64,000 nt of DNA from Ewingella americana (GTDB lineage: Bacteria > Pseudomonadota > Gammaproteobacteria > Enterobacterales > Enterobacteriaceae). Each line of letters starts with the position of its first letter. Positions within the stretch are counted from its first letter, which is position 1. Of the stretch, positions 1 to 64,000 are shown piece by piece. The DNA is taken from NCBI RefSeq assembly GCF_006438725.1, contig NZ_RCZD01000002.1:497294-561293 (forward strand). Direction: 5' to 3'. The notes beneath the pieces are model-generated. The model was given only the letters and a program-made list of their open reading frames with translations. It made no database searches and was not told where the DNA came from. Position numbers and translations under genes: made by a program.

Positions 1-116
1 TATCCACCTTGAGACAAAAAACTACCTGGCCGCTATAGCAACAATGGCCAAAATCCTCCGGCTGTAGACCGGTGGGGATTTCATTCGCCAACGCTTACAG
101 TATAATAAGTATCACT

Positions 117-599
117 ATGACAAATAAAAAAGCACATAAACCCGGTTCCGCAACCATTGCGATGAACAAACGCGCTCGCCATGAATACTTCATTGAAGAA
201 GAGTTCGAGGCGGGGCTTGCTTTGCAAGGTTGGGAAGTCAAATCGATGCGCGCTGGTAAAGCCAACATCACGGACAGCTACGTCACCTTCAGAGATGGGG
301 AAGCCTTCCTGTTTGGTGCAACTATTCAGCCTTTAAGTGTCGCATCCAGCCACGTGGTCTGTGACCCGACGCGCACCCGAAAATTATTGCTTAACAAACG
401 TGAACTTGAAACGTTGTTTGGCAAAGTGAGCCGTGATGGCTACACCGTTGTCGCCCTCTCCATGTATTGGAAAAATGCCTGGAGCAAAGTCAAAATTGGT
501 CTGGCTAAGGGTAAGAAAGAACACGACAAGCGGGATAACATCAAAGATCGAGAATGGCAAGTAGACAAAGCGCGAATCATGAAGAACTCAAACCGCTAA
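117..599 (+). CDS. smpB: SsrA-binding protein SmpB
   Basis: Small basic RNA-binding protein that delivers tmRNA to stalled ribosomes for trans-translation. The 160-residue length from the ATG at 117 equals the usual enterobacterial SmpB; an upstream in-frame ATG at 72 would add an unconserved leader. The N-terminal half carries the conserved RNA-binding block (about residues 20-60, including [20 protein letters not shown] and GWEVKS). The C-terminal tail is rich in Lys/Arg, as expected for the part that enters the ribosomal A site and mRNA channel. It stands 50 bases before ssrA on the same strand, the standard enterobacterial arrangement, which supports the call strongly. Confidence 0.98.
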
Positions 600-614
600 G
601 CTACTGGCTTAGCG
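594..614 (+). terminator. Hairpin overlapping the smpB stop codon
   Basis: A perfect 8-bp stem (CGCTAAGC / GCTTAGCG, loop TACTG) covers the smpB stop. The run that follows (tacctatttt) is a poor U-tract, so this may be a weak terminator or an mRNA 3' stabiliser between smpB and ssrA. Confidence 0.35.
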
Positions 615-648
615 TACCTATTTTCTGATATAGTGTTAAATAGTACTT

Positions 649-1012
649 GGGGCTGATTCTGGATTCGACGGGATTTGCGAAGCCCAAGGAGCATGCCGAG
701 GGGCGGTTTGCCTCGTAAAAAGCCGCAAAAAAATAGTTGCAAACGACGAAAACTACGCACTAGCAGCTTAATAACCTGCTTAGAGCCCTCTCTCCCTAGC
801 CTCCGCTCTTAGGACGGGGATCAAGAGAGGTCAAACCTAAAAGAGATCGCGCGGACACCTTGCCTGGGGTGAAAGCGTTAAACCCAATCAGGATAGTTTG
901 TTAGTAGCGTGTCTGTCCGCAGCTAACCGGCGAATGTAAAGACTAGACTAAGCATGTAGTGCCGACGGTGTAGTAATTTCGGACGGGGGTTCAAATCCCC
1001 CCAGCTCCACCA
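649..1012 (+). ncRNA. ssrA: Transfer-messenger RNA (tmRNA, 10Sa RNA)
   Basis: The 364-nt RNA starts GGGGCUGAUUCUGGAUUC and ends with a tRNA-like acceptor and CCA (…AGCUCCACCA), with the T-arm GGUUCAAAUCC just before it. The tag reading frame is visible: resume codon GCA at 739, then ANDENYALAA and two stops ending at 774, identical to the E. coli tag peptide. It acts with SmpB to rescue stalled ribosomes and mark the unfinished protein for proteolysis. Its 3' end is the integration site of the satellite that follows; the gene itself reads complete, so function should be preserved. Confidence 0.99.
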
Positions 1013-1022
1013 AATAATGATC

Positions 1023-1040
1023 CGGTTATTACCAGATAAG
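1023..1040 (+). repeat. Left copy of an 18-bp attachment-associated direct repeat
   Basis: The sequence cggttattaccagataag, 10 bases after the ssrA CCA end, recurs exactly at 13802-13819. Both copies are followed by a GC hairpin with a T-run, so they look like the two junctions of the ssrA-integrated element. The classical core inside the tmRNA 3' end is not itself duplicated in full on the right (only a cccccagc stretch is seen near 13790). Confidence 0.6.
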
Positions 1041-1055
1041 TCCGGAGAAGTCCTG

Positions 1056-1091
1056 AAAGCCCGCATCCCTTCTAGGTTTGCGGGCTTTTTT
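1056..1091 (+). terminator. Rho-independent terminator downstream of ssrA
   Basis: A 9-bp stem AAGCCCGCA / TGCGGGCTT is followed by a T-run. It is placed to end the tmRNA precursor. A close look-alike (AAAGCCGCA / TGCGGCTTT plus T-run) stands at 13835-13868 behind the right copy of the 18-bp repeat. Confidence 0.8.
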
Positions 1092-1134
1092 GTGTCTGTA
1101 GTAGTCCGAGGAGATCCGCCTGAAACCGGAGTCT

Positions 1135-1188
1135 ATTGGTATACGAATTGGTATACGCTAAGATGTATACCAATAAACGTATACCAAT
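1135..1188 (+). promoter_or_regulatory. Four ATTGGTATAC repeats before the integrase gene
   Basis: Two direct copies (1135-1144, 1147-1156) and two inverted copies (1165-1174, 1179-1188) of the 10-mer ATTGGTATAC lie directly upstream of int. One exact and one near copy recur at 13706-13727 near the right end. The pattern suits integrase arm-type sites or excisionase/autoregulatory sites; which protein binds is not visible from sequence. Confidence 0.55.
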
Positions 1189-1205
1189 TAAGGGAAGATC
1201 CTTAC

Positions 1206-2420
1206 ATGGCGCGGACTACACGCCCCCTCACCCACACCGAAGTACAAAAAGCTAAAGCCCTCGACAAAGACCTCACCCTGCACGATGGTGACGGACTCTT
1301 TTTGTTAGTCAAAACCACCGGCAAGAAAATTTGGCGTTTCCGCTACCAACTTCCTAACAGTAACAAACGCACCATGATCAGCCTCGGTGCTTACCCTGCC
1401 CTCTCCCTTGCCGATGCCAGAGAGATTCGCGCTGAGAAGTTAGCGATGTTAGTCCGTGGAATAGATCCGCAGGCAAGTGCTGAAGAAGAGGCGGAGAAGC
1501 TCCAGATTGCTCAGGAAAGCATTTTCGTGAATGTAGCGCGTAAATGGTTCGAGCTGAAAGAAAGTCGCGTTAGCGCGGACCATGCTAAGGATATTTGGCG
1601 TTCTATCGAAAAGGACATTTTACCCAGCATCGAAAACGTTCCTGTTCACGAGCTTAAAGCGCGCACCCTGATTCAAGTATTAGAACCAATTAAAGCACGC
1701 GGAGCATTAGAGACTGTCAGGCGGTTAGTACAACGCATAAACGAGATAATGATTCACGCGGTTAATGTCGGGTTAATTGACGCCAACCCAGCCTCAGGTA
1801 TTGGCAATGCTTTCGAACGCCCGAAGAAGCAGCATATGCCGACCATACGTCCCGAAGAACTACCTAAGTTGATGCGCACCATTTCTATGAGCAATTTATC
1901 TATACCAACCCGCTGCCTGCTTGAGTGGCAGCTACTGACGCTTATACGCCCTGCCGAAGCATCAGCAACAGCATGGGCAGAGATCGATATAGAGAATAAG
2001 CAGTGGTGTATTCCGGCAGAACGTATGAAGGCAAAGCGCGAACATATCGTTCCCTTGTCAGAACAAGCTTTAGAGCTGCTGGAAATCATGCGTCCAATTA
2101 GTGGACATCGTCAGCACGTATTCCCTAGCCGTAATGACCCACGTAAGCCAATGAATAGCCAAACGGCAAATGCTGCATTGAAACGTATTGGGTATGGGGG
2201 AAAGCTCGTTGCTCATGGCCTACGTTCTATCGCAAGTACAGCTATGAATGAAGCAGGTTTTAATGCAGATGTGATTGAAGCCGCTTTGGCGCATAGTGAT
2301 AAAAATGAAGTTAGGAAAGCTTATAATCGCTCAACTTATCTTGAGCAACGGCGTAAACTAATGAGTTGGTGGGGGATAACTGTGATAACCCCCAAAAATT
2401 CTCAGAATCAAACAATATAG
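1206..2420 (+). CDS. int: P4-type tyrosine integrase
   Basis: A 404-residue site-specific recombinase, the normal length for the P4/CP4 integrase family. An N-terminal arm-binding domain (DUF4102-like, about residues 5-90, with DGDGLFLLVK and the LGAYPALSLADAR block) is followed by a core-binding domain and the catalytic domain. Catalytic residues visible are the first Arg in LLTLIRPAEA, the H-x-x-R box in AHGLRSIA, the second His in ALAHSD and the Tyr in AYNRSTY. The start at 1206 has the spacer AAGGGAAGATCCTTAC before it; extending to 1017 would read back almost into ssrA. Its position next to ssrA fits an ssrA-specific integrase, and the gene appears intact. Confidence 0.95.
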   Translation: MARTTRPLTHTEVQKAKALDKDLTLHDGDGLFLLVKTTGKKIWRFRYQLPNSNKRTMISLGAYPALSLADAREIRAEKLAMLVRGIDPQASAEEEAEKLQIAQESIFVNVARKWFELKESRVSADHAKDIWRSIEKDILPSIENVPVHELKARTLIQVLEPIKARGALETVRRLVQRINEIMIHAVNVGLIDANPASGIGNAFERPKKQHMPTIRPEELPKLMRTISMSNLSIPTRCLLEWQLLTLIRPAEASATAWAEIDIENKQWCIPAERMKAKREHIVPLSEQALELLEIMRPISGHRQHVFPSRNDPRKPMNSQTANAALKRIGYGGKLVAHGLRSIASTAMNEAGFNADVIEAALAHSDKNEVRKAYNRSTYLEQRRKLMSWWGITVITPKNSQNQTI

Positions 2421-2597
2421 TCTAAACCGTGATGCACCATACATTCTAAGTAACAGATTGAAAGTTTTAGACCTTGTGTCACGAAGCATCTAGAAGTATA
2501 TATATTGTGAGATAGATATAACCTTAGCAATAATAAGCAAAATAATAGTTTTCATTGTAAATCATTTAATTATCAGCAATATTTTTTAAGGACAAAA
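2421..2597. other. AT-rich spacer between integrase and cargo genes
   Basis: No gene is seen. The sequence is strongly AT-rich and presumably holds the promoter of the cargo pair; a TAAGGA ribosome-binding site precedes the ATG at 2598. Confidence 0.4.
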
Positions 2598-5135
2598 ATG
2601 AGTAGAATTCTCGTAGTTAAAGAAGAAAATCATTCAGCCAACCCCGATATCGGGTTAGTTATCCCTGTTGCACATATTGAGGATGATGGCTCATTATCAG
2701 AAATAAGACCTGACGAGTTCCCGAATGGTGGAATATTCATATCCAAAGGTTTCTTAAGCATTAATCAACAGTTTAATTCAGATGAAATATTTATAATAAA
2801 TGAATACCATGAAAGTAATGATGATGATTGGAAATCAAACTCGCGCCATCAAAAACATTACTCACTTGGAAATAAGGTCGAAAGATTAGATAGAAATGCC
2901 TTAGTCCCAATTATAAACATGGCCCTACCAGACTTGGCCTCAGGCTTTATAAATCATGACATGGACCTCCCAAATAGCCATTTTTTCATAGAAAATGACA
3001 ATTTCTTATTTGGCCCGTTAAAAGCCTCCAAGCAAGATAATAACTGGCTTGTTTCGCCACTAACGACACCTTCCCCTTTGCAGCTAAAAACGGACTATAT
3101 CGCAAAAATAACAAGCAGTGAACTTATTGGAGATGGCCTTATATTTTCCGTTAAGGTAAAGGGAGTAAATAAAAAATTCATTAGAAACCTCAAAGAAATA
3201 TCCCACCTCGCTTTTGAACAAATTGACTTTATTTCTGATGTTAGATTAGTTTCTTACTTTACAAAAAACGGCTTTGGAAAAGGCAAAAATCCATTAGGTA
3301 AAAGTGAAGCGCAGAAACTATCGCAAGGAATTGATGAATACGTTAAAAAAAATAAAGTTCTCGGAAATAGCGAAAGACTGAAGAGATTAACAGATCTTCT
3401 TGAAAAATTCTTAGATGATAGTGGACTAGGGCAAGAAATCGTACAAGACTTCTTAGCTGACACCAGAGATGGAAGACTTTATCTAGACAACTACTTAAGA
3501 GAGAATAAAGGTATTCTTCTAAAGGATAAAGAAATTGAACTTGAGGAGCGAACAGAAGTTCAAAGACAAAGACTCGAACAAGAACTCAAGGAGATTGAGA
3601 GGCATATAAATTCTAAAAAGAAAGATTTAGAAAATGAAACCAAGGCTGTTGAAATTGCTAAAAAAAAGGCAAAGGACAGAATAGAAGAAATTAGGAAACA
3701 GTCTGACGAAGATGCACATCAGGTCCTTTTAGAAAAGCAGAAAGAGTTGACTGAAGAGAATTCTCGTCTAGAAAACAAGGCAATTGATTATAAAAATGAA
3801 ATCAGTGAATTTTATACAAACTCAGAAAGAATTAAAGATTTTGAAGCCCTTAATAAAGAAATTGATTATTTAAAAAGACGAAAACAAGAAATAGATAAAG
3901 AGACTCGAGCTGTTGAAAAGGCCCTTACAACTCAAAAGGCAACGTTAGAGTCACCACAATTACCGGATAAGCTTGCAGAAATAAGCACACTCACATCATT
4001 ATTAAATGGGAAAAAAAAGAAAGAGGATCATCAGAAAATAGATGTATTACCACTTAAGAAGTCAAAGATAGAATTAACAAAGGATAATAGAAGAGAATAT
4101 ATTGATTTCCTTGTAGATAGTTTCAGTAATGATTATGGACGTGACTTCTCTTTTGATGAGATGTCTAATTTAGTTTTATGCGTTTCGCAGTCATTTTTAA
4201 CAATACTTGCCGGGCCACCAGGAACAGGTAAAACTTCAACTGCATTACGAGCTGCACGATATCTTGGCCTTACAGAAGAGAATAATAATTTTTCTTCAAG
4301 TAATTTCTTAAATGTTCCAGTAGGTAGAGCGTGGGTATCAGGAAGAGATGTACTTGGATTTTATAATTCCCTTAAGGATACATACCAGCCAGCAAGGACG
4401 GGCCTATATAATTTTTTGAAGAATGAAAACACTGACAACTATTTGAAGATGATCCTTCTTGATGAAGCAAATTTATCAAGCATGGAGCATTACTGGTCTG
4501 ATTTTCTTGGCATGTGTGACCCCGAAGGTATGAATCGAAAAATAGATCTTGGCATACCGATCATTGACGAGCGTTATCTCAAAGTAAATGGAAATGTAAG
4601 ATTCATTGCAACAATTAACAATGATTCTACAACTGAAAAATTATCGCCACGTCTTATTGATAGAGTCCCCGTTATTACGCTAAACCACAATAGTCATTAT
4701 AAATCAATATCAAAGAAAACTTTGACTTTCGATGGCGCTATAAGCTTTAACGATTTCGATAATTGTTTCAACATTTCTGCCACAGAAGCAACGTTTACCC
4801 AAGAAGAACAGGATTCATTGAATCAAATAATTGATATATTAGGAAATCCAATTAATAGAACTACTGCTGTCAGAGTTAGCCAGAGAAAAATAAATGCAAT
4901 CAAAAGATTCTGCCATGTAGCAAATGAAGTCGACGGAATGAGAACCCCGCCACTTGATTACGCTATAAATCAGCATATACTGCCGCTTATCGAAGGATAT
5001 GGAAACTCCTTCAGAGAAAGATTGTCATATGTAGAGGAAAAACTTACTGAGCTTGACTTCAACCTATCAAAATCCACATTAAAAAATATAATTGAGAGTG
5101 GTGATGTATACAGTGATTCATATTCATTCTTCTAA
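2598..5135 (+). CDS. Coiled-coil McrB-like AAA+ ATPase, putative defence protein
   Basis: An 845-residue protein in three parts. Residues 1 to about 290 form an N-terminal region I do not recognise. Residues about 305-460 are almost entirely Glu/Lys/Arg/Gln-rich heptad-like sequence, a long predicted coiled coil. Residues about 480-845 form an AAA+ module: Walker A AGPPGTGKTS near 537-546, Walker B MILLDEAN near 617, then ATINND and an LSPRLIDR arginine-finger segment near 671-690. This layout resembles the McrB/COG1401 branch, but the McrB GTP-signature MNxxD is replaced by INNDSTTE, so nucleotide preference is uncertain. The gene is very AT-rich compared with the flanking chromosome. The nuclease gene follows within 15 bases, so the two are one operon and probably one complex: the ATPase as motor or sensor, the nuclease as effector. 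Confidence 0.8.
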   Translation: MSRILVVKEENHSANPDIGLVIPVAHIEDDGSLSEIRPDEFPNGGIFISKGFLSINQQFNSDEIFIINEYHESNDDDWKSNSRHQKHYSLGNKVERLDRNALVPIINMALPDLASGFINHDMDLPNSHFFIENDNFLFGPLKASKQDNNWLVSPLTTPSPLQLKTDYIAKITSSELIGDGLIFSVKVKGVNKKFIRNLKEISHLAFEQIDFISDVRLVSYFTKNGFGKGKNPLGKSEAQKLSQGIDEYVKKNKVLGNSERLKRLTDLLEKFLDDSGLGQEIVQDFLADTRDGRLYLDNYLRENKGILLKDKEIELEERTEVQRQRLEQELKEIERHINSKKKDLENETKAVEIAKKKAKDRIEEIRKQSDEDAHQVLLEKQKELTEENSRLENKAIDYKNEISEFYTNSERIKDFEALNKEIDYLKRRKQEIDKETRAVEKALTTQKATLESPQLPDKLAEISTLTSLLNGKKKKEDHQKIDVLPLKKSKIELTKDNRREYIDFLVDSFSNDYGRDFSFDEMSNLVLCVSQSFLTILAGPPGTGKTSTALRAARYLGLTEENNNFSSSNFLNVPVGRAWVSGRDVLGFYNSLKDTYQPARTGLYNFLKNENTDNYLKMILLDEANLSSMEHYWSDFLGMCDPEGMNRKIDLGIPIIDERYLKVNGNVRFIATINNDSTTEKLSPRLIDRVPVITLNHNSHYKSISKKTLTFDGAISFNDFDNCFNISATEATFTQEEQDSLNQIIDILGNPINRTTAVRVSQRKINAIKRFCHVANEVDGMRTPPLDYAINQHILPLIEGYGNSFRERLSYVEEKLTELDFNLSKSTLKNIIESGDVYSDSYSFF

Positions 5136-5147
5136 GGAAATATGGTA

Positions 5148-7004
5148 ATGATGAAAATGAAAATATTAAATGGCCAACGGATTGGCCATGTAATTACTCT
5201 CAATAATGGAGATATTTTAAGCACGCCTAAGGAATACATACTAGAAGATGAAGCCATTGAAATAATATTAGAAGTTCCGAATTTCTATAATCAGGTCCAG
5301 ATAGTTCTTCATGAAAATGAAGTGGAATCTAATTCGATACTGGAAAATGATAACATATGGTTTTATAAATGGTATCCTAAAAGAATAGGCAGAAACTCCT
5401 TTGAGTGTTTTTTTCATAACTATTTTGGTATTGCAGAGTTGCAAATTAAATTAATTTCTGGAGAAGAAATTGAATTTATACGATTCCCGCAAATTGAAAT
5501 TTTAGCAAAAAAAATAAATGCTGAAAGAGTAAATGATATGTTAAGTTTTCTTGCAAAGCACAATAGTGATGCGTTATGCGCATTTTTCCGAGTGACACGT
5601 CGCAGTGCGGGTTATAAAGAAGGTGACACTCCTGTGGATATTTTAATTGAGCAACTAGAAAAAGTGGTTTTAACTATCCATCCGCTTTTAGATAAAATAA
5701 TTAAAAAACCCATAACAAAGTTAACTCTTAAAGACAAATATATTTTCCCTAACGAAAGTACAAAAATTGATGACATAACTTTGGCGTGGATATCAGATAA
5801 CACTGATGAGCTGTATGAAACAGATAATAGTAATTTAGCGATACTTGAACATGAAGATAAGTTATTTGGCACTCAAAAACTTCGGGAAAACTCACTAGTT
5901 GAGGATTGTAATGTTTACGAAAATCAAGTAATACATGGATTTATCAAGACACTTATTATAACAACATCATCAATGCTGACAAACTTTGAAAAACCAAAAG
6001 TCGGTAATTCTAAATTTGAAAAAGTCTCAGATGGCTATTCTAGTTTTTTTTCTCAGATTAATAAATTCCACAGAAATATTAACCTTAAGAAAGTGGAAAA
6101 ATGTAAGGAAATACTATCAAACCTTTCATATTTAAGAAAAAAAATTGATACAAACATGTATGTTTCGAAAAAAATAACCGGCATACCCAGTTTCACAATG
6201 AAAGCTAAGCACAACCCAAGTTATTTAATAATTTTCAACAAGATAGCTAACTGGCATAGATTTGGAAAACCGGATTGGAGTATAGAGGATGAATTATTTT
6301 CTATAAAAAGCATACCTAAGTTATTCGAATATTACACATTATTTTATATAAAAGGAGTTATGGATAGTATTTTTAAGGCGTCGCCTTCGTTACCATCTGT
6401 AGGTGAAAAAATTAGATTTAAATACACATTAGAAGATTTTGAATTCTCTTTAGATTATGAACCGAAATATTGGGTTGTTGGTCATCCTAAAACCGACCAT
6501 AGAGATCTAATAAACTCAGAACAATGGACTATGTATAATGGGAAAGCGACTAGGAGATCTACAACAAACATAAATGCTAACAGATCCCCTGATTTTGTTA
6601 TAAACCTCACCCATGAAAATAAATTAATACATAGTTACATTTTAGATGCTAAATACACCTACGATGACAAGGTTTTTTCTCACTACATCCCGGAACTTAC
6701 CTTAAAGTACCTTCACGGACTTCATCCCATTGGGGGAGACAATAAGGTAATTATTGGGTTAATGATCATCAACCCAAGTAATGCTCACATTACGAGACAT
6801 TTCCATAATAACGTATTCAATATATTCTCCGACAACCCTGTTTATCCTTCAATTATTTCAAGCTCAGTTAAACCCGGCGATGAAGAGTCAGTTAACTCAG
6901 AATTTGAAAGAGTAATAAAACGAATTATAGCACTTATGTTACTTGGAAACGATGTGAGAAAGGATCTGATAGACGAGAATGTCCATAAAAAATTATTAGC
7001 TTGA
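5148..7004 (+). CDS. DUF2357/DUF524-like PD-(D/E)XK nuclease, partner of the AAA+ ATPase
   Basis: A protein of about 618 residues. The C-terminal third carries a PD-(D/E)XK signature, PDFVINL near residue 480 and ILDAKYTYDD near 500, where D…D-x-K would bind the catalytic metal. The N-terminal part resembles the DUF2357 domain of COG1700-type predicted virus-defence nucleases, which are known to be paired with McrB-like ATPases. AAGGA at 5134-5138 lies 9 bases before the ATG at 5148; ATGs at 5142 and 5151 are alternatives. The gene is as AT-rich as its partner and unlike its neighbours, a sign of transfer. The role as a nucleic-acid-cleaving effector is inferred; target (phage DNA, modified DNA or RNA) is unknown. 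Confidence 0.78.
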   Translation: MMKMKILNGQRIGHVITLNNGDILSTPKEYILEDEAIEIILEVPNFYNQVQIVLHENEVESNSILENDNIWFYKWYPKRIGRNSFECFFHNYFGIAELQIKLISGEEIEFIRFPQIEILAKKINAERVNDMLSFLAKHNSDALCAFFRVTRRSAGYKEGDTPVDILIEQLEKVVLTIHPLLDKIIKKPITKLTLKDKYIFPNESTKIDDITLAWISDNTDELYETDNSNLAILEHEDKLFGTQKLRENSLVEDCNVYENQVIHGFIKTLIITTSSMLTNFEKPKVGNSKFEKVSDGYSSFFSQINKFHRNINLKKVEKCKEILSNLSYLRKKIDTNMYVSKKITGIPSFTMKAKHNPSYLIIFNKIANWHRFGKPDWSIEDELFSIKSIPKLFEYYTLFYIKGVMDSIFKASPSLPSVGEKIRFKYTLEDFEFSLDYEPKYWVVGHPKTDHRDLINSEQWTMYNGKATRRSTTNINANRSPDFVINLTHENKLIHSYILDAKYTYDDKVFSHYIPELTLKYLHGLHPIGGDNKVIIGLMIINPSNAHITRHFHNNVFNIFSDNPVYPSIISSSVKPGDEESVNSEFERVIKRIIALMLLGNDVRKDLIDENVHKKLLA

Positions 7005-7033
7005 TAGAATAAAGCCAGCGGCTTAAATGCAAT

Positions 7034-7170
7034 CCTCTCCCGCCTGCCCGCTGTGACTTTACCATGCGTTTTTCATGCATGATGCAGAAGGTCTCTAAGC
7101 CCTTGTAGCAAGGGCTTCCTGCCAATTTCACCTTTGTTTCATGCATGCAAAACCATGCGCCCTATGCATG
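7034..7170 (-). other. Candidate cos/packaging region of the satellite
   Basis: In P4 the cohesive-end site lies between the psu/delta/sid block and int. Here that interval is gene-free. On the minus strand, 7049-7034 reads GGGCAGGCGGGAGAGG, sharing the AGGCGGG core and 11 of 16 positions with the start of the P2/P4 cohesive end as I remember it. It is followed by repeated ATGCATG-type palindromes (7076-7170). The match is by eye and the P2 sequence is from memory. Confidence 0.4.
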
Positions 7171-7304
7171 CAGAGGTCTTTAAAGACGGCTAGCCAGAGA
7201 AAAGGGGCTGCAGAAACGTAGACCTTGCGGATATGTCGTGAAAAAGCCACCTTAATTGAAAGCGGCTAATCGTAATATTTAAGTAGGTAACTGAAATTAC
7301 ACTT

Positions 7305-7475
7305 TCAGCTAATTCGGCTCTCTCTGTTTATTACCTTGCTTATGCTCTCAATCGTTTTAAAGGCACATGAGCAATCGAGATTGGCGCATTGATAATAAGC
7401 CTCTTTCGTCTTATCTGTAATATAACGACTGGTTCGAATATAAGAGACATGAGTACACAACGGGCAACGCATCAT
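7305..7475 (-). CDS. Ogr/Delta-family zinc-finger late activator
   Basis: A 56-residue protein starting MMRCPLCTH. It has the exact Cys4 spacing of phage P2 Ogr and P4 Delta: C4-x2-C7-x22-C30-x4-C35, with a further Cys at 37. Members bind TGT-N12-ACA type dyads and activate late promoters of the satellite and its P2-like helper. Its ATG overlaps by one base the TAA of the sid reading frame (TAATG), so it is translationally coupled to sid in the same minus-strand late operon. Psu, which follows delta in P4, is absent here. The gene is short enough to be overlooked by length cut-offs, but the finger spacing makes the call firm. Confidence 0.92.
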   Translation of the reverse strand: MMRCPLCTHVSYIRTSRYITDKTKEAYYQCANLDCSCAFKTIESISKVINRESRIS

Positions 7476-8194
7476 TATTTACTTTCTCGTTGCTGTAAAT
7501 GAAGGCGTTGTTCGGCAAGCTTTGTTACAGCCTGCATCCGACGCATTGGACTATTTTGCAGCTCCGCCAATACGCCAGAAGCCTCGGGCCGTATTGGTCC
7601 TATTTCTTTCAATACTGGATGTTCGACGCGCTGTACTGCCATAGCTGCAGCGATACGCTCGCCTAGTACTTTCATCAGTCGGTTTCCGATAATTTACGTC
7701 GCGTTGCTCTGATATACACTATAGGCACATGCAGCTACTACACAGGCATTAATAACATCGGTATTTAGAATGAGCTTGGTGAAGGCATCCACAGCATTAT
7801 CCATTGTATGTTCTGCAAATGCTGTCATCGCCGTTCTATGGGCATTAAGCAAAATGGGAGCAGACGAGCCGCACCTTAAATGGAGTTCCATCTTGTCTAG
7901 TTCCATTTCTTCAATCAGGCCATCGAATTCTTTCGCCAGTTCACGTTTAGAAATCCGGCTATCGTGCTGCGCTTGTAACTCCGGGGTTATTTCTCCTCGC
8001 AGCTTGCGGAACAAAGTACGCCACTGACTTTCAGCCTCATGGCTTTCTAGTTCCGTGTCTTTCTGCTGCTGCTGGCAACGGGCTATGCCCGCTACAACGT
8101 CAGACAGTGCCTGAGCGTTTTTGTTATGAGCGGCTCTCGCGTTATGCAGGACTTGCAGCTTTTCGGTGACATGTTGGGGTAAAGCAGTGTTCAT
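7475..8194 (-). pseudogene. sid: Capsid size determination gene sid, interrupted by an in-frame stop
   Basis: From the ATG at 8194 (AGGA 8-12 bases upstream) the frame reads 166 residues that resemble P4 Sid: an ARAAH block near residue 20, WRTLFR near 60, and a SKRELAKEFD-like block. A TAA at 7696-7694 stops it. The same frame continues without any shift for 6 codons, then MKVLGERIAAAM… to a second TAA at 7477-7475. That 66-residue tail also resembles the C-terminus of Sid (HPVL…SPMRR…LQQRE). The summed length, about 239 codons, equals intact Sid (about 244). Sid forces the helper capsid protein into a small shell; the nonsense codon removes the C-terminal third. Either the gene is inactivated, or two separate polypeptides are made, since the tail has its own ATG at 7675. 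Confidence 0.72.
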
Positions 8195-8228
8195 GATGGA
8201 ATTTCCTGTGTCAGTAAATATGAATCTA

Positions 8229-8287
8229 TTGTGCGGAGGCTGACACAACATTTCTATTGAAGGGTTCTTGCTGGTCGCTAGTACAAC
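8229..8287 (-). promoter_or_regulatory. Candidate Delta/Ogr binding sites of the sid promoter
   Basis: A perfect dyad TTGTG-N10-CACAA (8229-8248, containing TGT-N12-ACA) lies upstream of sid, and a weaker dyad (TTG…CAA, 8268-8286) is centred about 38 bases further upstream. P4 late promoters carry Delta sites about 37 bases apart near -18 and -55, so transcription would start near 8220, leaving a leader of about 26 bases. Confidence 0.45.
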
Positions 8288-8340
8288 AACCCCAAAGTCG
8301 CCCTCATGAGACAATGGTTTAGTTTTAGTTATATAAATAC

Positions 8341-8442
8341 TGTTCACTACTATTCACTATAAAATTAAAACCATATAAATCATATTATTACATAGTGAAC
8401 ACTTAACTAGATACTCGTCACCAACCATTCACAAGTGTTCAT
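8341..8442. promoter_or_regulatory. AT-rich region with GTGAACA-type elements, possible origin
   Basis: GTGAACA or ATGAACA occurs three times (8341-8347 inverted, 8395-8401, 8436-8442 inverted) in a very AT-rich stretch between the divergent sid and alpA units. P4 alpha protein binds GGTGAACA-type repeats at its origin and crr. The rest of the gap to alpA (to 8770) shows only a TGATGTCACC-type palindrome near 8610-8630 and no gene. Confidence 0.35.
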
Positions 8443-8770
8443 TACTAAGAACATGACCTTTTTCTGGCTAGCTATATTTTTGAATGTTTATATCAATCAA
8501 TTTCCTTACATTAATAACTATAAACTATAAAAAATGTATATTTAACCATCACCGCTGTATTAAATTTCATCGCGCACTTTGCCAATAATTGCCATTAAGT
8601 TCCACCCAGTGTCATGTGATGTCACCTGAAAAATGCAATCACTTTTTTGCAGGACAAAAGTCGCTGTAGGCCTTGTTGCCACCCTGAAAAAAATTCACAT
8701 AATAGGGCGCTACTTAACGAAACCACCGGTATTGGACAGATCCAGCCGGACCCAAAAAAGAGGTAGCACC

Positions 8771-9031
8771 ATGCTTTCCATCGCTCCAAATACTCCCCCT
8801 GCATCATACTCAGTCATGCCGCCTGCGTTTCCCCGTGACCGCTTTATGCGATTGCCGGAAGTCATCCATACCACCGGCCTGTCCCGGTCAACCATTTATG
8901 ATTTGATCAGTCGCCAGCAGTTTCCCGCTCAGATCTCTCTCGGTGGTAAGAACGTTGCATGGCTGGCCTCAGAGATTGATGGCTGGATGAATGACCGTAT
9001 CGCAGCACGCGTTCAGGGGACGGTTCAATGA
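8771..9031 (+). CDS. alpA: AlpA-family (Vis-like) transcriptional regulator
   Basis: An 86-residue protein containing the AlpA/MerR-like helix-turn-helix: FMRLPEVIHTTGLSRSTIYD followed by ISLGGKNVAWLASEIDGW, the standard signature of the family. The ATG at 8771 follows AGAGGTAGCACC. In P4 the homologue Vis represses the late sid promoter and promotes excision; CP4-57 AlpA activates int. A similar role at the divergent sid promoter and at the ATTGGTATAC sites is inferred. The gene overlaps the next ORF by ATGA, starting a chain of tightly coupled small genes. Confidence 0.92.
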   Translation: MLSIAPNTPPASYSVMPPAFPRDRFMRLPEVIHTTGLSRSTIYDLISRQQFPAQISLGGKNVAWLASEIDGWMNDRIAARVQGTVQ

Positions 9032-9258
9032 TTTCTCTGTCTGTCGGTCACCATAATATCCAGCTCAACGCAGAAGAAGCCGCCTACCTCGCTGAAGGCC
9101 TTATGGCTGCTGCTTGTGGCCGAAGTAATCCATTGCCTGCTTTCACCAGCAACACCCTTGGAGTGCTGTCGGTCAACTTAAAAGGCGATGCTCAAGACAA
9201 TACTTCGCGCTTCCGATCAAATCCGCAGCAGTCCGATCAAGTCCTGACCGATTGCTAA
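9028..9258 (+). CDS. Small hypothetical protein of the P4-type replication operon
   Basis: A 76-residue ORF overlapping alpA by ATGA. Its N-terminus (MISLSVGHHNIQLNAEEAAYLAEGL) looks like a folded start, while the C-terminal half is rich in Ser/Asn/Gln and looks disordered. Uncharacterised ORFs occur at this position in other P4-like elements. I do not recognise a function. The coupling to alpA is the main reason to accept it as real. Confidence 0.6.
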   Translation: MISLSVGHHNIQLNAEEAAYLAEGLMAAACGRSNPLPAFTSNTLGVLSVNLKGDAQDNTSRFRSNPQQSDQVLTDC

Positions 9259-9378
9259 GAGGGAAAGGCTAATGCACCAAAAAAGGCTTTTCTCTGGCAA
9301 GCGGCTGGTCTATAGTTTTTGGGCTGCCGAAAAATCGGCAGTCGGGCGTAGGAACCCGAGTTACTTATTGGCGACACA

Positions 9379-9401
9379 ACACGCGCCAGGCGTGTTTTTT
9401 T
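9379..9401 (+). terminator. Rho-independent terminator ahead of the C4/Icd region
   Basis: Stem ACACGC / GCGTGT with loop GCCAG, directly followed by seven T. Such terminators upstream of the antisense RNA belong to the P1/P4 immunity arrangement, where most transcripts from the upstream promoter end early. Confidence 0.7.
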
Positions 9402-9468
9402 ATGTCGTAGCCTCAGCGCGCCTATTTTGTGCACAATGGTTTTTTTACCGTTGTACACATCAAACTAT

Positions 9469-9545
9469 GGTAGCTCAGGCGGGGCAGCCTTCGGGCTGGC
9501 CGGTTTCCAATAAGGCCGGTATTCCTACCCCCGTCTGGGCTACCA
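9469..9545 (+). ncRNA. C4-type antisense RNA (phage immunity RNA)
   Basis: A 77-nt structured RNA. The outer helix pairs GGTAGCTCAG (9469-9478) with CTGGGCTACC (9535-9544); two inner hairpins are GGCAGCC-ttcg-GGCTGGC and CCGG…CCGG. This fits the C4 RNA of P1-like phages and P4-type elements. Two single-stranded targets lie just downstream: GTAGGAA (9555-9561) is complementary to TTCCTAC (9522-9528), and GGTGGTAG (9565-9572) to CTACCACC (9540-9547). Both flank the Icd-like ribosome-binding site, so pairing would block translation and cause premature termination. Confidence 0.82.
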
Positions 9546-9604
9546 CCCATAAGCGTAGGAACTTTGGTGGTAGCAATAACCAATACTTATTGGAGGCTGC
9601 CACT

Positions 9605-9796
9605 ATGGCTACAACCCTCGCGTTCCCACATCCGAAATTTACGTTCCTATTTGCTGCTGTTCGCCGTTCTGAACCTGCCGCACGTATCTGTATGCTCCGG
9701 TCTGCCGCAGACAGCGAACATTGCGCCCGCCGCCTGTACTCTCGCGATTATGTGCTGTGTTTCGCCGGTCGTCTGCCAGTACAGGAGGCCGCATGA
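9605..9796 (+). CDS. Icd-like (host cell division inhibitor-like) protein
   Basis: A 63-residue protein with the pattern of the Icd-like family common in P4-type prophages: FTFLFAAVRRSEPAARICML, then a REAR-like EHCARRLYSRDY and the terminal FAGRLPVQ. The ATG at 9605 follows GGAGG with a spacer of about 8. In phage P1 icd lies in the c4-icd-ant operon and is controlled by the C4 RNA; the same layout is present here. In P4-like elements the segment may act mainly as a translated leader that lets transcription proceed into the replication genes. It overlaps the next gene at ATGA. Confidence 0.78.
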   Translation: MATTLAFPHPKFTFLFAAVRRSEPAARICMLRSAADSEHCARRLYSRDYVLCFAGRLPVQEAA

Positions 9797-10056
9797 ACAA
9801 GCTGGCTTCCTTTTATTTTCCAAACACCCACTACCCTATTCCCCATGCTGATTTCCTGCGTCTGCAGCATGCGCATAACGTCGGCGTGATGTTCCTCGAC
9901 ATGCTTGATACGCAAGAGACATTCGGGCACACCCCGGATAAAAATCAGCTTAATTCCATGGCCTCAATGGTCGCGCTGCTCACAGACCAATTAGGGAAAG
10001 TCGTAGACACCTGCGAAACAGCCATAAAAACGCAGATGGAGGATCTCTACGAATGA
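9793..10056 (+). CDS. Small hypothetical protein of the P4-type replication operon
   Basis: An 87-residue ORF starting at the ATG that overlaps the Icd-like stop codon, with ACAGGAGGCCGC as ribosome-binding region. It is helical and acidic toward the C-terminus (DTCETAIKTQMEDLYE). No domain is recognised. Its ATGA-type overlaps on both sides, with the Icd-like gene before it and the DUF5375 gene after it, argue for a real gene in the operon leading to the alpha primase. Confidence 0.65.
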   Translation: MNKLASFYFPNTHYPIPHADFLRLQHAHNVGVMFLDMLDTQETFGHTPDKNQLNSMASMVALLTDQLGKVVDTCETAIKTQMEDLYE

Positions 10057-10394
10057 ACAGCACCCAACAATCATGCCTGCCTGTGGAAGTACTCACCGCC
10101 CTGTATCGCCGAGCACTGGCACAGGCTTATCTCGATGCCTGCGCCTCTCATGGTCTTGAAATTGGCTACACGCTTGATGAACTGCAAATGGCTATCGCGG
10201 CAGAAGTCGAAAATTATTACGTCGGTCAGCACGGTCCGAGGATTGGCATGGAGATGGCCTGCGCCATGCTCCGCGATATGGTTCAGCCGGATATTCTGGT
10301 AGCGAAACCCCGCCTGACGCTGCTCGGTGAATCCATGATGGACGAGTTGTGCCATCAACATATCGCATCTACACCTAACACAACGCTGCACTGA
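10053..10394 (+). CDS. DUF5375-like P4 operon protein
   Basis: A 113-residue helical protein with a LTALYRRALAQAYLDAC start, an AIAAEVE…YYVGQHG centre and a LLGESMMDELCHQHI C-terminus. This matches, from memory, the DUF5375 family found immediately upstream of alpha-type primases in P4-like elements. Function is unknown. It overlaps the preceding gene at ATGA and touches the next (TGATG), so translation is coupled along the operon. Confidence 0.7.
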   Translation: MNSTQQSCLPVEVLTALYRRALAQAYLDACASHGLEIGYTLDELQMAIAAEVENYYVGQHGPRIGMEMACAMLRDMVQPDILVAKPRLTLLGESMMDELCHQHIASTPNTTLH

Positions 10395-10405
10395 TGGAGG
10401 CGCAC

Positions 10406-12733
10406 ATGACACAACTTACCGTTTCAAACACCGTCAGCGCAGCAAAAGGGCGTTGGCCTCAACTTTTGCCGCTGCTGGGTATCAACGTTGCCGTCAATGG
10501 CAATCACTCCCCCTGCCCTGTATGCGGTGGCAAAGACCGTTTTCGTTTTGATAATCAGGAAGGAAGAGGGACATGGGTCTGTAATCAATGCGGGGCCGGT
10601 GACGGGCTGAATCTGGTAGAAAAGGCATTTGATGTGACCACAAAAGACGCTGCCGGTAAGGTGGCGGCTATTCTTGGTAATACGCAAGCAGCTCAGGCGC
10701 CGGTTGAACGTTCTATGAATGCACAGGAAAAAGAGGCTGCCCGCAACAAAGCGATTGAAAGAGCCAAAGATCTGATCCGAACATCCTGTAAACAGACAGG
10801 TAATACCTATCTCACGACAAAAGCATGGTCCGATAAAGAAGTACCCACCTTGCAAGGGAATGAATTGCGGATCGCCGGCATTAACTACCGCGCAGGTGAT
10901 TTATTGATACCGCTGACTGACCTGTCTGGCAGCTTGCTCAACGTGCAGCTCATTAACGCAGAAGGCATTAAACGCATGTTAGCGGGCGGTCAGGTGAAGG
11001 GGGCTTGCCATCACTTTGCCGGTAAAAGCGATGCCGTTATATGGCTTACCGAAGGTTACGCTACCGGACTGACCGTGCACGAACTGACGGGCGAAACGGT
11101 ATACGTGGCGCTTAGCGCCAATAATTTCCCGTACCTTGCGCAGCGCCTGCGCGATGAGTATCCCGATGCCCTGCTGCTTATGGCCGCCGATAACGACGAA
11201 AATGGGATCGGCCAGAAAAAAGCCGAAGAAGCCGCCAGCCTGACCGGTGGCAAGGTAGCACTACCCTTCATAATCGGTGACTGGAATGATGTATTTATAC
11301 AGGAAGGTCGTGTGGCAGCACTGGAACAACTCAGAGTGTTTACCCAACCTGAGGTAAAGAGTCCTTTCGAGACACTCAGTGAAGCAGATCTAAAATCCAT
11401 GAGCGTCAGTGAAAAAGCTGAAATGTTGAATGTGCATTACAACTACCAGATAGCCGTTCCAATGATTGGTGAAGATCTGTGCCGCTATGAGAACGGCGCA
11501 TGGCAGATATTGCCTCACCGCCTACTCAGTCGGGAAATTGCTGCCTTATTTCAGAAAATCCATGCGCCTTTCTCCGCGCCATCGATCAGCGGCATGATCG
11601 ATACACTCAAATTAATGGTCCCAGAAATGGGCAAACCGGCGCGAAGACTGATTGGTTTTCGCAACGGCGTGTTTGATACCGTCACAGGCAAGTTTGGCCC
11701 ACACAATCAAACCCACTGGTTGCGCACCGTAAACAGCGTCGATTTCACCCAACCCAAAGCCGGTGAAAACCTTGCCGATCATGCGCCGAACTTCTGGCAA
11801 TGGCTGACGCGGGCGGCAAATCATCAAGTTGAAAAACAAGAGCGTATTCTCGCGGCGCTTTTTATGGTTCTGGCAAACCGTTATGACTGGCAACTCTTTC
11901 TTGAAATCACTGGGCCGGGCGGCAGCGGTAAAAGCGTAATGTCTTCGATTGCGCGAATGCTGGCAGGTGATGACAACACGACTTCCGCCAGTATCGAAAC
12001 GCTGGAGTCAGCTCGGGAGCGTGCTTCGGTCGTCGGATTCTCATTGATTGTCTTACCCGATCAAGAGAAATGGAGCGGTGACGGCGCGGGGATTAAGGCG
12101 ATCACCGGCGGCGATGCAGTAGCCATTGACCCGAAATATCGTGATGCTTATTCAACACATATTCCGGCGGTTATTCTGGCAGTGAACAACAACCCAATGC
12201 AGTTCAGTGACCGCAGCGGCGGTGTCTCGCGCAGGCGCGTGATCATCACTTTCCCCGAGGTGATACCCGCGAATGAACGAGATCCACAGCTGATAGAGAA
12301 AATAGGTCAGGAGCTGGCCGTCATTGTTCGCCACCTGATGCAACGCTTTGCAGTTCCCAGTGACGCACGCGAGCTGTTACAGGCACAGCAGAATTCCGAT
12401 GAAGCTTTGGAGATAAAACGCAGTGCCGATTCGTTGGTAGATTTCTGCGGTTACCTGCTGGCTGTCAGCACACCAAACGGCCTTTATATTGGTAACGCCA
12501 ACATTATTCCAGCTAACCCGCGCAAGTATCTCTATCACGCCTATCTGTCGTTTATGGAAGCGCGGGGGCATCAGCGCCCTATGAGCCTGACGGCCTTTGG
12601 TCGGGCCGTGCCGCAAACGTTAAGGGAGTATGAGATTGAATTTTTGAAGCGGAAGACTAATCAGGGAATGCAGACCAACCTCACCTTAAACGAGGATAGC
12701 GAGGCGGATTGGTTGCCGAAGTGTGACACTTAA
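10406..12733 (+). CDS. P4 alpha-type primase/helicase
   Basis: A 775-residue replication protein, close to the 777 residues of P4 alpha. An N-terminal zinc-binding primase motif (CPVCGGKDRF…CNQCGAGDG, about residues 30-65) is followed by a Toprim-like primase region (VIWLTEGYATGL; LLMAADNDENG), then a D5/poxvirus-type superfamily 3 helicase with Walker A GPGGSGKS near residue 510 and a C-terminal origin-binding part. It should prime DNA, unwind it and recognise GTGAACA-type repeats at ori and crr. The ATG at 10406 has GGAGG at a spacing of 5; an ATG at 10394 would add four residues. It appears intact. Confidence 0.95.
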   Translation: MTQLTVSNTVSAAKGRWPQLLPLLGINVAVNGNHSPCPVCGGKDRFRFDNQEGRGTWVCNQCGAGDGLNLVEKAFDVTTKDAAGKVAAILGNTQAAQAPVERSMNAQEKEAARNKAIERAKDLIRTSCKQTGNTYLTTKAWSDKEVPTLQGNELRIAGINYRAGDLLIPLTDLSGSLLNVQLINAEGIKRMLAGGQVKGACHHFAGKSDAVIWLTEGYATGLTVHELTGETVYVALSANNFPYLAQRLRDEYPDALLLMAADNDENGIGQKKAEEAASLTGGKVALPFIIGDWNDVFIQEGRVAALEQLRVFTQPEVKSPFETLSEADLKSMSVSEKAEMLNVHYNYQIAVPMIGEDLCRYENGAWQILPHRLLSREIAALFQKIHAPFSAPSISGMIDTLKLMVPEMGKPARRLIGFRNGVFDTVTGKFGPHNQTHWLRTVNSVDFTQPKAGENLADHAPNFWQWLTRAANHQVEKQERILAALFMVLANRYDWQLFLEITGPGGSGKSVMSSIARMLAGDDNTTSASIETLESARERASVVGFSLIVLPDQEKWSGDGAGIKAITGGDAVAIDPKYRDAYSTHIPAVILAVNNNPMQFSDRSGGVSRRRVIITFPEVIPANERDPQLIEKIGQELAVIVRHLMQRFAVPSDARELLQAQQNSDEALEIKRSADSLVDFCGYLLAVSTPNGLYIGNANIIPANPRKYLYHAYLSFMEARGHQRPMSLTAFGRAVPQTLREYEIEFLKRKTNQGMQTNLTLNEDSEADWLPKCDT

Positions 12734-12747
12734 ACAAATCTAAACAG

Positions 12748-12770
12748 AAACCGGCTCAGGCCGGTTTTTT
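12748..12770 (+). terminator. Terminator of the alpha operon
   Basis: AACCGG-ctcagg-CCGGTT hairpin followed by a T-run, 15 bases after the alpha stop codon. Confidence 0.8.
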
Positions 12771-12782
12771 CATTTAGAAGTA

Positions 12783-12914
12783 GTAACTGGTCACTTGAAG
12801 TGATGAGTTATGGACAGTTCAGAGCAAACTAATCACCACATAATATAATGAAATTAAACAAAAAAAACCAAAAGTGAACACTGTGAACAGTTTTTATATA
12901 AATCTTTTTTCTGA
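12783..12914. repeat. crr-like direct repeat, copy 1
   Basis: About 132 bp downstream of alpha. It contains GTGAACA twice (12874-12880, 12883-12889) and ends with a 40-bp block (12875-12914) that matches 13552-13591 at 37 of 40 positions. The upstream part (TAACTG…AAGTGAT…AGTTA) also recurs. P4 crr consists of two direct repeats of about 120 bp to which alpha binds; this is the first of such a pair. Confidence 0.7.
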
Positions 12915-12933
12915 TGTTCAGATTATTGCCTTC

Positions 12934-13284
12934 TTAGAGACTCTTCCAGTCAGGCAACTTGTTGGCCCGCTTGCGCCAATAGTGGAGTAACGCCATGAAT
13001 AAACCAAACAGCAAACCGGCAAAGAGGGCGCTGAATACCGCATGCAATACGCTGAAGTCTTGATTTTTCCAGCTATTAAACCACATGAAAATGCCCCATA
13101 GAGGGCTGTACCAGGCGGCGAAGAACATCGTATTCAGCCAGAAAGGGGCAAACGGAGGCGGTGGCATTTTACCCCCCATTTTCCAAAACAAGCGCAAGAT
13201 AGGTGGCGCATAATTGCTCCGCCACATCTTTTTATTTTCCATCAGGTCTATTGCCTTTTTCTTCTTTTCTTCAAATACCATCAT
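12934..13284 (-). CDS. DUF6404-family small membrane protein
   Basis: A 116-residue protein, starting at the first ATG of a tandem pair at 13284 with AGGAG 5 bases upstream. An N-terminal charged helix is followed by the motif RSNYAPPILRLFWKMG and PPPFAPFWLN, then two predicted membrane helices (about residues 50-70 and 80-100) and a basic tail. This pattern matches the DUF6404 family as I remember it; no function is known. It is transcribed against the replication operon and sits exactly between the two crr-like repeats, so it looks like cargo inserted in a replication control region. Confidence 0.75.
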   Translation of the reverse strand: MMVFEEKKKKAIDLMENKKMWRSNYAPPILRLFWKMGGKMPPPPFAPFWLNTMFFAAWYSPLWGIFMWFNSWKNQDFSVLHAVFSALFAGLLFGLFMALLHYWRKRANKLPDWKSL

Positions 13285-13460
13285 CCGACTCCTTTCATTA
13301 GATACCAATAAAGACTTTCTAATGATATGCCTTATTCAACGTAAGCCATTAGAGTGAAATAAACTAAACACTCAGCCTCCTATATCAGAATCAGAGCAGC
13401 CGACATCATCGTGAGCAGCACCTCAATAATCGGTTCAAGCCGGAATTTTGCATTTTTTGG

Positions 13461-13591
13461 CTAACTGTTCATTGTAAGTGATCAGTTAGGGTAAACTAAC
13501 CACCAACCAATCACTGTTTAGATTTTGTTTTTAAACAAAAAAAATCAAAAATGAACAGTGTGAACAGTTTTTCCATAAATCTTTTTTCTGA
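13461..13591. repeat. crr-like direct repeat, copy 2
   Basis: Second copy of the block at 12783-12914: TAACTGTTCATTGTAAGTGAT and AGTTAGGG at the left, an AT-rich middle with A-runs, then ATGAACAGTGTGAACAG and TTTTT…AAATCTTTTTTCTGA at the right. The copies are about 550 bp apart instead of the about 60 bp of P4, because the DUF6404 gene lies between. Confidence 0.7.
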
Positions 13592-13705
13592 GCTAGATGA
13601 CGTATTTTCTCTGTCAAGGAGCAGATCCAAAAACAGACTCATTTAAGGGATAACTGCTGATGCCGGATTCTAAAATCGCCATCTAAATCCGTATTACTTT
13701 CCGGC

Positions 13706-13727
13706 ATTGGTATACGTTTAGGTATAC
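13706..13727 (+). promoter_or_regulatory. Right-end copies of the ATTGGTATAC element
   Basis: ATTGGTATAC at 13706-13715 and TTAGGTATAC at 13718-13727, spaced 12 bases apart exactly like the pair at 1135-1156. They are probable integrase or excisionase arm sites near the right attachment site. Confidence 0.5.
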
Positions 13728-13801
13728 ACTGAAAACATTAATTTATAATTATTAATACAAAACAATAAGTTAACAAATAATCTCAACTTCCCCCAGCGTT
13801 T

Positions 13802-13819
13802 CGGTTATTACCAGATAAG
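13802..13819 (+). repeat. Right copy of the 18-bp attachment-associated repeat
   Basis: Exact repeat of 1023-1040. It is preceded by CCCCCAGC, reminiscent of the tmRNA 3' end, and followed by a terminator like that of ssrA. Taken as the right junction of the satellite. Confidence 0.6.
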
Positions 13820-13834
13820 ACCGTTACCGCAAAG

Positions 13835-13868
13835 AAAGCCGCAGCCCGCAAGGGTTTGCGGCTTTTTT
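13835..13868 (+). terminator. Terminator at the right end of the satellite
   Basis: Stem AAAGCCGCA / TGCGGCTTT with a T-run. It is very similar to the ssrA terminator at 1056-1091 and may be the original or a duplicated ssrA terminator displaced by integration. Confidence 0.75.
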
Positions 13869-14810
13869 ATTGTCGATGACCTACTGGTTGGGCCTATATA
13901 CAGCCGGCATTTTTAGATATACCTTTCGCTATATGGCCCCATATAGCTACTGAGCGTATAACTAAAATAACGCTGATCCTTTCCCCGATTTAAGTCCAGC
14001 CAACATCTGGATTTAGGGGTAGGATCAGGTCATGCGAAACTTAAGGATCTTGCTTCTGGCATCTCATGACACCCTGGTGTGTTGTTCATTATTATCTGCT
14101 GTCTAGTGCGTAGACATTTATGTACTTAATAATAAAACAACTTGAATTGACTAGCCTGATAATATACCAAAAACACTCGTTCATCAGGCTAACACAATAA
14201 TCATTGATAATGAGGGCTCGGCTTTCCAAGCTATAATTCAGTGAGGAAAAACTAAGGGTTACATGATTATTATCATCACGAATGAATATTGAAAAATAAA
14301 AATCGCAGACTTCAGGCCATCCAAAAATATATTTTTATAATTCCTACCGTGACATTATTATTACTCTGAATGTATTAAAACTCACGTAAAGCAATAAATA
14401 TTCCATATAAACACAATGACTATCATTTGCCGCGTGAATTAAAAAAACAAAACATCAAATTAATTTTACTTCAATCGATAAAAAGTTGGATATTACTTTG
14501 TTGTTCATGTTAGTGTGCACGCCTTAATTATATATCAAACAATCATACATCAGTTAATCAAACTCCACATATAGGCCCTACATCGAGTTGAGAGCACAAG
14601 AGAAATCTTGAGAACTAATAACTTTTATAGTGAAAGCTCTCAATTATTTCCTTTGTTGAGTGTCGCTCATTGGAGGGTATTAAGAACAGTGCGTTGCTCA
14701 GTGCTGGATTACCCAGATAAACACATTGATTACGACCACTGAAATATCGGTACGTTATAGCAACCATTCACTTGAGTTATAACATTGGTCACATATTGTC
14801 GGATGAGCAT
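13869..14810. other. AT-rich intergenic region upstream of the T6SS operon
   Basis: No credible gene longer than about 25 codons is seen on either strand. It holds an imperfect inverted repeat (13973-14028) and three Fur-box-like sequences (14196-14213, 14263-14278, 14415-14428). The T6SS promoter must lie here or close to 14811, but no clear -35/-10 pair or sigma-54 site was recognised. Confidence 0.5.
13973..14028. repeat. Imperfect inverted repeat
   Basis: Arms CTGATCCTTTCCCC…GTCCAG and CTGGAT…GGGGTAGGATCAG flank a short loop (CCAACAT). The arms pair over most of their 22-27 bases with small bulges. No T-run follows; it could be a transcript-end hairpin or the remnant of a small palindromic repeat element. 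Confidence 0.5.
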
Positions 14811-15296
14811 ATGAGTAACACACAGCATAAATTAGATAAAGCAAGACCACCTCGCGTACAGATCACTTATGACGTTGATATAGGCGATGCCCAAACGGTA
14901 AAAGAGTTACCTTTGGTTATTGGCGTGATGGGTGATTTTACAAAAAGTAACGATTCACTGCGCGAACGAAAATTCCTCAATATTGATAAAGACAATTTTA
15001 ACAGAATTATGTCGTCAATGAAGCCTGAGGCTGAATTACTCGTAAAGAGTGTTTTACCAGAGCAAAGCGGTGATCTCGCCGTGTCGCTAACCTTCAATAG
15101 TATGGAGGATTTTTCGCCGGATAGTATTGCTCGTCAAGTTGATCCCTTGCGAAAACTTATTGAACTGCGCGAACAACTCTGTGATTTACGTAACCGTGCA
15201 GCCAGCAATGAACGCTTAAAAGAGCAGCTTTCAGAGCTACTGCAGCAGGACCTCACATCGTTAAACCTGGATGAAACGAAAGGAGACGAAGAATGA
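14811..15296 (+). CDS. tssB: T6SS sheath small subunit TssB (VipA)
   Basis: A 161-residue protein that forms the contractile T6SS sheath with TssC. The N-terminus carries the family motif PPRVQITYDVDIGDA followed by LPLVIGVMGDF; the middle has the LSVEL-type SLTFNSMEDFSPDSI block, and the C-terminus is a long helix (residues about 110-150) that interlocks with TssC. Start: an ATG at 14811 preceded by GGATGAG; an upstream ATG at 14772 would add 13 unconserved residues. It is the first gene of a 16-gene co-directional operon and overlaps tssC at ATGA. Confidence 0.96.
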   Translation: MSNTQHKLDKARPPRVQITYDVDIGDAQTVKELPLVIGVMGDFTKSNDSLRERKFLNIDKDNFNRIMSSMKPEAELLVKSVLPEQSGDLAVSLTFNSMEDFSPDSIARQVDPLRKLIELREQLCDLRNRAASNERLKEQLSELLQQDLTSLNLDETKGDEE

Positions 15297-16774
15297 GTGC
15301 TGAACAAACGCTGAATGCAACAACTGAGTATGCTATTAGCGAAGATTACCTAGATCAAATTATTGATAACACTCAGGCGATTCGCCGTGAATCTGATCGT
15401 GGGCGTATGAAATCGCAGTTGAACAACTTTCTTGCGGAAGTGGTTTCTGGGGCCGTGGTGGTTTCAAGCGATCTTATTGGCAGTATCGAAGACCGAATTA
15501 CCGCCATTGATGAACTGCTCTCAAACCAGATTAGCCTGATCATGCACGCACCTGAGTTCCAGAAAAAGGAATCATCATGGCGCGGCCTACATAAATTGGT
15601 TGAGACAAGCTTAACTGAAAATACCCAGGTTCGCCTACTGCAATGTACAAAAAACGATCTAATCAAAGACTTTAAATCAGCGTCCGATTTCGATCAGTCG
15701 ATGCTATTTAAATGCGTATACGAAAGCGAGTACGGTACTTTTGGTGGTGTGCCTTTCTCCGCCTTTGTAGGCGATTTTCAGTTCGATAATACTCCTCAGG
15801 ATATTGATCTACTGGAGCAAATATCTCATGTTGCTGCCGCAGCTCATGCGCCCTTCCTGAGCGCTATTGCTCCGGGCATGCTGTCGATGAACGATTTCTC
15901 CGACATGCCACGTCCACGTGATCTGGCGAAAATGTTCGACACGACGGATTACGCGCGCTGGCGCTCATTCCGCCAGACAGACGACAGCCGCTACATCGGC
16001 CTGACCCTGCCAGCGGTGCTTGGCCGTATGCCTTATGGGGCTAAAACTATTCAGGTGGAAACCTTCGGTTTTGAAGAACAAATCCTGGAAAACGAAGTAG
16101 GCTCCGACTACCTGTGGATAAACTCCGCCTACGAATTAGCTGGCCGGATTGTGGACTCTTTCGAAGAGTATGGCTGGTGTGCCTCCATTCGTGGTGTAGA
16201 AGGTGGTGGTCTTGTCAATGCCTTGCCAGCCTATAACTACGTCTCTGAAAGCGGCGAGCGTGTGATGCAATGCCCAACGCAAATCGCCGTTTCCGATCGT
16301 CGTGAGAAAGAGCTGTCTGACCTCGGTTTTATCCCGCTGGTTTACTGTAAAGGTACAGATTACGCCGCATTCTTTGCCGTGCAATCTGTCAACAAACCGC
16401 CCCTTTATAGTTCCGATCAAGCCAACGCCAATGCACGGCTTTCCAGCCAGTTACAATATCTCCTCGCTACGTCACGTTTTGCACACTATCTGAAGTCCAT
16501 TGTGCGCGACAAAGTCGGTAGTTTTATGTCACGCAGCGAGTGCGAAGAATATTTGCAGAAATGGATCATGCAATACGTGGTGGCCTCGGATAACGCAGGT
16601 CCTGAAACCAAAGCGCGTTACCCGCTGCGTGAAGCAAGCATCGAAGTCATCGAAGTGCCTGGTTTCCCTGGCACTTACCGCGCAATAGCCTATTTGAAAC
16701 CTCACTTCCAGTTGGAAGGATTGAGTATGTCATTACGGTTAGTAGCAGATTTACCTGCTGCAGCCAGTGCTTAA
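15293..16774 (+). CDS. tssC: T6SS sheath large subunit TssC (VipB)
   Basis: A 493-residue sheath protein of normal family length. Recognisable TssC blocks are the WRGLHKLV segment, FGGVPFSAFVGDFQFDNTP, DMPRPRDLAKMF, FRQTDDSRYIGLTLPAVLGR, the GADFLWINSAYE-like YLWINSAYELAGRIVDSF, and the C-terminal YLKPHFQLEGLSMSLRLVADLP, which forms the sheath handshake. Contraction of the TssBC sheath drives the Hcp tube and VgrG spike outward. Start overlaps tssB at ATGA; hcp follows 28 bases after the stop. Confidence 0.97.
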   Translation: MSAEQTLNATTEYAISEDYLDQIIDNTQAIRRESDRGRMKSQLNNFLAEVVSGAVVVSSDLIGSIEDRITAIDELLSNQISLIMHAPEFQKKESSWRGLHKLVETSLTENTQVRLLQCTKNDLIKDFKSASDFDQSMLFKCVYESEYGTFGGVPFSAFVGDFQFDNTPQDIDLLEQISHVAAAAHAPFLSAIAPGMLSMNDFSDMPRPRDLAKMFDTTDYARWRSFRQTDDSRYIGLTLPAVLGRMPYGAKTIQVETFGFEEQILENEVGSDYLWINSAYELAGRIVDSFEEYGWCASIRGVEGGGLVNALPAYNYVSESGERVMQCPTQIAVSDRREKELSDLGFIPLVYCKGTDYAAFFAVQSVNKPPLYSSDQANANARLSSQLQYLLATSRFAHYLKSIVRDKVGSFMSRSECEEYLQKWIMQYVVASDNAGPETKARYPLREASIEVIEVPGFPGTYRAIAYLKPHFQLEGLSMSLRLVADLPAAASA

Positions 16775-16802
16775 CTTTTATCAACAAATCGGGAAATAAA
16801 AA

Positions 16803-17285
16803 ATGTCAAAATTAGAAAACTGTCAGTTCATACAAATCAGTATCGACGGTAATACTGTCGATGGTAACTGTGAAGAAGCAGATTATAAATCATGGAACGA
16901 AGGTTACTTACCGGTTAGTTTGTCTACCTATTCTGGTCCCGATGGAACTTACTTTGATTCCGCTAGCATCTCAATTCTGGTGACGGAAAAAACCAGTACA
17001 CTGTACGAAAAATATTTAAGCCGCGGCTACAAAAAAATAAATATCACCTTGGTTTATCGTGGTTCAAACAAGTTAAATGCGAATTATGAAATCCAGCGTA
17101 CTGTTTATACCGACTGCAGACTCAATTCTCTGAATTTTGAAATGAGGGATCATCTGTTTTTGAACCTTAACTTCAGTGTCGAACAAGAAATTGAGGTGAC
17201 CTTTAACGTCCCTAATAAGGATGATTCAGCTCTGGATAAAGTCGGGCCAGTTAAATTCGACATTCCCACCAAAAAACTTAAATAA
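16803..17285 (+). CDS. hcp: T6SS inner tube protein Hcp (TssD)
   Basis: A 160-residue beta-rich protein at the standard position after tssC. It lacks an N-terminal membrane segment and has the length of Hcp hexamer-ring subunits. The sequence is divergent (no clear GE…KDP motif), but the pattern of short strands, the YKKINITLVYRGSNK segment and the NLNFSVEQEIEVTF C-terminal strands fit the Hcp fold, and its place between tssC and tssE supports it. It has its own ribosome-binding site and is followed by a perfect hairpin (17298-17321), as expected for the most abundant secreted component. Confidence 0.85.
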   Translation: MSKLENCQFIQISIDGNTVDGNCEEADYKSWNEGYLPVSLSTYSGPDGTYFDSASISILVTEKTSTLYEKYLSRGYKKINITLVYRGSNKLNANYEIQRTVYTDCRLNSLNFEMRDHLFLNLNFSVEQEIEVTFNVPNKDDSALDKVGPVKFDIPTKKLK

Positions 17286-17297
17286 CATCGCCATAAT

Positions 17298-17321
17298 AAA
17301 GCAGTGCGCAAGCACTGCTTT
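17298..17321 (+). promoter_or_regulatory. Stem-loop downstream of hcp
   Basis: A perfect 10-bp stem AAAGCAGTGC / GCACTGCTTT with a GCAA tetraloop. The sequence after it (acctggaag) has no U-tract, so it is more likely an mRNA 3' stabiliser or processing barrier than a full terminator. This would keep hcp transcript levels above those of downstream genes. Confidence 0.75.
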
Positions 17322-17341
17322 ACCTGGAAGAAGAACATACT

Positions 17342-17758
17342 ATGCCATCATTATTATGCCGCCTGAGTGATAACCACCCGCGCATTGAAAAGGATGATTA
17401 TCGGACTGAAGAAAAAAGCACCTGGCTGCTGAATGAGCTTAAGATGCTTTTTTCTTCACGTTCGCGTTTTTCCCATATTGAAACTATTCCACTGGTGAAT
17501 TCTTCAATATTAAACTACGGCATCGACGAATCCGTTTCACAAATTCATGAAGTTGAACATCGAAAAATTGTTATTGAAGAACGGATAAAAAACGCCTTGC
17601 AACGCTTCGAACCTCGGTTAACTGAGGTAGACGTCATCACCAGAACGGATAATCCGTCTAGCGTCATGTTTGAAATAAATGCCATGCATAAGGAGTTGCC
17701 GATCAAGATTGAACTGGTCTGGGACGACTGCACAGGTAAGTTTTATTTCAATGAATAA
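17342..17758 (+). CDS. tssE: T6SS baseplate protein TssE (gp25-like)
   Basis: A 138-residue homologue of phage T4 gp25. The gp25-like domain covers about residues 20-135: NYGIDE, then the conserved IEERIKNALQRFEPRL (the LLxxFEPRL-type signature), DVITR and a final strand pair ending KIELVWDDCTGKFYFNE. It nucleates sheath assembly on the baseplate. The stop codon lies inside the start of tssF (8-base overlap), so the two are translationally coupled. Confidence 0.93.
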   Translation: MPSLLCRLSDNHPRIEKDDYRTEEKSTWLLNELKMLFSSRSRFSHIETIPLVNSSILNYGIDESVSQIHEVEHRKIVIEERIKNALQRFEPRLTEVDVITRTDNPSSVMFEINAMHKELPIKIELVWDDCTGKFYFNE

Positions 17759-19547
17759 GCTGCTGTCGTATTACCAGAAAGAACTGTCCTTTCTGAAACA
17801 ACACGGTAAAGCTTTTGCCAGCCGTTTCCCTAAGATCGCTCGCCGCTTGGGGATGATCGACGGAGAATCCGAAGACCCGCACGTAGAAAGAATTATTGAA
17901 TCTTTTGCGTTATTAACCTCACGTATTCATCAGCGTTTAGACGACGATATGCCTGAGCTAACTGAAGCATTACTCACCAGTATCGCTCCGCAGTTTTTGC
18001 GGGCTATGCCGTCAACCTGCATCGTGTCTATTGAACCGAACCGGCAGACCAGCGGTATCACGGATAAAAATATTATTGAGGCAGGTGCTTCGCTATTATC
18101 TCGTCACATCAAAGAGGGTGTCTGCCAGTTTCAGACCGTTTATCCCGTAACCCTGCTGCCACTGTCAGTGCATCATACTCAGTTGCGCTTTGATGAAGAC
18201 GATCTTAGCTGGCATCTGCACTTAAGTTTTCAGGTCTGGTCCGGGGCTACCGTTGCGGGTGAATCACTGCGACTGTTTCTGCATGGCCCCAGTAATGCAG
18301 TGAACATCCTTTACACCCTGCTGTGCTCGGAAATTTATCAGCTGAATTTACATCAGGGCGAGGCGCTCTATCCGCTAAAAAGTACAGCGATTGGCGCAGC
18401 AGGTTTTAAGCAGCAGGATGGATTAATTACGCAGGATCCACGCGTGGCCCCCATTCATGCCCTGCTACAGGATTATTTCTTCTTCCCACAAAAATTCTAT
18501 TTTCTGGATATCCAGTTACCGGACTCTTTCAGCGCCTCTGCTAATTCCACCTTCAGTCTTGAAGTCATGTTCAACCGTACACACCTAAACCACCATCTGG
18601 AGAAGTTGGCGCAAATCATTGATGCACAGTTCTTCAGGCTAAATTGTACTCCGGCCATCAATCTGTTCCCACAGCGTGCAGAACCCATAACCCTGACAGA
18701 AAACACGGCAGAGTACCCGGTGATACCGGACATTCGTCGACAGACGCAGATAGATGTCTGGGCCATCAATCATGTTTTTATCCAGAATAAGCAGGATAAC
18801 GATATCGTGATGCTTCCTGTCCAGCCGCTATTTGGTATTGATCATTCGCGTATTGAGGGTGACGTGGGTATTTATTGGCAAAGTTTTCAGCGTGAAAGCA
18901 TGACTGCAGCAGGTACCGAACACAAAATTTTTATCGCCTTTGCCAACCGCAATAGTAAACCCGCGACACCAAAGGCCAACATCATCACTCTCAGCTTAAC
19001 GTGTACTAACCACGCCATCCCAAACCAGATGAAAAACGGGCATCCTGACGGAGACTTTGATTCAGACCTGCCCCTTGCAGGACTGAAGATCAGCGCACTG
19101 AACCGCCCGACAAGGCCCACATTGCCGCCAGAAAAAAGTGCTGTGCGCTGGCGATTAATCTCTCAACTCTCGCTTAACCATATGCTGTTAAGCGGCAGCC
19201 AAGGCGTGCTGATCCTGCGTGAAACGTTGATGCTGTATAACTTCAACGATCTCCCGGCGATCACCAGAATGATCAATATGATCCTGCATCTGGAGGTTAA
19301 ACCGATCACCGCAAGATTGATGGCAAACGACCCGCAGACCCTGGCGCGCGGCATCGCCATGACACTAACGTTCAGCCATGAGGCGCTAAACGAACCGGAA
19401 TACTATCTGATGTGTTGTTTCCTGGATCATTTCCTCGGGCTTTATGCACCAGTTAACAGCTTCACCCGCGTGACAACCCTTGTTGAACACGAAGAATATA
19501 CCCGCCGCACCTGGCCGGTTCGTGCTGGGAAACTGTCATGGATTTAA
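17751..19547 (+). CDS. tssF: T6SS baseplate protein TssF (VasA/ImpG)
   Basis: A 598-residue baseplate wedge protein. The start MNKLLSYYQKELSFLKQHGKAFASRFPKIARRLG is the typical TssF N-terminus (YYxxEL…FA…PKIA-RL), followed by DPHVERIIESFALLTSRIHQRLDDDMPELTEALL. Length and order fit the family. The protein forms the wedge with TssG and TssE. The chosen ATG at 17751 overlaps tssE; an upstream in-frame ATG at 17679 would run deep into tssE. The C-terminus overlaps tssG by 10 bases. Confidence 0.96.
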   Translation: MNKLLSYYQKELSFLKQHGKAFASRFPKIARRLGMIDGESEDPHVERIIESFALLTSRIHQRLDDDMPELTEALLTSIAPQFLRAMPSTCIVSIEPNRQTSGITDKNIIEAGASLLSRHIKEGVCQFQTVYPVTLLPLSVHHTQLRFDEDDLSWHLHLSFQVWSGATVAGESLRLFLHGPSNAVNILYTLLCSEIYQLNLHQGEALYPLKSTAIGAAGFKQQDGLITQDPRVAPIHALLQDYFFFPQKFYFLDIQLPDSFSASANSTFSLEVMFNRTHLNHHLEKLAQIIDAQFFRLNCTPAINLFPQRAEPITLTENTAEYPVIPDIRRQTQIDVWAINHVFIQNKQDNDIVMLPVQPLFGIDHSRIEGDVGIYWQSFQRESMTAAGTEHKIFIAFANRNSKPATPKANIITLSLTCTNHAIPNQMKNGHPDGDFDSDLPLAGLKISALNRPTRPTLPPEKSAVRWRLISQLSLNHMLLSGSQGVLILRETLMLYNFNDLPAITRMINMILHLEVKPITARLMANDPQTLARGIAMTLTFSHEALNEPEYYLMCCFLDHFLGLYAPVNSFTRVTTLVEHEEYTRRTWPVRAGKLSWI

Positions 19548-20479
19548 CGCGCATCACTAGCCGATTTAATTTTTACCAGCAAGTCAGAACCTTGCTATAT
19601 AAGCTGCGCGACGGCAAAACGGCCGCTTCTGAAATGCTGGATAGCAAACTACATCTCGTCTCCACGCTCTCCCTTGAAGCTCCGGTCGGACAAATTGCCA
19701 GCATAAAACAAGAGACACAGGGAGACCCGCTCAATGTCACGCTGTGGCAAAACGGGCTAACCGGTGCGATGGGCGCATTACCCACTGTCTACAGCGAATG
19801 GATGATTGAGCGCCATTACCGCTATGGCGATCATAGTGCAAAAGCCTTTCTGGATATGTTCGGACACCGGCTTTATTGCCTGGACTATCTCGCATGGCAA
19901 AAAAATCACCTCTACGCCAGCGCAGAATCAGAAACACACCCGCCATTACAGCAAGCAACCTTGGCTCTGACGGGGTTATTAACCTCAATGTCGATGTTTG
20001 GCGGGGAAAACTACGCCCATCTGTTTTCATCGCCGGTCCGATCGCTTGTGAATCTGGAAGTGTGGCTCAGCCATTACTACGGTGTCCCTGCACATATCAC
20101 GCCTTTTACGGGCGGCTGGAAAACCGTAGATGAAATAGAGCATTGCCAGCTAGGTAAACCGGGTCAGACCCTGGAAACAGCCCCCATGATTGGCAGCATG
20201 CGCTGGGAAGTTCAGTCCCATTTTGATGTCACTCTCGGACCAATGGAACAGGACAAGTCACAGCACTTCATCCCGCAAGGAAAGTTTTATTCGGAGATTT
20301 GGGGGCGCATTCGAGAATACGTTGGGCCAGGGCTCGACTTCACGATTCACCTCAGTATCCGCAGCCACAACAGCCTCCCTATACCGCTAGGTGAAGGCCA
20401 ACTGGGACTGGATATTTGCCTTGGTCGCCGCGACCCCTCGCAGTTACGCCAGGTTTGCCTACCGACCTATACCGCATAA
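19538..20479 (+). CDS. tssG: T6SS baseplate protein TssG (VasB/ImpH)
   Basis: A 313-residue baseplate protein. Family marks include FNFYQQVRTLLY near the start, NLWQNGLTGAMGALPTVYSEW-like sequence (residues about 65-85), FLDMFGHRLYCLDYLAWQK, a HYYGVPAHITPF segment and the C-terminal GLDFTIHLSIRSHN / LGLDICLG block. It joins two TssF copies in each wedge of the baseplate. It starts inside the end of tssF and is followed, after a 26-base gap, by vgrG. Confidence 0.95.
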   Translation: MDLTRITSRFNFYQQVRTLLYKLRDGKTAASEMLDSKLHLVSTLSLEAPVGQIASIKQETQGDPLNVTLWQNGLTGAMGALPTVYSEWMIERHYRYGDHSAKAFLDMFGHRLYCLDYLAWQKNHLYASAESETHPPLQQATLALTGLLTSMSMFGGENYAHLFSSPVRSLVNLEVWLSHYYGVPAHITPFTGGWKTVDEIEHCQLGKPGQTLETAPMIGSMRWEVQSHFDVTLGPMEQDKSQHFIPQGKFYSEIWGRIREYVGPGLDFTIHLSIRSHNSLPIPLGEGQLGLDICLGRRDPSQLRQVCLPTYTA

Positions 20480-20505
20480 GTGCACCTCTTAAAAGGAAGA
20501 TAAGA

Positions 20506-22467
20506 ATGCTATTAACCGCACAACTAAAAGAGATGCAGAAAAATCACTTTCTGCACTGGAATGGGTCCGTCGCCGCCGATTTGTTGCTGCTGTCATTAAC
20601 AGGCAAGGAGTCTGTTTCTACGCCTTTTTGTTTTGAGCTGCGCTCTCTGACTGAACTTGACGAAAAAGGGATAGCGGCGCTGCACGGCAAACAAGTTTCC
20701 TGCCAGATTGGCGACAGTTTGAACAACTTGCCCCAGCGCTATATCCACGGCGTCGTCACCCATATCCTGCGCGAGCGGGATGCCGATGACCAAGCGGTAT
20801 GTATCCTCAGGCTGGAGCCCACTTTTGCGCTGTTGCATATGGGACGTTCGATGCGCGTCTGGCAAAACATAACGGTCCCAGATTTGGTCAGCAAGCTGCT
20901 CGGCGAGCGCGGTATCAACCAGATTGATATGCAGCTCCACAACACCTATCAGATCCGTGAATATTGCATTCAGTACCGCGAGTCAGACTTCGATTTCATC
21001 TGCCGCCTGCTGGAAGAAGAGGGCATTTACTACTTCTTTAAACATCAGGAAAATCAACACCAAATGGTGCTGGCAGACCACCCTGCCAGCCATCCAACCG
21101 CCAAAGCCGCCAGCCTTCTCTGGCATCATCAGGGTCAAACTCTGACACCCGGCAATATTGATAGCTGGTCGTCCAGCTCGGTACTTATTCCCGGTGAAGT
21201 TGCGCTTTCCGGCTACAACGTGCAACAGGCGGCAGGCATTGCCGATAATTACACCTCGAAATCAGAAAACCAGAGTATCGATCAGGTAAGTTTCACCGAC
21301 ATTACACCGTTGGTAGAGCGATCGCAGCTCACAAGCAAAGCTAAAAACGCCATGGAAGCCTTTGAGGCGAACGCCACGTTTTACGAGGCATCTGTCAACG
21401 CCCACTGGCTAACCTGCGGCGAGATATTCACTCTGACAGACCACCCAACCGACAGCGATAGCTATCGTATTCATGCGCTTAACATCGAAGCCACAAATAA
21501 TTTCGACAGCAGCGCGGGCAACTGCCGCTGTGAGATCAAGTCACTGCGCAATAGCGTGAAATGGCGTGCAGCCTGCACACGCACACCGCCAGATATCGCG
21601 GGTGTACTAATAGCTAAAGTCGTTGGCCCATCCTCTGAAGAGATCCATACCGACGAGTCCGGGCGGATCAAAATTCAGTTTCCGTGGGACACCGAAAACA
21701 AAAATGACGACACCAGCTCCTGTTGGGTCCGCGTCTCTCAGCCGTGGACAGGCAGCAAATTTGGTGGGCAGTTTATCCCGCGCATCGGCAGTGAAGTATT
21801 GATCAGCTTTATTCAAGGTAATCCAGACTACCCGCTGGTCACCGGCTCGGTTTACAACGGCCAAAACAAACTTCCGTTCACCTTACCGGATGAGAAAACC
21901 GAATCCGGCTTCGCTTCACGCAGCACCAGTAAAGGCGGTATGGAAGAGGGTCATCGTCTAAGTTTTAACGACAAAAAAGGCGAAGAAAAGCTGACCATTA
22001 CCGCGCAAAAAGATCTGCTGCTGACTGTAAAAAATGACGTCATAAGTGAAGTCACACATGAAGTAAAAAGCAAAGTTGGCGCAAACCGGGACACCGAAAT
22101 CACCAAAGGCAACGACAACCTGGTACTGAAGCAAGGCAACCTGCTGGTTACGCTTAATAAAGGTGATATGGAGCAAAAAATCACCGGCAACGTCACCACC
22201 AGCTTGAGTAACGGTAACTATACCCTTACCGCCACGGGCGGCAGTGGCAAAATCAAAACTGACAAAACCTGCGTCATCGAATCAACCCAATCCATCGAGC
22301 TAAAAGTCGGCTCTAACAAAATCGCCATCTCGCCGAGTGGCATCACTATTAGCGGCACGATGATCAAAATAGAAGGATCCGGTACCGCCGAGCTGAAAGG
22401 GGCGATGACCACAGTGCAGGGCAGCGGCATGACGCAAATTAAAGGCGGCATCATCAATATTGGTTAA
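20506..22467 (+). CDS. vgrG: T6SS spike protein VgrG (TssI)
   Basis: A 653-residue spike protein built of gp27-like (about residues 1-370), gp5 OB-fold (about 380-480, with SSCWVRVSQPWTGSKFGGQFIPRIGSEV-type sequence) and beta-helix needle (about 500-653, GTAELKGAMTTVQGSG…) parts. It ends directly after the needle, so there is no enzymatic C-terminal extension. The ATG at 20506 follows AAAAGGAAG. The PAAR cap is encoded two genes downstream. It punctures the target membrane and loads effectors, but no toxin is visible in the neighbouring genes. Confidence 0.96.
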   Translation: MLLTAQLKEMQKNHFLHWNGSVAADLLLLSLTGKESVSTPFCFELRSLTELDEKGIAALHGKQVSCQIGDSLNNLPQRYIHGVVTHILRERDADDQAVCILRLEPTFALLHMGRSMRVWQNITVPDLVSKLLGERGINQIDMQLHNTYQIREYCIQYRESDFDFICRLLEEEGIYYFFKHQENQHQMVLADHPASHPTAKAASLLWHHQGQTLTPGNIDSWSSSSVLIPGEVALSGYNVQQAAGIADNYTSKSENQSIDQVSFTDITPLVERSQLTSKAKNAMEAFEANATFYEASVNAHWLTCGEIFTLTDHPTDSDSYRIHALNIEATNNFDSSAGNCRCEIKSLRNSVKWRAACTRTPPDIAGVLIAKVVGPSSEEIHTDESGRIKIQFPWDTENKNDDTSSCWVRVSQPWTGSKFGGQFIPRIGSEVLISFIQGNPDYPLVTGSVYNGQNKLPFTLPDEKTESGFASRSTSKGGMEEGHRLSFNDKKGEEKLTITAQKDLLLTVKNDVISEVTHEVKSKVGANRDTEITKGNDNLVLKQGNLLVTLNKGDMEQKITGNVTTSLSNGNYTLTATGGSGKIKTDKTCVIESTQSIELKVGSNKIAISPSGITISGTMIKIEGSGTAELKGAMTTVQGSGMTQIKGGIINIG

Positions 22468-22476
22468 GGAGGCACC

Positions 22477-22959
22477 ATGTCTGAATACACTTATCCCCGC
22501 AGCACCCCGGCAGCAAACTGGCAGAGTGATGCGCTCCAGCTTGTCGCAGCCGGGCGGTGGGAAGAGGTTCTTACCCTCTGGGTACAACAGGCCACGCCTC
22601 GTGCGTTGAGCCTTTGGCTGCTAGAACGTTTGCGTGAAATCGAGCCACCCGCTTTCGCACTGCTGCTTACAGAAATGCACCGCTGGAATACGCACCCCGA
22701 GGAAAAACTGCGCTGGCAGATATTTCACCACGCAGAAATTCTGGGTTTCGACACGCCGGCGGGTGCGCTCGCCCTGTCACTCTTCTGGTCAGAAGGCAGT
22801 ATGAGCCCTGAAGGGCTGGAGCCGATCTATCCCGAGCCCCACCTTAGCGCAGAGATGCGCCGCTGCGTATTACTGATGCTGGCAACCCGCAACACTGACA
22901 CCCCCGCGGAAGGCACCAGGCATCTGCTGGCACAGTGGAATAATCAGGAGAAAGCGTAA
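22477..22959 (+). CDS. T6SS-associated protein between vgrG and PAAR (DUF6931-like?)
   Basis: A 160-residue, mostly helical, Trp-rich protein (NWQSDALQLVAAGRWEEVLTLWVQQATPRALSLWLLERL). No signal peptide, membrane helix or enzymatic motif is seen. Helical proteins between VgrG and PAAR genes are often adaptors or chaperones that load cargo on the spike; the arrangement resembles the DUF6931 family, but I recall that family only loosely. Its start lies 9 bases after vgrG and it overlaps the PAAR gene at ATGG. A role as spike adaptor is inferred from position only. Confidence 0.5.
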   Translation: MSEYTYPRSTPAANWQSDALQLVAAGRWEEVLTLWVQQATPRALSLWLLERLREIEPPAFALLLTEMHRWNTHPEEKLRWQIFHHAEILGFDTPAGALALSLFWSEGSMSPEGLEPIYPEPHLSAEMRRCVLLMLATRNTDTPAEGTRHLLAQWNNQEKA

Positions 22960-23258
22960 TGGCACAACCCGCTGCTCGTGTTTCAGACATGCACGTCTGC
23001 CCGATGGTTGCCCCCGGGCTGCCACCGATTCCCCACGTTGGCGGCCCCATTCTGCCGCCCGGCGTACCCACGGTATTGATTGGCGGAATGCCCGCCGCCA
23101 CCGTCGGCTCGATGGCCGTCTGTGTTGGCCCGCCAGACAGCATTGTGATGGGCAGCGTCAAAGTGTTAATCGGCAAAAAACCCGCAGCCCGCATGGGCGA
23201 CAGTTGTGCTCATGGCGGCACGATCGTCGCGGGCTGCCCTAAAGTTCTTATTGGATAA
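22959..23258 (+). CDS. PAAR-domain spike tip protein
   Basis: A 99-residue protein consisting only of a PAAR domain: PAARVSDMHVCPM, a glycine/proline-rich central part (GGPILPPGVPTVLIGGMPAATVGS), ARMGDSCAHGG and the final CPKVLIG. His and Cys residues in the repeats (H12, C14, C-terminal C/H pair) would bind the structural zinc. It caps the VgrG needle. There is no N-terminal or C-terminal toxin extension. It overlaps the preceding gene by one base and precedes tssA by three bases. Confidence 0.95.
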   Translation: MAQPAARVSDMHVCPMVAPGLPPIPHVGGPILPPGVPTVLIGGMPAATVGSMAVCVGPPDSIVMGSVKVLIGKKPAARMGDSCAHGGTIVAGCPKVLIG

Positions 23259-23261
23259 AAC

Positions 23262-24335
23262 ATGCCAGTGATTCAGCCAGAAATAGCGGCTCTTTTAGTG
23301 CCCATCAGCCCGGAAAAACCGGCAGGCATCAACCTTGAGTATGAACAAATCTATGACGATATCCGCAAGTCGCGGGAAAGCGATCCTGACTATCTCCCGC
23401 AGGATGAATGGGCGGTAGCCGAACCACGGCGCGCAGACTGGTACAAAGTGCGCAAACTGTGCGAAACAGCGCTGTCGCAGCAAAGCAAAGATCTGCAAGT
23501 TGGCTGCTGGTTTGTCGAAGCCCTGACGCATTTGCAAGGCATCGAGGGCACGGAAGTCGGCTTTCATTTTCTGAGCGAATTCATCACCCGTTTCTGGTTT
23601 CAATGCTGGCCGGAGCTGGATGAGGACGGCACCACTTTTCGCTACGGCAAACTCATCCGCCTCGATCGTGACATCAGTCAGATACTCCACAGTCGCCCTC
23701 TCATGAGGCAACCAGAGTCCGCATTAGCCCACTGGAAAAAGGTTTTAGCCTTCGAGCATAAAATCTGCACCTGGCCGGATTCACGCAACGAGTTGATTGC
23801 CAAAGAAGGCGATCTGACGATGGAGAGTTTCGACAGACTTGTCTCCGGGTTTTCATCGATAGAAATCAGCCAGTTGGCCGATACCCTCGGACGGCTGCAA
23901 GAACAACTCGGTCGACTGGAAGCCTGCTATTTCTCGCTAAGCCAGGAAGAGCCACACGCCCTGTTTGCACAGACTCACCAAACCCTTAGCGACATTACGG
24001 ATTTCCTGCAACGTCTGACGCAGCGCGCCATCCCTGTCGGCAACGAGATGATGAATCTGAACCTTGCAGACACAGTGGACGAACCTTCTGTCAGTGAGGT
24101 CAGCGAGATCCCGAGCAGAAATCAAGCGCTCTCACGAGATTTAGCCATCAGCCAGATGTTGTCGATTGCTCATTTCTTCCGCCAGACCGAACCTTCAAGC
24201 CCAGTCCCGTTCCTGATGGAGCGGGCAGCACGCTGGGCCAACATGACGCTAACTGAGTGGCTCGAAGAGATGTTGACCGACAACAGCAGCCTGCGTGAAA
24301 TAAACAATGTGCTAAAAGGACAACATCAAGAGTGA
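23262..24335 (+). CDS. tssA: T6SS protein TssA (ImpA N-terminal domain)
   Basis: A 357-residue protein with the ImpA_N domain over about residues 10-140: ISPEKPAGINLEYEQIYDDIRKSRESDPDY, then WYKVRKLCETALSQQSKDLQVGCWFVEALTH and FWFQCWPELDEDG. The C-terminal region carries FFRQTEPSSPVPFLMERAARWANMTLTEWLEEML, typical of TssA. It coordinates assembly of the tube and sheath on the baseplate. Its stop codon overlaps the GTG start of tssJ. A second protein with an ImpA/VasL-like organisation ends the operon. Confidence 0.92.
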   Translation: MPVIQPEIAALLVPISPEKPAGINLEYEQIYDDIRKSRESDPDYLPQDEWAVAEPRRADWYKVRKLCETALSQQSKDLQVGCWFVEALTHLQGIEGTEVGFHFLSEFITRFWFQCWPELDEDGTTFRYGKLIRLDRDISQILHSRPLMRQPESALAHWKKVLAFEHKICTWPDSRNELIAKEGDLTMESFDRLVSGFSSIEISQLADTLGRLQEQLGRLEACYFSLSQEEPHALFAQTHQTLSDITDFLQRLTQRAIPVGNEMMNLNLADTVDEPSVSEVSEIPSRNQALSRDLAISQMLSIAHFFRQTEPSSPVPFLMERAARWANMTLTEWLEEMLTDNSSLREINNVLKGQHQE

Positions 24336-24982
24336 AATCCATAAGCACAATCTTACTCGTGTTAATCGCCGGTATATCGCTGGGCGGCTGCTCAAGCGAT
24401 ATACCTAATACCGTGTCAACGGAACAGCAGGCGATAGACCAAGTCGCCGCGCCATTTTCTCAAGGGGCCATCACCCTCAACATCACGGCAGAACCCGGTC
24501 TGAATGCCTGGAATGAGATAGCCAACAGCTGCACCGTGCTGATCATTCAGGCGCAAAAATCCAGCTCGCTGAATAAGGTCCTGTCCAACCCGGCGCAATT
24601 AAAAAGCTTATTTAACGGCGCTGGAGCCGAGGACGATATCTTAAAAGTCGACAGATATGCCGCTATGCCCGGCCAGCAAACCACCCTGCACATTGACCGC
24701 AGCGAAAACGCCCGCCAGGTGGCGATTGTCGCCGGGTATTATCCGTTTCCGAAACAGCAGCACATGACGCTATTTAGCATCCCGGCCACTACCAGGAGTG
24801 AAGGGTGGTGGACTAAAAAATGGTCTGCTGAGCTTGCACCGTTGACGCTCAGCATCACACTCGGCAGCCAAAGCATCACGCAGATTAAAGGAGTGCAGCC
24901 CGAACCGGTCGTCCAGACGCAAGCCGAGCTTGCAGCCAGCCCCGGACAATCTCAGAACACGCCAGCACAGGAAGTGAAATAG
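24332..24982 (+). CDS. tssJ: T6SS outer membrane lipoprotein TssJ
   Basis: A 216-residue lipoprotein starting with GTG at 24332, overlapping the tssA stop. The signal peptide is ISTILLVLIAGISLGGC with the lipobox LGGC and Cys20 as the acylated residue. The mature part is a beta-sandwich with the family features ITLNITAEPGLNAWNEIANSCTVLIIQ-type N-terminus and ARQVAIVAGYYPFP. It anchors the TssLM complex to the outer membrane. The C-terminal tail (residues about 195-216) is rich in Pro, Gln and Ala and looks disordered. Confidence 0.93.
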   Translation: MKSISTILLVLIAGISLGGCSSDIPNTVSTEQQAIDQVAAPFSQGAITLNITAEPGLNAWNEIANSCTVLIIQAQKSSSLNKVLSNPAQLKSLFNGAGAEDDILKVDRYAAMPGQQTTLHIDRSENARQVAIVAGYYPFPKQQHMTLFSIPATTRSEGWWTKKWSAELAPLTLSITLGSQSITQIKGVQPEPVVQTQAELAASPGQSQNTPAQEVK

Positions 24983-24983
24983 C

Positions 24984-26363
24984 ATGTACCCAGAACAACA
25001 ACAGATTTACTGGTACTCGGGGCTTTATCTTCAGCCGCAGCATTTCCAGTCGGTGGATTTGCATCACAGCTATATGCTGGCACAACAGCGCCAGCTTGCA
25101 CAGCCGTGGAACATGGGCGTGATCCAATGCGACATCAATCACGAGACCCTGCTGGATTTTTCATTAAAAATCGACCACCTGCGCCTGATTCTTCCCTCCG
25201 GTTATTACCTGGAATATCCGGGAAACTGCCTGATTGAGTCACGCCAGTTTCGCGATGCCTGGAAGCAGCGCGAGAAACCCTTCACGCTTTGGCTTGCCCT
25301 GCGTCGTTTCGATCCGGGCCACCCGAATGTCAGCACAGGCAACAGCAGTCGCTGGATAAACCACGCCGAAGACGGGGTGATGAAAGACGTTTATCACCAT
25401 GGGCCAGAAAGTGCCGTGCCACGCATCGCCTATAACGTGCGGATCCTGAGCGAAGAAGAGAAAGAAACGGCAGTAGATTGCGAATGCCTTCCGCTTCTGC
25501 AACTCCGCTATGACAATGATCGCGTGATCCTCGATCAACATTTCAGCCCTCCAGCGATCACGTTGGCAGGATCTCCGGCGCTGCATAAAATACTTGAAGG
25601 CCTTTGCGCCGAACTCAGTAGCCGCGCCCATAAACTTGAAGAATATAAACGCCCGGACCATTTAACCCAAGGCAGTAAAAGTGCCGGTGACATCACGCAA
25701 CTGCTGGCAATGCGCTCGTTAAACCGCGTAATACCGTTGCTCGACCACTACTGCCGGGCACCCACCATACACCCGTGGTTAATCTACGGCCTGTTAGTAC
25801 AACTGGTGGGTGAACTCTCCTCCTTTAACGACATGTGCTCGTTTACCGGTGAGTGGCTCGACGGTGGGCCATCACTGCAGCCTTATGATCATTATCATTT
25901 GATCGACAGCTTTAACAGTGTGAAAAAAACGCTTATCACGCTGCTAAATGGCCTGGCGCTGGAAGACAACACTTACATCACGCTTAAGCCCGACGACCAA
26001 GGGATCTATCGCGGCGAGTTGCTCTCGATGAACACTCGTCGGGCCAACAGCGTTCTGCTGTTACTTCGCTCGGAAAAACTCACTTCCTGGCAGGCCAGCT
26101 TCCCGGCAAGCGCAGAATTTAAAATCGCCGCGCAGGAGTCGATCAGCGCGCTGATTCAGCATGCGTTACCCGGTGTTTCCTCGGACTGGGTAAATCCATC
26201 ACCACGCGGTGTACCAAACCGAAAAGACTCCTATTACTTTGTGCTTAATCAGCATGAAGATGCATGGAAAAGCGTTGAACAGCAGCAAAACATCGCTTTT
26301 TATTGGGCAGATGCACCTGAAGATTTACAGGTGCAACTGGTATTCATGGTGCCATCACAATGA
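24984..26363 (+). CDS. tssK: T6SS baseplate protein TssK
   Basis: A 459-residue protein linking the baseplate to the TssLM membrane complex. Start features IYWYSGLYLQPQHFQSVDLHHSYML are diagnostic (W-x-x-GL-x-LxPQHFQ). The remaining shell and shoulder domains and a C-terminal head (HEDAWKSVEQQQNIAFYWADAPEDLQVQLVFMVPSQ) are complete. It starts one base after the tssJ stop and overlaps tssL at ATGA. Confidence 0.96.
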   Translation: MYPEQQQIYWYSGLYLQPQHFQSVDLHHSYMLAQQRQLAQPWNMGVIQCDINHETLLDFSLKIDHLRLILPSGYYLEYPGNCLIESRQFRDAWKQREKPFTLWLALRRFDPGHPNVSTGNSSRWINHAEDGVMKDVYHHGPESAVPRIAYNVRILSEEEKETAVDCECLPLLQLRYDNDRVILDQHFSPPAITLAGSPALHKILEGLCAELSSRAHKLEEYKRPDHLTQGSKSAGDITQLLAMRSLNRVIPLLDHYCRAPTIHPWLIYGLLVQLVGELSSFNDMCSFTGEWLDGGPSLQPYDHYHLIDSFNSVKKTLITLLNGLALEDNTYITLKPDDQGIYRGELLSMNTRRANSVLLLLRSEKLTSWQASFPASAEFKIAAQESISALIQHALPGVSSDWVNPSPRGVPNRKDSYYFVLNQHEDAWKSVEQQQNIAFYWADAPEDLQVQLVFMVPSQ

Positions 26364-26977
26364 AATTGCTCGACTGCTACCTGCCGGTATTCAAACTGGC
26401 CGCGCATTTTGCGCATCAACCTGAACTTTTTGCAGATTACGACAGCTTCCGCACGCTTTGCATCACCCGGCTCGAACAAGCGGTGCAGGAAGCTGAGTAT
26501 CAGGACGTTTCTGATTTTGAACGGGACCAGGCATTCTTCGCCACCGTAGTCTGGTTGGATGAAACCGTTCTGTGTTCTGGTCAGCCCTTTGCGCAAAGCT
26601 GGCGTGCCGATTTACTCCAACGCAAATACTTTCAGACCTCCATCGGCGGCGAGGCGTTTTTCGCCCGACTGAGCCACTTAAAAGAAGAACATCAGCAGGC
26701 AAGACAGGTTTTTCTGTTCTGTCTACAAAGCGGCTTCCACGGCAAATACAGCTCCGGGCAGGAGCGTTCGGCTCTCGCCTCGCTTATCGAGCAGCAACGC
26801 CAACACTCCCTGCCCGAAGACTGGCGGGCGTGGCCAAACGATGCACAGATAACACCGATCAACATAAAAAAACGCTCACTTACAGCGTCAGCAAAGAGCC
26901 GCGTTGGGCTGGCCGTGCTGAGTCTGGCGTTGATTTACGGTGCCCTTTTCCTTCTTCAGACCCATTATTTTTCATAA
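26360..26977 (+). CDS. tssL: T6SS inner membrane protein TssL (DotU family)
   Basis: A 205-residue DotU-type protein. The cytoplasmic helical domain (about residues 1-170) includes ATVVWLDETVLCSGQPFAQSWRADLLQRKYFQTSIGGEAFFARL, the typical W…E…LQ…yf-T-GGE-FF signature. One membrane helix lies at the C-terminus (VGLAVLSLALIYGALFLLQT), leaving only a few residues in the periplasm, so the peptidoglycan-binding OmpA-like domain found in longer TssL proteins is absent. It overlaps tssK at ATGA and precedes tssM by six bases. Confidence 0.95.
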   Translation: MKLLDCYLPVFKLAAHFAHQPELFADYDSFRTLCITRLEQAVQEAEYQDVSDFERDQAFFATVVWLDETVLCSGQPFAQSWRADLLQRKYFQTSIGGEAFFARLSHLKEEHQQARQVFLFCLQSGFHGKYSSGQERSALASLIEQQRQHSLPEDWRAWPNDAQITPINIKKRSLTASAKSRVGLAVLSLALIYGALFLLQTHYFS

Positions 26978-26983
26978 GAACGT

Positions 26984-29900
26984 ATGCTGAAAAAATTATT
27001 CGTTTTTGCCGGATGGCTGCTGTTGTTGTGCCTGGTGTTACTTTTTTGTTGCACCGCAGGTCTTTGGCTTAACTGGAGTACCCCTACCATTTTTATGGTC
27101 TGGCTTGGGCTACTGGTGGCAGGAGTCATGCTGTGGGGGGCTTTGCTCTGGCTGACGCAGCTTATCAAAGAGAAAAAAGTTAACCGTTTTTTCCAGAAAT
27201 TTCGCCTCTCACACCGGGAATATGTCCTTTTCGATTATTGGAAAACCGGTGCGGCGGTGGTCAAACGCATTCAACGTAAACGCCCTGCTATCCCATGGTA
27301 TATCCTGCTTGGCGACCGCTGTGGTAAAACATCGTTGCTGGCTGGATCAGGCTTGCCGATGTTCTCAAGCGACGGAGAGGACAGCACCGTTGTGCACACA
27401 CATACCTTACGCTGGTGGTTTTTCCGCAACGTTTGCTTCCTTGACCTCTCAAGCAACTTTCTGAATGGCACGCCCACCTTCCACCGTGCATGGGGAAAAC
27501 TGGTTGGTTGGATCGCCCGTATTCCAGCACCGTCGGGCGTCATGATCTGCCTGTCTATTACCGATTTACTGAATGAAGATGTCAGCACGTTGCATGATAA
27601 AGCGCGTAAAATCCGTGCACAAATCGAACCCCTGACGCGTAAACTCAAACGTCAACTTCCGCTCTACATCACGATAACGCAGTGCGATAAATTCCTGGCA
27701 TTCAGCCTTTGGGCGCAACAGCTATCCACCGCCCAGCGCCAGCAAGTTTTGGGTTATTACTGGCAGACGCCGCCCAACATTGACGGCAAAGATGCCTCCA
27801 CGCTGCTGCCACTGTTTACGGCACTGAAAAATGGCCTCGATCTCGCTCGCCTCAGCATGACCGGCACACCAATGCCGCCGGATGTGCATGCTGCCCTGCT
27901 CGATTTCCCAGAGTCATTTACCCGACTGCAAAAACCGTTGCAAGTATTCCTGGCATCCCTGTGCGAACCTAACGCCTACTTCACCCGCACCTCACTCGGC
28001 GGCGTGTGGTTTACCGCCAGCGAACAACAGGATAAAAACAAAAGTCGCCGCACCGCTTACTTCGTTCACGATTTGCTGATGCACCATCTCCCGGCTTTCA
28101 GCACCTCCCGCGAAGTACTTTGGCAGTACAATAAAAGGCTGCGCGTTGTGTTCGGCAGTCTGCTGTTGCTGGGTTGCGTAGGAGTGCTGGGGTATAGCGC
28201 AGTGAAAAGTGCTGCCTTGATGCAACGTGACACAGCCAGCCTTACCCCGACAGAATTGGCTGATTTGCTGATGAAGAACGAAAGTCATCGTGACTCTCCC
28301 CTGCTCTACCTGCCGTTCTCCCCGGTGCTAAACCAACAACATCGACAGATTGAACAACAGTTGAGGGCGAAGCTTCCGCCGCGCCCGAGCAACAGCGAGC
28401 AGATGTCTATGGCTTATCTGCAACAATTCGTCACGGCCCCGACACAGACTCAGCGCCAGATGGTACTCGATCTCGCGCAAACCATTATTACCCGGCAAAG
28501 TATGCGCGATGGTGCCACCCTTGAAGCACTCAGTCTGCAGCCGATGACACCTGACGCACTGCGCCTTAATGCAGGCGATCCTGGGTCATCCCCGCACACT
28601 CTGCTGGCCCTTGACCGCTGGGTGATGCAACAACCTGCGGGTGCTGACCAGCTCGCGGCACTTCATGGCCTGCTGTCGACCCTCATTAATTATGATCAGA
28701 CACTGGCGTGGCTTACTGCACCGGTTGATTCCCTGCCAGCGATTCAGGACAGCGATTTTTGGCCACAGGCCTTGGGCGTGGTCTCACTTTCAGGTATCTG
28801 GACACGGCAAGGCGAGCTGCAAATTAGCGAATGGGTTGCCCTGATAAACCAGGCGAATAACAAAACGCAACCAGAACCATTGTTGCAAAACTTTATGCAG
28901 ACCCTACCAGCCCAACGCCAGAACGCATGGCGTCAACTGCTGCTGGACGTAACCCCTTGGCTCCAGGACAAAAAACCTCAATCTTTGCCGCAAAACCAAC
29001 TTATCGCCCTGAGCCAAGGGCAAAGCCCGGCGATGAAATTCGCTCAACGTATCGCCTTCGAACTCGACAACATCCCGGACCAAAGCACCCAGCCCTGGTT
29101 GAGCGAACTACGTCGGCTACAAAAACTCCCGTCTCAGGCCGCAGAGAACCCTGCTCTACAGAAGATGCAGCAAGTGGATGCAAAACTGCGTAGCGGGTTT
29201 ATAAAATGGTTACAGGGTGGAAAATTAATCGCTCTGGCCCATAATCTCACACCGCAACCTAACGCATGGCTGAAGTGGCAGACCTCGCTCAATGCTGCTG
29301 CCAGCAAGGCGCTTAACCAGGCAGTACTTAGCCCTGCGCTCACCGAGGGGCTTTTCGCCCCGCAGGCGGAGGCTAAGGCCATCAATCCATTGGTCACGCT
29401 GTTCGCCAGTTTTGACCAATTGCACAAAGCGCTGGAACCGCGCAGTCAGGAGATCGGCGTTGAGGCGGTCTGGTCGCTGTATCAAAGCGACGCCAGTTCG
29501 CTGCTCGCCCACGCCGTGGCTCGCTCCGGCTGTTGGCTTAACGACCAGTGGCAAAGCAAAGTCATGTGGCCAATGCGTAAAAATGCCGCAGAACAGGACT
29601 ATGACACCCAACAAACGCTGGCCTGGCAATACCTCGCTGATTTTGTGCGTGGTCCGGCTAAAGGGCTGCTAACAGTCAGCGATCTGGGGCCGCAAGCCGG
29701 TGAATTCCACGGACAAACCTTACCTCTGACTGAAGAGTTTCTGAGTCTGGCTCGTCATATGCTCAACCCAGAAGACGTGTTGGATTCGCCGGTGCATCAG
29801 AATACGCAGAGCGAGGATCGACTCACGACCCTTAACGACCAGATCGGGCAGATCACCCAGCAGCAAAAAACGCTGGAAACCAAAGCTTATAACATCAGCA

Positions 29901-30418
29901 TCGTGAGCGGACCGGCCACCATCGCAGAAGGTGCACGCTTAATCCCGATCGGTGAGCGTTTGACACTGGAATGCACAACCGGCACTCAAGTCCTCGACAG
30001 TATGAACTTTGCCGAACAGGCGCAGTTCATCTGGCACCCAGGCCAGTGCCAAAACGTCAAACTGGAGGTCAAGTTCCCCAATTTTAACGCGACCTACCGC
30101 TTCGAAGGTAATAACGCCTGGCCTGATTTCCTTCAACAGTTTATCCGTGGCGAAGCACTGCTCAACGCCCGGGATTTTGAGGACAACGCCGATTTACTGG
30201 CGGAGTTAAACATCAAGCATGTGCTGGTTCGCTTTAAGATTTCCGACCAACAGCTTCTGCAAAACGCCTGGGGCGAGTGGCTATATTTGGATGAGCAACT
30301 CAACACCCTTAAAGAACAAAAACAGGCCCTTGAAGAGCAAAAAATCAACCAACAACCTTCAGCTGCCCTGCGAGGGCGCCTCGCTGAACTTCCAGAAAAT
30401 GCGGCAGAGTGCCGGTAA
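26984..30418 (+). CDS. tssM: T6SS inner membrane protein TssM (IcmF family)
   Basis: A 1144-residue IcmF protein. Two N-terminal membrane helices (about residues 5-25 and 35-55) lead to a cytoplasmic NTPase domain with Walker A GDRCGKTS near residues 109-116; a third helix near 385-405 (VVFGSLLLLGCVGVLGYS) crosses to the large periplasmic region that contacts TssJ. The C-terminal part carries the conserved beta domain (WPGQC-like IWHPGQCQNVKLEV). All expected segments are present and there is no frameshift. clpV begins 19 bases after the stop. Confidence 0.96.
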   Translation: MLKKLFVFAGWLLLLCLVLLFCCTAGLWLNWSTPTIFMVWLGLLVAGVMLWGALLWLTQLIKEKKVNRFFQKFRLSHREYVLFDYWKTGAAVVKRIQRKRPAIPWYILLGDRCGKTSLLAGSGLPMFSSDGEDSTVVHTHTLRWWFFRNVCFLDLSSNFLNGTPTFHRAWGKLVGWIARIPAPSGVMICLSITDLLNEDVSTLHDKARKIRAQIEPLTRKLKRQLPLYITITQCDKFLAFSLWAQQLSTAQRQQVLGYYWQTPPNIDGKDASTLLPLFTALKNGLDLARLSMTGTPMPPDVHAALLDFPESFTRLQKPLQVFLASLCEPNAYFTRTSLGGVWFTASEQQDKNKSRRTAYFVHDLLMHHLPAFSTSREVLWQYNKRLRVVFGSLLLLGCVGVLGYSAVKSAALMQRDTASLTPTELADLLMKNESHRDSPLLYLPFSPVLNQQHRQIEQQLRAKLPPRPSNSEQMSMAYLQQFVTAPTQTQRQMVLDLAQTIITRQSMRDGATLEALSLQPMTPDALRLNAGDPGSSPHTLLALDRWVMQQPAGADQLAALHGLLSTLINYDQTLAWLTAPVDSLPAIQDSDFWPQALGVVSLSGIWTRQGELQISEWVALINQANNKTQPEPLLQNFMQTLPAQRQNAWRQLLLDVTPWLQDKKPQSLPQNQLIALSQGQSPAMKFAQRIAFELDNIPDQSTQPWLSELRRLQKLPSQAAENPALQKMQQVDAKLRSGFIKWLQGGKLIALAHNLTPQPNAWLKWQTSLNAAASKALNQAVLSPALTEGLFAPQAEAKAINPLVTLFASFDQLHKALEPRSQEIGVEAVWSLYQSDASSLLAHAVARSGCWLNDQWQSKVMWPMRKNAAEQDYDTQQTLAWQYLADFVRGPAKGLLTVSDLGPQAGEFHGQTLPLTEEFLSLARHMLNPEDVLDSPVHQNTQSEDRLTTLNDQIGQITQQQKTLETKAYNISIVSGPATIAEGARLIPIGERLTLECTTGTQVLDSMNFAEQAQFIWHPGQCQNVKLEVKFPNFNATYRFEGNNAWPDFLQQFIRGEALLNARDFEDNADLLAELNIKHVLVRFKISDQQLLQNAWGEWLYLDEQLNTLKEQKQALEEQKINQQPSAALRGRLAELPENAAECR

Positions 30419-30437
30419 CTTATTGAAAGGGATCTTT

Positions 30438-32978
30438 ATGAGCAGTTACTTAAAACACATCGTTGACAAACTTACCCGCGAAAGCCGGGTATGTCTGGAT
30501 ACCGCTGTCAGCCAGGCCGTTTCGCGCACCCATCATGAGGTCGATGTTGAGCATCTCTTACTGGCCGTGATAGTTAATCATAGCGACCTGATGGAAACCC
30601 TCAGTTTAGGCGCAGGCCTGAAACCGGATGCACTGCTTAACGCCACGCAACAAACACTGAACACCTTACGCAGCGGCAACAGCCGTGCTCCGGTGTTCTC
30701 CACCGGCCTGGTTCAGTGGTTGGAAAAAGCCTGGCTTCACGCCAGTGCCAACTGGGGGCAATCACATCTCGCACCTCCGGTTCTGCTGGCCTGTCTGCTC
30801 GATGAAAATACTGCCCCAGATTTACCCAGCGGCGTGCGCGAAGCCCTGAGTTGCTCCCGAGATACGGCTGAACATCTGCTGCATAGCGCCTGCCAGACCA
30901 CGGCCAATGTTTCCAGTTCTCCTGCGGAGATGGGCAATACTGCACTTGGCAAATTTACCCGTAACCTGAGCGCCCAGGCCCGCAAAGGCGAACTGGATCC
31001 GGTGCTGGGGCGCGAAGCTGAAATTCGTCAGATGATCGACATCCTGCTCCGTCGTCGCCAGAACAACCCCATTCTGACTGGCGAACCAGGTGTGGGGAAA
31101 ACCGCACTGGTTGAAGGTTTGGCCCTGCGCATCGCTGCCGGTAATGTACCGGACGTTTTAAAACCGATGGAAGTACTGACGCTGGATCTGGGCCTGCTCC
31201 AGGCGGGCGCAAGTGTAAAAGGTGAGTTTGAAAATCGTCTTCAGGCGTTGATGAAAGAGATCGCCAGCGCAGCGCAGCCTATCATTCTGTTTATCGACGA
31301 AGCCCATACGCTGATTGGCGCAGGCGGCCAGGCGGGGCAAAACGACGCCGCCAATCTCCTTAAACCTGCACTTGCTCGCGGCGAATTGCGCGTAGTGGCC
31401 GCCACTACCTGGGCGGAATATAAAAAGTACGTCGAAAAAGACGCTGCGCTGGCCCGCCGCTTCCAACTGGTACAGGTAGCCGAACCCAATATCGACAGCG
31501 CCACCGCCATGTTACGTGCCATTGCTCCTGCCATGTCTCGCCACCACGGCGTGTTGATCCTGGAAAGCGCGATTCATGCTGCTGTTACACTCTCCAACCG
31601 TTACATCGCCGGACGGCAAATGCCGGATAAATCCGTCAGCCTGCTTGATACGGCATGCGCCCGCGTGGCAGTTTCCCAATCTCACAGTCCAAAAGAGATT
31701 GAAGATATCAATGCTCTGCTCAGCAACCTGAATACCGAACATGATGCGCTGCTTAAAGAGGGGCAACACGACCAGCGTCTGGCAAAACTGGCACTGCGTG
31801 AAAGCCAACTTCTGGCCGATCTCGCGTACCTTCAGCCACAGTGGGAAAAACAAAAAACATTGGTGCAGCAACTGATGCAAAGCAACGATGAAAGCGCCAC
31901 CGCCCAGTGGCGAAAAGAACTCACGCAGCTTCATCAGGCACAGGCACTGGTATTTGACTGCGTAGACGCTACCTGCATCGCCGATGTTGTTTCTGGCTGG
32001 ACCGGCGTGCCGCTAGGGCGCATGGTTGAAAAAGAACATCAACAGTTAGGCGAACTGCTCCATCGCCTGGAACAGCGCGTTTTGGGTCAACGCCACGCGC
32101 TCTCAACCATTGCCACACAAATACGCATCAGCCGCGCCAATCTTAGCGACCCGTTAAAACCGACCGGGGTGTACATGCTGGCAGGTCCGTCTGGGATCGG
32201 TAAAACAGAAACAGCCCTGATGTTGGCCGATTTACTCTATGGCGGCGAACAAAGTCTGGTGACGATCAACATGTCGGAATACCAGGAGGCCCATAGCGTT
32301 TCGGGTCTGAAAGGCTCGCCACCGGGCTATGTGGGTTACGGTCAGGGCGGGGTGCTGACTGAAGCGGTGAAACGCAATCCGTACAGCGTGGTCCTGCTCG
32401 ACGAAGTGGAAAAAGCTCACCCAGACGTGATGGAGTTGTTTTATCAAGTGTTCGACAAAGGAGTGATCGAAGATGCGGAAGGTCAACGCATTAACTTTCG
32501 TAACACGCTGATAATAATGACATCAAACCTGGCAAGTGCGAGGATCACGGCCGCCTGCGCAGCAGGAGAAACGTCGCCAGAGGCACTCTGCACACTGATC
32601 CGCCCAGAGTTCGAACACGTTTTCCGCCCGGCGCTAATGGGCCGCGTCACGCTCATCCCCTATCTGCCACTGCAACCCAAAACGTTGGCGAAAATCATCA
32701 AGCTCAAACTTGAGCATATCTGCCAGCGTTATGACACTGCCAGCAACGGTGAGGCGCAACTCAAATATAGCGAGAGCGTGGTCGCCTGGGTGGCTGATTT
32801 GTGCCAGGTGAACCAGAGCGGTGCCCGTGATATTGATCAGGTATTGAACCAACATATTCTGCCGCTGCTGGCAGACAACCTGCTACAGGAAGAGAAAACT
32901 ACGCCTGGGGGTCGGAAACTAAGCATCGTTAAAGGGGGATTGGTTATCACCACAGCAGGGAAAAAAAATGGCGAATAA
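30438..32978 (+). CDS. clpV: T6SS sheath-recycling ATPase ClpV (TssH)
   Basis: An 846-residue AAA+ unfoldase. An N-terminal Clp repeat domain (about residues 1-150) binds the sheath. The first AAA+ has Walker A GEPGVGKTALVEG near 214 and Walker B ILFIDEAHTLIGAGG; a middle coiled-coil domain lies near 400-500; the second AAA+ has Walker A GPSGIGKTETAL near 583 and Walker B VVLLDEVEKAHPD. It disassembles contracted TssBC. The ATG at 30438 follows GAAAGGG; the open frame extends upstream inside tssM but without conserved sequence. It overlaps the next gene by 11 bases. Confidence 0.97.
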   Translation: MSSYLKHIVDKLTRESRVCLDTAVSQAVSRTHHEVDVEHLLLAVIVNHSDLMETLSLGAGLKPDALLNATQQTLNTLRSGNSRAPVFSTGLVQWLEKAWLHASANWGQSHLAPPVLLACLLDENTAPDLPSGVREALSCSRDTAEHLLHSACQTTANVSSSPAEMGNTALGKFTRNLSAQARKGELDPVLGREAEIRQMIDILLRRRQNNPILTGEPGVGKTALVEGLALRIAAGNVPDVLKPMEVLTLDLGLLQAGASVKGEFENRLQALMKEIASAAQPIILFIDEAHTLIGAGGQAGQNDAANLLKPALARGELRVVAATTWAEYKKYVEKDAALARRFQLVQVAEPNIDSATAMLRAIAPAMSRHHGVLILESAIHAAVTLSNRYIAGRQMPDKSVSLLDTACARVAVSQSHSPKEIEDINALLSNLNTEHDALLKEGQHDQRLAKLALRESQLLADLAYLQPQWEKQKTLVQQLMQSNDESATAQWRKELTQLHQAQALVFDCVDATCIADVVSGWTGVPLGRMVEKEHQQLGELLHRLEQRVLGQRHALSTIATQIRISRANLSDPLKPTGVYMLAGPSGIGKTETALMLADLLYGGEQSLVTINMSEYQEAHSVSGLKGSPPGYVGYGQGGVLTEAVKRNPYSVVLLDEVEKAHPDVMELFYQVFDKGVIEDAEGQRINFRNTLIIMTSNLASARITAACAAGETSPEALCTLIRPEFEHVFRPALMGRVTLIPYLPLQPKTLAKIIKLKLEHICQRYDTASNGEAQLKYSESVVAWVADLCQVNQSGARDIDQVLNQHILPLLADNLLQEEKTTPGGRKLSIVKGGLVITTAGKKNGE

Positions 32979-34086
32979 TAGCTACTCCGTGAAGCCAGGC
33001 GAGGTAAAAATCAATTGTCACGATCCTCGCCACCACAATGAATTTTTGCTGCTCAGTAACAGCGTTAACAACTGGAAAGGTCATGTTCACGATCGGTCCT
33101 GGTGGTTGACGCAGGAAAACCAGTGCCTGGAAATATTTCAGCGCCACGGCTATGACCTGCAAAGTGGCGTCTGGTTCTGCCTGATAAGTTGTCAGCGCCA
33201 CGGTTGGGCGGGCATGGCGAACGCCACGCTGTTGCTGGCCGAAGGATTTAGCAAGAAACAGCGCCAGTGTTGGCCCCCCATTGCAGCAACCAATCTGCGT
33301 CAGCAAATTATCGAATGGTATTGCACACACGCTGCTACCTGTATTTATGGCTTACCGTTAACCAGTATTGAAGTAAAAACCCTTGAACAGCTTGAAGGAG
33401 CAGTGTCACTGATGCTCCAGCAGGCGTTAAGCCTGCAATCGCGCAGCCAGGCGGCATTGCGTAACCTTCTCGACTATCTTCAGTCATGTAGGCAATCGCT
33501 ACAGAAAAGGGCATTGGTGGCCAAACTCGAAATCCAGGAATCACCTCGGCCGCCAGTCACCCCAGCCCCAATATTGGTTCCTGAGCAGACTCCGCTACCG
33601 GTTCAACGCCCGTGGAAAGCGTTGCTTACTGGTGGCGCTATCGGTATCGCCCTTACGCTTGGCATAGTTAGCGCGTCAAATTGGCTGGAGCAACCTTCGG
33701 CGGCGATCAGTTTATATAAGCTCTGGCCCGGCAATCCTGTCTCCGCACGCTGGCAAAAACATCTCGCCGAACAAATCGCCAGCTTGCCCAATACCAACAG
33801 CTGGGCGTTGGTAAACAAGCAGTTAAACGACCTCGAACAACGCCTGCTGGATGCCGAGCAAAAACGTAAACCTTATATGACGATTTCCGAGCTGAAAACC
33901 GCCATTTACCAGATGCGTCAGACACTGCAACAGGGCGGTGAACCTGCACTGGCGCAGCTTGATGCTTTGCAAAGTAAGCTGGATAGCCAGCAGCCGGTCA
34001 GCAACGCTGAAATAAATGCTGTCTCCCAGCATCTTGAAGCGTTAAACAGCCGGTTGATTCAGATAACGAGCAAACTACAGGAATGA
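32968..34086 (+). CDS. VasL/TagA-like T6SS protein with ImpA-type N-terminus and membrane helix
   Basis: A 372-residue protein. The N-terminal half (about residues 25-200) resembles the ImpA/TssA domain (WWLTQENQCLEIFQRHGYDLQSGVWFCLIS…W.GMANATLLLAEGF). A Pro-rich linker precedes a single membrane helix near 217-237 (ALLTGGAIGIALTLGIVSAS), and the C-terminal region (LYKLWPGNPVSARWQ…) corresponds to the VasL domain. Proteins of this layout are TssA relatives; TagA members sit at the opposite membrane and hold the extended sheath. That role is inferred here. It closes the operon and overlaps clpV. Confidence 0.85.
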   Translation: MANNSYSVKPGEVKINCHDPRHHNEFLLLSNSVNNWKGHVHDRSWWLTQENQCLEIFQRHGYDLQSGVWFCLISCQRHGWAGMANATLLLAEGFSKKQRQCWPPIAATNLRQQIIEWYCTHAATCIYGLPLTSIEVKTLEQLEGAVSLMLQQALSLQSRSQAALRNLLDYLQSCRQSLQKRALVAKLEIQESPRPPVTPAPILVPEQTPLPVQRPWKALLTGGAIGIALTLGIVSASNWLEQPSAAISLYKLWPGNPVSARWQKHLAEQIASLPNTNSWALVNKQLNDLEQRLLDAEQKRKPYMTISELKTAIYQMRQTLQQGGEPALAQLDALQSKLDSQQPVSNAEINAVSQHLEALNSRLIQITSKLQE

Positions 34087-34186
34087 CCCCATCATTTTAC
34101 GTGGAGTCTGTAATGAAAAAATTGCGGGCTAATTGGGGAGAGCGGTGAAAGTATCATTGTCGCGAATACCTCTTCAGGTATGTTTT

Positions 34187-34221
34187 GGCGGAGAACATTT
34201 TAATATATTCTCCGCCAGTTT
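34187..34221 (+). terminator. Probable terminator of the T6SS operon
   Basis: A perfect 9-bp stem GGCGGAGAA / TTCTCCGCC (34187-34195 with 34208-34216) followed by AGTTTTAATTT. It lies 100 bases after the last T6SS gene. The remaining gap to ygaV (34222-34418) shows no gene. Confidence 0.7.
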
Positions 34222-34418
34222 TAATTTGGATAAAAATAAAAGACGCTGAGGATGGGAATCGACACATCAAGAAAATGTTTGCCGACCCCAGCCTTGAAAT
34301 CGCGTGCAGTAAGATGTCATCGAAAAAACGTTAAGACCCGCGTTTATCGCTCAAATAGCCTAATCCTCCGCAAATCAGCCCATCTGCAAACCTTTTTTGT
34401 TGCATTGACGCATTAATT

Positions 34419-34451
34419 ATTTTAGATTTTACTAAAATTAGATAAAGCTAA
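34419..34451 (+). promoter_or_regulatory. Tandem palindromic operator upstream of ygaV
   Basis: ATTTTAG-N6-CTAAAAT (34419-34438) is immediately followed by TTAG-N6-CTAA (34438-34451), two TTAG-N6-CTAA palindromes sharing one base. They end 12 bases before the ygaV start codon, the position of an ArsR-family autorepressor site. Confidence 0.65.
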
Positions 34452-34463
34452 AATAAAGGACCT

Positions 34464-34781
34464 ATGGCAAATACGGAACCTGGCCTGTTGCAAGAGAGCG
34501 CCTCACAGGCATCAAAACTGCTTAAATCCATGAGCAATGCTAACCGGCTATTGATCCTGTGCATGCTGGTTGATTCACCGGGCACATCGGCAGGCGACCT
34601 TTGCAAATTGACCGGATTAAGCCCTTCAGCAACCTCTCAGCACCTGGCCAGAATGAAAGAAGAAGGCTTGATTGAATGCGCCAGAGAGGGGCAAAAGATG
34701 AACTACTTCATCAAAAATGCATCCGTTAAAACCATCATTAGCACATTAAGGGACATTTACTGCCCTGAGGATTTAACATGA
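34464..34781 (+). CDS. ygaV: ArsR-family transcriptional repressor, YgaV-like
   Basis: A 105-residue winged-helix repressor. The ArsR core covers residues about 18-95: MSNANRLLILCMLVDSPGTSAGDLCKLTGLSPSATSQHLARMKEEGLI. Two Cys (in LCML and DLCK) and a Cys near ECAREG, rather than an arsenic CVC site, fit the sulfide/polysulfide- or heme-responsive YgaV/SqrR group. It overlaps ygaP at ATGA, the same operon as in E. coli. Autoregulation through the tandem palindrome just upstream is likely. Confidence 0.88.
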   Translation: MANTEPGLLQESASQASKLLKSMSNANRLLILCMLVDSPGTSAGDLCKLTGLSPSATSQHLARMKEEGLIECAREGQKMNYFIKNASVKTIISTLRDIYCPEDLT

Positions 34782-35308
34782 CGCCTAAATTCGTTACCCC
34801 TGTAGAAGCGAAAGCACTCATCGAACATGGGGCCGTTCTGATTGATATTCGCGAACCCGCTGAGTTTTTGCGTGAACATGTCCCTGGTGCTACCTCCTTC
34901 CCTGTATCAGACATGATTGCAGGCAAAAGCATTACAGGCTTACCGACGCAGCAAACGGTTATCTTTTACTGTCAGGCGGGGTCTCGCACGTCCCAACATG
35001 CTGAAATCCTTATCAAGTCCGCACGGACTTCCCCAGTGCTGTTACTCACCGGCGGAATTAACGGCTGGAAAAGCGCAAACCTCCCTACGTTGGAGGATAA
35101 AAAACAACCCATTCCTGTCATGCGGCAAGTCCAGATTGCCGCAGGGATACTGATCCTCGTTGGTGTCGTGCTGGGATATACCCTGGATAAAAGCTTATTT
35201 TTACTCTCTGGATTAGTAGGAGCAGGCTTGATCTTTGCTGGTATCAGTGGCTGGTGCGGTATGGCGATTTTGCTTGCAAAAATGCCATGGAACACATTGA
35301 AGCGTTAA
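34778..35308 (+). CDS. ygaP: Membrane rhodanese YgaP
   Basis: A 176-residue protein (E. coli YgaP is 174). The rhodanese domain (about residues 5-105) contains VLIDIREPAEFLREHVPGA and the active-site loop FYCQAGSRTSQHA, whose Cys carries the persulfide. Two C-terminal membrane helices (about residues 118-140 and 143-165) follow. It is a sulfurtransferase of the inner membrane that hands sulfane sulfur to acceptors such as cyanide or thiols. Coupled to its regulator ygaV by ATGA overlap. Confidence 0.92.
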   Translation: MTPKFVTPVEAKALIEHGAVLIDIREPAEFLREHVPGATSFPVSDMIAGKSITGLPTQQTVIFYCQAGSRTSQHAEILIKSARTSPVLLLTGGINGWKSANLPTLEDKKQPIPVMRQVQIAAGILILVGVVLGYTLDKSLFLLSGLVGAGLIFAGISGWCGMAILLAKMPWNTLKR

Positions 35309-35340
35309 CGAATGGGCCCGTTTTGCCCTCAGGAAAAAGC

Positions 35341-35503
35341 CTTTGACTTGTTCACAAGGCAAAGTCATATTCAGGTTATGAATATATCTCAGAACGTCTT
35401 ACATACGACCACCCTAACGACCGCTCAAGGCGGGACGTAAGGTTGGTTCGTCGATGTAAAACGCGCTGACCCCAAGCCCCCGCCCGACAGGACGGGGGTT
35501 TTC
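35341..35503 (+). ncRNA. Unassigned structured RNA or leader with terminator
   Basis: Four successive hairpins stand between ygaP and the hydrolase gene. H1 35341-35364: CTTTGaCTTG-ttca-CAAGgCAAAG. H2 35367-35385: ATATTCA-ggtta-TGAATAT. H3 35394-35463: a long imperfect hairpin with basal CGT-c-TTACAT / ATGTAA-a-ACG, a middle helix and apical CCGC-tcaag-GCGG. H4 35477-35503: CCCCCG / CGGGGG with a T-rich tail, a Rho-independent terminator. It ends 39 bases before the hydrolase ATG. It is either a small RNA or a leader controlling the next genes by attenuation. I could not match it to a known class. Confidence 0.55.
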
Positions 35504-35541
35504 TTTTCTCCGTACTTGAAGGCTATTTTAGGAGAAAAGAG

Positions 35542-36096
35542 ATGAACCCCTCTTATCCTGTCAAAAAAGCTCTGGTTATCATCGATATGCAAAACGGTCT
35601 GTATTTCGCTGAACCAGCGGCTTATATGAAAGAGCATGTCCTTAAAAATATCAACTTCCTGATCAGGGAATTTCGCCGCAGAAACGAGCCCGTTATTTTT
35701 GTTCAGCATACCGGTCCGAAAGATTCCCCCATAGAACAGGGAAAGGCCGCCTGGCAACTCGTTAGTGAAATGGAGTCCAATCCAGCCACTGACCTGATCT
35801 TCAGTAAATTCAAAGCCAGCATTTTTACTGAGACACCCCTGCTCGAATGGTTAACACATCACGGCATCACCGATCTCTGTATCGCGGGGATGAAAACACA
35901 ATATTGCGTTGATACCGCTTGCCGCGCTGCATCAGGTTTTGGGTTCAACGTGGTACTGGCATCCGACGCACATACCTGCATGGATACGCCGGCACTCACG
36001 GCTCAGCAAATAATCAACCACCATAATATGACACTCAGCGGCCCCTTTGCCAGGGTGAAAAGCACTGCCGAAATAGTCGGCACAGATATTGCTTAA
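35542..36096 (+). CDS. Isochorismatase-fold cysteine hydrolase
   Basis: A 184-residue cysteine hydrolase of the isochorismatase/nicotinamidase family. The catalytic triad is visible as Asp in LVIIDMQNG (about residue 15), Lys in FSKFKAS (about 90) and Cys in MKTQYCVDTACRAA (about 118). The substrate cannot be told from sequence; family members hydrolyse amides such as nicotinamide, ureidoacrylate or biuret. The TTTTAGGAGAAAAGAG region supplies a ribosome-binding site. It is followed by a periplasmic binding protein and a VOC protein on the same strand, suggesting uptake and breakdown of one compound. Confidence 0.88.
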   Translation: MNPSYPVKKALVIIDMQNGLYFAEPAAYMKEHVLKNINFLIREFRRRNEPVIFVQHTGPKDSPIEQGKAAWQLVSEMESNPATDLIFSKFKASIFTETPLLEWLTHHGITDLCIAGMKTQYCVDTACRAASGFGFNVVLASDAHTCMDTPALTAQQIINHHNMTLSGPFARVKSTAEIVGTDIA

Positions 36097-36153
36097 TCAT
36101 CAGGGGATTTTATTTTTTTCAACAACGCTTCATCTATTTAACGGGGAAGTACT

Positions 36154-36936
36154 TTGAACAAATACAGTACGGTAATGTTCGTTTTGATGGGGTCTTTCAG
36201 TGCGATAAGTCATGCTGAAACCGTGATTAAGTTCGGCGTCGATCCCTCTTTTCCTCCGTTCGAATCAAAAGCGGCGGACGGTTCGCTGACCGGTTTTGAT
36301 ATTGATCTGGGGAATGCTATTTGCCAGCAAGCCCAAGCAAAATGCGTGTGGGTCGAAACGGCTTACGACAGTATTATTCCTGCGCTGAATGCCAAAAAGT
36401 TCGATGCCGTACTCTCCGCCATGGCCATTACCGAAAAACGTAAAGCTCAGGTCAATTTCTCCAACGTGCTCTACAACATCCCCAGCGTTTTGGTGGCAAA
36501 AAAAGGCAGCCAGCTTGATACCACCGTTGACTCACTAAAAGGAAAAGTGATCGGCGTGGCGCAAGGCACCACTCAGGAAGCTTACGCCATGGGCGTGTGG
36601 CAGTCGAAAGGCGTGCAGGTGGTGTCTTACCAGAATCAGGATTCGGTCAATCTGGATTTAGAAACAGGCAGAATTGATGCCACTTTCACCAATGCGGCGG
36701 CTGCAGAAACAGGATTTTTGAAAACACCACAGGGCGCTGACTTTGCTTTTGTCGGTAAAACCGTGCTTGACCCGCAATACTTAGGCGGCGGCGCAGCGAT
36801 TGCTTTACGTAAAGAGGATCAGGCCCAATTGGCGATGATCAACAAAGCCCTGGCCGGTATACATGCTGATGGCACCTATACGAAGCTTGAGAAAAAATAC
36901 TTCACCTTTGATGTCTTTAGTAATAACAAACCCTGA
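36154..36936 (+). CDS. Periplasmic amino-acid-type ABC binding protein (SBP_bac_3)
   Basis: A 260-residue solute-binding protein of the ArgT/HisJ type. It starts with TTG at 36154 (GGGGAAG upstream), giving the signal peptide MNKYSTVMFVLMGSFSAISHA with cleavage before ETVIKFG. Mature sequence has FGVDPSFPPFESK, GFDIDLGNAIC and DSIIPALNAKKFDAVLSAMAITEKR, the family signature for basic or polar amino acids. No permease or ATPase gene lies nearby, so it must use a transporter encoded elsewhere. Start codon choice rests on the signal peptide; the internal ATG would truncate it. Confidence 0.9.
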   Translation: MNKYSTVMFVLMGSFSAISHAETVIKFGVDPSFPPFESKAADGSLTGFDIDLGNAICQQAQAKCVWVETAYDSIIPALNAKKFDAVLSAMAITEKRKAQVNFSNVLYNIPSVLVAKKGSQLDTTVDSLKGKVIGVAQGTTQEAYAMGVWQSKGVQVVSYQNQDSVNLDLETGRIDATFTNAAAAETGFLKTPQGADFAFVGKTVLDPQYLGGGAAIALRKEDQAQLAMINKALAGIHADGTYTKLEKKYFTFDVFSNNKP

Positions 36937-36960
36937 ACCCCCTTGAGGTTAGGAGCAAGA

Positions 36961-37362
36961 ATGTTTTCCCATCTTTGTATTGGCGTAAACGATTTTGATC
37001 GGGCATTCACCTTTTATTCTGCGATAGCCAAAATTCTGGGTCTGGAGCTCAAGTTCAGCGATAGCGAACGGGCATGGGCTGGCTGGCAAAGGCCAGCGAT
37101 ACCGCGTCCGCTATTGGTTATCGGTAAACCTCTGGACGGCCAAATCGCCACGGCTGGAAACGGGCAAATGGTGGCATTACTTGCTGATAACCGCACCCAG
37201 ATTGAGCATGTCTATCAGGCGGCACTGAAACATGGTGCGACCTGCGAAGGCCCACCAGGCTTGCGTCCGCATTATCATGAACACTACTTTGGTGCCTACT
37301 TTCGCGACCCTGATGGCAATAAACTCTGCGTTTGTTGCCATCAGCCGGACGCAGACAGTTAA
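36961..37362 (+). CDS. VOC (glyoxalase/bleomycin-resistance fold) family protein
   Basis: A 133-residue protein with one pair of VOC modules. The N-terminal HLCIGVNDFDRAFTFYSAI and the C-terminal GLRPHYHEHYFGAYFRDPDGNKLCVCCH carry candidate metal ligands (His near the start, His/Glu in the second module). The ATG at 36961 follows AGGAGCAAGA. Reaction is unknown; relatives include lactoylglutathione lyase and dioxygenases. It ends the short operon with the hydrolase and binding protein, and overlaps the end of convergent gatR by four bases. Confidence 0.82.
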   Translation: MFSHLCIGVNDFDRAFTFYSAIAKILGLELKFSDSERAWAGWQRPAIPRPLLVIGKPLDGQIATAGNGQMVALLADNRTQIEHVYQAALKHGATCEGPPGLRPHYHEHYFGAYFRDPDGNKLCVCCHQPDADS

Positions 37363-38141
37363 ACAATCGTCACATTAGTCTGGGTTTGTGCCAGTGCCAG
37401 AGAGTCTTCTTCACTAATCCCGCTGTCGGTAATGATCGTGTCGATTTTTTCCATCGGCAGCACCAGATTAAAACCACGGCGGCCAAACTTACTGGAATCC
37501 GTCACGACAACGACCTGCCGGGCAGCTTCAGCCATTTTTGCGCTAATGGAATAGCCCTCATTGAACGTCGTAATACCACTGCTCGCATCCAGACCATCGG
37601 CCCCAACAAACATCAGATTAGCCACAATGCCCTGCAACGCGAATTCAGTAATGCTGCCATGAAGTGAACGGGTTTTATGACGCAACGTTCCTCCACATAC
37701 CACCAGCGTAATATCCGGGTTTTCCGAAAGTACGAACGCGGCCGGCAAGTTGTTGGTGATCACCGTGATCTTGGCTGATTTGACCAACTCCTCAGCGATG
37801 AGCATTGTCGTGCTACCACTGTCGAGAATTACCGTATCACCCGGTTTCACCATCGCGGCGGCAGCCAGCGCGATACGTTTTTTCGGATCTTCCGCCTGTC
37901 GGTAACGCTCCTCAAGGACTAACTCCCCCGCAGTATTTGGGCTACTCACTTCAGACACGGGAACCGATTTTCCCGCCCCCCCGTGAAATCTCGTCATTAA
38001 TCCTTTCTGTTCCAGCAACCGTAAGTCCGCACGGATAGTTACCTCAGACACTCCGAAAGAATTCGAAATATCGGAAACTAAAACGCTGCCATTTTCATTC
38101 ACCATATCAATGATTTTGTGGCGTCTCTCATAAGAATTCAT
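37359..38141 (-). CDS. gatR: DeoR-family repressor of galactitol utilisation, GatR-like
   Basis: A 260-residue repressor, the length of E. coli GatR. A DeoR helix-turn-helix lies at residues about 1-60 (MNSYERRHKIIDMVNENGSVLVSDISNSFGVSEVTIRADLRLLEQKG), followed by a sugar-phosphate sensing domain with DTVILDSGSTTMLIAEEL and GADGLDASSGITT. The start was chosen at MNSYERR by comparison with GatR/AgaR; upstream in-frame ATGs at 38168 and 38216 are possible. It is divergent from gatZ and probably binds the CGAAA-rich intergenic region. Confidence 0.9.
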   Translation of the reverse strand: MNSYERRHKIIDMVNENGSVLVSDISNSFGVSEVTIRADLRLLEQKGLMTRFHGGAGKSVPVSEVSSPNTAGELVLEERYRQAEDPKKRIALAAAAMVKPGDTVILDSGSTTMLIAEELVKSAKITVITNNLPAAFVLSENPDITLVVCGGTLRHKTRSLHGSITEFALQGIVANLMFVGADGLDASSGITTFNEGYSISAKMAEAARQVVVVTDSSKFGRRGFNLVLPMEKIDTIITDSGISEEDSLALAQTQTNVTIV

Positions 38142-38315
38142 CGTTTCATGCCTGTTCCTTAACATTGCCATCAGTTTAAACAAAAGAATTCGAAAATGGG
38201 AGGAAAATAACTTCACTCTGTGAAATTCCCCACACCCCCGTACTTATGGTGGATCACCTCGTCTATCAATACCTTCATCGCAGCATTAACGTACCCCCGG
38301 ACTTGTTCGAGATAA

Positions 38316-38430
38316 CGCGAAAAACGAAAGCAACACCTTGTCGAAAGACAACGAAATATTTCGATCTCTATCACGAAATAAATACAACGACATTGTACGC
38401 ATTACGAAATAAAACGATTATTTTCGGAAA
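38316..38430 (+). promoter_or_regulatory. CGAAA-rich operator region between gatR and gatZ
   Basis: At least eight CGAAA/TTTCG motifs occur: 38318, 38325, 38342, 38352, 38359 (inverted), 38374, 38405 and 38422 (inverted). They include the perfect palindrome CGAAATATTTCG (38352-38363). Operators of the DeoR-type AgaR/GatR repressors are built from such TTTCG/CGAAA units. The last copies lie about 20 bases before gatZ and overlap its probable promoter. Confidence 0.6.
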
Positions 38431-38445
38431 TAATCGGAGATAGAA

Positions 38446-39741
38446 ATGAAAGACATTCTAAAAAGACATAAAAACGGCGAGCTAATAGGTATCTGTTCAG
38501 TCTGCTCAGCCCACCCTCTCGTCATTGAAGCGGCATTACGTCTGGATCTGCATTCAGATCGCCATGTGCTGATCGAAGCCACATCGAATCAGGTCAATCA
38601 GTTTGGTGGTTACACGGGCATGCGGCCTGTTGATTTCAGGGGCTTTGTACTGGCCATCGCAGAAAGCGTTGGTTTCCCGCAGCAACGATTGATCCTGGGG
38701 GGCGATCATCTGGGCCCGAACTGCTGGCAAGGTGAGGATGCAGAAAGCGCTATGGCCAAAGCGGAGGTATTGATCGCTCGCTATGTAGAGGCCGGGTTCA
38801 GTAAAATTCATTTAGACGCTTCAATGTCATGTGCTGATGATCCGGTTCCTCTGGATCCCTGGACTGTTGCAACCCGCGCAGCCCGTCTCTGTCAGGTTGC
38901 CGAACGCGTAGCGACACCCCAGCAGAAGGAAAAGCTGACCTATGTCATTGGAACTGAAGTCCCGGTTCCAGGCGGGGAATCTGCCGCTATTGAGCAGGTA
39001 CATATCACGCTCGCTAAGGATGCACAGGCTACCATCGACCTGCATCATCAGGCGTTCGCTGACGCCGGACTGACGGAGGCAATTCGTCGCATTATTGCGG
39101 TTGTCGTCCAGCCAGGTGTGGAGTTCGACCACAGCAGCGTTATCCATTATCAACCACAGCAAGCCCGCCAGCTCTCCACGTTTATCGCATCGACGCCGCT
39201 GGTCTATGAGGCCCACTCAACCGATTACCAAACCCGCGAGTCTTACCGCCATCTGGTGGAAGATCACTATGCCATTTTGAAAGTCGGCCCGGCACTCACG
39301 TTTGCGCTGCGTGAAGCTATTTTTTCACTGGCAAATATCGAACAGGCCATCGTTGCCCCAGGTGAACAGAGCCAGGTTATGGCGGTTATCGATCGCGTGA
39401 TGCTCGATGAACCCGATTATTGGAAAAAATATTATCACCCCACTTTCAGCCGTTCACTGATCGACCTGCACTTCAGTCTTTCCGACCGGATCCGCTATTA
39501 CTGGCCTCACCCACGTATCAGCATGGCGGTAAATACCATGCTGAATAATTTGCAGATGTCTGATATCCCGCTCGGCCTGCTCAGTCAGTACATGCCGGTG
39601 CAGTTTGATCGCGTGATGTCCGATGTGCTCAGCGCAACACCACACGATCTCATCATCGACAAAATTCAGGACGTACTTCGCGCCTATCGTTATGGCTGTA
39701 CGGTGGCCACACCCAATACGGAGGCTGGCAGCCATGCATAA
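38446..39741 (+). CDS. gatZ: Tagatose-1,6-bisphosphate aldolase accessory subunit GatZ
   Basis: A 431-residue member of the GatZ/KbaZ family. Marks are [50 protein letters not shown] and [11 protein letters not shown], all typical. It stabilises and activates the GatY aldolase rather than being the catalytic chain, although it has a TIM-barrel fold. It has a GGAGATAGAA ribosome-binding site and begins the operon. In E. coli gatY stands first, before gatZ; here gatY is last. Confidence 0.95.
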
Positions 39742-40258
39742 CTGCGAAGTCTTCGTTAAAACTGGCATCAGATTTTGCGATGCGCAAGAAGCCCTCAGGC
39801 ACATTGGAAAAGAGATGCTGAGTGCAGGCGTTGTGCACATTAGCTATCCCCACGCATTGATCCGTCGTGAAGCTGAATTCCCTACCGGCATCATGCTGGA
39901 AAACCATGCTATCGCGATCCCCCATTGCGAAGCCGTTCATGCCATCAAACCTGCGATCTATCTGATCCGTCCTGAAGATGCCGTGCCATTTTCGCAGGCC
40001 GATGGCGATGAACCGGTCTCTGCCTTATTAATTATTGCGCTGATCGTCACACATCCGTCAGAGCAGTTGGTTTTACTCCGCACTCTGTTCAATCAGTTGC
40101 AGGATTCACAATTTATTGAACAGCTACTGTCAGCCCCTGAGCACCAATTGGCCGATCTTTTTAAGCAGCAGGTTTCCCCCACCCCGAGTACCCCGTCAGA
40201 CCCTATAGCACCCAAAACAACAACATCAAAAACAGAACACCAAGGAGCCTTATCGTGA
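39734..40258 (+). CDS. gatA: PTS system galactitol-specific EIIA component
   Basis: A 174-residue EIIA of the mannitol/fructose type. The phosphorylated His is His64 in the [11 protein letters not shown] motif. The domain ends near residue 148; the remaining 25 residues are a Ser/Thr/Pro-rich tail ([10 protein letters not shown]…) not present in the about 150-residue E. coli protein. It receives phosphate from HPr and hands it to GatB. The ATG at 39734 overlaps the gatZ end; GAGG lies upstream. Confidence 0.92.
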
Positions 40259-40539
40259 AAAGAAAAATCATCGTTGCCTGTGGCGGTGCCGTTGCCACCT
40301 CAACACTGGCCGCTGAAGAAATTAAAGAGCTGTGTGCAGAACACGGGATCACATTGGACCTTATCCAGTGCAGGGTCACCGAAATCGAAACCTATATGGA
40401 CGGTGCAGATCTCATCTGCACTACGGCACGAGTCGATCGCCAATTTGGTGACATTCCCGTCGTTCACGGCATGCCCTTTGTTTCCGGTGTCGGCATCGAC
40501 GTTCTGAGACAACAAATACTGACGCTGTTGCAGGAGTAA
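40255..40539 (+). CDS. gatB: PTS system galactitol-specific EIIB component
   Basis: A 94-residue EIIB with a GTG start at 40255 preceded by AAGGAG. The phosphorylated Cys is Cys9 in [19 protein letters not shown], the normal GatB active loop. It transfers phosphate from GatA to galactitol bound by GatC. Its start overlaps the gatA stop codon, and gatC follows after a four-base gap. The length equals that of the E. coli protein. Confidence 0.96.
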
Positions 40540-40543
40540 CCCC

Positions 40544-41923
40544 ATGTTTACTGACATCATGCGCTACATATTGGACCTGGGGCCAACGGTGATGTTGCCG
40601 TTGGTGATCATCATTTTCTCCATGATTTTGGGGATGAAAATCGGTGATTCCTTTAAATCTGGCCTGCATATCGGTATTGGTTTTGTCGGTATTGGGCTGG
40701 TTATCGGCCTGATGCTGGACTCCATCGGCCCCGCAGCCAAAGCGATGGCTGAGCATTTTCAAATTAACCTCCAAGTCGTCGATATTGGTTGGCCGGGTTC
40801 GTCGCCGATGACCTGGGCTTCACAAATCGCTCTGGTTGCCATTCCGATTGCCATCGGCGTCAACATTGTGATGCTGGTGACTCGTATGACCCGCGTAGTC
40901 AATGTCGATATCTGGAATATCTGGCACATGACATTCACCGGGGCCATGCTGCATCTGGCAACCGGATCCTATTGGCTGGGTATTATGGGTGTGGTGGTTC
41001 ATGCCGCCTTCGTTTACAAACTTGGCGACTGGTTCGCCAAAGATACCCGCGATTTTTTCAATCTCGACGGTATTGCAATACCGCACGGTTCCTCGGCTTA
41101 CCTCGGCCCGATAGCCGTGCTGGTTGATACCATTATTGAAAAAATACCCGGTCTGCGAAAAATCCACTTCAGTGCAGATGACGTGCAGAAGCGCTTTGGT
41201 CCCTTTGGGGAACCGGTGACCGTTGGTTTTATCATGGGCCTGATCATTGGTTACCTTGCCGGTTATGACATCAAAGGCATCATGCAACTGGCCGTCAAAA
41301 CAGCGGCTGTCATGTTACTGATGCCCAGGGTCATCAAACCGATCATGGATGGCCTGACGCCAATTGCCCGCCATGCCCGTAGCCGTTTGCAGTCTAAATT
41401 CGGCGGTCAGGAGTTCCTGATTGGTCTGGACCCGGCACTGCTGCTCGGCCATACCGCCGTGGTATCCGCCAGCCTGATCTTTATTCCACTCACCATCTTA
41501 ATTGCCGTCATTGTTCCGGGAAATCAGGTCCTGCCTTTTGGTGACTTAGCGACGATCGGTTTCTTTGTGGCGATTGCCGTGGCTGTCCATCAGGGCAATT
41601 TATTCCGCACCCTGATTTCCGGCGTGATCATCATGAGTATGACGTTGTGGATAGCGACCCAAACCATTGGTTTACACACCCAGTTGGCGGCAAATGCCGG
41701 GGCACTGAAAGCCGGTGGCCAGGTGGCCTCCATGGACCAAGGGGGCTCTCCGATCACCTATCTGCTGATTCAGCTTTGTACCTGGCAAAACATCGCGGGT
41801 CTGACAGGTATTGGTGTGATCTACGCCCTTGGTGTTTTCCTGACATGGCGCCGTGCGCGAGGTTTCCTGCATGAAGAACGCCAGGCAGCCGCTGCGATAC
41901 TGAACAAATCTAACGCCCTTTAA
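40544..41923 (+). CDS. gatC: PTS system galactitol-specific EIIC component
   Basis: A 459-residue inner membrane permease with about ten hydrophobic segments. Family sequence includes LDLGPTVMLPLVIIIFSMILGMKIGDSFKSGLHIGIGFVGIGLVIGL near the start and the MTWASQIALVAIPIAIGVNIVML segment. It transports galactitol while GatB phosphorylates it to galactitol-1-phosphate. It is positioned between gatB and gatD as in E. coli. Confidence 0.96.
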   Translation: MFTDIMRYILDLGPTVMLPLVIIIFSMILGMKIGDSFKSGLHIGIGFVGIGLVIGLMLDSIGPAAKAMAEHFQINLQVVDIGWPGSSPMTWASQIALVAIPIAIGVNIVMLVTRMTRVVNVDIWNIWHMTFTGAMLHLATGSYWLGIMGVVVHAAFVYKLGDWFAKDTRDFFNLDGIAIPHGSSAYLGPIAVLVDTIIEKIPGLRKIHFSADDVQKRFGPFGEPVTVGFIMGLIIGYLAGYDIKGIMQLAVKTAAVMLLMPRVIKPIMDGLTPIARHARSRLQSKFGGQEFLIGLDPALLLGHTAVVSASLIFIPLTILIAVIVPGNQVLPFGDLATIGFFVAIAVAVHQGNLFRTLISGVIIMSMTLWIATQTIGLHTQLAANAGALKAGGQVASMDQGGSPITYLLIQLCTWQNIAGLTGIGVIYALGVFLTWRRARGFLHEERQAAAAILNKSNAL

Positions 41924-41958
41924 CCTGCGGGGGCGAAAGCCCCTTTATGGAGTTTTCA

Positions 41959-43867
<1,909 letters not shown>

Positions 43868-43957
43868 ACGTAACGTGGTCATACTTCGGGTTGCAGCGTT
43901 GTCAGGCTTCTGATTTTATAGAGACTATTCACTGGCGAAATGGAAACGGAATCAGAC

Positions 43958-44662
43958 ATGACAACGCTCAATCACTTTGGTCAGCCTATTGGCGACGCTC
44001 TACCCGACTGGAAACCACGCGAACTGCCGCAATCTCACCAGCTCGATGGCCGTTTTTGCCGGCTTGAACCGCTGGATAGTGCACTTCACAGCGAGGCTCT
44101 CTTCTCAGCCTGGCACAGCATTGATGACAACCGCGACTGGACCTATTTTTCCTCCGATCGCCCGGCAACCCAGGCAGAGTGTGATTCGCTGATCTCCCGC
44201 AACGCGGCAAGCCAGGATCCGCTGTTTTTTGCTGTTGTCGATAACACCACCCAACGCGCGATTGGCAGTGTCGCGCTGATGCGCATTGACCCGCTAAACG
44301 GCGTGGCTGAAATTGGCTGGGTGAATTGGTCGCCGCTGATGAAACGCTCGTGTCATGGAACTGAAGCTATCTTCCTGCTATTGAAATACCTGTTTGACGA
44401 TCTGCAGTACCGCCGCTGCGAATGGAAATGCCACATCATGAACGCCGCGTCCAATGCTGCGGCAAAAAGATTCGGCTTTCAGTTCGAGGGGATATTCCGT
44501 CAGGTGATCGTCAACAAAGGCCACAACCGTGATACCTGCTGGTATTCCATGCTGGATAACGAATGGCCACAGCGCAAACCGGCGTTTGAACAGTGGCTAA
44601 GTGCGGAAAATTTTGATGCCGAAGGCCAGCAGAGAAAACGTCTGGAGGCCTTCAGAGAGTAA
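43958..44662 (+). CDS. GNAT N-acetyltransferase, RimJ/RimL type
   Basis: A 234-residue acetyltransferase. It shows the RimL-like arrangement: SHQLDGRFCRLEPLDSALHSEALF, FAVVDNTTQRAIGSVALMRIDPLNGVAEIGWV, a modified acetyl-CoA loop at KRSCHGTEAIFLLLKYLFD and RRCEWKCHIMNAASNAAAKRFGFQFEGIFRQ. The substrate is unknown (N-terminal amino groups or small amines). The ATG at 43958 follows GGAATCAGAC; an ATG 18 bases upstream is an alternative. It stands alone after the gat operon. Confidence 0.88.
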   Translation: MTTLNHFGQPIGDALPDWKPRELPQSHQLDGRFCRLEPLDSALHSEALFSAWHSIDDNRDWTYFSSDRPATQAECDSLISRNAASQDPLFFAVVDNTTQRAIGSVALMRIDPLNGVAEIGWVNWSPLMKRSCHGTEAIFLLLKYLFDDLQYRRCEWKCHIMNAASNAAAKRFGFQFEGIFRQVIVNKGHNRDTCWYSMLDNEWPQRKPAFEQWLSAENFDAEGQQRKRLEAFRE

Positions 44663-44670
44663 CCAGAGTC

Positions 44671-45225
44671 TTAGCGGCGCTGCGGCTTCAGGGAGGTAGA
44701 CAGAAGCTGGTCGATATCATCCCAGGCGTAAATGACATTTTTGGAAAGCCACAGTGGGCCGGAATCTATATAGCGTCCGGCCTCTTTGCCACCCAAAGCG
44801 GTATAGAAGCTGATAGCCGGGTCGTTTTCTTCAACGACACCCAGACCCACGCCAGTGAAACCGTTATTTTTCAGTCGCTGGGCTATCTCGGTCAGCAGGC
44901 AACGCCCGATTCCCTGACGCGCAAACTGAGTGTCGACATACAACAGTTTTATCTCGGCCAGTGCACCAAACTCAGCGTTACCTGAAGTCGAAGCCAGTGT
45001 GAACCCAGCCAGTTCACCGTTAATTTCAGCCAGCAGCACACACTGTTTTTCTGCCGGATGCGCAAACTTATCCTGCCAGAACGCCAGACGGCGAGCCTCG
45101 TCCAGCGCAGCAAAAGCGTCGGCCGGGGCGAGTTTACGGTAGGTTTCACGCCAGACAGCCACATGTAAACGGGCCAGTTCAGCGGCGTCAGAGGGTTTTG
45201 CATCTCTGATGGTAAGCGTAGTCAC
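44671..45225 (-). CDS. GNAT family N-acetyltransferase
   Basis: A 184-residue acetyltransferase starting with GTG at 45225 (AAGGATATTTCCT upstream). The acetyl-CoA motif A is IKLLYVDTQFARQGIGRCLLTEIAQRL, with the Q/R-x-x-G-x-G/A loop, followed by VVEENDPAISFYTALGGKEAGRY. An ATG start at 45333 would overlap the divergent fosA start region and add an unconserved leader. The substrate is unknown. It is convergent with the RimL-like gene. Confidence 0.87.
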   Translation of the reverse strand: MTTLTIRDAKPSDAAELARLHVAVWRETYRKLAPADAFAALDEARRLAFWQDKFAHPAEKQCVLLAEINGELAGFTLASTSGNAEFGALAEIKLLYVDTQFARQGIGRCLLTEIAQRLKNNGFTGVGLGVVEENDPAISFYTALGGKEAGRYIDSGPLWLSKNVIYAWDDIDQLLSTSLKPQRR

Positions 45226-45316
45226 AGGAAATATCCTTAAATTTAACGGGTTAGCTTTCACTGATAGAAAGTCTATTCCGCCAGTATAAACCGACTTTCT
45301 AGTTAAAGGAGATAAC

Positions 45317-45727
45317 ATGCTGACTGGTTTCAATCATCTGACGCTTTCTTGCAGTAACCTTGACCAAAGCATCCGGTTTTACTGCGAACTATTGGGGCTG
45401 AAATTGAATGCCACTTGGGCTGGCGGCGCTTACCTTTCGTTGCCGGGCTTATGGTTGTGCCTGACTAACGAAACCACTAAAACCGCCCTCCCGCAGCCGG
45501 AATATACTCATTATGCTTTTAGCATCAAGAGTGAGAACATCAGCAAATTCAGAGAAATATTACAGGCCGCAGGCGTTACGGAATGGAAGCAGAACCATAG
45601 CGAAGGCGGCTCCTATTATTTTCTCGATCCCGATGGGCATAAACTGGAAGCCCACGATGGCGATTTATCGACTCGTCTGGCGGCATGCAGACTAAAGCCT
45701 TATTCGCAGATGACGATCTACGACTGA
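45317..45727 (+). CDS. fosA: Fosfomycin resistance glutathione transferase FosA
   Basis: A 136-residue VOC-fold metalloenzyme that adds glutathione to fosfomycin. Metal ligands match FosA: His7 (FNHLTLS), His65 (YTHYAFS) and Glu111 (GHKLEAH). The fosfomycin/potassium-site block EWKQNHSEGGSYYFLDPDGHKLE and the ending STRLAACRLKPY are nearly family consensus. Chromosomal fosA genes occur in Klebsiella, Serratia, Enterobacter and related genera; no mobile element flanks this copy, so it looks intrinsic. TTAAAGGAGATAAC gives the ribosome-binding site. Confidence 0.93.
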   Translation: MLTGFNHLTLSCSNLDQSIRFYCELLGLKLNATWAGGAYLSLPGLWLCLTNETTKTALPQPEYTHYAFSIKSENISKFREILQAAGVTEWKQNHSEGGSYYFLDPDGHKLEAHDGDLSTRLAACRLKPYSQMTIYD

Positions 45728-45732
45728 CTGGG

Positions 45733-46851
45733 TTATTCGCTTTCGGTTTTCTTCTCATGTGCCAGCAATGCCTGTTTGCGCTCAACCCCCCAGCGATAGC
45801 CGGAAATCTGCCCGTCATTTTTCACCACCCGGTGACAGGGAATAGCCACCGCCAGTAAATTGGCGGCACAGGCGCCCGCCACTGCGCGAACTGCTGTCGG
45901 AGCCCCCATATTCTGCGCTATCTGCGAATAACTGGCCGTCGTGCCGAAGGGAATTTCACGTAATGCCTGCCAGACACGCTGCTGAAAAGCGGTGCCGCGA
46001 ATGTCCAAAGGCAGATCTAACCCTTTTTGTGGCGCATCGACGAACCCGATGATTGTTGCCATCCGTTGCTCAAAATCTGGGTTTGCGCCCTGTAAAACTG
46101 CATGGTGGAAACTGTCCTGCAATTGTTGAATCAATCGCTCCGGGTCATCGCCCAACAAAATGGCACAGATCCCCCGCGAACTTTCGGCGACTAAAATATT
46201 GCCTAAAGAGCATTTCCCGATAGCAAACCACACCTCAACGCCGCGTCCGCCAGACCGGAAGGCATTAGGCGTCATGCCCAGCACAGCAGGTGAGTTTTCG
46301 TAAAATCGCCCATCCGAACCATAGCCCGACTGGTAAATCGCCTCAGTGACCGGCACATTCTCCAGCAAGTTTTCACGCATACGACGGGTACGCAGCGCTA
46401 ACCCATACTCTTTCGGCGTGACCCCGGTTTGGGCTTTGAATAAACGATGAAAATAGTAAGGGCTGATACCCACGCTGGTGGCAAGATCATTGAGCGTAAG
46501 AGCCTGATCGGCTTGCTCAATCAGGCGGCAAGCGCGTTCAACTTGCCGTGTATGGTGCTGTACCAGCGAAATCAGCCCCTGACGGCAGCGCTTACAGGGA
46601 CGAAAACCCGCCCGTTCTGCCGCCTCGGCATCGGTAAAAAACACCACATTTTTAGGATTGGGTTGCCGCGAGGCGCAGGACGGCGCGCAGTAAATACCGG
46701 TGGTTTTCACCGCATAAACGAATTGCCCATCGGCGGAGGCATTACAATCCACCACCGCCTGCCAGCGTGGATCATTGTGAGTCTCTGTTAGGGTATTTGA
46801 CGGGTCAATTTGGCCGGACAAGGTTGTCACTGGCATGTTTTTTGCTGACAT
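45733..46851 (-). CDS. ada: Bifunctional DNA repair protein and transcriptional activator Ada
   Basis: A 372-residue Ada. The N-terminal zinc/methyl-phosphotriester domain has C55, C59, C86 and C89 (GIYCAPSC…GFRPCKRC), C55 corresponding to the methyl acceptor. An AraC-type helix-turn-helix (about residues 100-200) includes ISPYYFHRLFKAQTGVTPKEYG. The C-terminal O6-methylguanine methyltransferase has the active-site AIPCHRVV near residue 340. It repairs alkylated DNA and, once methylated, activates the adaptive response. It is convergent with fosA. Confidence 0.96.
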   Translation of the reverse strand: MSAKNMPVTTLSGQIDPSNTLTETHNDPRWQAVVDCNASADGQFVYAVKTTGIYCAPSCASRQPNPKNVVFFTDAEAAERAGFRPCKRCRQGLISLVQHHTRQVERACRLIEQADQALTLNDLATSVGISPYYFHRLFKAQTGVTPKEYGLALRTRRMRENLLENVPVTEAIYQSGYGSDGRFYENSPAVLGMTPNAFRSGGRGVEVWFAIGKCSLGNILVAESSRGICAILLGDDPERLIQQLQDSFHHAVLQGANPDFEQRMATIIGFVDAPQKGLDLPLDIRGTAFQQRVWQALREIPFGTTASYSQIAQNMGAPTAVRAVAGACAANLLAVAIPCHRVVKNDGQISGYRWGVERKQALLAHEKKTESE

Positions 46852-47081
46852 AGCGGAACCTCTTAGGTTTTCAGCGGGTTGAATAACAGCATATCCAGCC
46901 TGGTTTAGCTGCGCCCTCCGGCCCTTGCTTTCTCATTCTGCATCAGCCAGAAGCCGGCGTCATTAGGAGACAAACAATATTCACCCAGGTCACGCCAGCC
47001 CTGATACCTGCCCGGCACTTGCCCACGCAGAGGTTTATCATTATAAATCGTAGATTGTTTGCACCGTACGGAGTGGGTTTT

Positions 47082-47558
47082 ATGTCCTTGAGTATTTTCC
47101 CGGTAGCCCTGATCGATCCCAGATTGACGGCACTGGTCGCCGAACTCGACCACTATCAGTCTGCGCTCTACCCCAATGGCAGCGATTACAGTATGCCACT
47201 GGAAGTGATGGCGAACGCGGTGACCTACCCTTTTCTGGCCGAAACAGAGGGTCAACCGGTGGGCTGCGCCTGCCTCTATCTGGGTAATGATGGGATTGCT
47301 GAAATTAAACGGGTTTATGTTGCACCCAACGGACGTGGCAAGGGCGTGGCCTCCCGGCTTATTCACTCTCTGGAGGACCACGTTCAAACCCTGAAGATTG
47401 CGGCGGTATATCTTGAAACCGGTATCCACCAGCATGACGCCATCAGCTTATACAAAAAACATGGCTTCAGCCTTACCGGGCCCTTTGGCAATTATGCCAA
47501 TGACCCGCTCAGCGTATTTATGGTGAAGACCTTCTCCCCGGCTATTGCGAGCGCTTAA
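47082..47558 (+). CDS. GNAT family N-acetyltransferase
   Basis: A 158-residue acetyltransferase. Motif A is IAEIKRVYVAPNGRGKGVASRLIHSLEDH with the R-G-K-G-V loop, and motif B is LETGIHQHDAISLYKKHGFSLTGPFGNY. A SLYPNGSDYSMP-like segment near the start resembles the YPHGSD… group of small GNATs. The ATG at 47082 follows ACGGAG; an upstream ATG at 47019 lies in an unconserved stretch. It overlaps by 17 bases the end of the convergent binding-protein gene. Substrate unknown. Confidence 0.86.
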   Translation: MSLSIFPVALIDPRLTALVAELDHYQSALYPNGSDYSMPLEVMANAVTYPFLAETEGQPVGCACLYLGNDGIAEIKRVYVAPNGRGKGVASRLIHSLEDHVQTLKIAAVYLETGIHQHDAISLYKKHGFSLTGPFGNYANDPLSVFMVKTFSPAIASA

Positions 47559-48330
47559 CCGCCATTTCCAGCGAACCGAAATAGTGGGTTTTGATTTTTT
47601 CCCAGGTGCCGTCGGCAATAATTTTCGCCAGCCCCTCGTTAATCAGTTTTTTGGTTTTTTCGTCACCTTGGCGCATGCCGTAGGCTGAACCTATACTAAA
47701 CAGCTTATCGTCACGGACTTCAGGGCCGGTCAGGGCGAAGTCTTTGCCCTCCGGTTTATTGAGGAAACCAAAGGTCACGGCCACGCCTGGACTGAGGGAC
47801 GCATCAAGACGACCGGCGATCAAATCCTGATAAATCGTATCCTGATCGGCATAAGCCACCACGTCCACCCCCTTTGGCAACCAGAATGTATTGGCATACA
47901 TTTCCTGAATTGAACCTTGCTGCACTGCGACGCGCTTACCTTTGAGGGACTCAGGTGTGGGTTGCAGCGGGCTGCCTTTACGCGCTACCAGTTTGGTCGG
48001 AATGTGGAAGACAAAGTCGCTGAAGTCGATCACTTTACGACGTTTTTCTGTTGCGCCCTGCGGCGAGATAAAATCAACTTTCTTGGCCATCAGCGAAGGA
48101 ATTTCGGCGTCAAAGCTGCTGACCACAAACTCACATTTAACCTTCATCTCTTTGCAGATGGCATTGGTAATATCAATTTCGAAACCGCTCGGCGTGCCGT
48201 TGGCGTCACGAAACTGGAAAGGTGGGAAAGCCAGATCGGCGCCCACGCGCAGGGTTTCGCCTTCGGCGTGCACCATCGAACTGCCCATCATCAGGCCAAA
48301 TGCGGCCAAAACCAGTGTTCTCTTGATCAT
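47542..48330 (-). CDS. Periplasmic amino-acid-type ABC binding protein (SBP_bac_3)
   Basis: A 262-residue solute-binding protein with the signal peptide MIKRTLVLAAFGLMMGSSMVHA. The mature protein begins EGETLRVGADLAFPPFQF and has GFEIDITNAIC and FDAEIPSLMAKKVDFISP, the lysine/arginine/ornithine-type pattern. It lies 23 bases after the M20 hydrolase gene on the same strand, and no transport permease or ATPase is near. Uptake of an acylated or peptide-like amino acid processed by the hydrolase is the likely theme, which is inference. Confidence 0.9.
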   Translation of the reverse strand: MIKRTLVLAAFGLMMGSSMVHAEGETLRVGADLAFPPFQFRDANGTPSGFEIDITNAICKEMKVKCEFVVSSFDAEIPSLMAKKVDFISPQGATEKRRKVIDFSDFVFHIPTKLVARKGSPLQPTPESLKGKRVAVQQGSIQEMYANTFWLPKGVDVVAYADQDTIYQDLIAGRLDASLSPGVAVTFGFLNKPEGKDFALTGPEVRDDKLFSIGSAYGMRQGDEKTKKLINEGLAKIIADGTWEKIKTHYFGSLEMAVKRSQ

Positions 48331-48353
48331 TATTGTTCTCTCATTCCCAGGGG

Positions 48354-49541
48354 TTATCTTTGTGACTGCCAGTGTAAAAATTCTTCCCGTACCGCATGCA
48401 GCATGTCGGGGTTTTGACACAGATCGACAGCGGTCATCGCCAGCGCTTTCGCCGCCAGCAACATGGCATCCAGACCGGCTGCAGAACCCGCTGCTTCGGC
48501 AAATTCAGGGGTGTGGGGCAATACATCACCGATGCGTAAATAGGGGTGAATCGCCGCGGTTATTTGGCTGACATTGCCGATATCGGATGAACCAATACCG
48601 CCGCTGAGTGGGGGGGGAACCACGGCCATGCCGAGGGTCTCCAGGTTTTGCTGGAAGTATCCGGCCAGCGTCAGGTTGTTATTTCGCTCGGCGTAAGTCA
48701 GTCCTTCTTCGATTTCCAGCCGTGCACCGCTCATATCTGCTGCCCCCTGCGCGGCGGCGAAAACTTTCTTTTTCACCGAAGCCAGCCCACCGACGGTGTT
48801 GGCGCGCATCAAAAATTTAGCCTCCGCATACGCCGGAACAATATTGGTGGCGCTGCCGCCGTCGGTAATAATGCCGTGGACGCGCACGTCGTCGGTGAAC
48901 AGCTGGCGCAGGGCGTTAATGCCGGTGAAGGTGTGGATCACCGCGTCCAGCGCGCTGATCCCATTTTGTGGAGCAGAGGCCGCATGGGCCGCTTTACCGA
49001 AGAATTTGAAGGTGGCATCGACACAAGCCAGACCGCCACGCGTCACCATGGTTTTATCGCGCGGGTGGAACATCATCACCGCGTCTATGTGGTCGAAAAA
49101 GCCTTTTTCGGCCAGAATAATTTTGCCTCCGCCCTCTTCCTCTGCCGGTGTCCCTATCACCTCGAGCTTGCCGGTCATCGCTGGGAAACCCACCTTTAAC
49201 GCCAGCGCAGCCGCCACCGACGCCGTGCCGATCAGGTTATGGCCGCAGGCGTGTCCTAACCCTTCCAGCGCGTCATATTCCGCCAACATCGCAATGGTCG
49301 GGCCGGGTTTGCCGCTGTCGAAGGTGGCGCGAAATGCCGTTGCCAGTCCGCCAATTTGCTCTTCAATCGTAAAACCGGCGGCACGTAACGGAGCAATCAG
49401 CGCCGCCGACGACATTATCTCTGCAAAACTTAGCTCAGGATTGGCGTGAATCTTCAGCGCCAGCGCGATGAGTGGTGCCGCGTTTTGGTCGACACTGTCG
49501 ATGACCTGCTTTTTTTGATCCGTGGTGGTGCAAAAAGACAT
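48354..49541 (-). CDS. M20-family amidohydrolase (aminoacylase/AbgB-like)
   Basis: A 395-residue metallohydrolase. Metal-site motifs are LAEYDALEGLGHACGHNLIG, GTPAEEEGGGK and MFHPRD, as in the M20D amidohydrolases (AbgB, IAA-amino-acid hydrolases). It probably cleaves an N-acyl amino acid or aminobenzoyl-type amide. The ATG at 49541 follows AGGGAATTAAAA. The LysR gene diverges from it, and the periplasmic binding protein follows it, so the three form a regulated uptake-hydrolysis unit. Confidence 0.9.
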   Translation of the reverse strand: MSFCTTTDQKKQVIDSVDQNAAPLIALALKIHANPELSFAEIMSSAALIAPLRAAGFTIEEQIGGLATAFRATFDSGKPGPTIAMLAEYDALEGLGHACGHNLIGTASVAAALALKVGFPAMTGKLEVIGTPAEEEGGGKIILAEKGFFDHIDAVMMFHPRDKTMVTRGGLACVDATFKFFGKAAHAASAPQNGISALDAVIHTFTGINALRQLFTDDVRVHGIITDGGSATNIVPAYAEAKFLMRANTVGGLASVKKKVFAAAQGAADMSGARLEIEEGLTYAERNNNLTLAGYFQQNLETLGMAVVPPPLSGGIGSSDIGNVSQITAAIHPYLRIGDVLPHTPEFAEAAGSAAGLDAMLLAAKALAMTAVDLCQNPDMLHAVREEFLHWQSQR

Positions 49542-49739
49542 TTTTAATTCCCTGCTCTGGTGCAAAACCAAAAAATATTTTGGCCTGAACGGATAAGTAC
49601 GACGCAACAACTCGCTTTAATGCCTTAGAAATAGGGCTTTTATGGCGTTTGGTCAAATTCAGGCTTTTTATCTGTTGTGCTTTCTTCGCAAAAATTATTT
49701 TATGGGTATAGGTTTTTACACCCAACCCAGAGGGGCGGA

Positions 49740-50609
49740 ATGAACGAGAAAGACTGGCTGATCCTGCGTGCCGTCTGGCAGCACAAAAATATTACCCGCG
49801 CCGCTGAGCAGCTCTATACCTCGCAACCGGCGCTGAGCTATCGCCTGCGGCAGATTGAACGCAAGCTGGCGATCCGGCTGTTTGTGGACGGGCAGAAAGG
49901 GTTGGTGTTCAGCGCGCAAGGAGAATATCTCGCCCAGCACGCGCTGACCGTATTGCGGGATTTACAGCAGCTAAAAATTACCCTGCACAGCATGGATCAG
50001 GGGCAGCAGGGGGAGATTTCCCTCGGCGTGTCGAGCAACTATGCAGCGTATCGCCTGCCCGCATTATTGAGTCAGTTCCGCCAGTCGCACCCAGGGATCC
50101 GCGTGAATCTGATGAGTGGTTTCAGCGAGGAGATATTTCAGAAGTTATTGCGTAATGAGATTGATATGGCGCTGGTCAAAGATGACTTTAACTGGAAAGA
50201 AGGCAAGCATCTGGTTGAAGAGGATGACTATTTTCTGGTGAACCGGCAGGATTTTGATTTTGCCCTGCTGCCACAGATGCCGCAAATCAAGATTCATCAC
50301 GGCGCGCACGTCACGCAGTTAATTGAACGCTGGTGGAACGCCAATTTCTCTCATGCACCCAACATTGCCATGGAAGTGGACAAGCTCGAAGTCTGTCTGG
50401 CGAAGGTGGAACATGGTCTCGGTTACGCCATTGTTGCCACCTATTTGCCGCTGGCTGAGCATCTTTACCGCCGCCCGATCAGCGTTGACGGGCAGACGGT
50501 AAAAAACCGCACCTGGCTGCTGCACCGTCACACACTGAATACCTCGCCAGTAATGCAGGCGTTTATTCATCTGATGCAAACTGCGCAGCACGGCGAGAGC
50601 AGAGGCTGA
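49740..50609 (+). CDS. LysR-family transcriptional regulator
   Basis: A 289-residue regulator. The helix-turn-helix is at residues about 5-60 (WLILRAVWQHKNITRAAEQLYTSQPALSYRLRQIERKLAIRLFVDG), and the effector-binding domain begins near residue 90 with GEISLGVSSNYAAYRLPALLSQFRQ. The ATG at 49740 follows GAGGGGCGGA. Divergence from the M20/binding-protein operon across about 200 bases suggests it controls that operon. The ligand is unknown, probably a substrate of the hydrolase. Confidence 0.93.
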   Translation: MNEKDWLILRAVWQHKNITRAAEQLYTSQPALSYRLRQIERKLAIRLFVDGQKGLVFSAQGEYLAQHALTVLRDLQQLKITLHSMDQGQQGEISLGVSSNYAAYRLPALLSQFRQSHPGIRVNLMSGFSEEIFQKLLRNEIDMALVKDDFNWKEGKHLVEEDDYFLVNRQDFDFALLPQMPQIKIHHGAHVTQLIERWWNANFSHAPNIAMEVDKLEVCLAKVEHGLGYAIVATYLPLAEHLYRRPISVDGQTVKNRTWLLHRHTLNTSPVMQAFIHLMQTAQHGESRG

Positions 50610-50626
50610 TCGTCATAGACTGACAG

Positions 50627-51508
50627 TTAAAGCGTCAGCGTCCCGTCGATCAGCGTGCAGGTATGCCCGCCGATCCACGGCTCGCCGCCGACATACTCTA
50701 CCGCCACACAGCCTAGGCGCTGGCGCAACGTGCCCTGCCGCACCTGATAACTCTCTGCGCTATTTTCGCCATCGGGGAAGCCCTGCATTTTCAGCACCCG
50801 CGCCAGACAAGCGTTGGCACTGCCCGTCACCGGGTCTTCCACCAATACGCCCTGCTCTACCAGCAGCGCCCGCACTTCGTAATCTGCCGGGCCATCTGCT
50901 GCATGCGTGCCAAAAACGGCCACGCCATCCACACCGCAGCCCTGCTGTAATTGCTCGATCGCCTGCATATTGCCCACAATATCCAGACAAGCCTGCGCAC
51001 TTTCCATACGCACCACCAGCCAGCGGATGCCCATATTTACCACCAACGGGATCACATCTGACTGAATCTTGCCGCCCGCCAGTGCCACGGTGAGCAACGG
51101 GCGATGTGCGTCATCGAGCGGAGTGATTTCCGCCGCAGGTGCACTAAATGCCAGCCCACCGTCATCGAGCATTTTGACCGGAACCAGCCCCACGCCGCAC
51201 TCCTGAATCACAAACCCCGGACGTTTGGGCTGCAAACCTGCTTCCAGTAAGGCATGCGCAGTGCCGAGCGTCGGGTGTCCTGCAAAGGGGAATTCAGTAT
51301 CCGGCGTGAAAATACGCACGCGATAGTCTGCCGTTGGGTCCGTTGGCTTGAGAACAAAGGTGGTTTCAGAAAGATTGGTCCAGCGCGCCATGGCCTGCAT
51401 TTCGCCATCGGTAAGACCGTCGGCATCGAGAATAACCGCCAGCGGATTGCCTTTCAGCGGGACAGAGGTGAAGACATCAACTTGTTTAAAACGGCGCATT
51501 TGCGTCAT
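50627..51508 (-). CDS. PhzF-family isomerase
   Basis: A 293-residue protein of the PhzF/diaminopimelate-epimerase fold. Two matching halves are visible: NPLAVILDA…NLSETTFVL (the catalytic Glu is in the SET segment) with FPFAGHPTLGTAHAL, and the second half VEDPVTGSANACLARVLK. PhzF itself isomerises trans-2,3-dihydro-3-hydroxyanthranilate; no phenazine genes are near, so the role here is unknown. It is convergent with the LysR gene and divergent from the monooxygenase. Confidence 0.9.
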   Translation of the reverse strand: MTQMRRFKQVDVFTSVPLKGNPLAVILDADGLTDGEMQAMARWTNLSETTFVLKPTDPTADYRVRIFTPDTEFPFAGHPTLGTAHALLEAGLQPKRPGFVIQECGVGLVPVKMLDDGGLAFSAPAAEITPLDDAHRPLLTVALAGGKIQSDVIPLVVNMGIRWLVVRMESAQACLDIVGNMQAIEQLQQGCGVDGVAVFGTHAADGPADYEVRALLVEQGVLVEDPVTGSANACLARVLKMQGFPDGENSAESYQVRQGTLRQRLGCVAVEYVGGEPWIGGHTCTLIDGTLTL

Positions 51509-51586
51509 GAAAGGTCCTATTTAAAATCCGCTTTGAGGGCATTGTTCTATGATTAAGAAATCATAAAGGGAAAAGGAATTTAAATC

Positions 51587-52867
51587 ATGTCGGCAGTCGA
51601 TTTGATTGGTGTAGGTATCGGTCCGTTTAACCTGAGTCTGGCAGCCCTGGCGAAGGATACCGGCAAAATTCAGAGCGCCTTTTTTGATGCCAACAAAGAG
51701 TTTAGCTGGCACCCAGGCATGCTGTTGCCCACCGCCACCATGCAGACCTATGTCTTACAGGATTTGGTGACCACGGTTGCGCCACGTAGCGCGTTTTCGT
51801 TTATCAATTACCTGGTGGAACAGAAGAAGATCTACCGTTTCCTCGCCACTGAGCAGTTGATCATCAGCCGCGATGAGTTTTCCGATTATCTGCGCTGGGC
51901 CTGCGCGCACATTGATCACCTGCACTTCTCGCAGCCGGTCGATGCCATCGATTTTGATGACGCGAAGCAGGAGTTCATCATTCATACCCAAAAAGGCCTG
52001 CACCGGGCACGCAACATTTGTCTCGGCACCGGCCACGCGCCCTGGGTGCCAAAATCGGCCCGCTCAGCGATGGGCAAAAACTGTTTTCACGCCTCGGAAA
52101 TGGAACTGCGCGAACCGGACTTTACCGGTAAACGGGTGATGGTTGTCGGCGGCGGTCAGAGTGGCGCCGACATTATTCTTAACGCGCTGGATAATCACTG
52201 GGGAGCGTTCGCCGAACTGAGCTGGCTGTCGCGCAGACCGAACTTTCAGCCGCTGGATGAGTCGATTTTTACCAACGAATATTTCACCCCTGAGTACGTC
52301 AATTACTTCTATACCCTGCCGGAAGAGATCCGTGAGCAGGAGATAAAAACCCAGAAACTGCCCTCCGATGGCATCAGCTATCACACGCTGGAAGCCATTT
52401 ACAAACAGCTTTACCACCGCTTTGACGTGCTACATCAGCCGCGCAACGTACGTTTGTTGCCGCACCGCGCGCTGGACAACATAAAGGACGAAGCCGACGG
52501 CAGCTACCGTTTACAGGCGCTGCACGGGCTGGAGAATTGCGAAGAGCACTTCGAGGCCGACATGGTTATTCTCGCGACGGGTTACCGGCCGGGCCTGCCG
52601 GATTATCTGGAGCCGCTGCTGGACCGCATCCCTTACGATCGCGAACAACATTTGCCGCTGCGCCCCAACTTTAACCTCGAGTGGGAAGGCCCGGCGAACA
52701 ACCGTATTTATGCGGTCAACGCCGGTATTCATAGCCACGGCAGCGCCGAGGGACAACTGACGCTGACGGCCTGGCGGTCGGCAAAAATCCTCAACCATCT
52801 GCTGGGCGAAGATCATTACGATCTCAGCCCAGGCCCGTCGCTGGTGCAATGGTGGAGCGGCGATTAG
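51587..52867 (+). CDS. Lysine/ornithine/diamine N-monooxygenase (siderophore type)
   Basis: A 426-residue flavoprotein of the IucD/PvdA/AlcA family. The FAD site is VDLIGVGIGPFNLSLAALA at the N-terminus, the substrate segment SWHPGMLLPTATMQTYVLQDLVTTVAPRSAFSFINYL, the NADPH site VMVVGGGQSGADIIL near residue 185 and the C-terminal ATGYRPGLPDYL plus IYAVNAGIHSHGSAEGQL. It hydroxylates a primary amine, the first step in hydroxamate siderophores such as aerobactin, desferrioxamine or putrebactin. No synthetase, exporter or receptor gene is adjacent. Its last four bases overlap the end of the convergent CYTH gene. Confidence 0.9.
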   Translation: MSAVDLIGVGIGPFNLSLAALAKDTGKIQSAFFDANKEFSWHPGMLLPTATMQTYVLQDLVTTVAPRSAFSFINYLVEQKKIYRFLATEQLIISRDEFSDYLRWACAHIDHLHFSQPVDAIDFDDAKQEFIIHTQKGLHRARNICLGTGHAPWVPKSARSAMGKNCFHASEMELREPDFTGKRVMVVGGGQSGADIILNALDNHWGAFAELSWLSRRPNFQPLDESIFTNEYFTPEYVNYFYTLPEEIREQEIKTQKLPSDGISYHTLEAIYKQLYHRFDVLHQPRNVRLLPHRALDNIKDEADGSYRLQALHGLENCEEHFEADMVILATGYRPGLPDYLEPLLDRIPYDREQHLPLRPNFNLEWEGPANNRIYAVNAGIHSHGSAEGQLTLTAWRSAKILNHLLGEDHYDLSPGPSLVQWWSGD

Positions 52868-53397
52868 TCCGCCCTGGTGTGCTTTCCTTTCGCATTGAGT
52901 AAATCCACATAGGCCTGATCGATCAGCTCCTGACGGTCTATGTGTAATTTCTCCAGCAGATCTTCCGCTATCGCGATGCCCTGCTCAGGCGTTTCGTTAT
53001 CGGCCAGCACCACTTCAAATTCCAGATAATCCCCGAGCCCCTTCACGCGATCCAGATGCAGACGGGTCTGCCCCACCATAAACAGGGTACGCTGTTTGAT
53101 TACCCGTCCGGCAGCACCGTAGGCCAGCGTCAGAGTGTTGCGCAAGCCGTCAGGATCGGCCGTTTCGGTGAGCACATAAAAGCTGGGTTTGGGACCGGCC
53201 TGATCCGGGCGCTGATAGAAGATCAGTTCACCGCGATCGGCCGCCAGCGTGCGCAGTTTAAGGCGCCCATGCGGACAGATGAAGAACGTATCATCCTGGT
53301 CGATAAGATCCGGCAGACCTTCGGCCATCAGGCCGATTTTTTCGTACATCGCTGAAAAATCATCAATTCTGGCTTTTATCTCAATATTTCTGGCCAT
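52864..53397 (-). CDS. CYTH-domain protein (class IV adenylate cyclase-like)
   Basis: A 177-residue protein beginning MARNIEIKARI, a CYTH signature in which the first acidic position of E-x-E-x-K is Asn. Further alternating charged strands (GRLKLRT, ELIFYQRPD, HLDRVKGLGDYLEFEVVL) line the triphosphate tunnel. Class IV adenylate cyclases of Yersinia and Aeromonas have this length, but other CYTH proteins are thiamine triphosphatases or polyphosphatases, so activity is not certain. The ATG at 53397 has AAAAGGAAATAGC upstream. Confidence 0.82.
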   Translation of the reverse strand: MARNIEIKARIDDFSAMYEKIGLMAEGLPDLIDQDDTFFICPHGRLKLRTLAADRGELIFYQRPDQAGPKPSFYVLTETADPDGLRNTLTLAYGAAGRVIKQRTLFMVGQTRLHLDRVKGLGDYLEFEVVLADNETPEQGIAIAEDLLEKLHIDRQELIDQAYVDLLNAKGKHTRAD

Positions 53398-53563
53398 GCT
53401 ATTTCCTTTTATACCGCCCATGGATACTGCGTTTTACCCTATCACCATGACGCTAAAGTGGCATCTGCTGATTTGATCTGGGGCGCTAAAACGGCGATAA
53501 AACAACCCGCTTAATGTGTCAGGTGCTAGGCTGGGGATCGGAAATATCATTGAGGGAATAACC

Positions 53564-54523
53564 ATGATACAGAAAGCTGAAACCCGTATTGTCACGCTGA
53601 CTCTGGCACCTTCACTCGACAGCGCGACTATCACGCCGAAAATCTATCCCGAAGGGAAATTGCGCTGCACCGCGCCGGTGTTTGAACCCGGCGGCGGCGG
53701 TATCAACGTGGCGCGTGCCATCGTGCATCTTGGTGGAAAAGCCACGGCATTATTCCCCATCGGCGGCCCGACGGGTGCCCATCTGGCGCAGTTGCTGGAA
53801 CAGGAAGGCATCACCACCGAGACACTGGAAACCGAAGACTGGACACGCCAGAATCTGCATGTCCATACCGAAAACACCGGTGAGCAGTACCGCTTTGTGA
53901 TGCCGGGCGCGAAGCTTACCGCCGCCGAATTCGACGCATTGAGCGTCAAAGTGACGCAGCTTCCGGCGGGTTCTATTTTGGTGGTCAGCGGCAGTTTACC
54001 GCCGGGAACGGAGGTCGCGGCACTGACCGGGCTGCTGCAAAAAGCCAAACTTGCCGGGCTGCACTGTATTCTCGACAGTTCCGGCGATGCGCTGGCCGCC
54101 GGACTGAAACTGGGCGGGCTGGCGCTGGTCAAACCCAATCAGAATGAGCTGGCACAGCTGGTCGGTCATCCGCTGGAAAAACCGGGTGACGTACTCGATG
54201 CAGCGCGCCAAATTATTCGTGACGGCGGTGCTGAACGCGTGGTGGTTTCTCTTGGGCCACAAGGCGCGCTGGCGGTAGATGCCGAACGCTGGTTCCAGGT
54301 GATCCCGCCACCAGTGAAGAAAATGAGCACCGTCGGCGCAGGGGACAGCATGGTCGGCGCGATGACGCTAAAACTGGCAGCGGGTGCAGACCTGCTGGAT
54401 ATTGTGCGCTACGGCGTGGCGGCAGGCAGCGCGGCGACGCTCAACATCGGCACCCGCCTGTGTTCACATACCGATACCCAAGGTATTTACGATTACCTTT
54501 GCCAGCAGACCCCGGCTCACTAG
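53564..54523 (+). CDS. pfkB: 6-phosphofructokinase II (PfkB family)
   Basis: A 319-residue ribokinase-fold kinase (E. coli PfkB 309). Marks are IVTLTLAPSLDSATITPKIYPEGKLRC at the start, GGGGINVARAIVHLGG, and the C-terminal anion-hole motif STVGAGDSMVGAMTLKLA, whose Asp is the catalytic base. It phosphorylates fructose-6-phosphate and, by family precedent, also tagatose-6-phosphate, which would complete the gat pathway. The ATG at 53564 follows GAGGGAATAACC. Confidence 0.93.
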   Translation: MIQKAETRIVTLTLAPSLDSATITPKIYPEGKLRCTAPVFEPGGGGINVARAIVHLGGKATALFPIGGPTGAHLAQLLEQEGITTETLETEDWTRQNLHVHTENTGEQYRFVMPGAKLTAAEFDALSVKVTQLPAGSILVVSGSLPPGTEVAALTGLLQKAKLAGLHCILDSSGDALAAGLKLGGLALVKPNQNELAQLVGHPLEKPGDVLDAARQIIRDGGAERVVVSLGPQGALAVDAERWFQVIPPPVKKMSTVGAGDSMVGAMTLKLAAGADLLDIVRYGVAAGSAATLNIGTRLCSHTDTQGIYDYLCQQTPAH

Positions 54524-54686
54524 CTGGGCGGACGTCCTTCACTTTGCGCCCTGCTATTGCGTCGGGGCGCAAATTCTTCCTCTTTCCCCTTAGGCTTTTC
54601 AGGTGATAACCAGATAAACTCGCCGCATCGGGTGTCGCGCACACCTTTTCCGTCACGCCAGATTAGGCCGGAGGCCAACGTCCAGA

Positions 54687-55127
54687 ATGATATGGATTAT
54701 GCTTGCAGCAATTGTTGTGGTTTTCATCGTAGGGTATTGGTTCATGACCGCTGACACCCGCAAGGCCAATGATTCCCTTGCCAGTCTGCTGAAAATTAAG
54801 CCGGTGTATATTGATTCTATGTTGCTGGAAATGGGTAAACGCCAAAGTCAGATGTTTATCCGCTCCATCAGCGGGGGTTATGCTGAAGAGATCCGCAAAG
54901 CCGCCTATATCGTATTCATCTATCACACTTTTATTAAAGACGCGTCAGATGAAAACATCACCAAATGGCGTGAGGTATTGATCCGTGCGCACCTGCCGCC
55001 CCATCTCACCAGCGAACATGCCGAGCTGGCGCTATTCTATTTTGCCGAACTGGATATAGAACCTTTTGAATTGGCCCAGTTCCGCCGTCAGTACAACGAA
55101 ACCTATAATCAGATCCATCTGGTGTGA
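54687..55127 (+). CDS. yicN: DUF1198 family membrane protein (YicN-like)
   Basis: A 146-residue protein with one N-terminal membrane helix (MIWIMLAAIVVVFIVGYWFM) and a cytoplasmic helical domain. The segment RKANDSLASLLKIKPVYIDSMLLEMG and the C-terminal FELAQFRRQYNETY match the DUF1198/YicN family as I recall it. Function is unknown. Ribosome-binding sequence GGAGG stands 13 bases upstream, somewhat distant. A terminator follows at 55157. Confidence 0.8.
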   Translation: MIWIMLAAIVVVFIVGYWFMTADTRKANDSLASLLKIKPVYIDSMLLEMGKRQSQMFIRSISGGYAEEIRKAAYIVFIYHTFIKDASDENITKWREVLIRAHLPPHLTSEHAELALFYFAELDIEPFELAQFRRQYNETYNQIHLV

Positions 55128-55156
55128 ATTTGCACCCAGATGACCACATTTGACTG

Positions 55157-55186
55157 AAAATGGCCCTGTTTGGGCCGTTTTCTTTT
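55157..55186 (+). terminator. Terminator after yicN
   Basis: AAAATGGCCC-tgttt-GGGCCGTTTT hairpin followed by CTTTT; it could act in both directions but serves yicN. Confidence 0.75.
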
Positions 55187-55263
55187 CCGTCCCACAAAGA
55201 GCAATCTCAGTCAGGAAATAGGCTGGCCCCGCAGGCAAAGTAGAGGTCTTGAAGAGAGGGAAA

Positions 55264-56151
55264 ATGAGCAGCGACAAAGACGATCTTTATGCCCGGCGTT
55301 TTAAAAGGGTGTTTGCCTATATTGAGCAGCATCTGGACTGCGAGCTCTCGGTTGAAAAATTGAGCGAAGTGGCCTGTTTCTCACGGTTTCATTTCCACCG
55401 TCAGTTCAGCCAATACTGCGGCGTCAGCGTCAGCCGTTATATCACGCTGATGCGGTTAAAACGCGCCTCGTACCGGCTGGTTCAGCAATCGCCAGAAAAG
55501 ATTATCGATATTGCGTTAGATGCAGGGTTCGAGAATCCTGAATCGTTTTCCCGCGCCTTCAAAAATACCTTTGGCCTGACCCCCAGCGAATTTCGCAAGG
55601 ATCCGGCCTGGGTCGACTGGCACAGGCATTTCCAGTTTCCCGGCAGGGAATATCAGAAGAGGATGGAAAATATGGATGTAAAAATTATTTGTGTTGAGCC
55701 AATTCAAGTCGCGGTGCTGGAGCATCACGGCGAGCCAATGCGGGTGACTAATTCGGTGGCGACGTTTATTGAATGGCGTAAAGCCTCAGGGCTGTCAGAT
55801 CACACAACACAGGGTACCTATGGTGTTCCATACAGTGACCCTTTGACCACGCCGGGTGAGGAATTTCGCTTTGATATTTGCGGCGAGTTGAATGCCGAGG
55901 CTAAAGGAGAGGTTCCCGCTAATCCGCAGGGCGTTATCAGCAAAACCCTGCCAGGTGGACGTTGCGCCGTGGTGCGACACGTGGGTTCCTACGATCGCAT
56001 CAGCGAAAGTGTTTACTACCTGTACCGCCAGTGGTTGCCGCAAAGTGGTGAAGAGCTGCGAGATTTCCCGGTCTATTTCCGCTATCTGCAACTTGATGAA
56101 GAGTTACCTGAACATGCGCAGCAGACGGATATTTTGTTGCCGCTAAAGTAA
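55264..56151 (+). CDS. AraC-family regulator with GyrI-like effector domain
   Basis: A 295-residue regulator of the Rob/SbmC-fused type. The N-terminal AraC module (about residues 10-115) has two helix-turn-helix motifs: LSEVACFSRFHFHRQFSQYCGVSVSRYITLMRL and ALDAGFENPESFSRAFKNTFGLTPSEFR. The C-terminal GyrI-like/SHS2 domain (about 140-295) begins MDVKIICVEPIQVAVLEHHG and may bind small hydrophobic or antibiotic ligands. The ATG at 55264 follows AGAGAGGGAAA. No target gene is adjacent on a divergent strand. Confidence 0.92.
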   Translation: MSSDKDDLYARRFKRVFAYIEQHLDCELSVEKLSEVACFSRFHFHRQFSQYCGVSVSRYITLMRLKRASYRLVQQSPEKIIDIALDAGFENPESFSRAFKNTFGLTPSEFRKDPAWVDWHRHFQFPGREYQKRMENMDVKIICVEPIQVAVLEHHGEPMRVTNSVATFIEWRKASGLSDHTTQGTYGVPYSDPLTTPGEEFRFDICGELNAEAKGEVPANPQGVISKTLPGGRCAVVRHVGSYDRISESVYYLYRQWLPQSGEELRDFPVYFRYLQLDEELPEHAQQTDILLPLK

Positions 56152-56210
56152 GAAAGGCAGGCCTGAGGCACAAAAATAGACAGCGCTGAGATTTCAGCGC
56201 TGTTGGCATT

Positions 56211-56546
56211 TTACCGGAAGACGTTTTCGAGATAGCTGGCCAGGATCTGACGCGAACTGAACCCATGACAAATGCCGTAATAGGCTTCGCTGTCGCTGGC
56301 GACATCCAGAGGAAAACGGGTGTAAACCTGACTGCTGCGAAAGGAGGCCGTTGGATCGGCAAAACGCTCACTGCGCTCTTTCAGCGCCGGGTGAATAACC
56401 AGGGCAGTCCGACCAAACCGCGCTTCCCGGTTCACATACACATAGTGCTCGCCACGGCAGTAACCGTAAGCTTTATCATCAACAAAATCGCGCTCAAAAC
56501 CTGATGTTTCTAACACGCGCGCCACTTCATCTGGCCGTAAATACAT
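56211..56546 (-). CDS. ygaC: DUF2002 family protein YgaC
   Basis: A 111-residue protein starting [53 protein letters not shown], essentially the YgaC family consensus, and ending in [21 protein letters not shown]. Function is unknown; E. coli ygaC is iron (Fur) regulated. A TATCTATATCGAGATAAGATAA stretch upstream (near 56640-56661) is a possible but weak regulator site. Start chosen at MYLRPDE, with GAGGAG upstream. Confidence 0.92.
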
Positions 56547-56710
56547 GGTTGCTCCTCGCTTCTTTAACCGCAAGGGACCTTAACGTATTCAAACCTGTGA
56601 ATAACCTCTTTATCCTGAGATTTGGCATATTTAGGAATTATCTATATCGAGATAAGATAAATTCTTCGACGTTATGCACTATGTGTCTTCAGATAGACTC
56701 ACAGCAGGAT

Positions 56711-57910
56711 TTACACCTCAGGCTCGCAGCTACGTTGTTGAATTTTATATAAACGTAGCGTCAGTAACCACGCCAGCACCACCATCATGGCGGCGGCCAG
56801 ATAAATAGAAGGCGTTCCGGCGTGGGCAATCAACAGACCCGCCACCGGGCCGGTCAGACCGAGGCCCAGATCCAGAAATGCCGAATAGGTGCCGAGCGCC
56901 GTTCCCTGATTTTGCGGCGGAACCTGTTTGACCGCTTCGACTCCCAGCGCCGGGAAAATCAGCGAGAAACCACAACCGGTCAGGAACGCCCCGAGCTGAA
57001 CGATAAGCGGATCACTGCCCTGCCAGATCATCAGCAGGCCGATCGCTTCGAAAACAAAAGAGAACAGCGAGACGCGCAGGCCACCAAAACGGTTAATCGT
57101 ATTGGCAAACACCAGACGAGCGCCGACAAAACCCAGGCTGAATAAAGTCAGCGTGAAGGCTGCCCCGCTCCAGTTTTTATCCGCATAAAAGAGGGTGATG
57201 AACGTGGCGATCACGCCAAAACCAATGGTGCCGAAACCCAGCCCAAGGCCATGCAGCCAGATACGCCCGACCACCGCACTGAAAGCGATACGCTTACCGG
57301 TGCTGACCGAAATCGCCGCTTTTTGGCTGGCGAGGCAGATAGCGATAGCCACGCAGACCACGATCAATACCGCCACGCCCATCAACCCGAAGTGCGCATT
57401 CAGCAGCACGCCAAGCGGTGCACCTACGGCCATCGCGCCATAGGTTGCGACGCCATTCCATGAGATAACCCGCGCGGTATGCAGCGCACCGACCGCGCCA
57501 ATGCCCCACAGCGTCGTCCCGGTGCTGGCAAAACTTTCGCCGACGCCGAGAAAACCCCGCCCGACACACAGCAACAATAAACTGACCAGCGGATGTCCGG
57601 TGAAGACAAAGGCCAGTGCATAAAACAGGCCACTCACCCCGCAACAACTCAGGCCGAAGATCACCACTTTTTTCGGGCCCAACTGGTCGGCATAGCGCCC
57701 GGCATGCGGGCGGCTGGCCAGCGTTGCAAAATATTGCACGCTGATAATCAGCCCAGCCAACACCGAATTATACCCGAGCGAGTTATGCACAAAACCCGGC
57801 AGCACGGCCAGCGGCAAACCGATCGTCAGATAACAGACAAAGGTAAAAGTCATAAATGACAGGATGCGTTTATTTAATTGCAGGTTGGAGCGTAGCGTAC
57901 TTAACGACAT
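56711..57910 (-). CDS. MFS transporter, YhhS/YfcJ family
   Basis: A 399-residue major facilitator with about twelve hydrophobic segments. The start STLRSNLQLNKRILSFMTFTFVCYLTIGLPLAVLPGFVH and motif A-like SRPHAGRYADQLGPKKVVIFG match the YhhS branch, as do TTLWGIGAVGALHTARVISWNG and GCGFSLIFPALGVEAVKQVPPQNQGTALG. Family members are thought to export small drugs or sugars; the substrate is not known. The ATG at 57910 was picked by family alignment; its ribosome-binding site is weak. Confidence 0.9.
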   Translation of the reverse strand: MSLSTLRSNLQLNKRILSFMTFTFVCYLTIGLPLAVLPGFVHNSLGYNSVLAGLIISVQYFATLASRPHAGRYADQLGPKKVVIFGLSCCGVSGLFYALAFVFTGHPLVSLLLLCVGRGFLGVGESFASTGTTLWGIGAVGALHTARVISWNGVATYGAMAVGAPLGVLLNAHFGLMGVAVLIVVCVAIAICLASQKAAISVSTGKRIAFSAVVGRIWLHGLGLGFGTIGFGVIATFITLFYADKNWSGAAFTLTLFSLGFVGARLVFANTINRFGGLRVSLFSFVFEAIGLLMIWQGSDPLIVQLGAFLTGCGFSLIFPALGVEAVKQVPPQNQGTALGTYSAFLDLGLGLTGPVAGLLIAHAGTPSIYLAAAMMVVLAWLLTLRLYKIQQRSCEPEV

Positions 57911-58189
57911 GGGCGGACCCGGACCAAGATCACAGTTTGAGGAAATAACAGCATAGACAGGTTTGCCTGCCGAGGGAACGTTAAAACCCGGAAAAATGTT
58001 ATCGGCTGTAAACCTGTACATACTTACAGAAAAATCTGATCTGCATCACGCCAACCCGCGCCGGGCCTGAGTTTACCAGGCAGTCGCAACCACTGATAAC
58101 GGCTAAAATGGCGGAGGTTTTCGCTGGGGATCTTCACCTCGCACTATTTTGGACTATGCTTTAAACACAGTTCAAACAAGGAGAGGCAC

Positions 58190-58498
58190 ATGTTTAAGAA
58201 ATCAGAAAAAGTCGAACGCGACATTGATCAGGATGTCACTCTGCTGGCCGATACCCTTGATGAGGTACTTCAGTCATCGGGGACCAAAACGAAAGATGAG
58301 CTGGAAAAAATTCGTGGTAAAGCGGAAGGCGTATTACGCGATGCCCGCGCACGATTTAACGGCAACAGTAGCCTGAAACAGCATGCCCGCGACGCCGCCG
58401 ATCAGGCCACCAGCTACGTAAAAGATAATCCGTGGCATGGCGTCGGTGTCGGTGCCGCAGTGGGTATCGTGCTCGGCGTACTACTGGGACGTCGTTAA
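58190..58498 (+). CDS. ygaM: DUF883 (ElaB/YgaM/YqjD) family membrane-anchored ribosome-binding-type protein
   Basis: A 102-residue protein: a helical charged N-terminal region (DIDQDVTLLADTLDEVLQSSGTKTKDELEKIRGKAEGVL) and a C-terminal glycine-zipper-like membrane helix (PWHGVGVGAAVGIVLGVLLGRR). This is the layout of ElaB, YqjD and YgaM; YqjD and ElaB attach stationary-phase ribosomes to the inner membrane. AAGGAGAGGCAC precedes the ATG. The gene neighbourhood with ygaC and nrdHIEF fits YgaM. Confidence 0.9.
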   Translation: MFKKSEKVERDIDQDVTLLADTLDEVLQSSGTKTKDELEKIRGKAEGVLRDARARFNGNSSLKQHARDAADQATSYVKDNPWHGVGVGAAVGIVLGVLLGRR

Positions 58499-58593
58499 CA
58501 CGTTCCTGCAAGAAAGGTGCTATTTTCCTGTGTCGGGTACCAGCACCTAAGCGCTAAGCGGATGTTTCATTCCCTCATTAATCCGCTTTGACG

Positions 58594-58617
58594 ACGGGGC
58601 CATCTGGCCCCGTTTTC
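58594..58617. terminator. Bidirectional terminator between ygaM and the MocR-type gene
   Basis: Perfect 8-bp stem ACGGGGCC-atct-GGCCCCGT followed by TTTTC on the plus strand, standing at the end of the convergent gene pair. Confidence 0.82.
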
Positions 58618-60068
58618 TATGTTAAGCAGCCATTCACAAGGATCGCCAGTTGCTGACATAAATTGCTGGCCGCTTCCTCTGAAACAATATTTGGAAAGCC
58701 CATCAGCAAACCATTGGGGCGCAATGCGTCGCCCGGCTCACGGCGTAATACCTGCCAGTCTGACAGCGCCTGTACCGCCAGCCCCTGCTCCCGCGCATTC
58801 TTCGCAATCAACGCATCATCCAGACCTGAATTCAGTGTTGCACACAGCTGGATGCCGCCGACCTGTTGATTCACCTGCAACACATCCGCCGAAAATGCCG
58901 CTGTCAGCGCCTGTTCGAGATAGCCGCGCCGCTCTGCATAGAGCTGACGCATACGTTTAAGGTGCCGGTAGAAATGCCCCTGCTCGATAAATTCCGCAAT
59001 GCTACTTTGCAACAGAGGCGGCGTGCCGCAGATGCGTAGCGGACAATAGGCTTCTATTTTTTCCACCAGGCTATCCGGCACTACCATGTATGCGCAGCGC
59101 AACGCCGGGAACATCACTTTGCTGAAGGTTCCGGCGTAAATCACCCGCCCTTGCGTATCCAGGCTTTTCAGCGATGGAAGCGGCTGGCCGCGATAGCGGA
59201 ACTCACTGTCATAATCGTCTTCGATGATCCACGCCTGCTGGCTGGCCGCCCAATCCAGCAACGCCATACGTCGCGACAGGCTCATGGTCACGCCGGTTGG
59301 GCTTTGGTGTGCGGGCGTCACCACCGCAAAACGCGCATGCGCAAACTGCTTCACCGCCTGCGGCACGTTCATGCCCTGGTCATCCACATTTACCGCCATC
59401 GGCGTGGCGCCCGCCGCGCGGAAAAAGGCCTGCGTCACCGGATAACCGGGATCTTCCAGCCACACGCCATCGCCCGGTTGTAACAGGCTGCCGATAATCA
59501 GATCCAGAACCGGCGCATAGCCACCGCAGATAAAAATCTGTTCGGGGCGGCAGGTAAAACCACGGGAAAGTTGCAGATAACGCGCAATGGAATGGCGCAG
59601 CGCATCGACGCCGGTCAGCGGCGGATGGCCCAGGTCATTCATGTTGGTATGGCGGATTTGCCGCGACACAATGCGCGACCAGATAGCGCGGGGAAAGGCA
59701 TCCAGCGCGGGCAAACCGAGCTGAAAAGGCAGTGAGGAAACCGAAGGCAGCATCGGGTTAATCGGCTTACGGGTTTGGGTTTCCCTGACCGGCGATGGCG
59801 CGGGCAAGCTTTTCGGCGCACTGACCACCGTGCCTGCCTGCCCGTGGCTTTGCAGAAAACCTTCCGCTATCAGCAAACCATAAGCATTTTCGACGGTGGC
59901 GCGGGCGACGCCCAGATCGCTTGCCAGAGCACGCACCGAGGGCACGCGGCTGCCGGTCTTCAATTGCCCTTCCATAATCGCCGTTTTCACCCGCTGGTAA
60001 ATCTGCCGGTAAAGCGGGGCTTTTTGTTGCGGATCGAGGTGAAAGGAGAGGCTGAAGCGGCTCATCAT
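58617..60068 (-). CDS. MocR/PdxR-type GntR regulator with aminotransferase domain
   Basis: A 483-residue regulator. An N-terminal GntR winged helix (residues about 10-75, APLYRQIYQRVKTAIMEGQLKTGSRVPSVRALASDLGVARATVENAYGLLIAEGF) is joined to a fold-type I aminotransferase domain. The PLP lysine is in YAGTFSKVMFPALR, and DDYDSEFRYRGQPL is also typical. MocR proteins sense PLP or an amine with this domain. It diverges from the AhpD-like gene, its probable target, and the 120-base gap holds repeated TATAGAC-type words. Confidence 0.93.
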   Translation of the reverse strand: MMSRFSLSFHLDPQQKAPLYRQIYQRVKTAIMEGQLKTGSRVPSVRALASDLGVARATVENAYGLLIAEGFLQSHGQAGTVVSAPKSLPAPSPVRETQTRKPINPMLPSVSSLPFQLGLPALDAFPRAIWSRIVSRQIRHTNMNDLGHPPLTGVDALRHSIARYLQLSRGFTCRPEQIFICGGYAPVLDLIIGSLLQPGDGVWLEDPGYPVTQAFFRAAGATPMAVNVDDQGMNVPQAVKQFAHARFAVVTPAHQSPTGVTMSLSRRMALLDWAASQQAWIIEDDYDSEFRYRGQPLPSLKSLDTQGRVIYAGTFSKVMFPALRCAYMVVPDSLVEKIEAYCPLRICGTPPLLQSSIAEFIEQGHFYRHLKRMRQLYAERRGYLEQALTAAFSADVLQVNQQVGGIQLCATLNSGLDDALIAKNAREQGLAVQALSDWQVLRREPGDALRPNGLLMGFPNIVSEEAASNLCQQLAILVNGCLT

Positions 60069-60188
60069 GACCTGCTTAAATAGACATTTTATGGCTCTAT
60101 TGTATAGACCATGCAGGGCGTAAAGTAGCACTTATTGAGACGCGCTGTGCGTCCATTTTTAAAAACCTATGAACTACAGGAAAACATC

Positions 60189-60620
60189 ATGACCGCACTT
60201 CGCCTGCCTTACTTCACCCTCTCTTCAGCCGTGATGGACCCAATGGTCGCAGCACTCGGCGCGCTGGAAAATGGCCCGCTGGATAACGTCATTATCGAGC
60301 TGGCGTTCCTGCGCGTTTCGCAAATTAACGGCTGCGCGTACTGCCTGGATATGCACGCCAAAGCGTTGCGCAAAATGGAAGTCGCGCAGACCAAACTGGA
60401 TCAGCTGGCGGGATGGCAAGTCAGCCATGCCTATTCAGAGCGCGAGCGTGCGGCGCTGGCATGGGCGGAATCCATGACGCTGATTGCCGCCACCGGTGCA
60501 CCGGACAGCGTTTATGAGCCACTGAAAGCGCACTTCAGCGATGTGGAAATCTCCGAACTGACCTTCGCTATCGGCCTGATGAACGCATTTAACCGTCTTG
60601 CCGTCAGCATGCGTCAGTAA
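60189..60620 (+). CDS. Carboxymuconolactone decarboxylase/AhpD-like family protein
   Basis: A 143-residue all-helical protein with the AhpD core motif, INGCAYCLDMHAKALRK (C-x2-C-x3-H), near residue 50, which marks a peroxidase-linked thiol site. It could act in alkylhydroperoxide or related redox reactions. The start at 60189 has ACAGGAAAACATC. It diverges from the MocR-type regulator, which presumably controls it; this pairing of a MocR regulator with a small CMD protein is common in Enterobacterales and Pseudomonas, as I recall. Confidence 0.9.
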   Translation: MTALRLPYFTLSSAVMDPMVAALGALENGPLDNVIIELAFLRVSQINGCAYCLDMHAKALRKMEVAQTKLDQLAGWQVSHAYSERERAALAWAESMTLIAATGAPDSVYEPLKAHFSDVEISELTFAIGLMNAFNRLAVSMRQ

Positions 60621-60734
60621 TATCTCAGGAAACATACTGTTCGAATTTTAATCAAAAAATTGCACTGAAAAAATTTTCCTCTCCCAGCCCGCGCCCTGCG
60701 GGCTTTGTCATTTTTGCAATAAGCATTTTTGAAA

Positions 60735-60781
60735 TATCTACATATTGTGTGGTTGAAAAATTTAATCACCACATCTAGTAT
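60735..60781 (+). promoter_or_regulatory. Candidate NrdR boxes upstream of nrdH
   Basis: TATCTACATATTGTGT (60735-60750) and TCACCACATCTAGTAT (60766-60781) each partly fit the NrdR consensus (acaCwATATwtWGTGT-like), and their starts are 31 bases apart, the helical phasing of tandem NrdR sites. The first box has the better right half. Confidence 0.4.
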
Positions 60782-60899
60782 TCAATGCATCGGGACGCCA
60801 TGAAGGCACCGACTCTCGCGCCTGATAACCGTCTGACGCAGTGGCACAGCGGGCAGGCAAAAATCGTCTCTGATTTCTTACTAGATGGAAATACGAATC

Positions 60900-61139
60900 A
60901 TGAGCATTATTATTTACAGTAAACCAGACTGTGTCCAGTGCAATGCAACCTACCGTGCATTAGATAAACACGGCATTGCCTATGAAGTGATCGATCTGAC
61001 GAAAGACGCCGTGGCCCTCGGCCAGGTTCGTGCCATGGGTTATCAACAAGTGCCGGTGATTGTCGCCGGTGACGATCACTGGTCAGGTTTCCGCCCGGAC
61101 AAAATCAGCGCCCTGCGCCAGCTTCAGAACGCGTTTTGA
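60900..61139 (+). CDS. nrdH: Glutaredoxin-like protein NrdH
   Basis: A 79-residue glutaredoxin-like electron donor for the class Ib reductase. The redox motif is CVQC ([15 protein letters not shown]) near residue 10, with the C-terminal WSGFRPDKI segment that distinguishes NrdH from glutaredoxin. The start MSIIIYSK at 60900 fits family length; the upstream ATG at 60885 would add five residues. It begins the nrdHIEF operon. Confidence 0.96.
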
Positions 61140-61149
61140 GGACCGGCGG

Positions 61150-61535
61150 ATGAATCCGTTGGTCTATTTTTCCAGCAGTTCAGAAAACACCCATCGCTTC
61201 GTCGGCAGGACCGGTTTGCCGGCGATACGCATCCCGATTGACCGTCAGCCTGAAAAATTGCGCGTCACGTCACCCTATATTTTAGTGGTGCCGAGCTACG
61301 GCGGCGGTTCGGCCAAAGGGGCGGTGCCGACTCAGGTGATCCGTTTTCTGAACGATGAACAAAACCGTTCACTCATCCGCGGCGTTATTGCCGCCGGGAA
61401 TACCAATTTCGGCGCAGCGTATTGCATTGCCGGTGACATCATCGCCCAAAAGTGTCAGGTGCCTTACCTGTACCGCTTTGAATTGCTGGGTACGCCGGAA
61501 GACGTTGCAAAGGTTACACAGGGAGTTACTGAATT

Positions 61536-61554
<19 letters not shown>
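61150..61554 (+). CDS. nrdI: Flavodoxin-like protein NrdI
   Basis: A 134-residue flavodoxin-like protein. The FMN loop is [15 protein letters not shown] near the start, followed by [28 protein letters not shown] and [17 protein letters not shown]. NrdI supplies the oxidant that assembles the dimanganese-tyrosyl cofactor of NrdF. The ATG at 61150 follows GACCGGCGG and is 10 bases after nrdH. It overlaps nrdE by 19 bases. Confidence 0.96.

Positions 61555-64000
<2,446 letters not shown>

Follow-up and report, generated by a model that had tools for sequence, protein, structure and literature searches.

The leader of the thr operon is a ribosome-mediated attenuator that consists of an open reading frame (ORF) with Thr codons, alternative 1:2, 2:3 and 3:4 helices and an intrinsic terminator. 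Ribosome-mediated attenuation has reportedly also been described, by Vecchione and Sello in 2010, for trpRS1 of Streptomyces coelicolor, which encodes an auxiliary, antibiotic-resistant tryptophanyl-tRNA synthetase. According to the parts of the reports considered here, obafluorin and borrelidin are poisons of threonyl-tRNA synthetase (ThrRS), and producers of obafluorin carry a second, resistant ThrRS, ObaO (PMC9880928, PMC10619133), whose gene obaO serves as their immunity gene (PMC10619133). Borrelidin is furthermore described, in the portion of the source covered, as raising the number of ribosome stops at Thr codons (PMC13410324).

The window analyzed in this study, a stretch of 64,000 nucleotides from Ewingella americana, contains an element that resembles the thr operon leader (Rfam Thr_leader) in having a short ORF with Thr codons, alternative helices and a terminator ahead of the structural gene (Table 1). 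Judged from its sequence, this element very probably controls transcription by ribosome-mediated attenuation in response to Thr-tRNA supply. The sequence-based support for this reading is given by the ORF, the codon run, the helices, their conservation and covariation, the geometry of the promoter and the genes that share the switch.

Table 1. Positions of the element and of the operon behind it in the window; helices and transcription start are predicted.
Feature	Position	Strand	Remarks
−35 box TTGACT	35343..35348	+	kept in congener L002/L052
−10 box CATATT	35366..35371	+	17-bp spacer; ends six bases 5′ of leader AUG
H2 ATATTCA/TGAATAT	35367-35373 and 35379-35385	–	from sequence
Predicted transcription start	35378	+	A of leader AUG
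Leader peptide ORF, 20 codons, MNISQNVLHTTTLTTAQGGT and stop	35378..35440	+	in-frame, Thr-rich; related Thr-rich ORFs in relatives
Control codons ACG ACC ACC CTA ACG ACC	35405..35422	+	five of six are Thr
1:2 (pause) hairpin (H3 of the sequence-only reading)	35389..35469	+	predicted fold; Thr codons in 5′ strand
2:3 antiterminator	35429..35484	+	GGCGGG 35429-35434 with CCCGCC 35479-35484
Inner stem of 2:3 antiterminator	35441-35447 with 35465-35471	+	fold with region 1 withheld; co-varies
3:4 intrinsic terminator hairpin (H4 of the sequence-only reading)	35474..35501	+	T-rich stretch after it; predicted fold, aligned in relatives
5:6 hairpin TCTTTTCTCC/GGAGAAAAGA	35502..35540 (arms 35502-35511/35531-35540)	+	masks hydrolase Shine-Dalgarno AGGAG at 35530
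Isochorismatase-like cysteine hydrolase, controlled gene	35542..36096	+	PF00857, 113.2 bits
Solute-binding protein, SBP_bac_3, ArgT/HisJ-like	36154..36936	+	present in congener
VOC (glyoxalase/bleomycin-resistance fold) protein	36961..37362	+	present in congener

The segment 35331-35510 has a minimum free energy of −69.6 kcal/mol compared with −45.4 ± 4.15 kcal/mol in 200 dinucleotide shuffles (z −5.83), none of which folded as well, and its predicted fold contains all four hairpins, H1 to H4, that the sequence-only reading had described there as a structured RNA. While the helices of that description stand, H1 and H2 are probably not parts of an RNA, and the promoter, the Thr-rich leader ORF and the hairpin over the hydrolase Shine-Dalgarno sequence had escaped that reading. 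Both overlap the promoter and the leader start codon and, since the start of transcription is predicted (not mapped) at 35378, they are probably features of the promoter DNA. RNA of the window beginning at this position is predicted to fold into the 1:2, 3:4 and 5:6 hairpins, and with region 1 withheld, which mimics a stalled ribosome, into the 2:3 antiterminator; the 1:2, 2:3 and 3:4 helices are mutually exclusive in these predicted structures. As in an attenuator, a translatable leader ORF carries a run of codons for a single amino acid, and an intrinsic terminator separates the leader from the structural gene. Many other leaders are richer in Thr than that of the window, in which one CTA codon interrupts the run. 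The terminator of the window was not listed by a simple scan for consensus terminators, and a finder for perfect stems missed most of the terminators of the relatives because their stems hold a mismatch.

Scanning genome contigs with an alignment of the hydrolase yielded 236 relatives, the best 80 of which were used for the leader counts. A short ORF with at least five Thr in eight residues, located not more than 500 bases upstream of the hydrolase gene, was found for 72 of these 80, compared with 6 of 800 windows drawn at random from these loci, a background that applies to the five-in-eight cut only and not to a cut of four in eight. Seven of the other eight have four Thr in eight residues and the last one, L083, carries a hydrolase gene with no such leader. 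Pseudomonas protegens (L069) has a leader of the four-in-eight kind. The hosts include Pseudomonas, Burkholderia, Shewanella, Vogesella, Erwinia, Proteus and others, with leader peptides typically of the type ..LTRTTTTTAxGGS.. in Pseudomonas and ..STTTRTTAFGG.. in Burkholderia. When the same test was applied to the remaining 19 amino acids, the highest count was reached by Arg (10/80; background 53/800); Ser-rich frames upstream of the hydrolase were about twofold above background (9/80 vs. 40/800) and Ala-rich frames at background level (3/80 vs. 36/800). Among 18 more distant relatives of the hydrolase, used as control, only L033, which is also counted among the positives, has a leader at five in eight, and three have one at four in eight. 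L033 has leader and hairpin and lacks the U tract of the terminator.

The distance from the end of the best promoter to an in-frame leader AUG is 6, 7 or 8 bases in 76 of 82 leaders. Leaving out L077, an AUG 6-8 nucleotides after the −10 box is present in 76 of 81 leaders compared with 18 of 1620 cases with shuffled upstream bases, any in-frame AUG at the expected place being accepted by an identical rule in both. The exceptions have other distances (L033, L109, L127) or no promoter was found for them (L077, L111, L128; L077 reads N there). A good match to the anti-Shine-Dalgarno sequence precedes only 2 of 81 leader AUGs vs. 74 of 82 hydrolase starts, with L127 and L128 showing a purine-rich stretch ahead of the leader instead. 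Since this geometry coincides with a Shine-Dalgarno match in so few leaders, the leader mRNA probably begins at its AUG and would thus be leaderless.

Covariation analysis and an Rfam scan had been named as checks by the sequence-only reading. The latter gave nothing at gathering score: no family of Rfam 15, riboswitches included, was matched over the window leader or over the loci of 13 of the 80 relatives. Thr_leader was absent at gathering score and also among the matches up to E 10 for the window, which comprise sub-threshold matches only, for example one to the rnk leader of Pseudomonas (19.8 bits vs. a gathering score of 55). With regard to covariation, the inner antiterminator stem and the helix masking the Shine-Dalgarno sequence co-vary, whereas the contrast is weak for the 1:2 helix. 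Most of the aligned leaders carry GGCGGG directly 3′ of the Thr run, in agreement with the A-x-G-G in which the peptides end, together with a terminator of the type GGCCCCGCC-loop-GGACGGGGCC. In the predicted folds GGCGGG is paired with the 5′ arm of the terminator in all 41 non-redundant leaders (of 82, L077 left out), compared with 209 of 820 letter-shuffled cases. The inner stem of the antiterminator differs in sequence among the leaders with the pairing being kept: in 27 non-redundant of the 82 leaders, native duplexes have a mean of −12.8 kcal/mol vs. −10.0 kcal/mol with swapped partners, 0 of 5000 permutations were as good, and 20 of the 27 beat their own mean swap. With L059, L061, L064 and L077 left out beforehand, the values were −12.8 vs. 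−9.9 kcal/mol and again 0 of 5000. For the 1:2 pause helix the native duplex was more stable than the mean of the swaps in 26 of 41 leaders, for the terminator in 32 of 41.

The region 3′ of the terminator reads CTCCGTCC, in the window CTTTTCTCCGTAC, and is able to form a helix with the hydrolase Shine-Dalgarno sequence (5:6), the native mean being −12.2 vs. −9.9 for swapped partners with 0 of 5000 permutations as good. Pairing of this region with the terminator's 3′ arm is a further option (4:5; −14.5 vs. −13.6; 31 of 5000 permutations). Both tests used 30 non-redundant of 78 sets, with L077, L033 and two sets for which no start was found left out, and the hydrolase start was mis-picked in 3 of the 30 (L092, L114, L119). 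The 5:6 hairpin might act as a fail-safe: if a polymerase slipped past the terminator while 3:4 holds, the ribosome-binding site would remain masked. Once 2:3 has formed, the freed arm 4 may open this lock by pairing with region 5, which could apply to many relatives; this opening is a matter of inference because 5:6 stays closed in the antiterminated fold of the window itself.

Close to home, the element is kept in a congener, the uncultured Enterobacterales genome G003 (L052), with 81% identity over 204 bases and MNKFMRTLHTTTATTAYGGT as leader peptide. The genes behind it are the hydrolase, the binding protein and the VOC gene known from the window, with identities of 91.5% and 80.8% for the latter two. 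An IS1 transposase (PF03400) precedes it, and a search of 10.5 kb of this locus revealed neither a ygaP- nor an arsR-like gene. That the same three genes accompany the element next to a different upstream gene bears out the proposal that it is a regulatory leader of the downstream operon. Two further genomes of the family have a leader as well, namely MKHFVHVLATTTATATQWRAARVRIS ahead of the hydrolase in another genus (G280, L051) and MFIAAGRITTTTRTTAFGGGVSVGAMVS in G025 (L033). Whole-genome DNA searches, the window genome aside, gave a strong E-value in 1 of 59 relatives; 1 of 5 congeners and 2 of 391 family members were matched, one of these over 59 bases only. Some match at E up to 1 was obtained in 40 of 60 genomes and is taken for chance. 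Nucleotide similarity misses far relatives of the element. The interval has no similarity to the E. coli genomes, plasmids and phages searched, and its DNA pattern is absent from the viral contigs scanned. Elsewhere in the window, a tmRNA gene is followed by the RNAs isrK and C4 (649-1012 and 9323-9550), both RNAs being known from phage-like elements, so that an element is perhaps integrated at tmRNA. A ClpV-like AAA ATPase and a VasL-type T6SS gene (30219-34086) lie just upstream of the arsR-ygaP pair.

To look for the switch more widely, a covariance model was derived from 34 leaders. It matched the genomes of 16 of 16 loci at E 0.05 and of 45 of 47 loci at E 1e-6, as well as 42 of 61 genomes of the B. 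paludis genus at E 1e-8. Over 185 genomes of the class, including that of the window, the window itself scored 1.5e-16 and the next best match 9.9e-6. Eight weaker matches and a second place in the window's own genome were inspected and none showed the ordered arrangement of promoter, leader, terminator and gene; Thr-rich short frames are present in two of the eight (L133, L134).

The genes behind the switch are not confined to the hydrolase. At L228 the switch precedes a second ThrRS (TIGR00418, 453.5 bits vs. a cut-off of 383.65) that by Pfam consists of catalytic core and anticodon domain only, without an editing domain. MFS transporters follow it at L223, L225 and L229 (by Pfam) and at L226, L230 and L231 (by similarity), and an ABM protein at L190 (by Pfam) and L232 (75% identical). 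In the same switch, a Met-rich run (..NMMCSSMTASGGP.. and the like) is found before a GNAT acetyltransferase, identified by Pfam in L240, present as identical copies in L179 and L189, and by eye in L180, L224, L233 and L236-L239; the damaged or cut loci L227, L234 and L235 were left out of the counts. These Met-codon GNATs perhaps protect from a Met analogue or an inhibitor of methionyl-tRNA synthetase. Further loci were labelled by tblastn against eight references representing five kinds of protein, covering 50 of 55 places of the genus scan plus L231 and L232. The 54 labelled loci correspond to 52 sites, L244/L229 and L247/L230 being identical places, and comprise 25 hydrolases (20 long matches and five fragments), 19 ThrRS (L170 truncated), two ABM proteins and seven MFS loci at five sites (L243 on a short match). 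L252, a clipped locus, is unlabelled and holds a ThrRS-like stretch of 72 residues. No gene of Thr or Ile biosynthesis was seen behind the switch at the labelled sites (22 and 54 loci, which overlap and of which a few have no clear label).

The three Met-leader GNAT units of P. frederiksbergensis (L179, L189, L240; NZ_CP018319) are identical over 1288-2288 bases pairwise, and an IS66 transposase (PF03050) lies upstream of the one at L179, therefore the GNAT unit may travel as a passenger. Two Thr-leader MFS units (L225, L226), 99.0% identical over 2554 bases, occur in P. batumici, whose genome is the one in which the hydrolase (L083) is without a leader. The proteins of L223, L225, L229, L230, L190 and L232 start with a stub resembling the start of ThrRS (L228, L170): MDDFDHRALGNKLDL and MNDSDHRILGSKLGL share 10 of 15 residues (E 0.005), the others were compared by eye and the resemblance is weaker in ABM. 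It looks as if the switch together with the first ThrRS codons had been joined to new genes.

The hydrolase itself has an isochorismatase domain with a D-K-C triad, which places it in this superfamily. D15, K89 and C122 are invariant among four relatives and probably form the triad. It is distantly similar to PDB entries 5ha8 and 5hwg (66 and 61.9 bits), which we take to be MhIHL, a member of the same superfamily. D15 and C122 align with D13 and C111 of MhIHL, whereas K89 is one position off K78 in the phmmer alignment and aligns with a Lys of 2a67. MhIHL is described, in the portion of the report covered, as an isochorismatase-like (+)-gamma-lactamase (PMC5353710). The curated NCBIfam cut-offs for BiuH (46.9 vs. 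370 bits), PncA (39.4 vs. 174) and RutB (30.2 vs. 377.95) were not reached, no enzyme with a known substrate was found in the clade of the hydrolase, and the gene neighbourhoods vary among loci and give no substrate. Five of the 25 hydrolase copies labelled behind the switch are fragments (L260, L270, L277, L281, L282). The switch is still recognisable ahead of these decayed genes, with the leader ATG also lost in L277, L281 and L282, so that the unit is dispensable in some strains. Relatives of the hydrolase also occur in 70 plasmid records, of which 41 are from Pantoea, and several are annotated as cysteine hydrolase family protein. In Winslowiella arboricola a fluoride riboswitch lies directly 3′ of the hydrolase gene (L099:5597-5672).

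If the element works as an attenuator, transcription would begin with the A of the leader's start codon. A ribosome finishing all 20 codons would cover region 2, so that 3:4 would form and transcription would stop before the hydrolase gene. With Thr-tRNA scarce, the ribosome would stall on the ACG/ACC run and region 2 would pair with region 3; the terminator could then not form and the polymerase would continue into the hydrolase gene. Stalling and antitermination are parts of this reading that we infer, as are its inducer and the substrate of the hydrolase. Regarding the signal, we lean slightly towards inhibition of ThrRS, of which natural products like obafluorin or borrelidin could be the cause; the hydrolase would then destroy or neutralise the inhibiting compound. 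This interpretation is suggested by the fact that a spare synthetase, a transporter and the hydrolase would all be switched by a failing supply of Thr-tRNA; a common switch does not prove, though, that a ThrRS inhibitor is the substrate of the hydrolase. Hypothetically, it could open a lactone or an amide of the ThrRS-inhibiting compound, because its D-K-C residues match those of amide- and lactam-cleaving relatives. With roughly even chances, the switch may more generally be a portable, leaderless sensor of synthetase failure that gene exchange has carried through the proteobacteria, in which the codon run names the threatened tRNA (Thr or Met), the hydrolase is a novel enzyme inactivating natural ThrRS inhibitors and the double lock of terminator and masked ribosome-binding site is a new layout. 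Spare synthetase, transporter, hydrolase and acetyltransferase would, with the same even chances, be the resistance genes switched by such a sensor.

The signal could also be a nutritional one, with plain Thr shortage inducing the hydrolase to release threonine or a precursor from an amide. This would follow the same logic as the thr operon leader, and the window operon includes a binding protein of the amino-acid type; however, the targets of the switch are a second ThrRS, MFS, ABM and hydrolase with no gene of Thr or Ile biosynthesis at the labelled sites, which makes a nutritional attenuator rather unlikely. The import and breakdown of a nitrogen compound, as proposed by the sequence-only reading, finds no support, since elsewhere the switch precedes a second ThrRS and an MFS transporter. 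Were zinc shortage or another impairment of ThrRS the signal and restoring or sparing of Thr-tRNA charging the task of the genes, the MFS transporter or the hydrolase behind the same switch would be left unexplained, so that this appears very improbable. Chloramphenicol stalls ribosomes after Ala, Ser or Thr, according to the part of the source covered (PMC12121999), and a poly-Thr leader might accordingly sense the stalling caused by a ribosome-targeting drug and not Thr-tRNA. The run is one of Thr, however, whereas frames rich in Ala do not exceed background and those rich in Ser do so only about twofold, and a second ThrRS would be of no help against such a drug, which renders this explanation even less probable.

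The strong fold (z −5.8) would also be in line with a ligand-binding riboswitch or a free-standing small RNA, both of which had been proposed from the sequence. The conserved stretch, however, is a coding run whose codons become Met before another gene, the inner stems vary in sequence with the pairing kept, and no Rfam family matches. What is kept is a run of Thr codons in a short ORF together with mutually exclusive helices, neither an aptamer nor a separate RNA. These proposals were set aside on the grounds of the coding run without Rfam match and retain only a very slim chance.

An attenuator responding to Thr-tRNA supply provides a likely function for an unannotated leader that precedes 79 of the 80 closest relatives (best 80 of 236) of an uncharacterised hydrolase in several orders of bacteria. 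If the codon run names the endangered tRNA, reading such leaders could link uncharacterised enzymes to specific poisons of tRNA synthetases. Hydrolases and acetyltransferases of unknown substrate thereby become testable resistance genes, and new inhibitors of synthetases produced in soil may be easier to find.

In the literature searched, no description of such a switch was found by title or beginning of the abstract, which is weak evidence as most subscription journals lay outside the scope of the search. The main text of Naville and Gautheret (2010; PMC2965389), in the portion covered, contains neither "isochorismatase" nor "threonine". In contrast to Thr_leader, the switch of the window precedes genes for hydrolase, binding protein and VOC protein and not thrABC, leader AUGs are mostly without a Shine-Dalgarno sequence and located at the predicted start of the transcript, a further hairpin covers the ribosome-binding site of the downstream gene, and the codon run is followed by A-x-G-G in most leaders. 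Similar to obaO, which in obafluorin producers is, in the parts of the report considered, linked to protection from a ThrRS inhibitor, an extra ThrRS (L228) stands behind the switch; the portion of the obaO report covered (PMC10619133) does not mention an attenuator. With trpRS1 the system shares an attenuator that controls a spare synthetase, which in the case of trpRS1 resists an antibiotic. It differs from this Gram-positive Trp system in being directed at Thr, in occurring in proteobacteria and in additionally comprising a hydrolase, a transporter and an ABM protein. The mechanism as such belongs with the classical ribosome-mediated attenuators, whereas the leaderless layout, the extra lock and the set of targets appear to be new.
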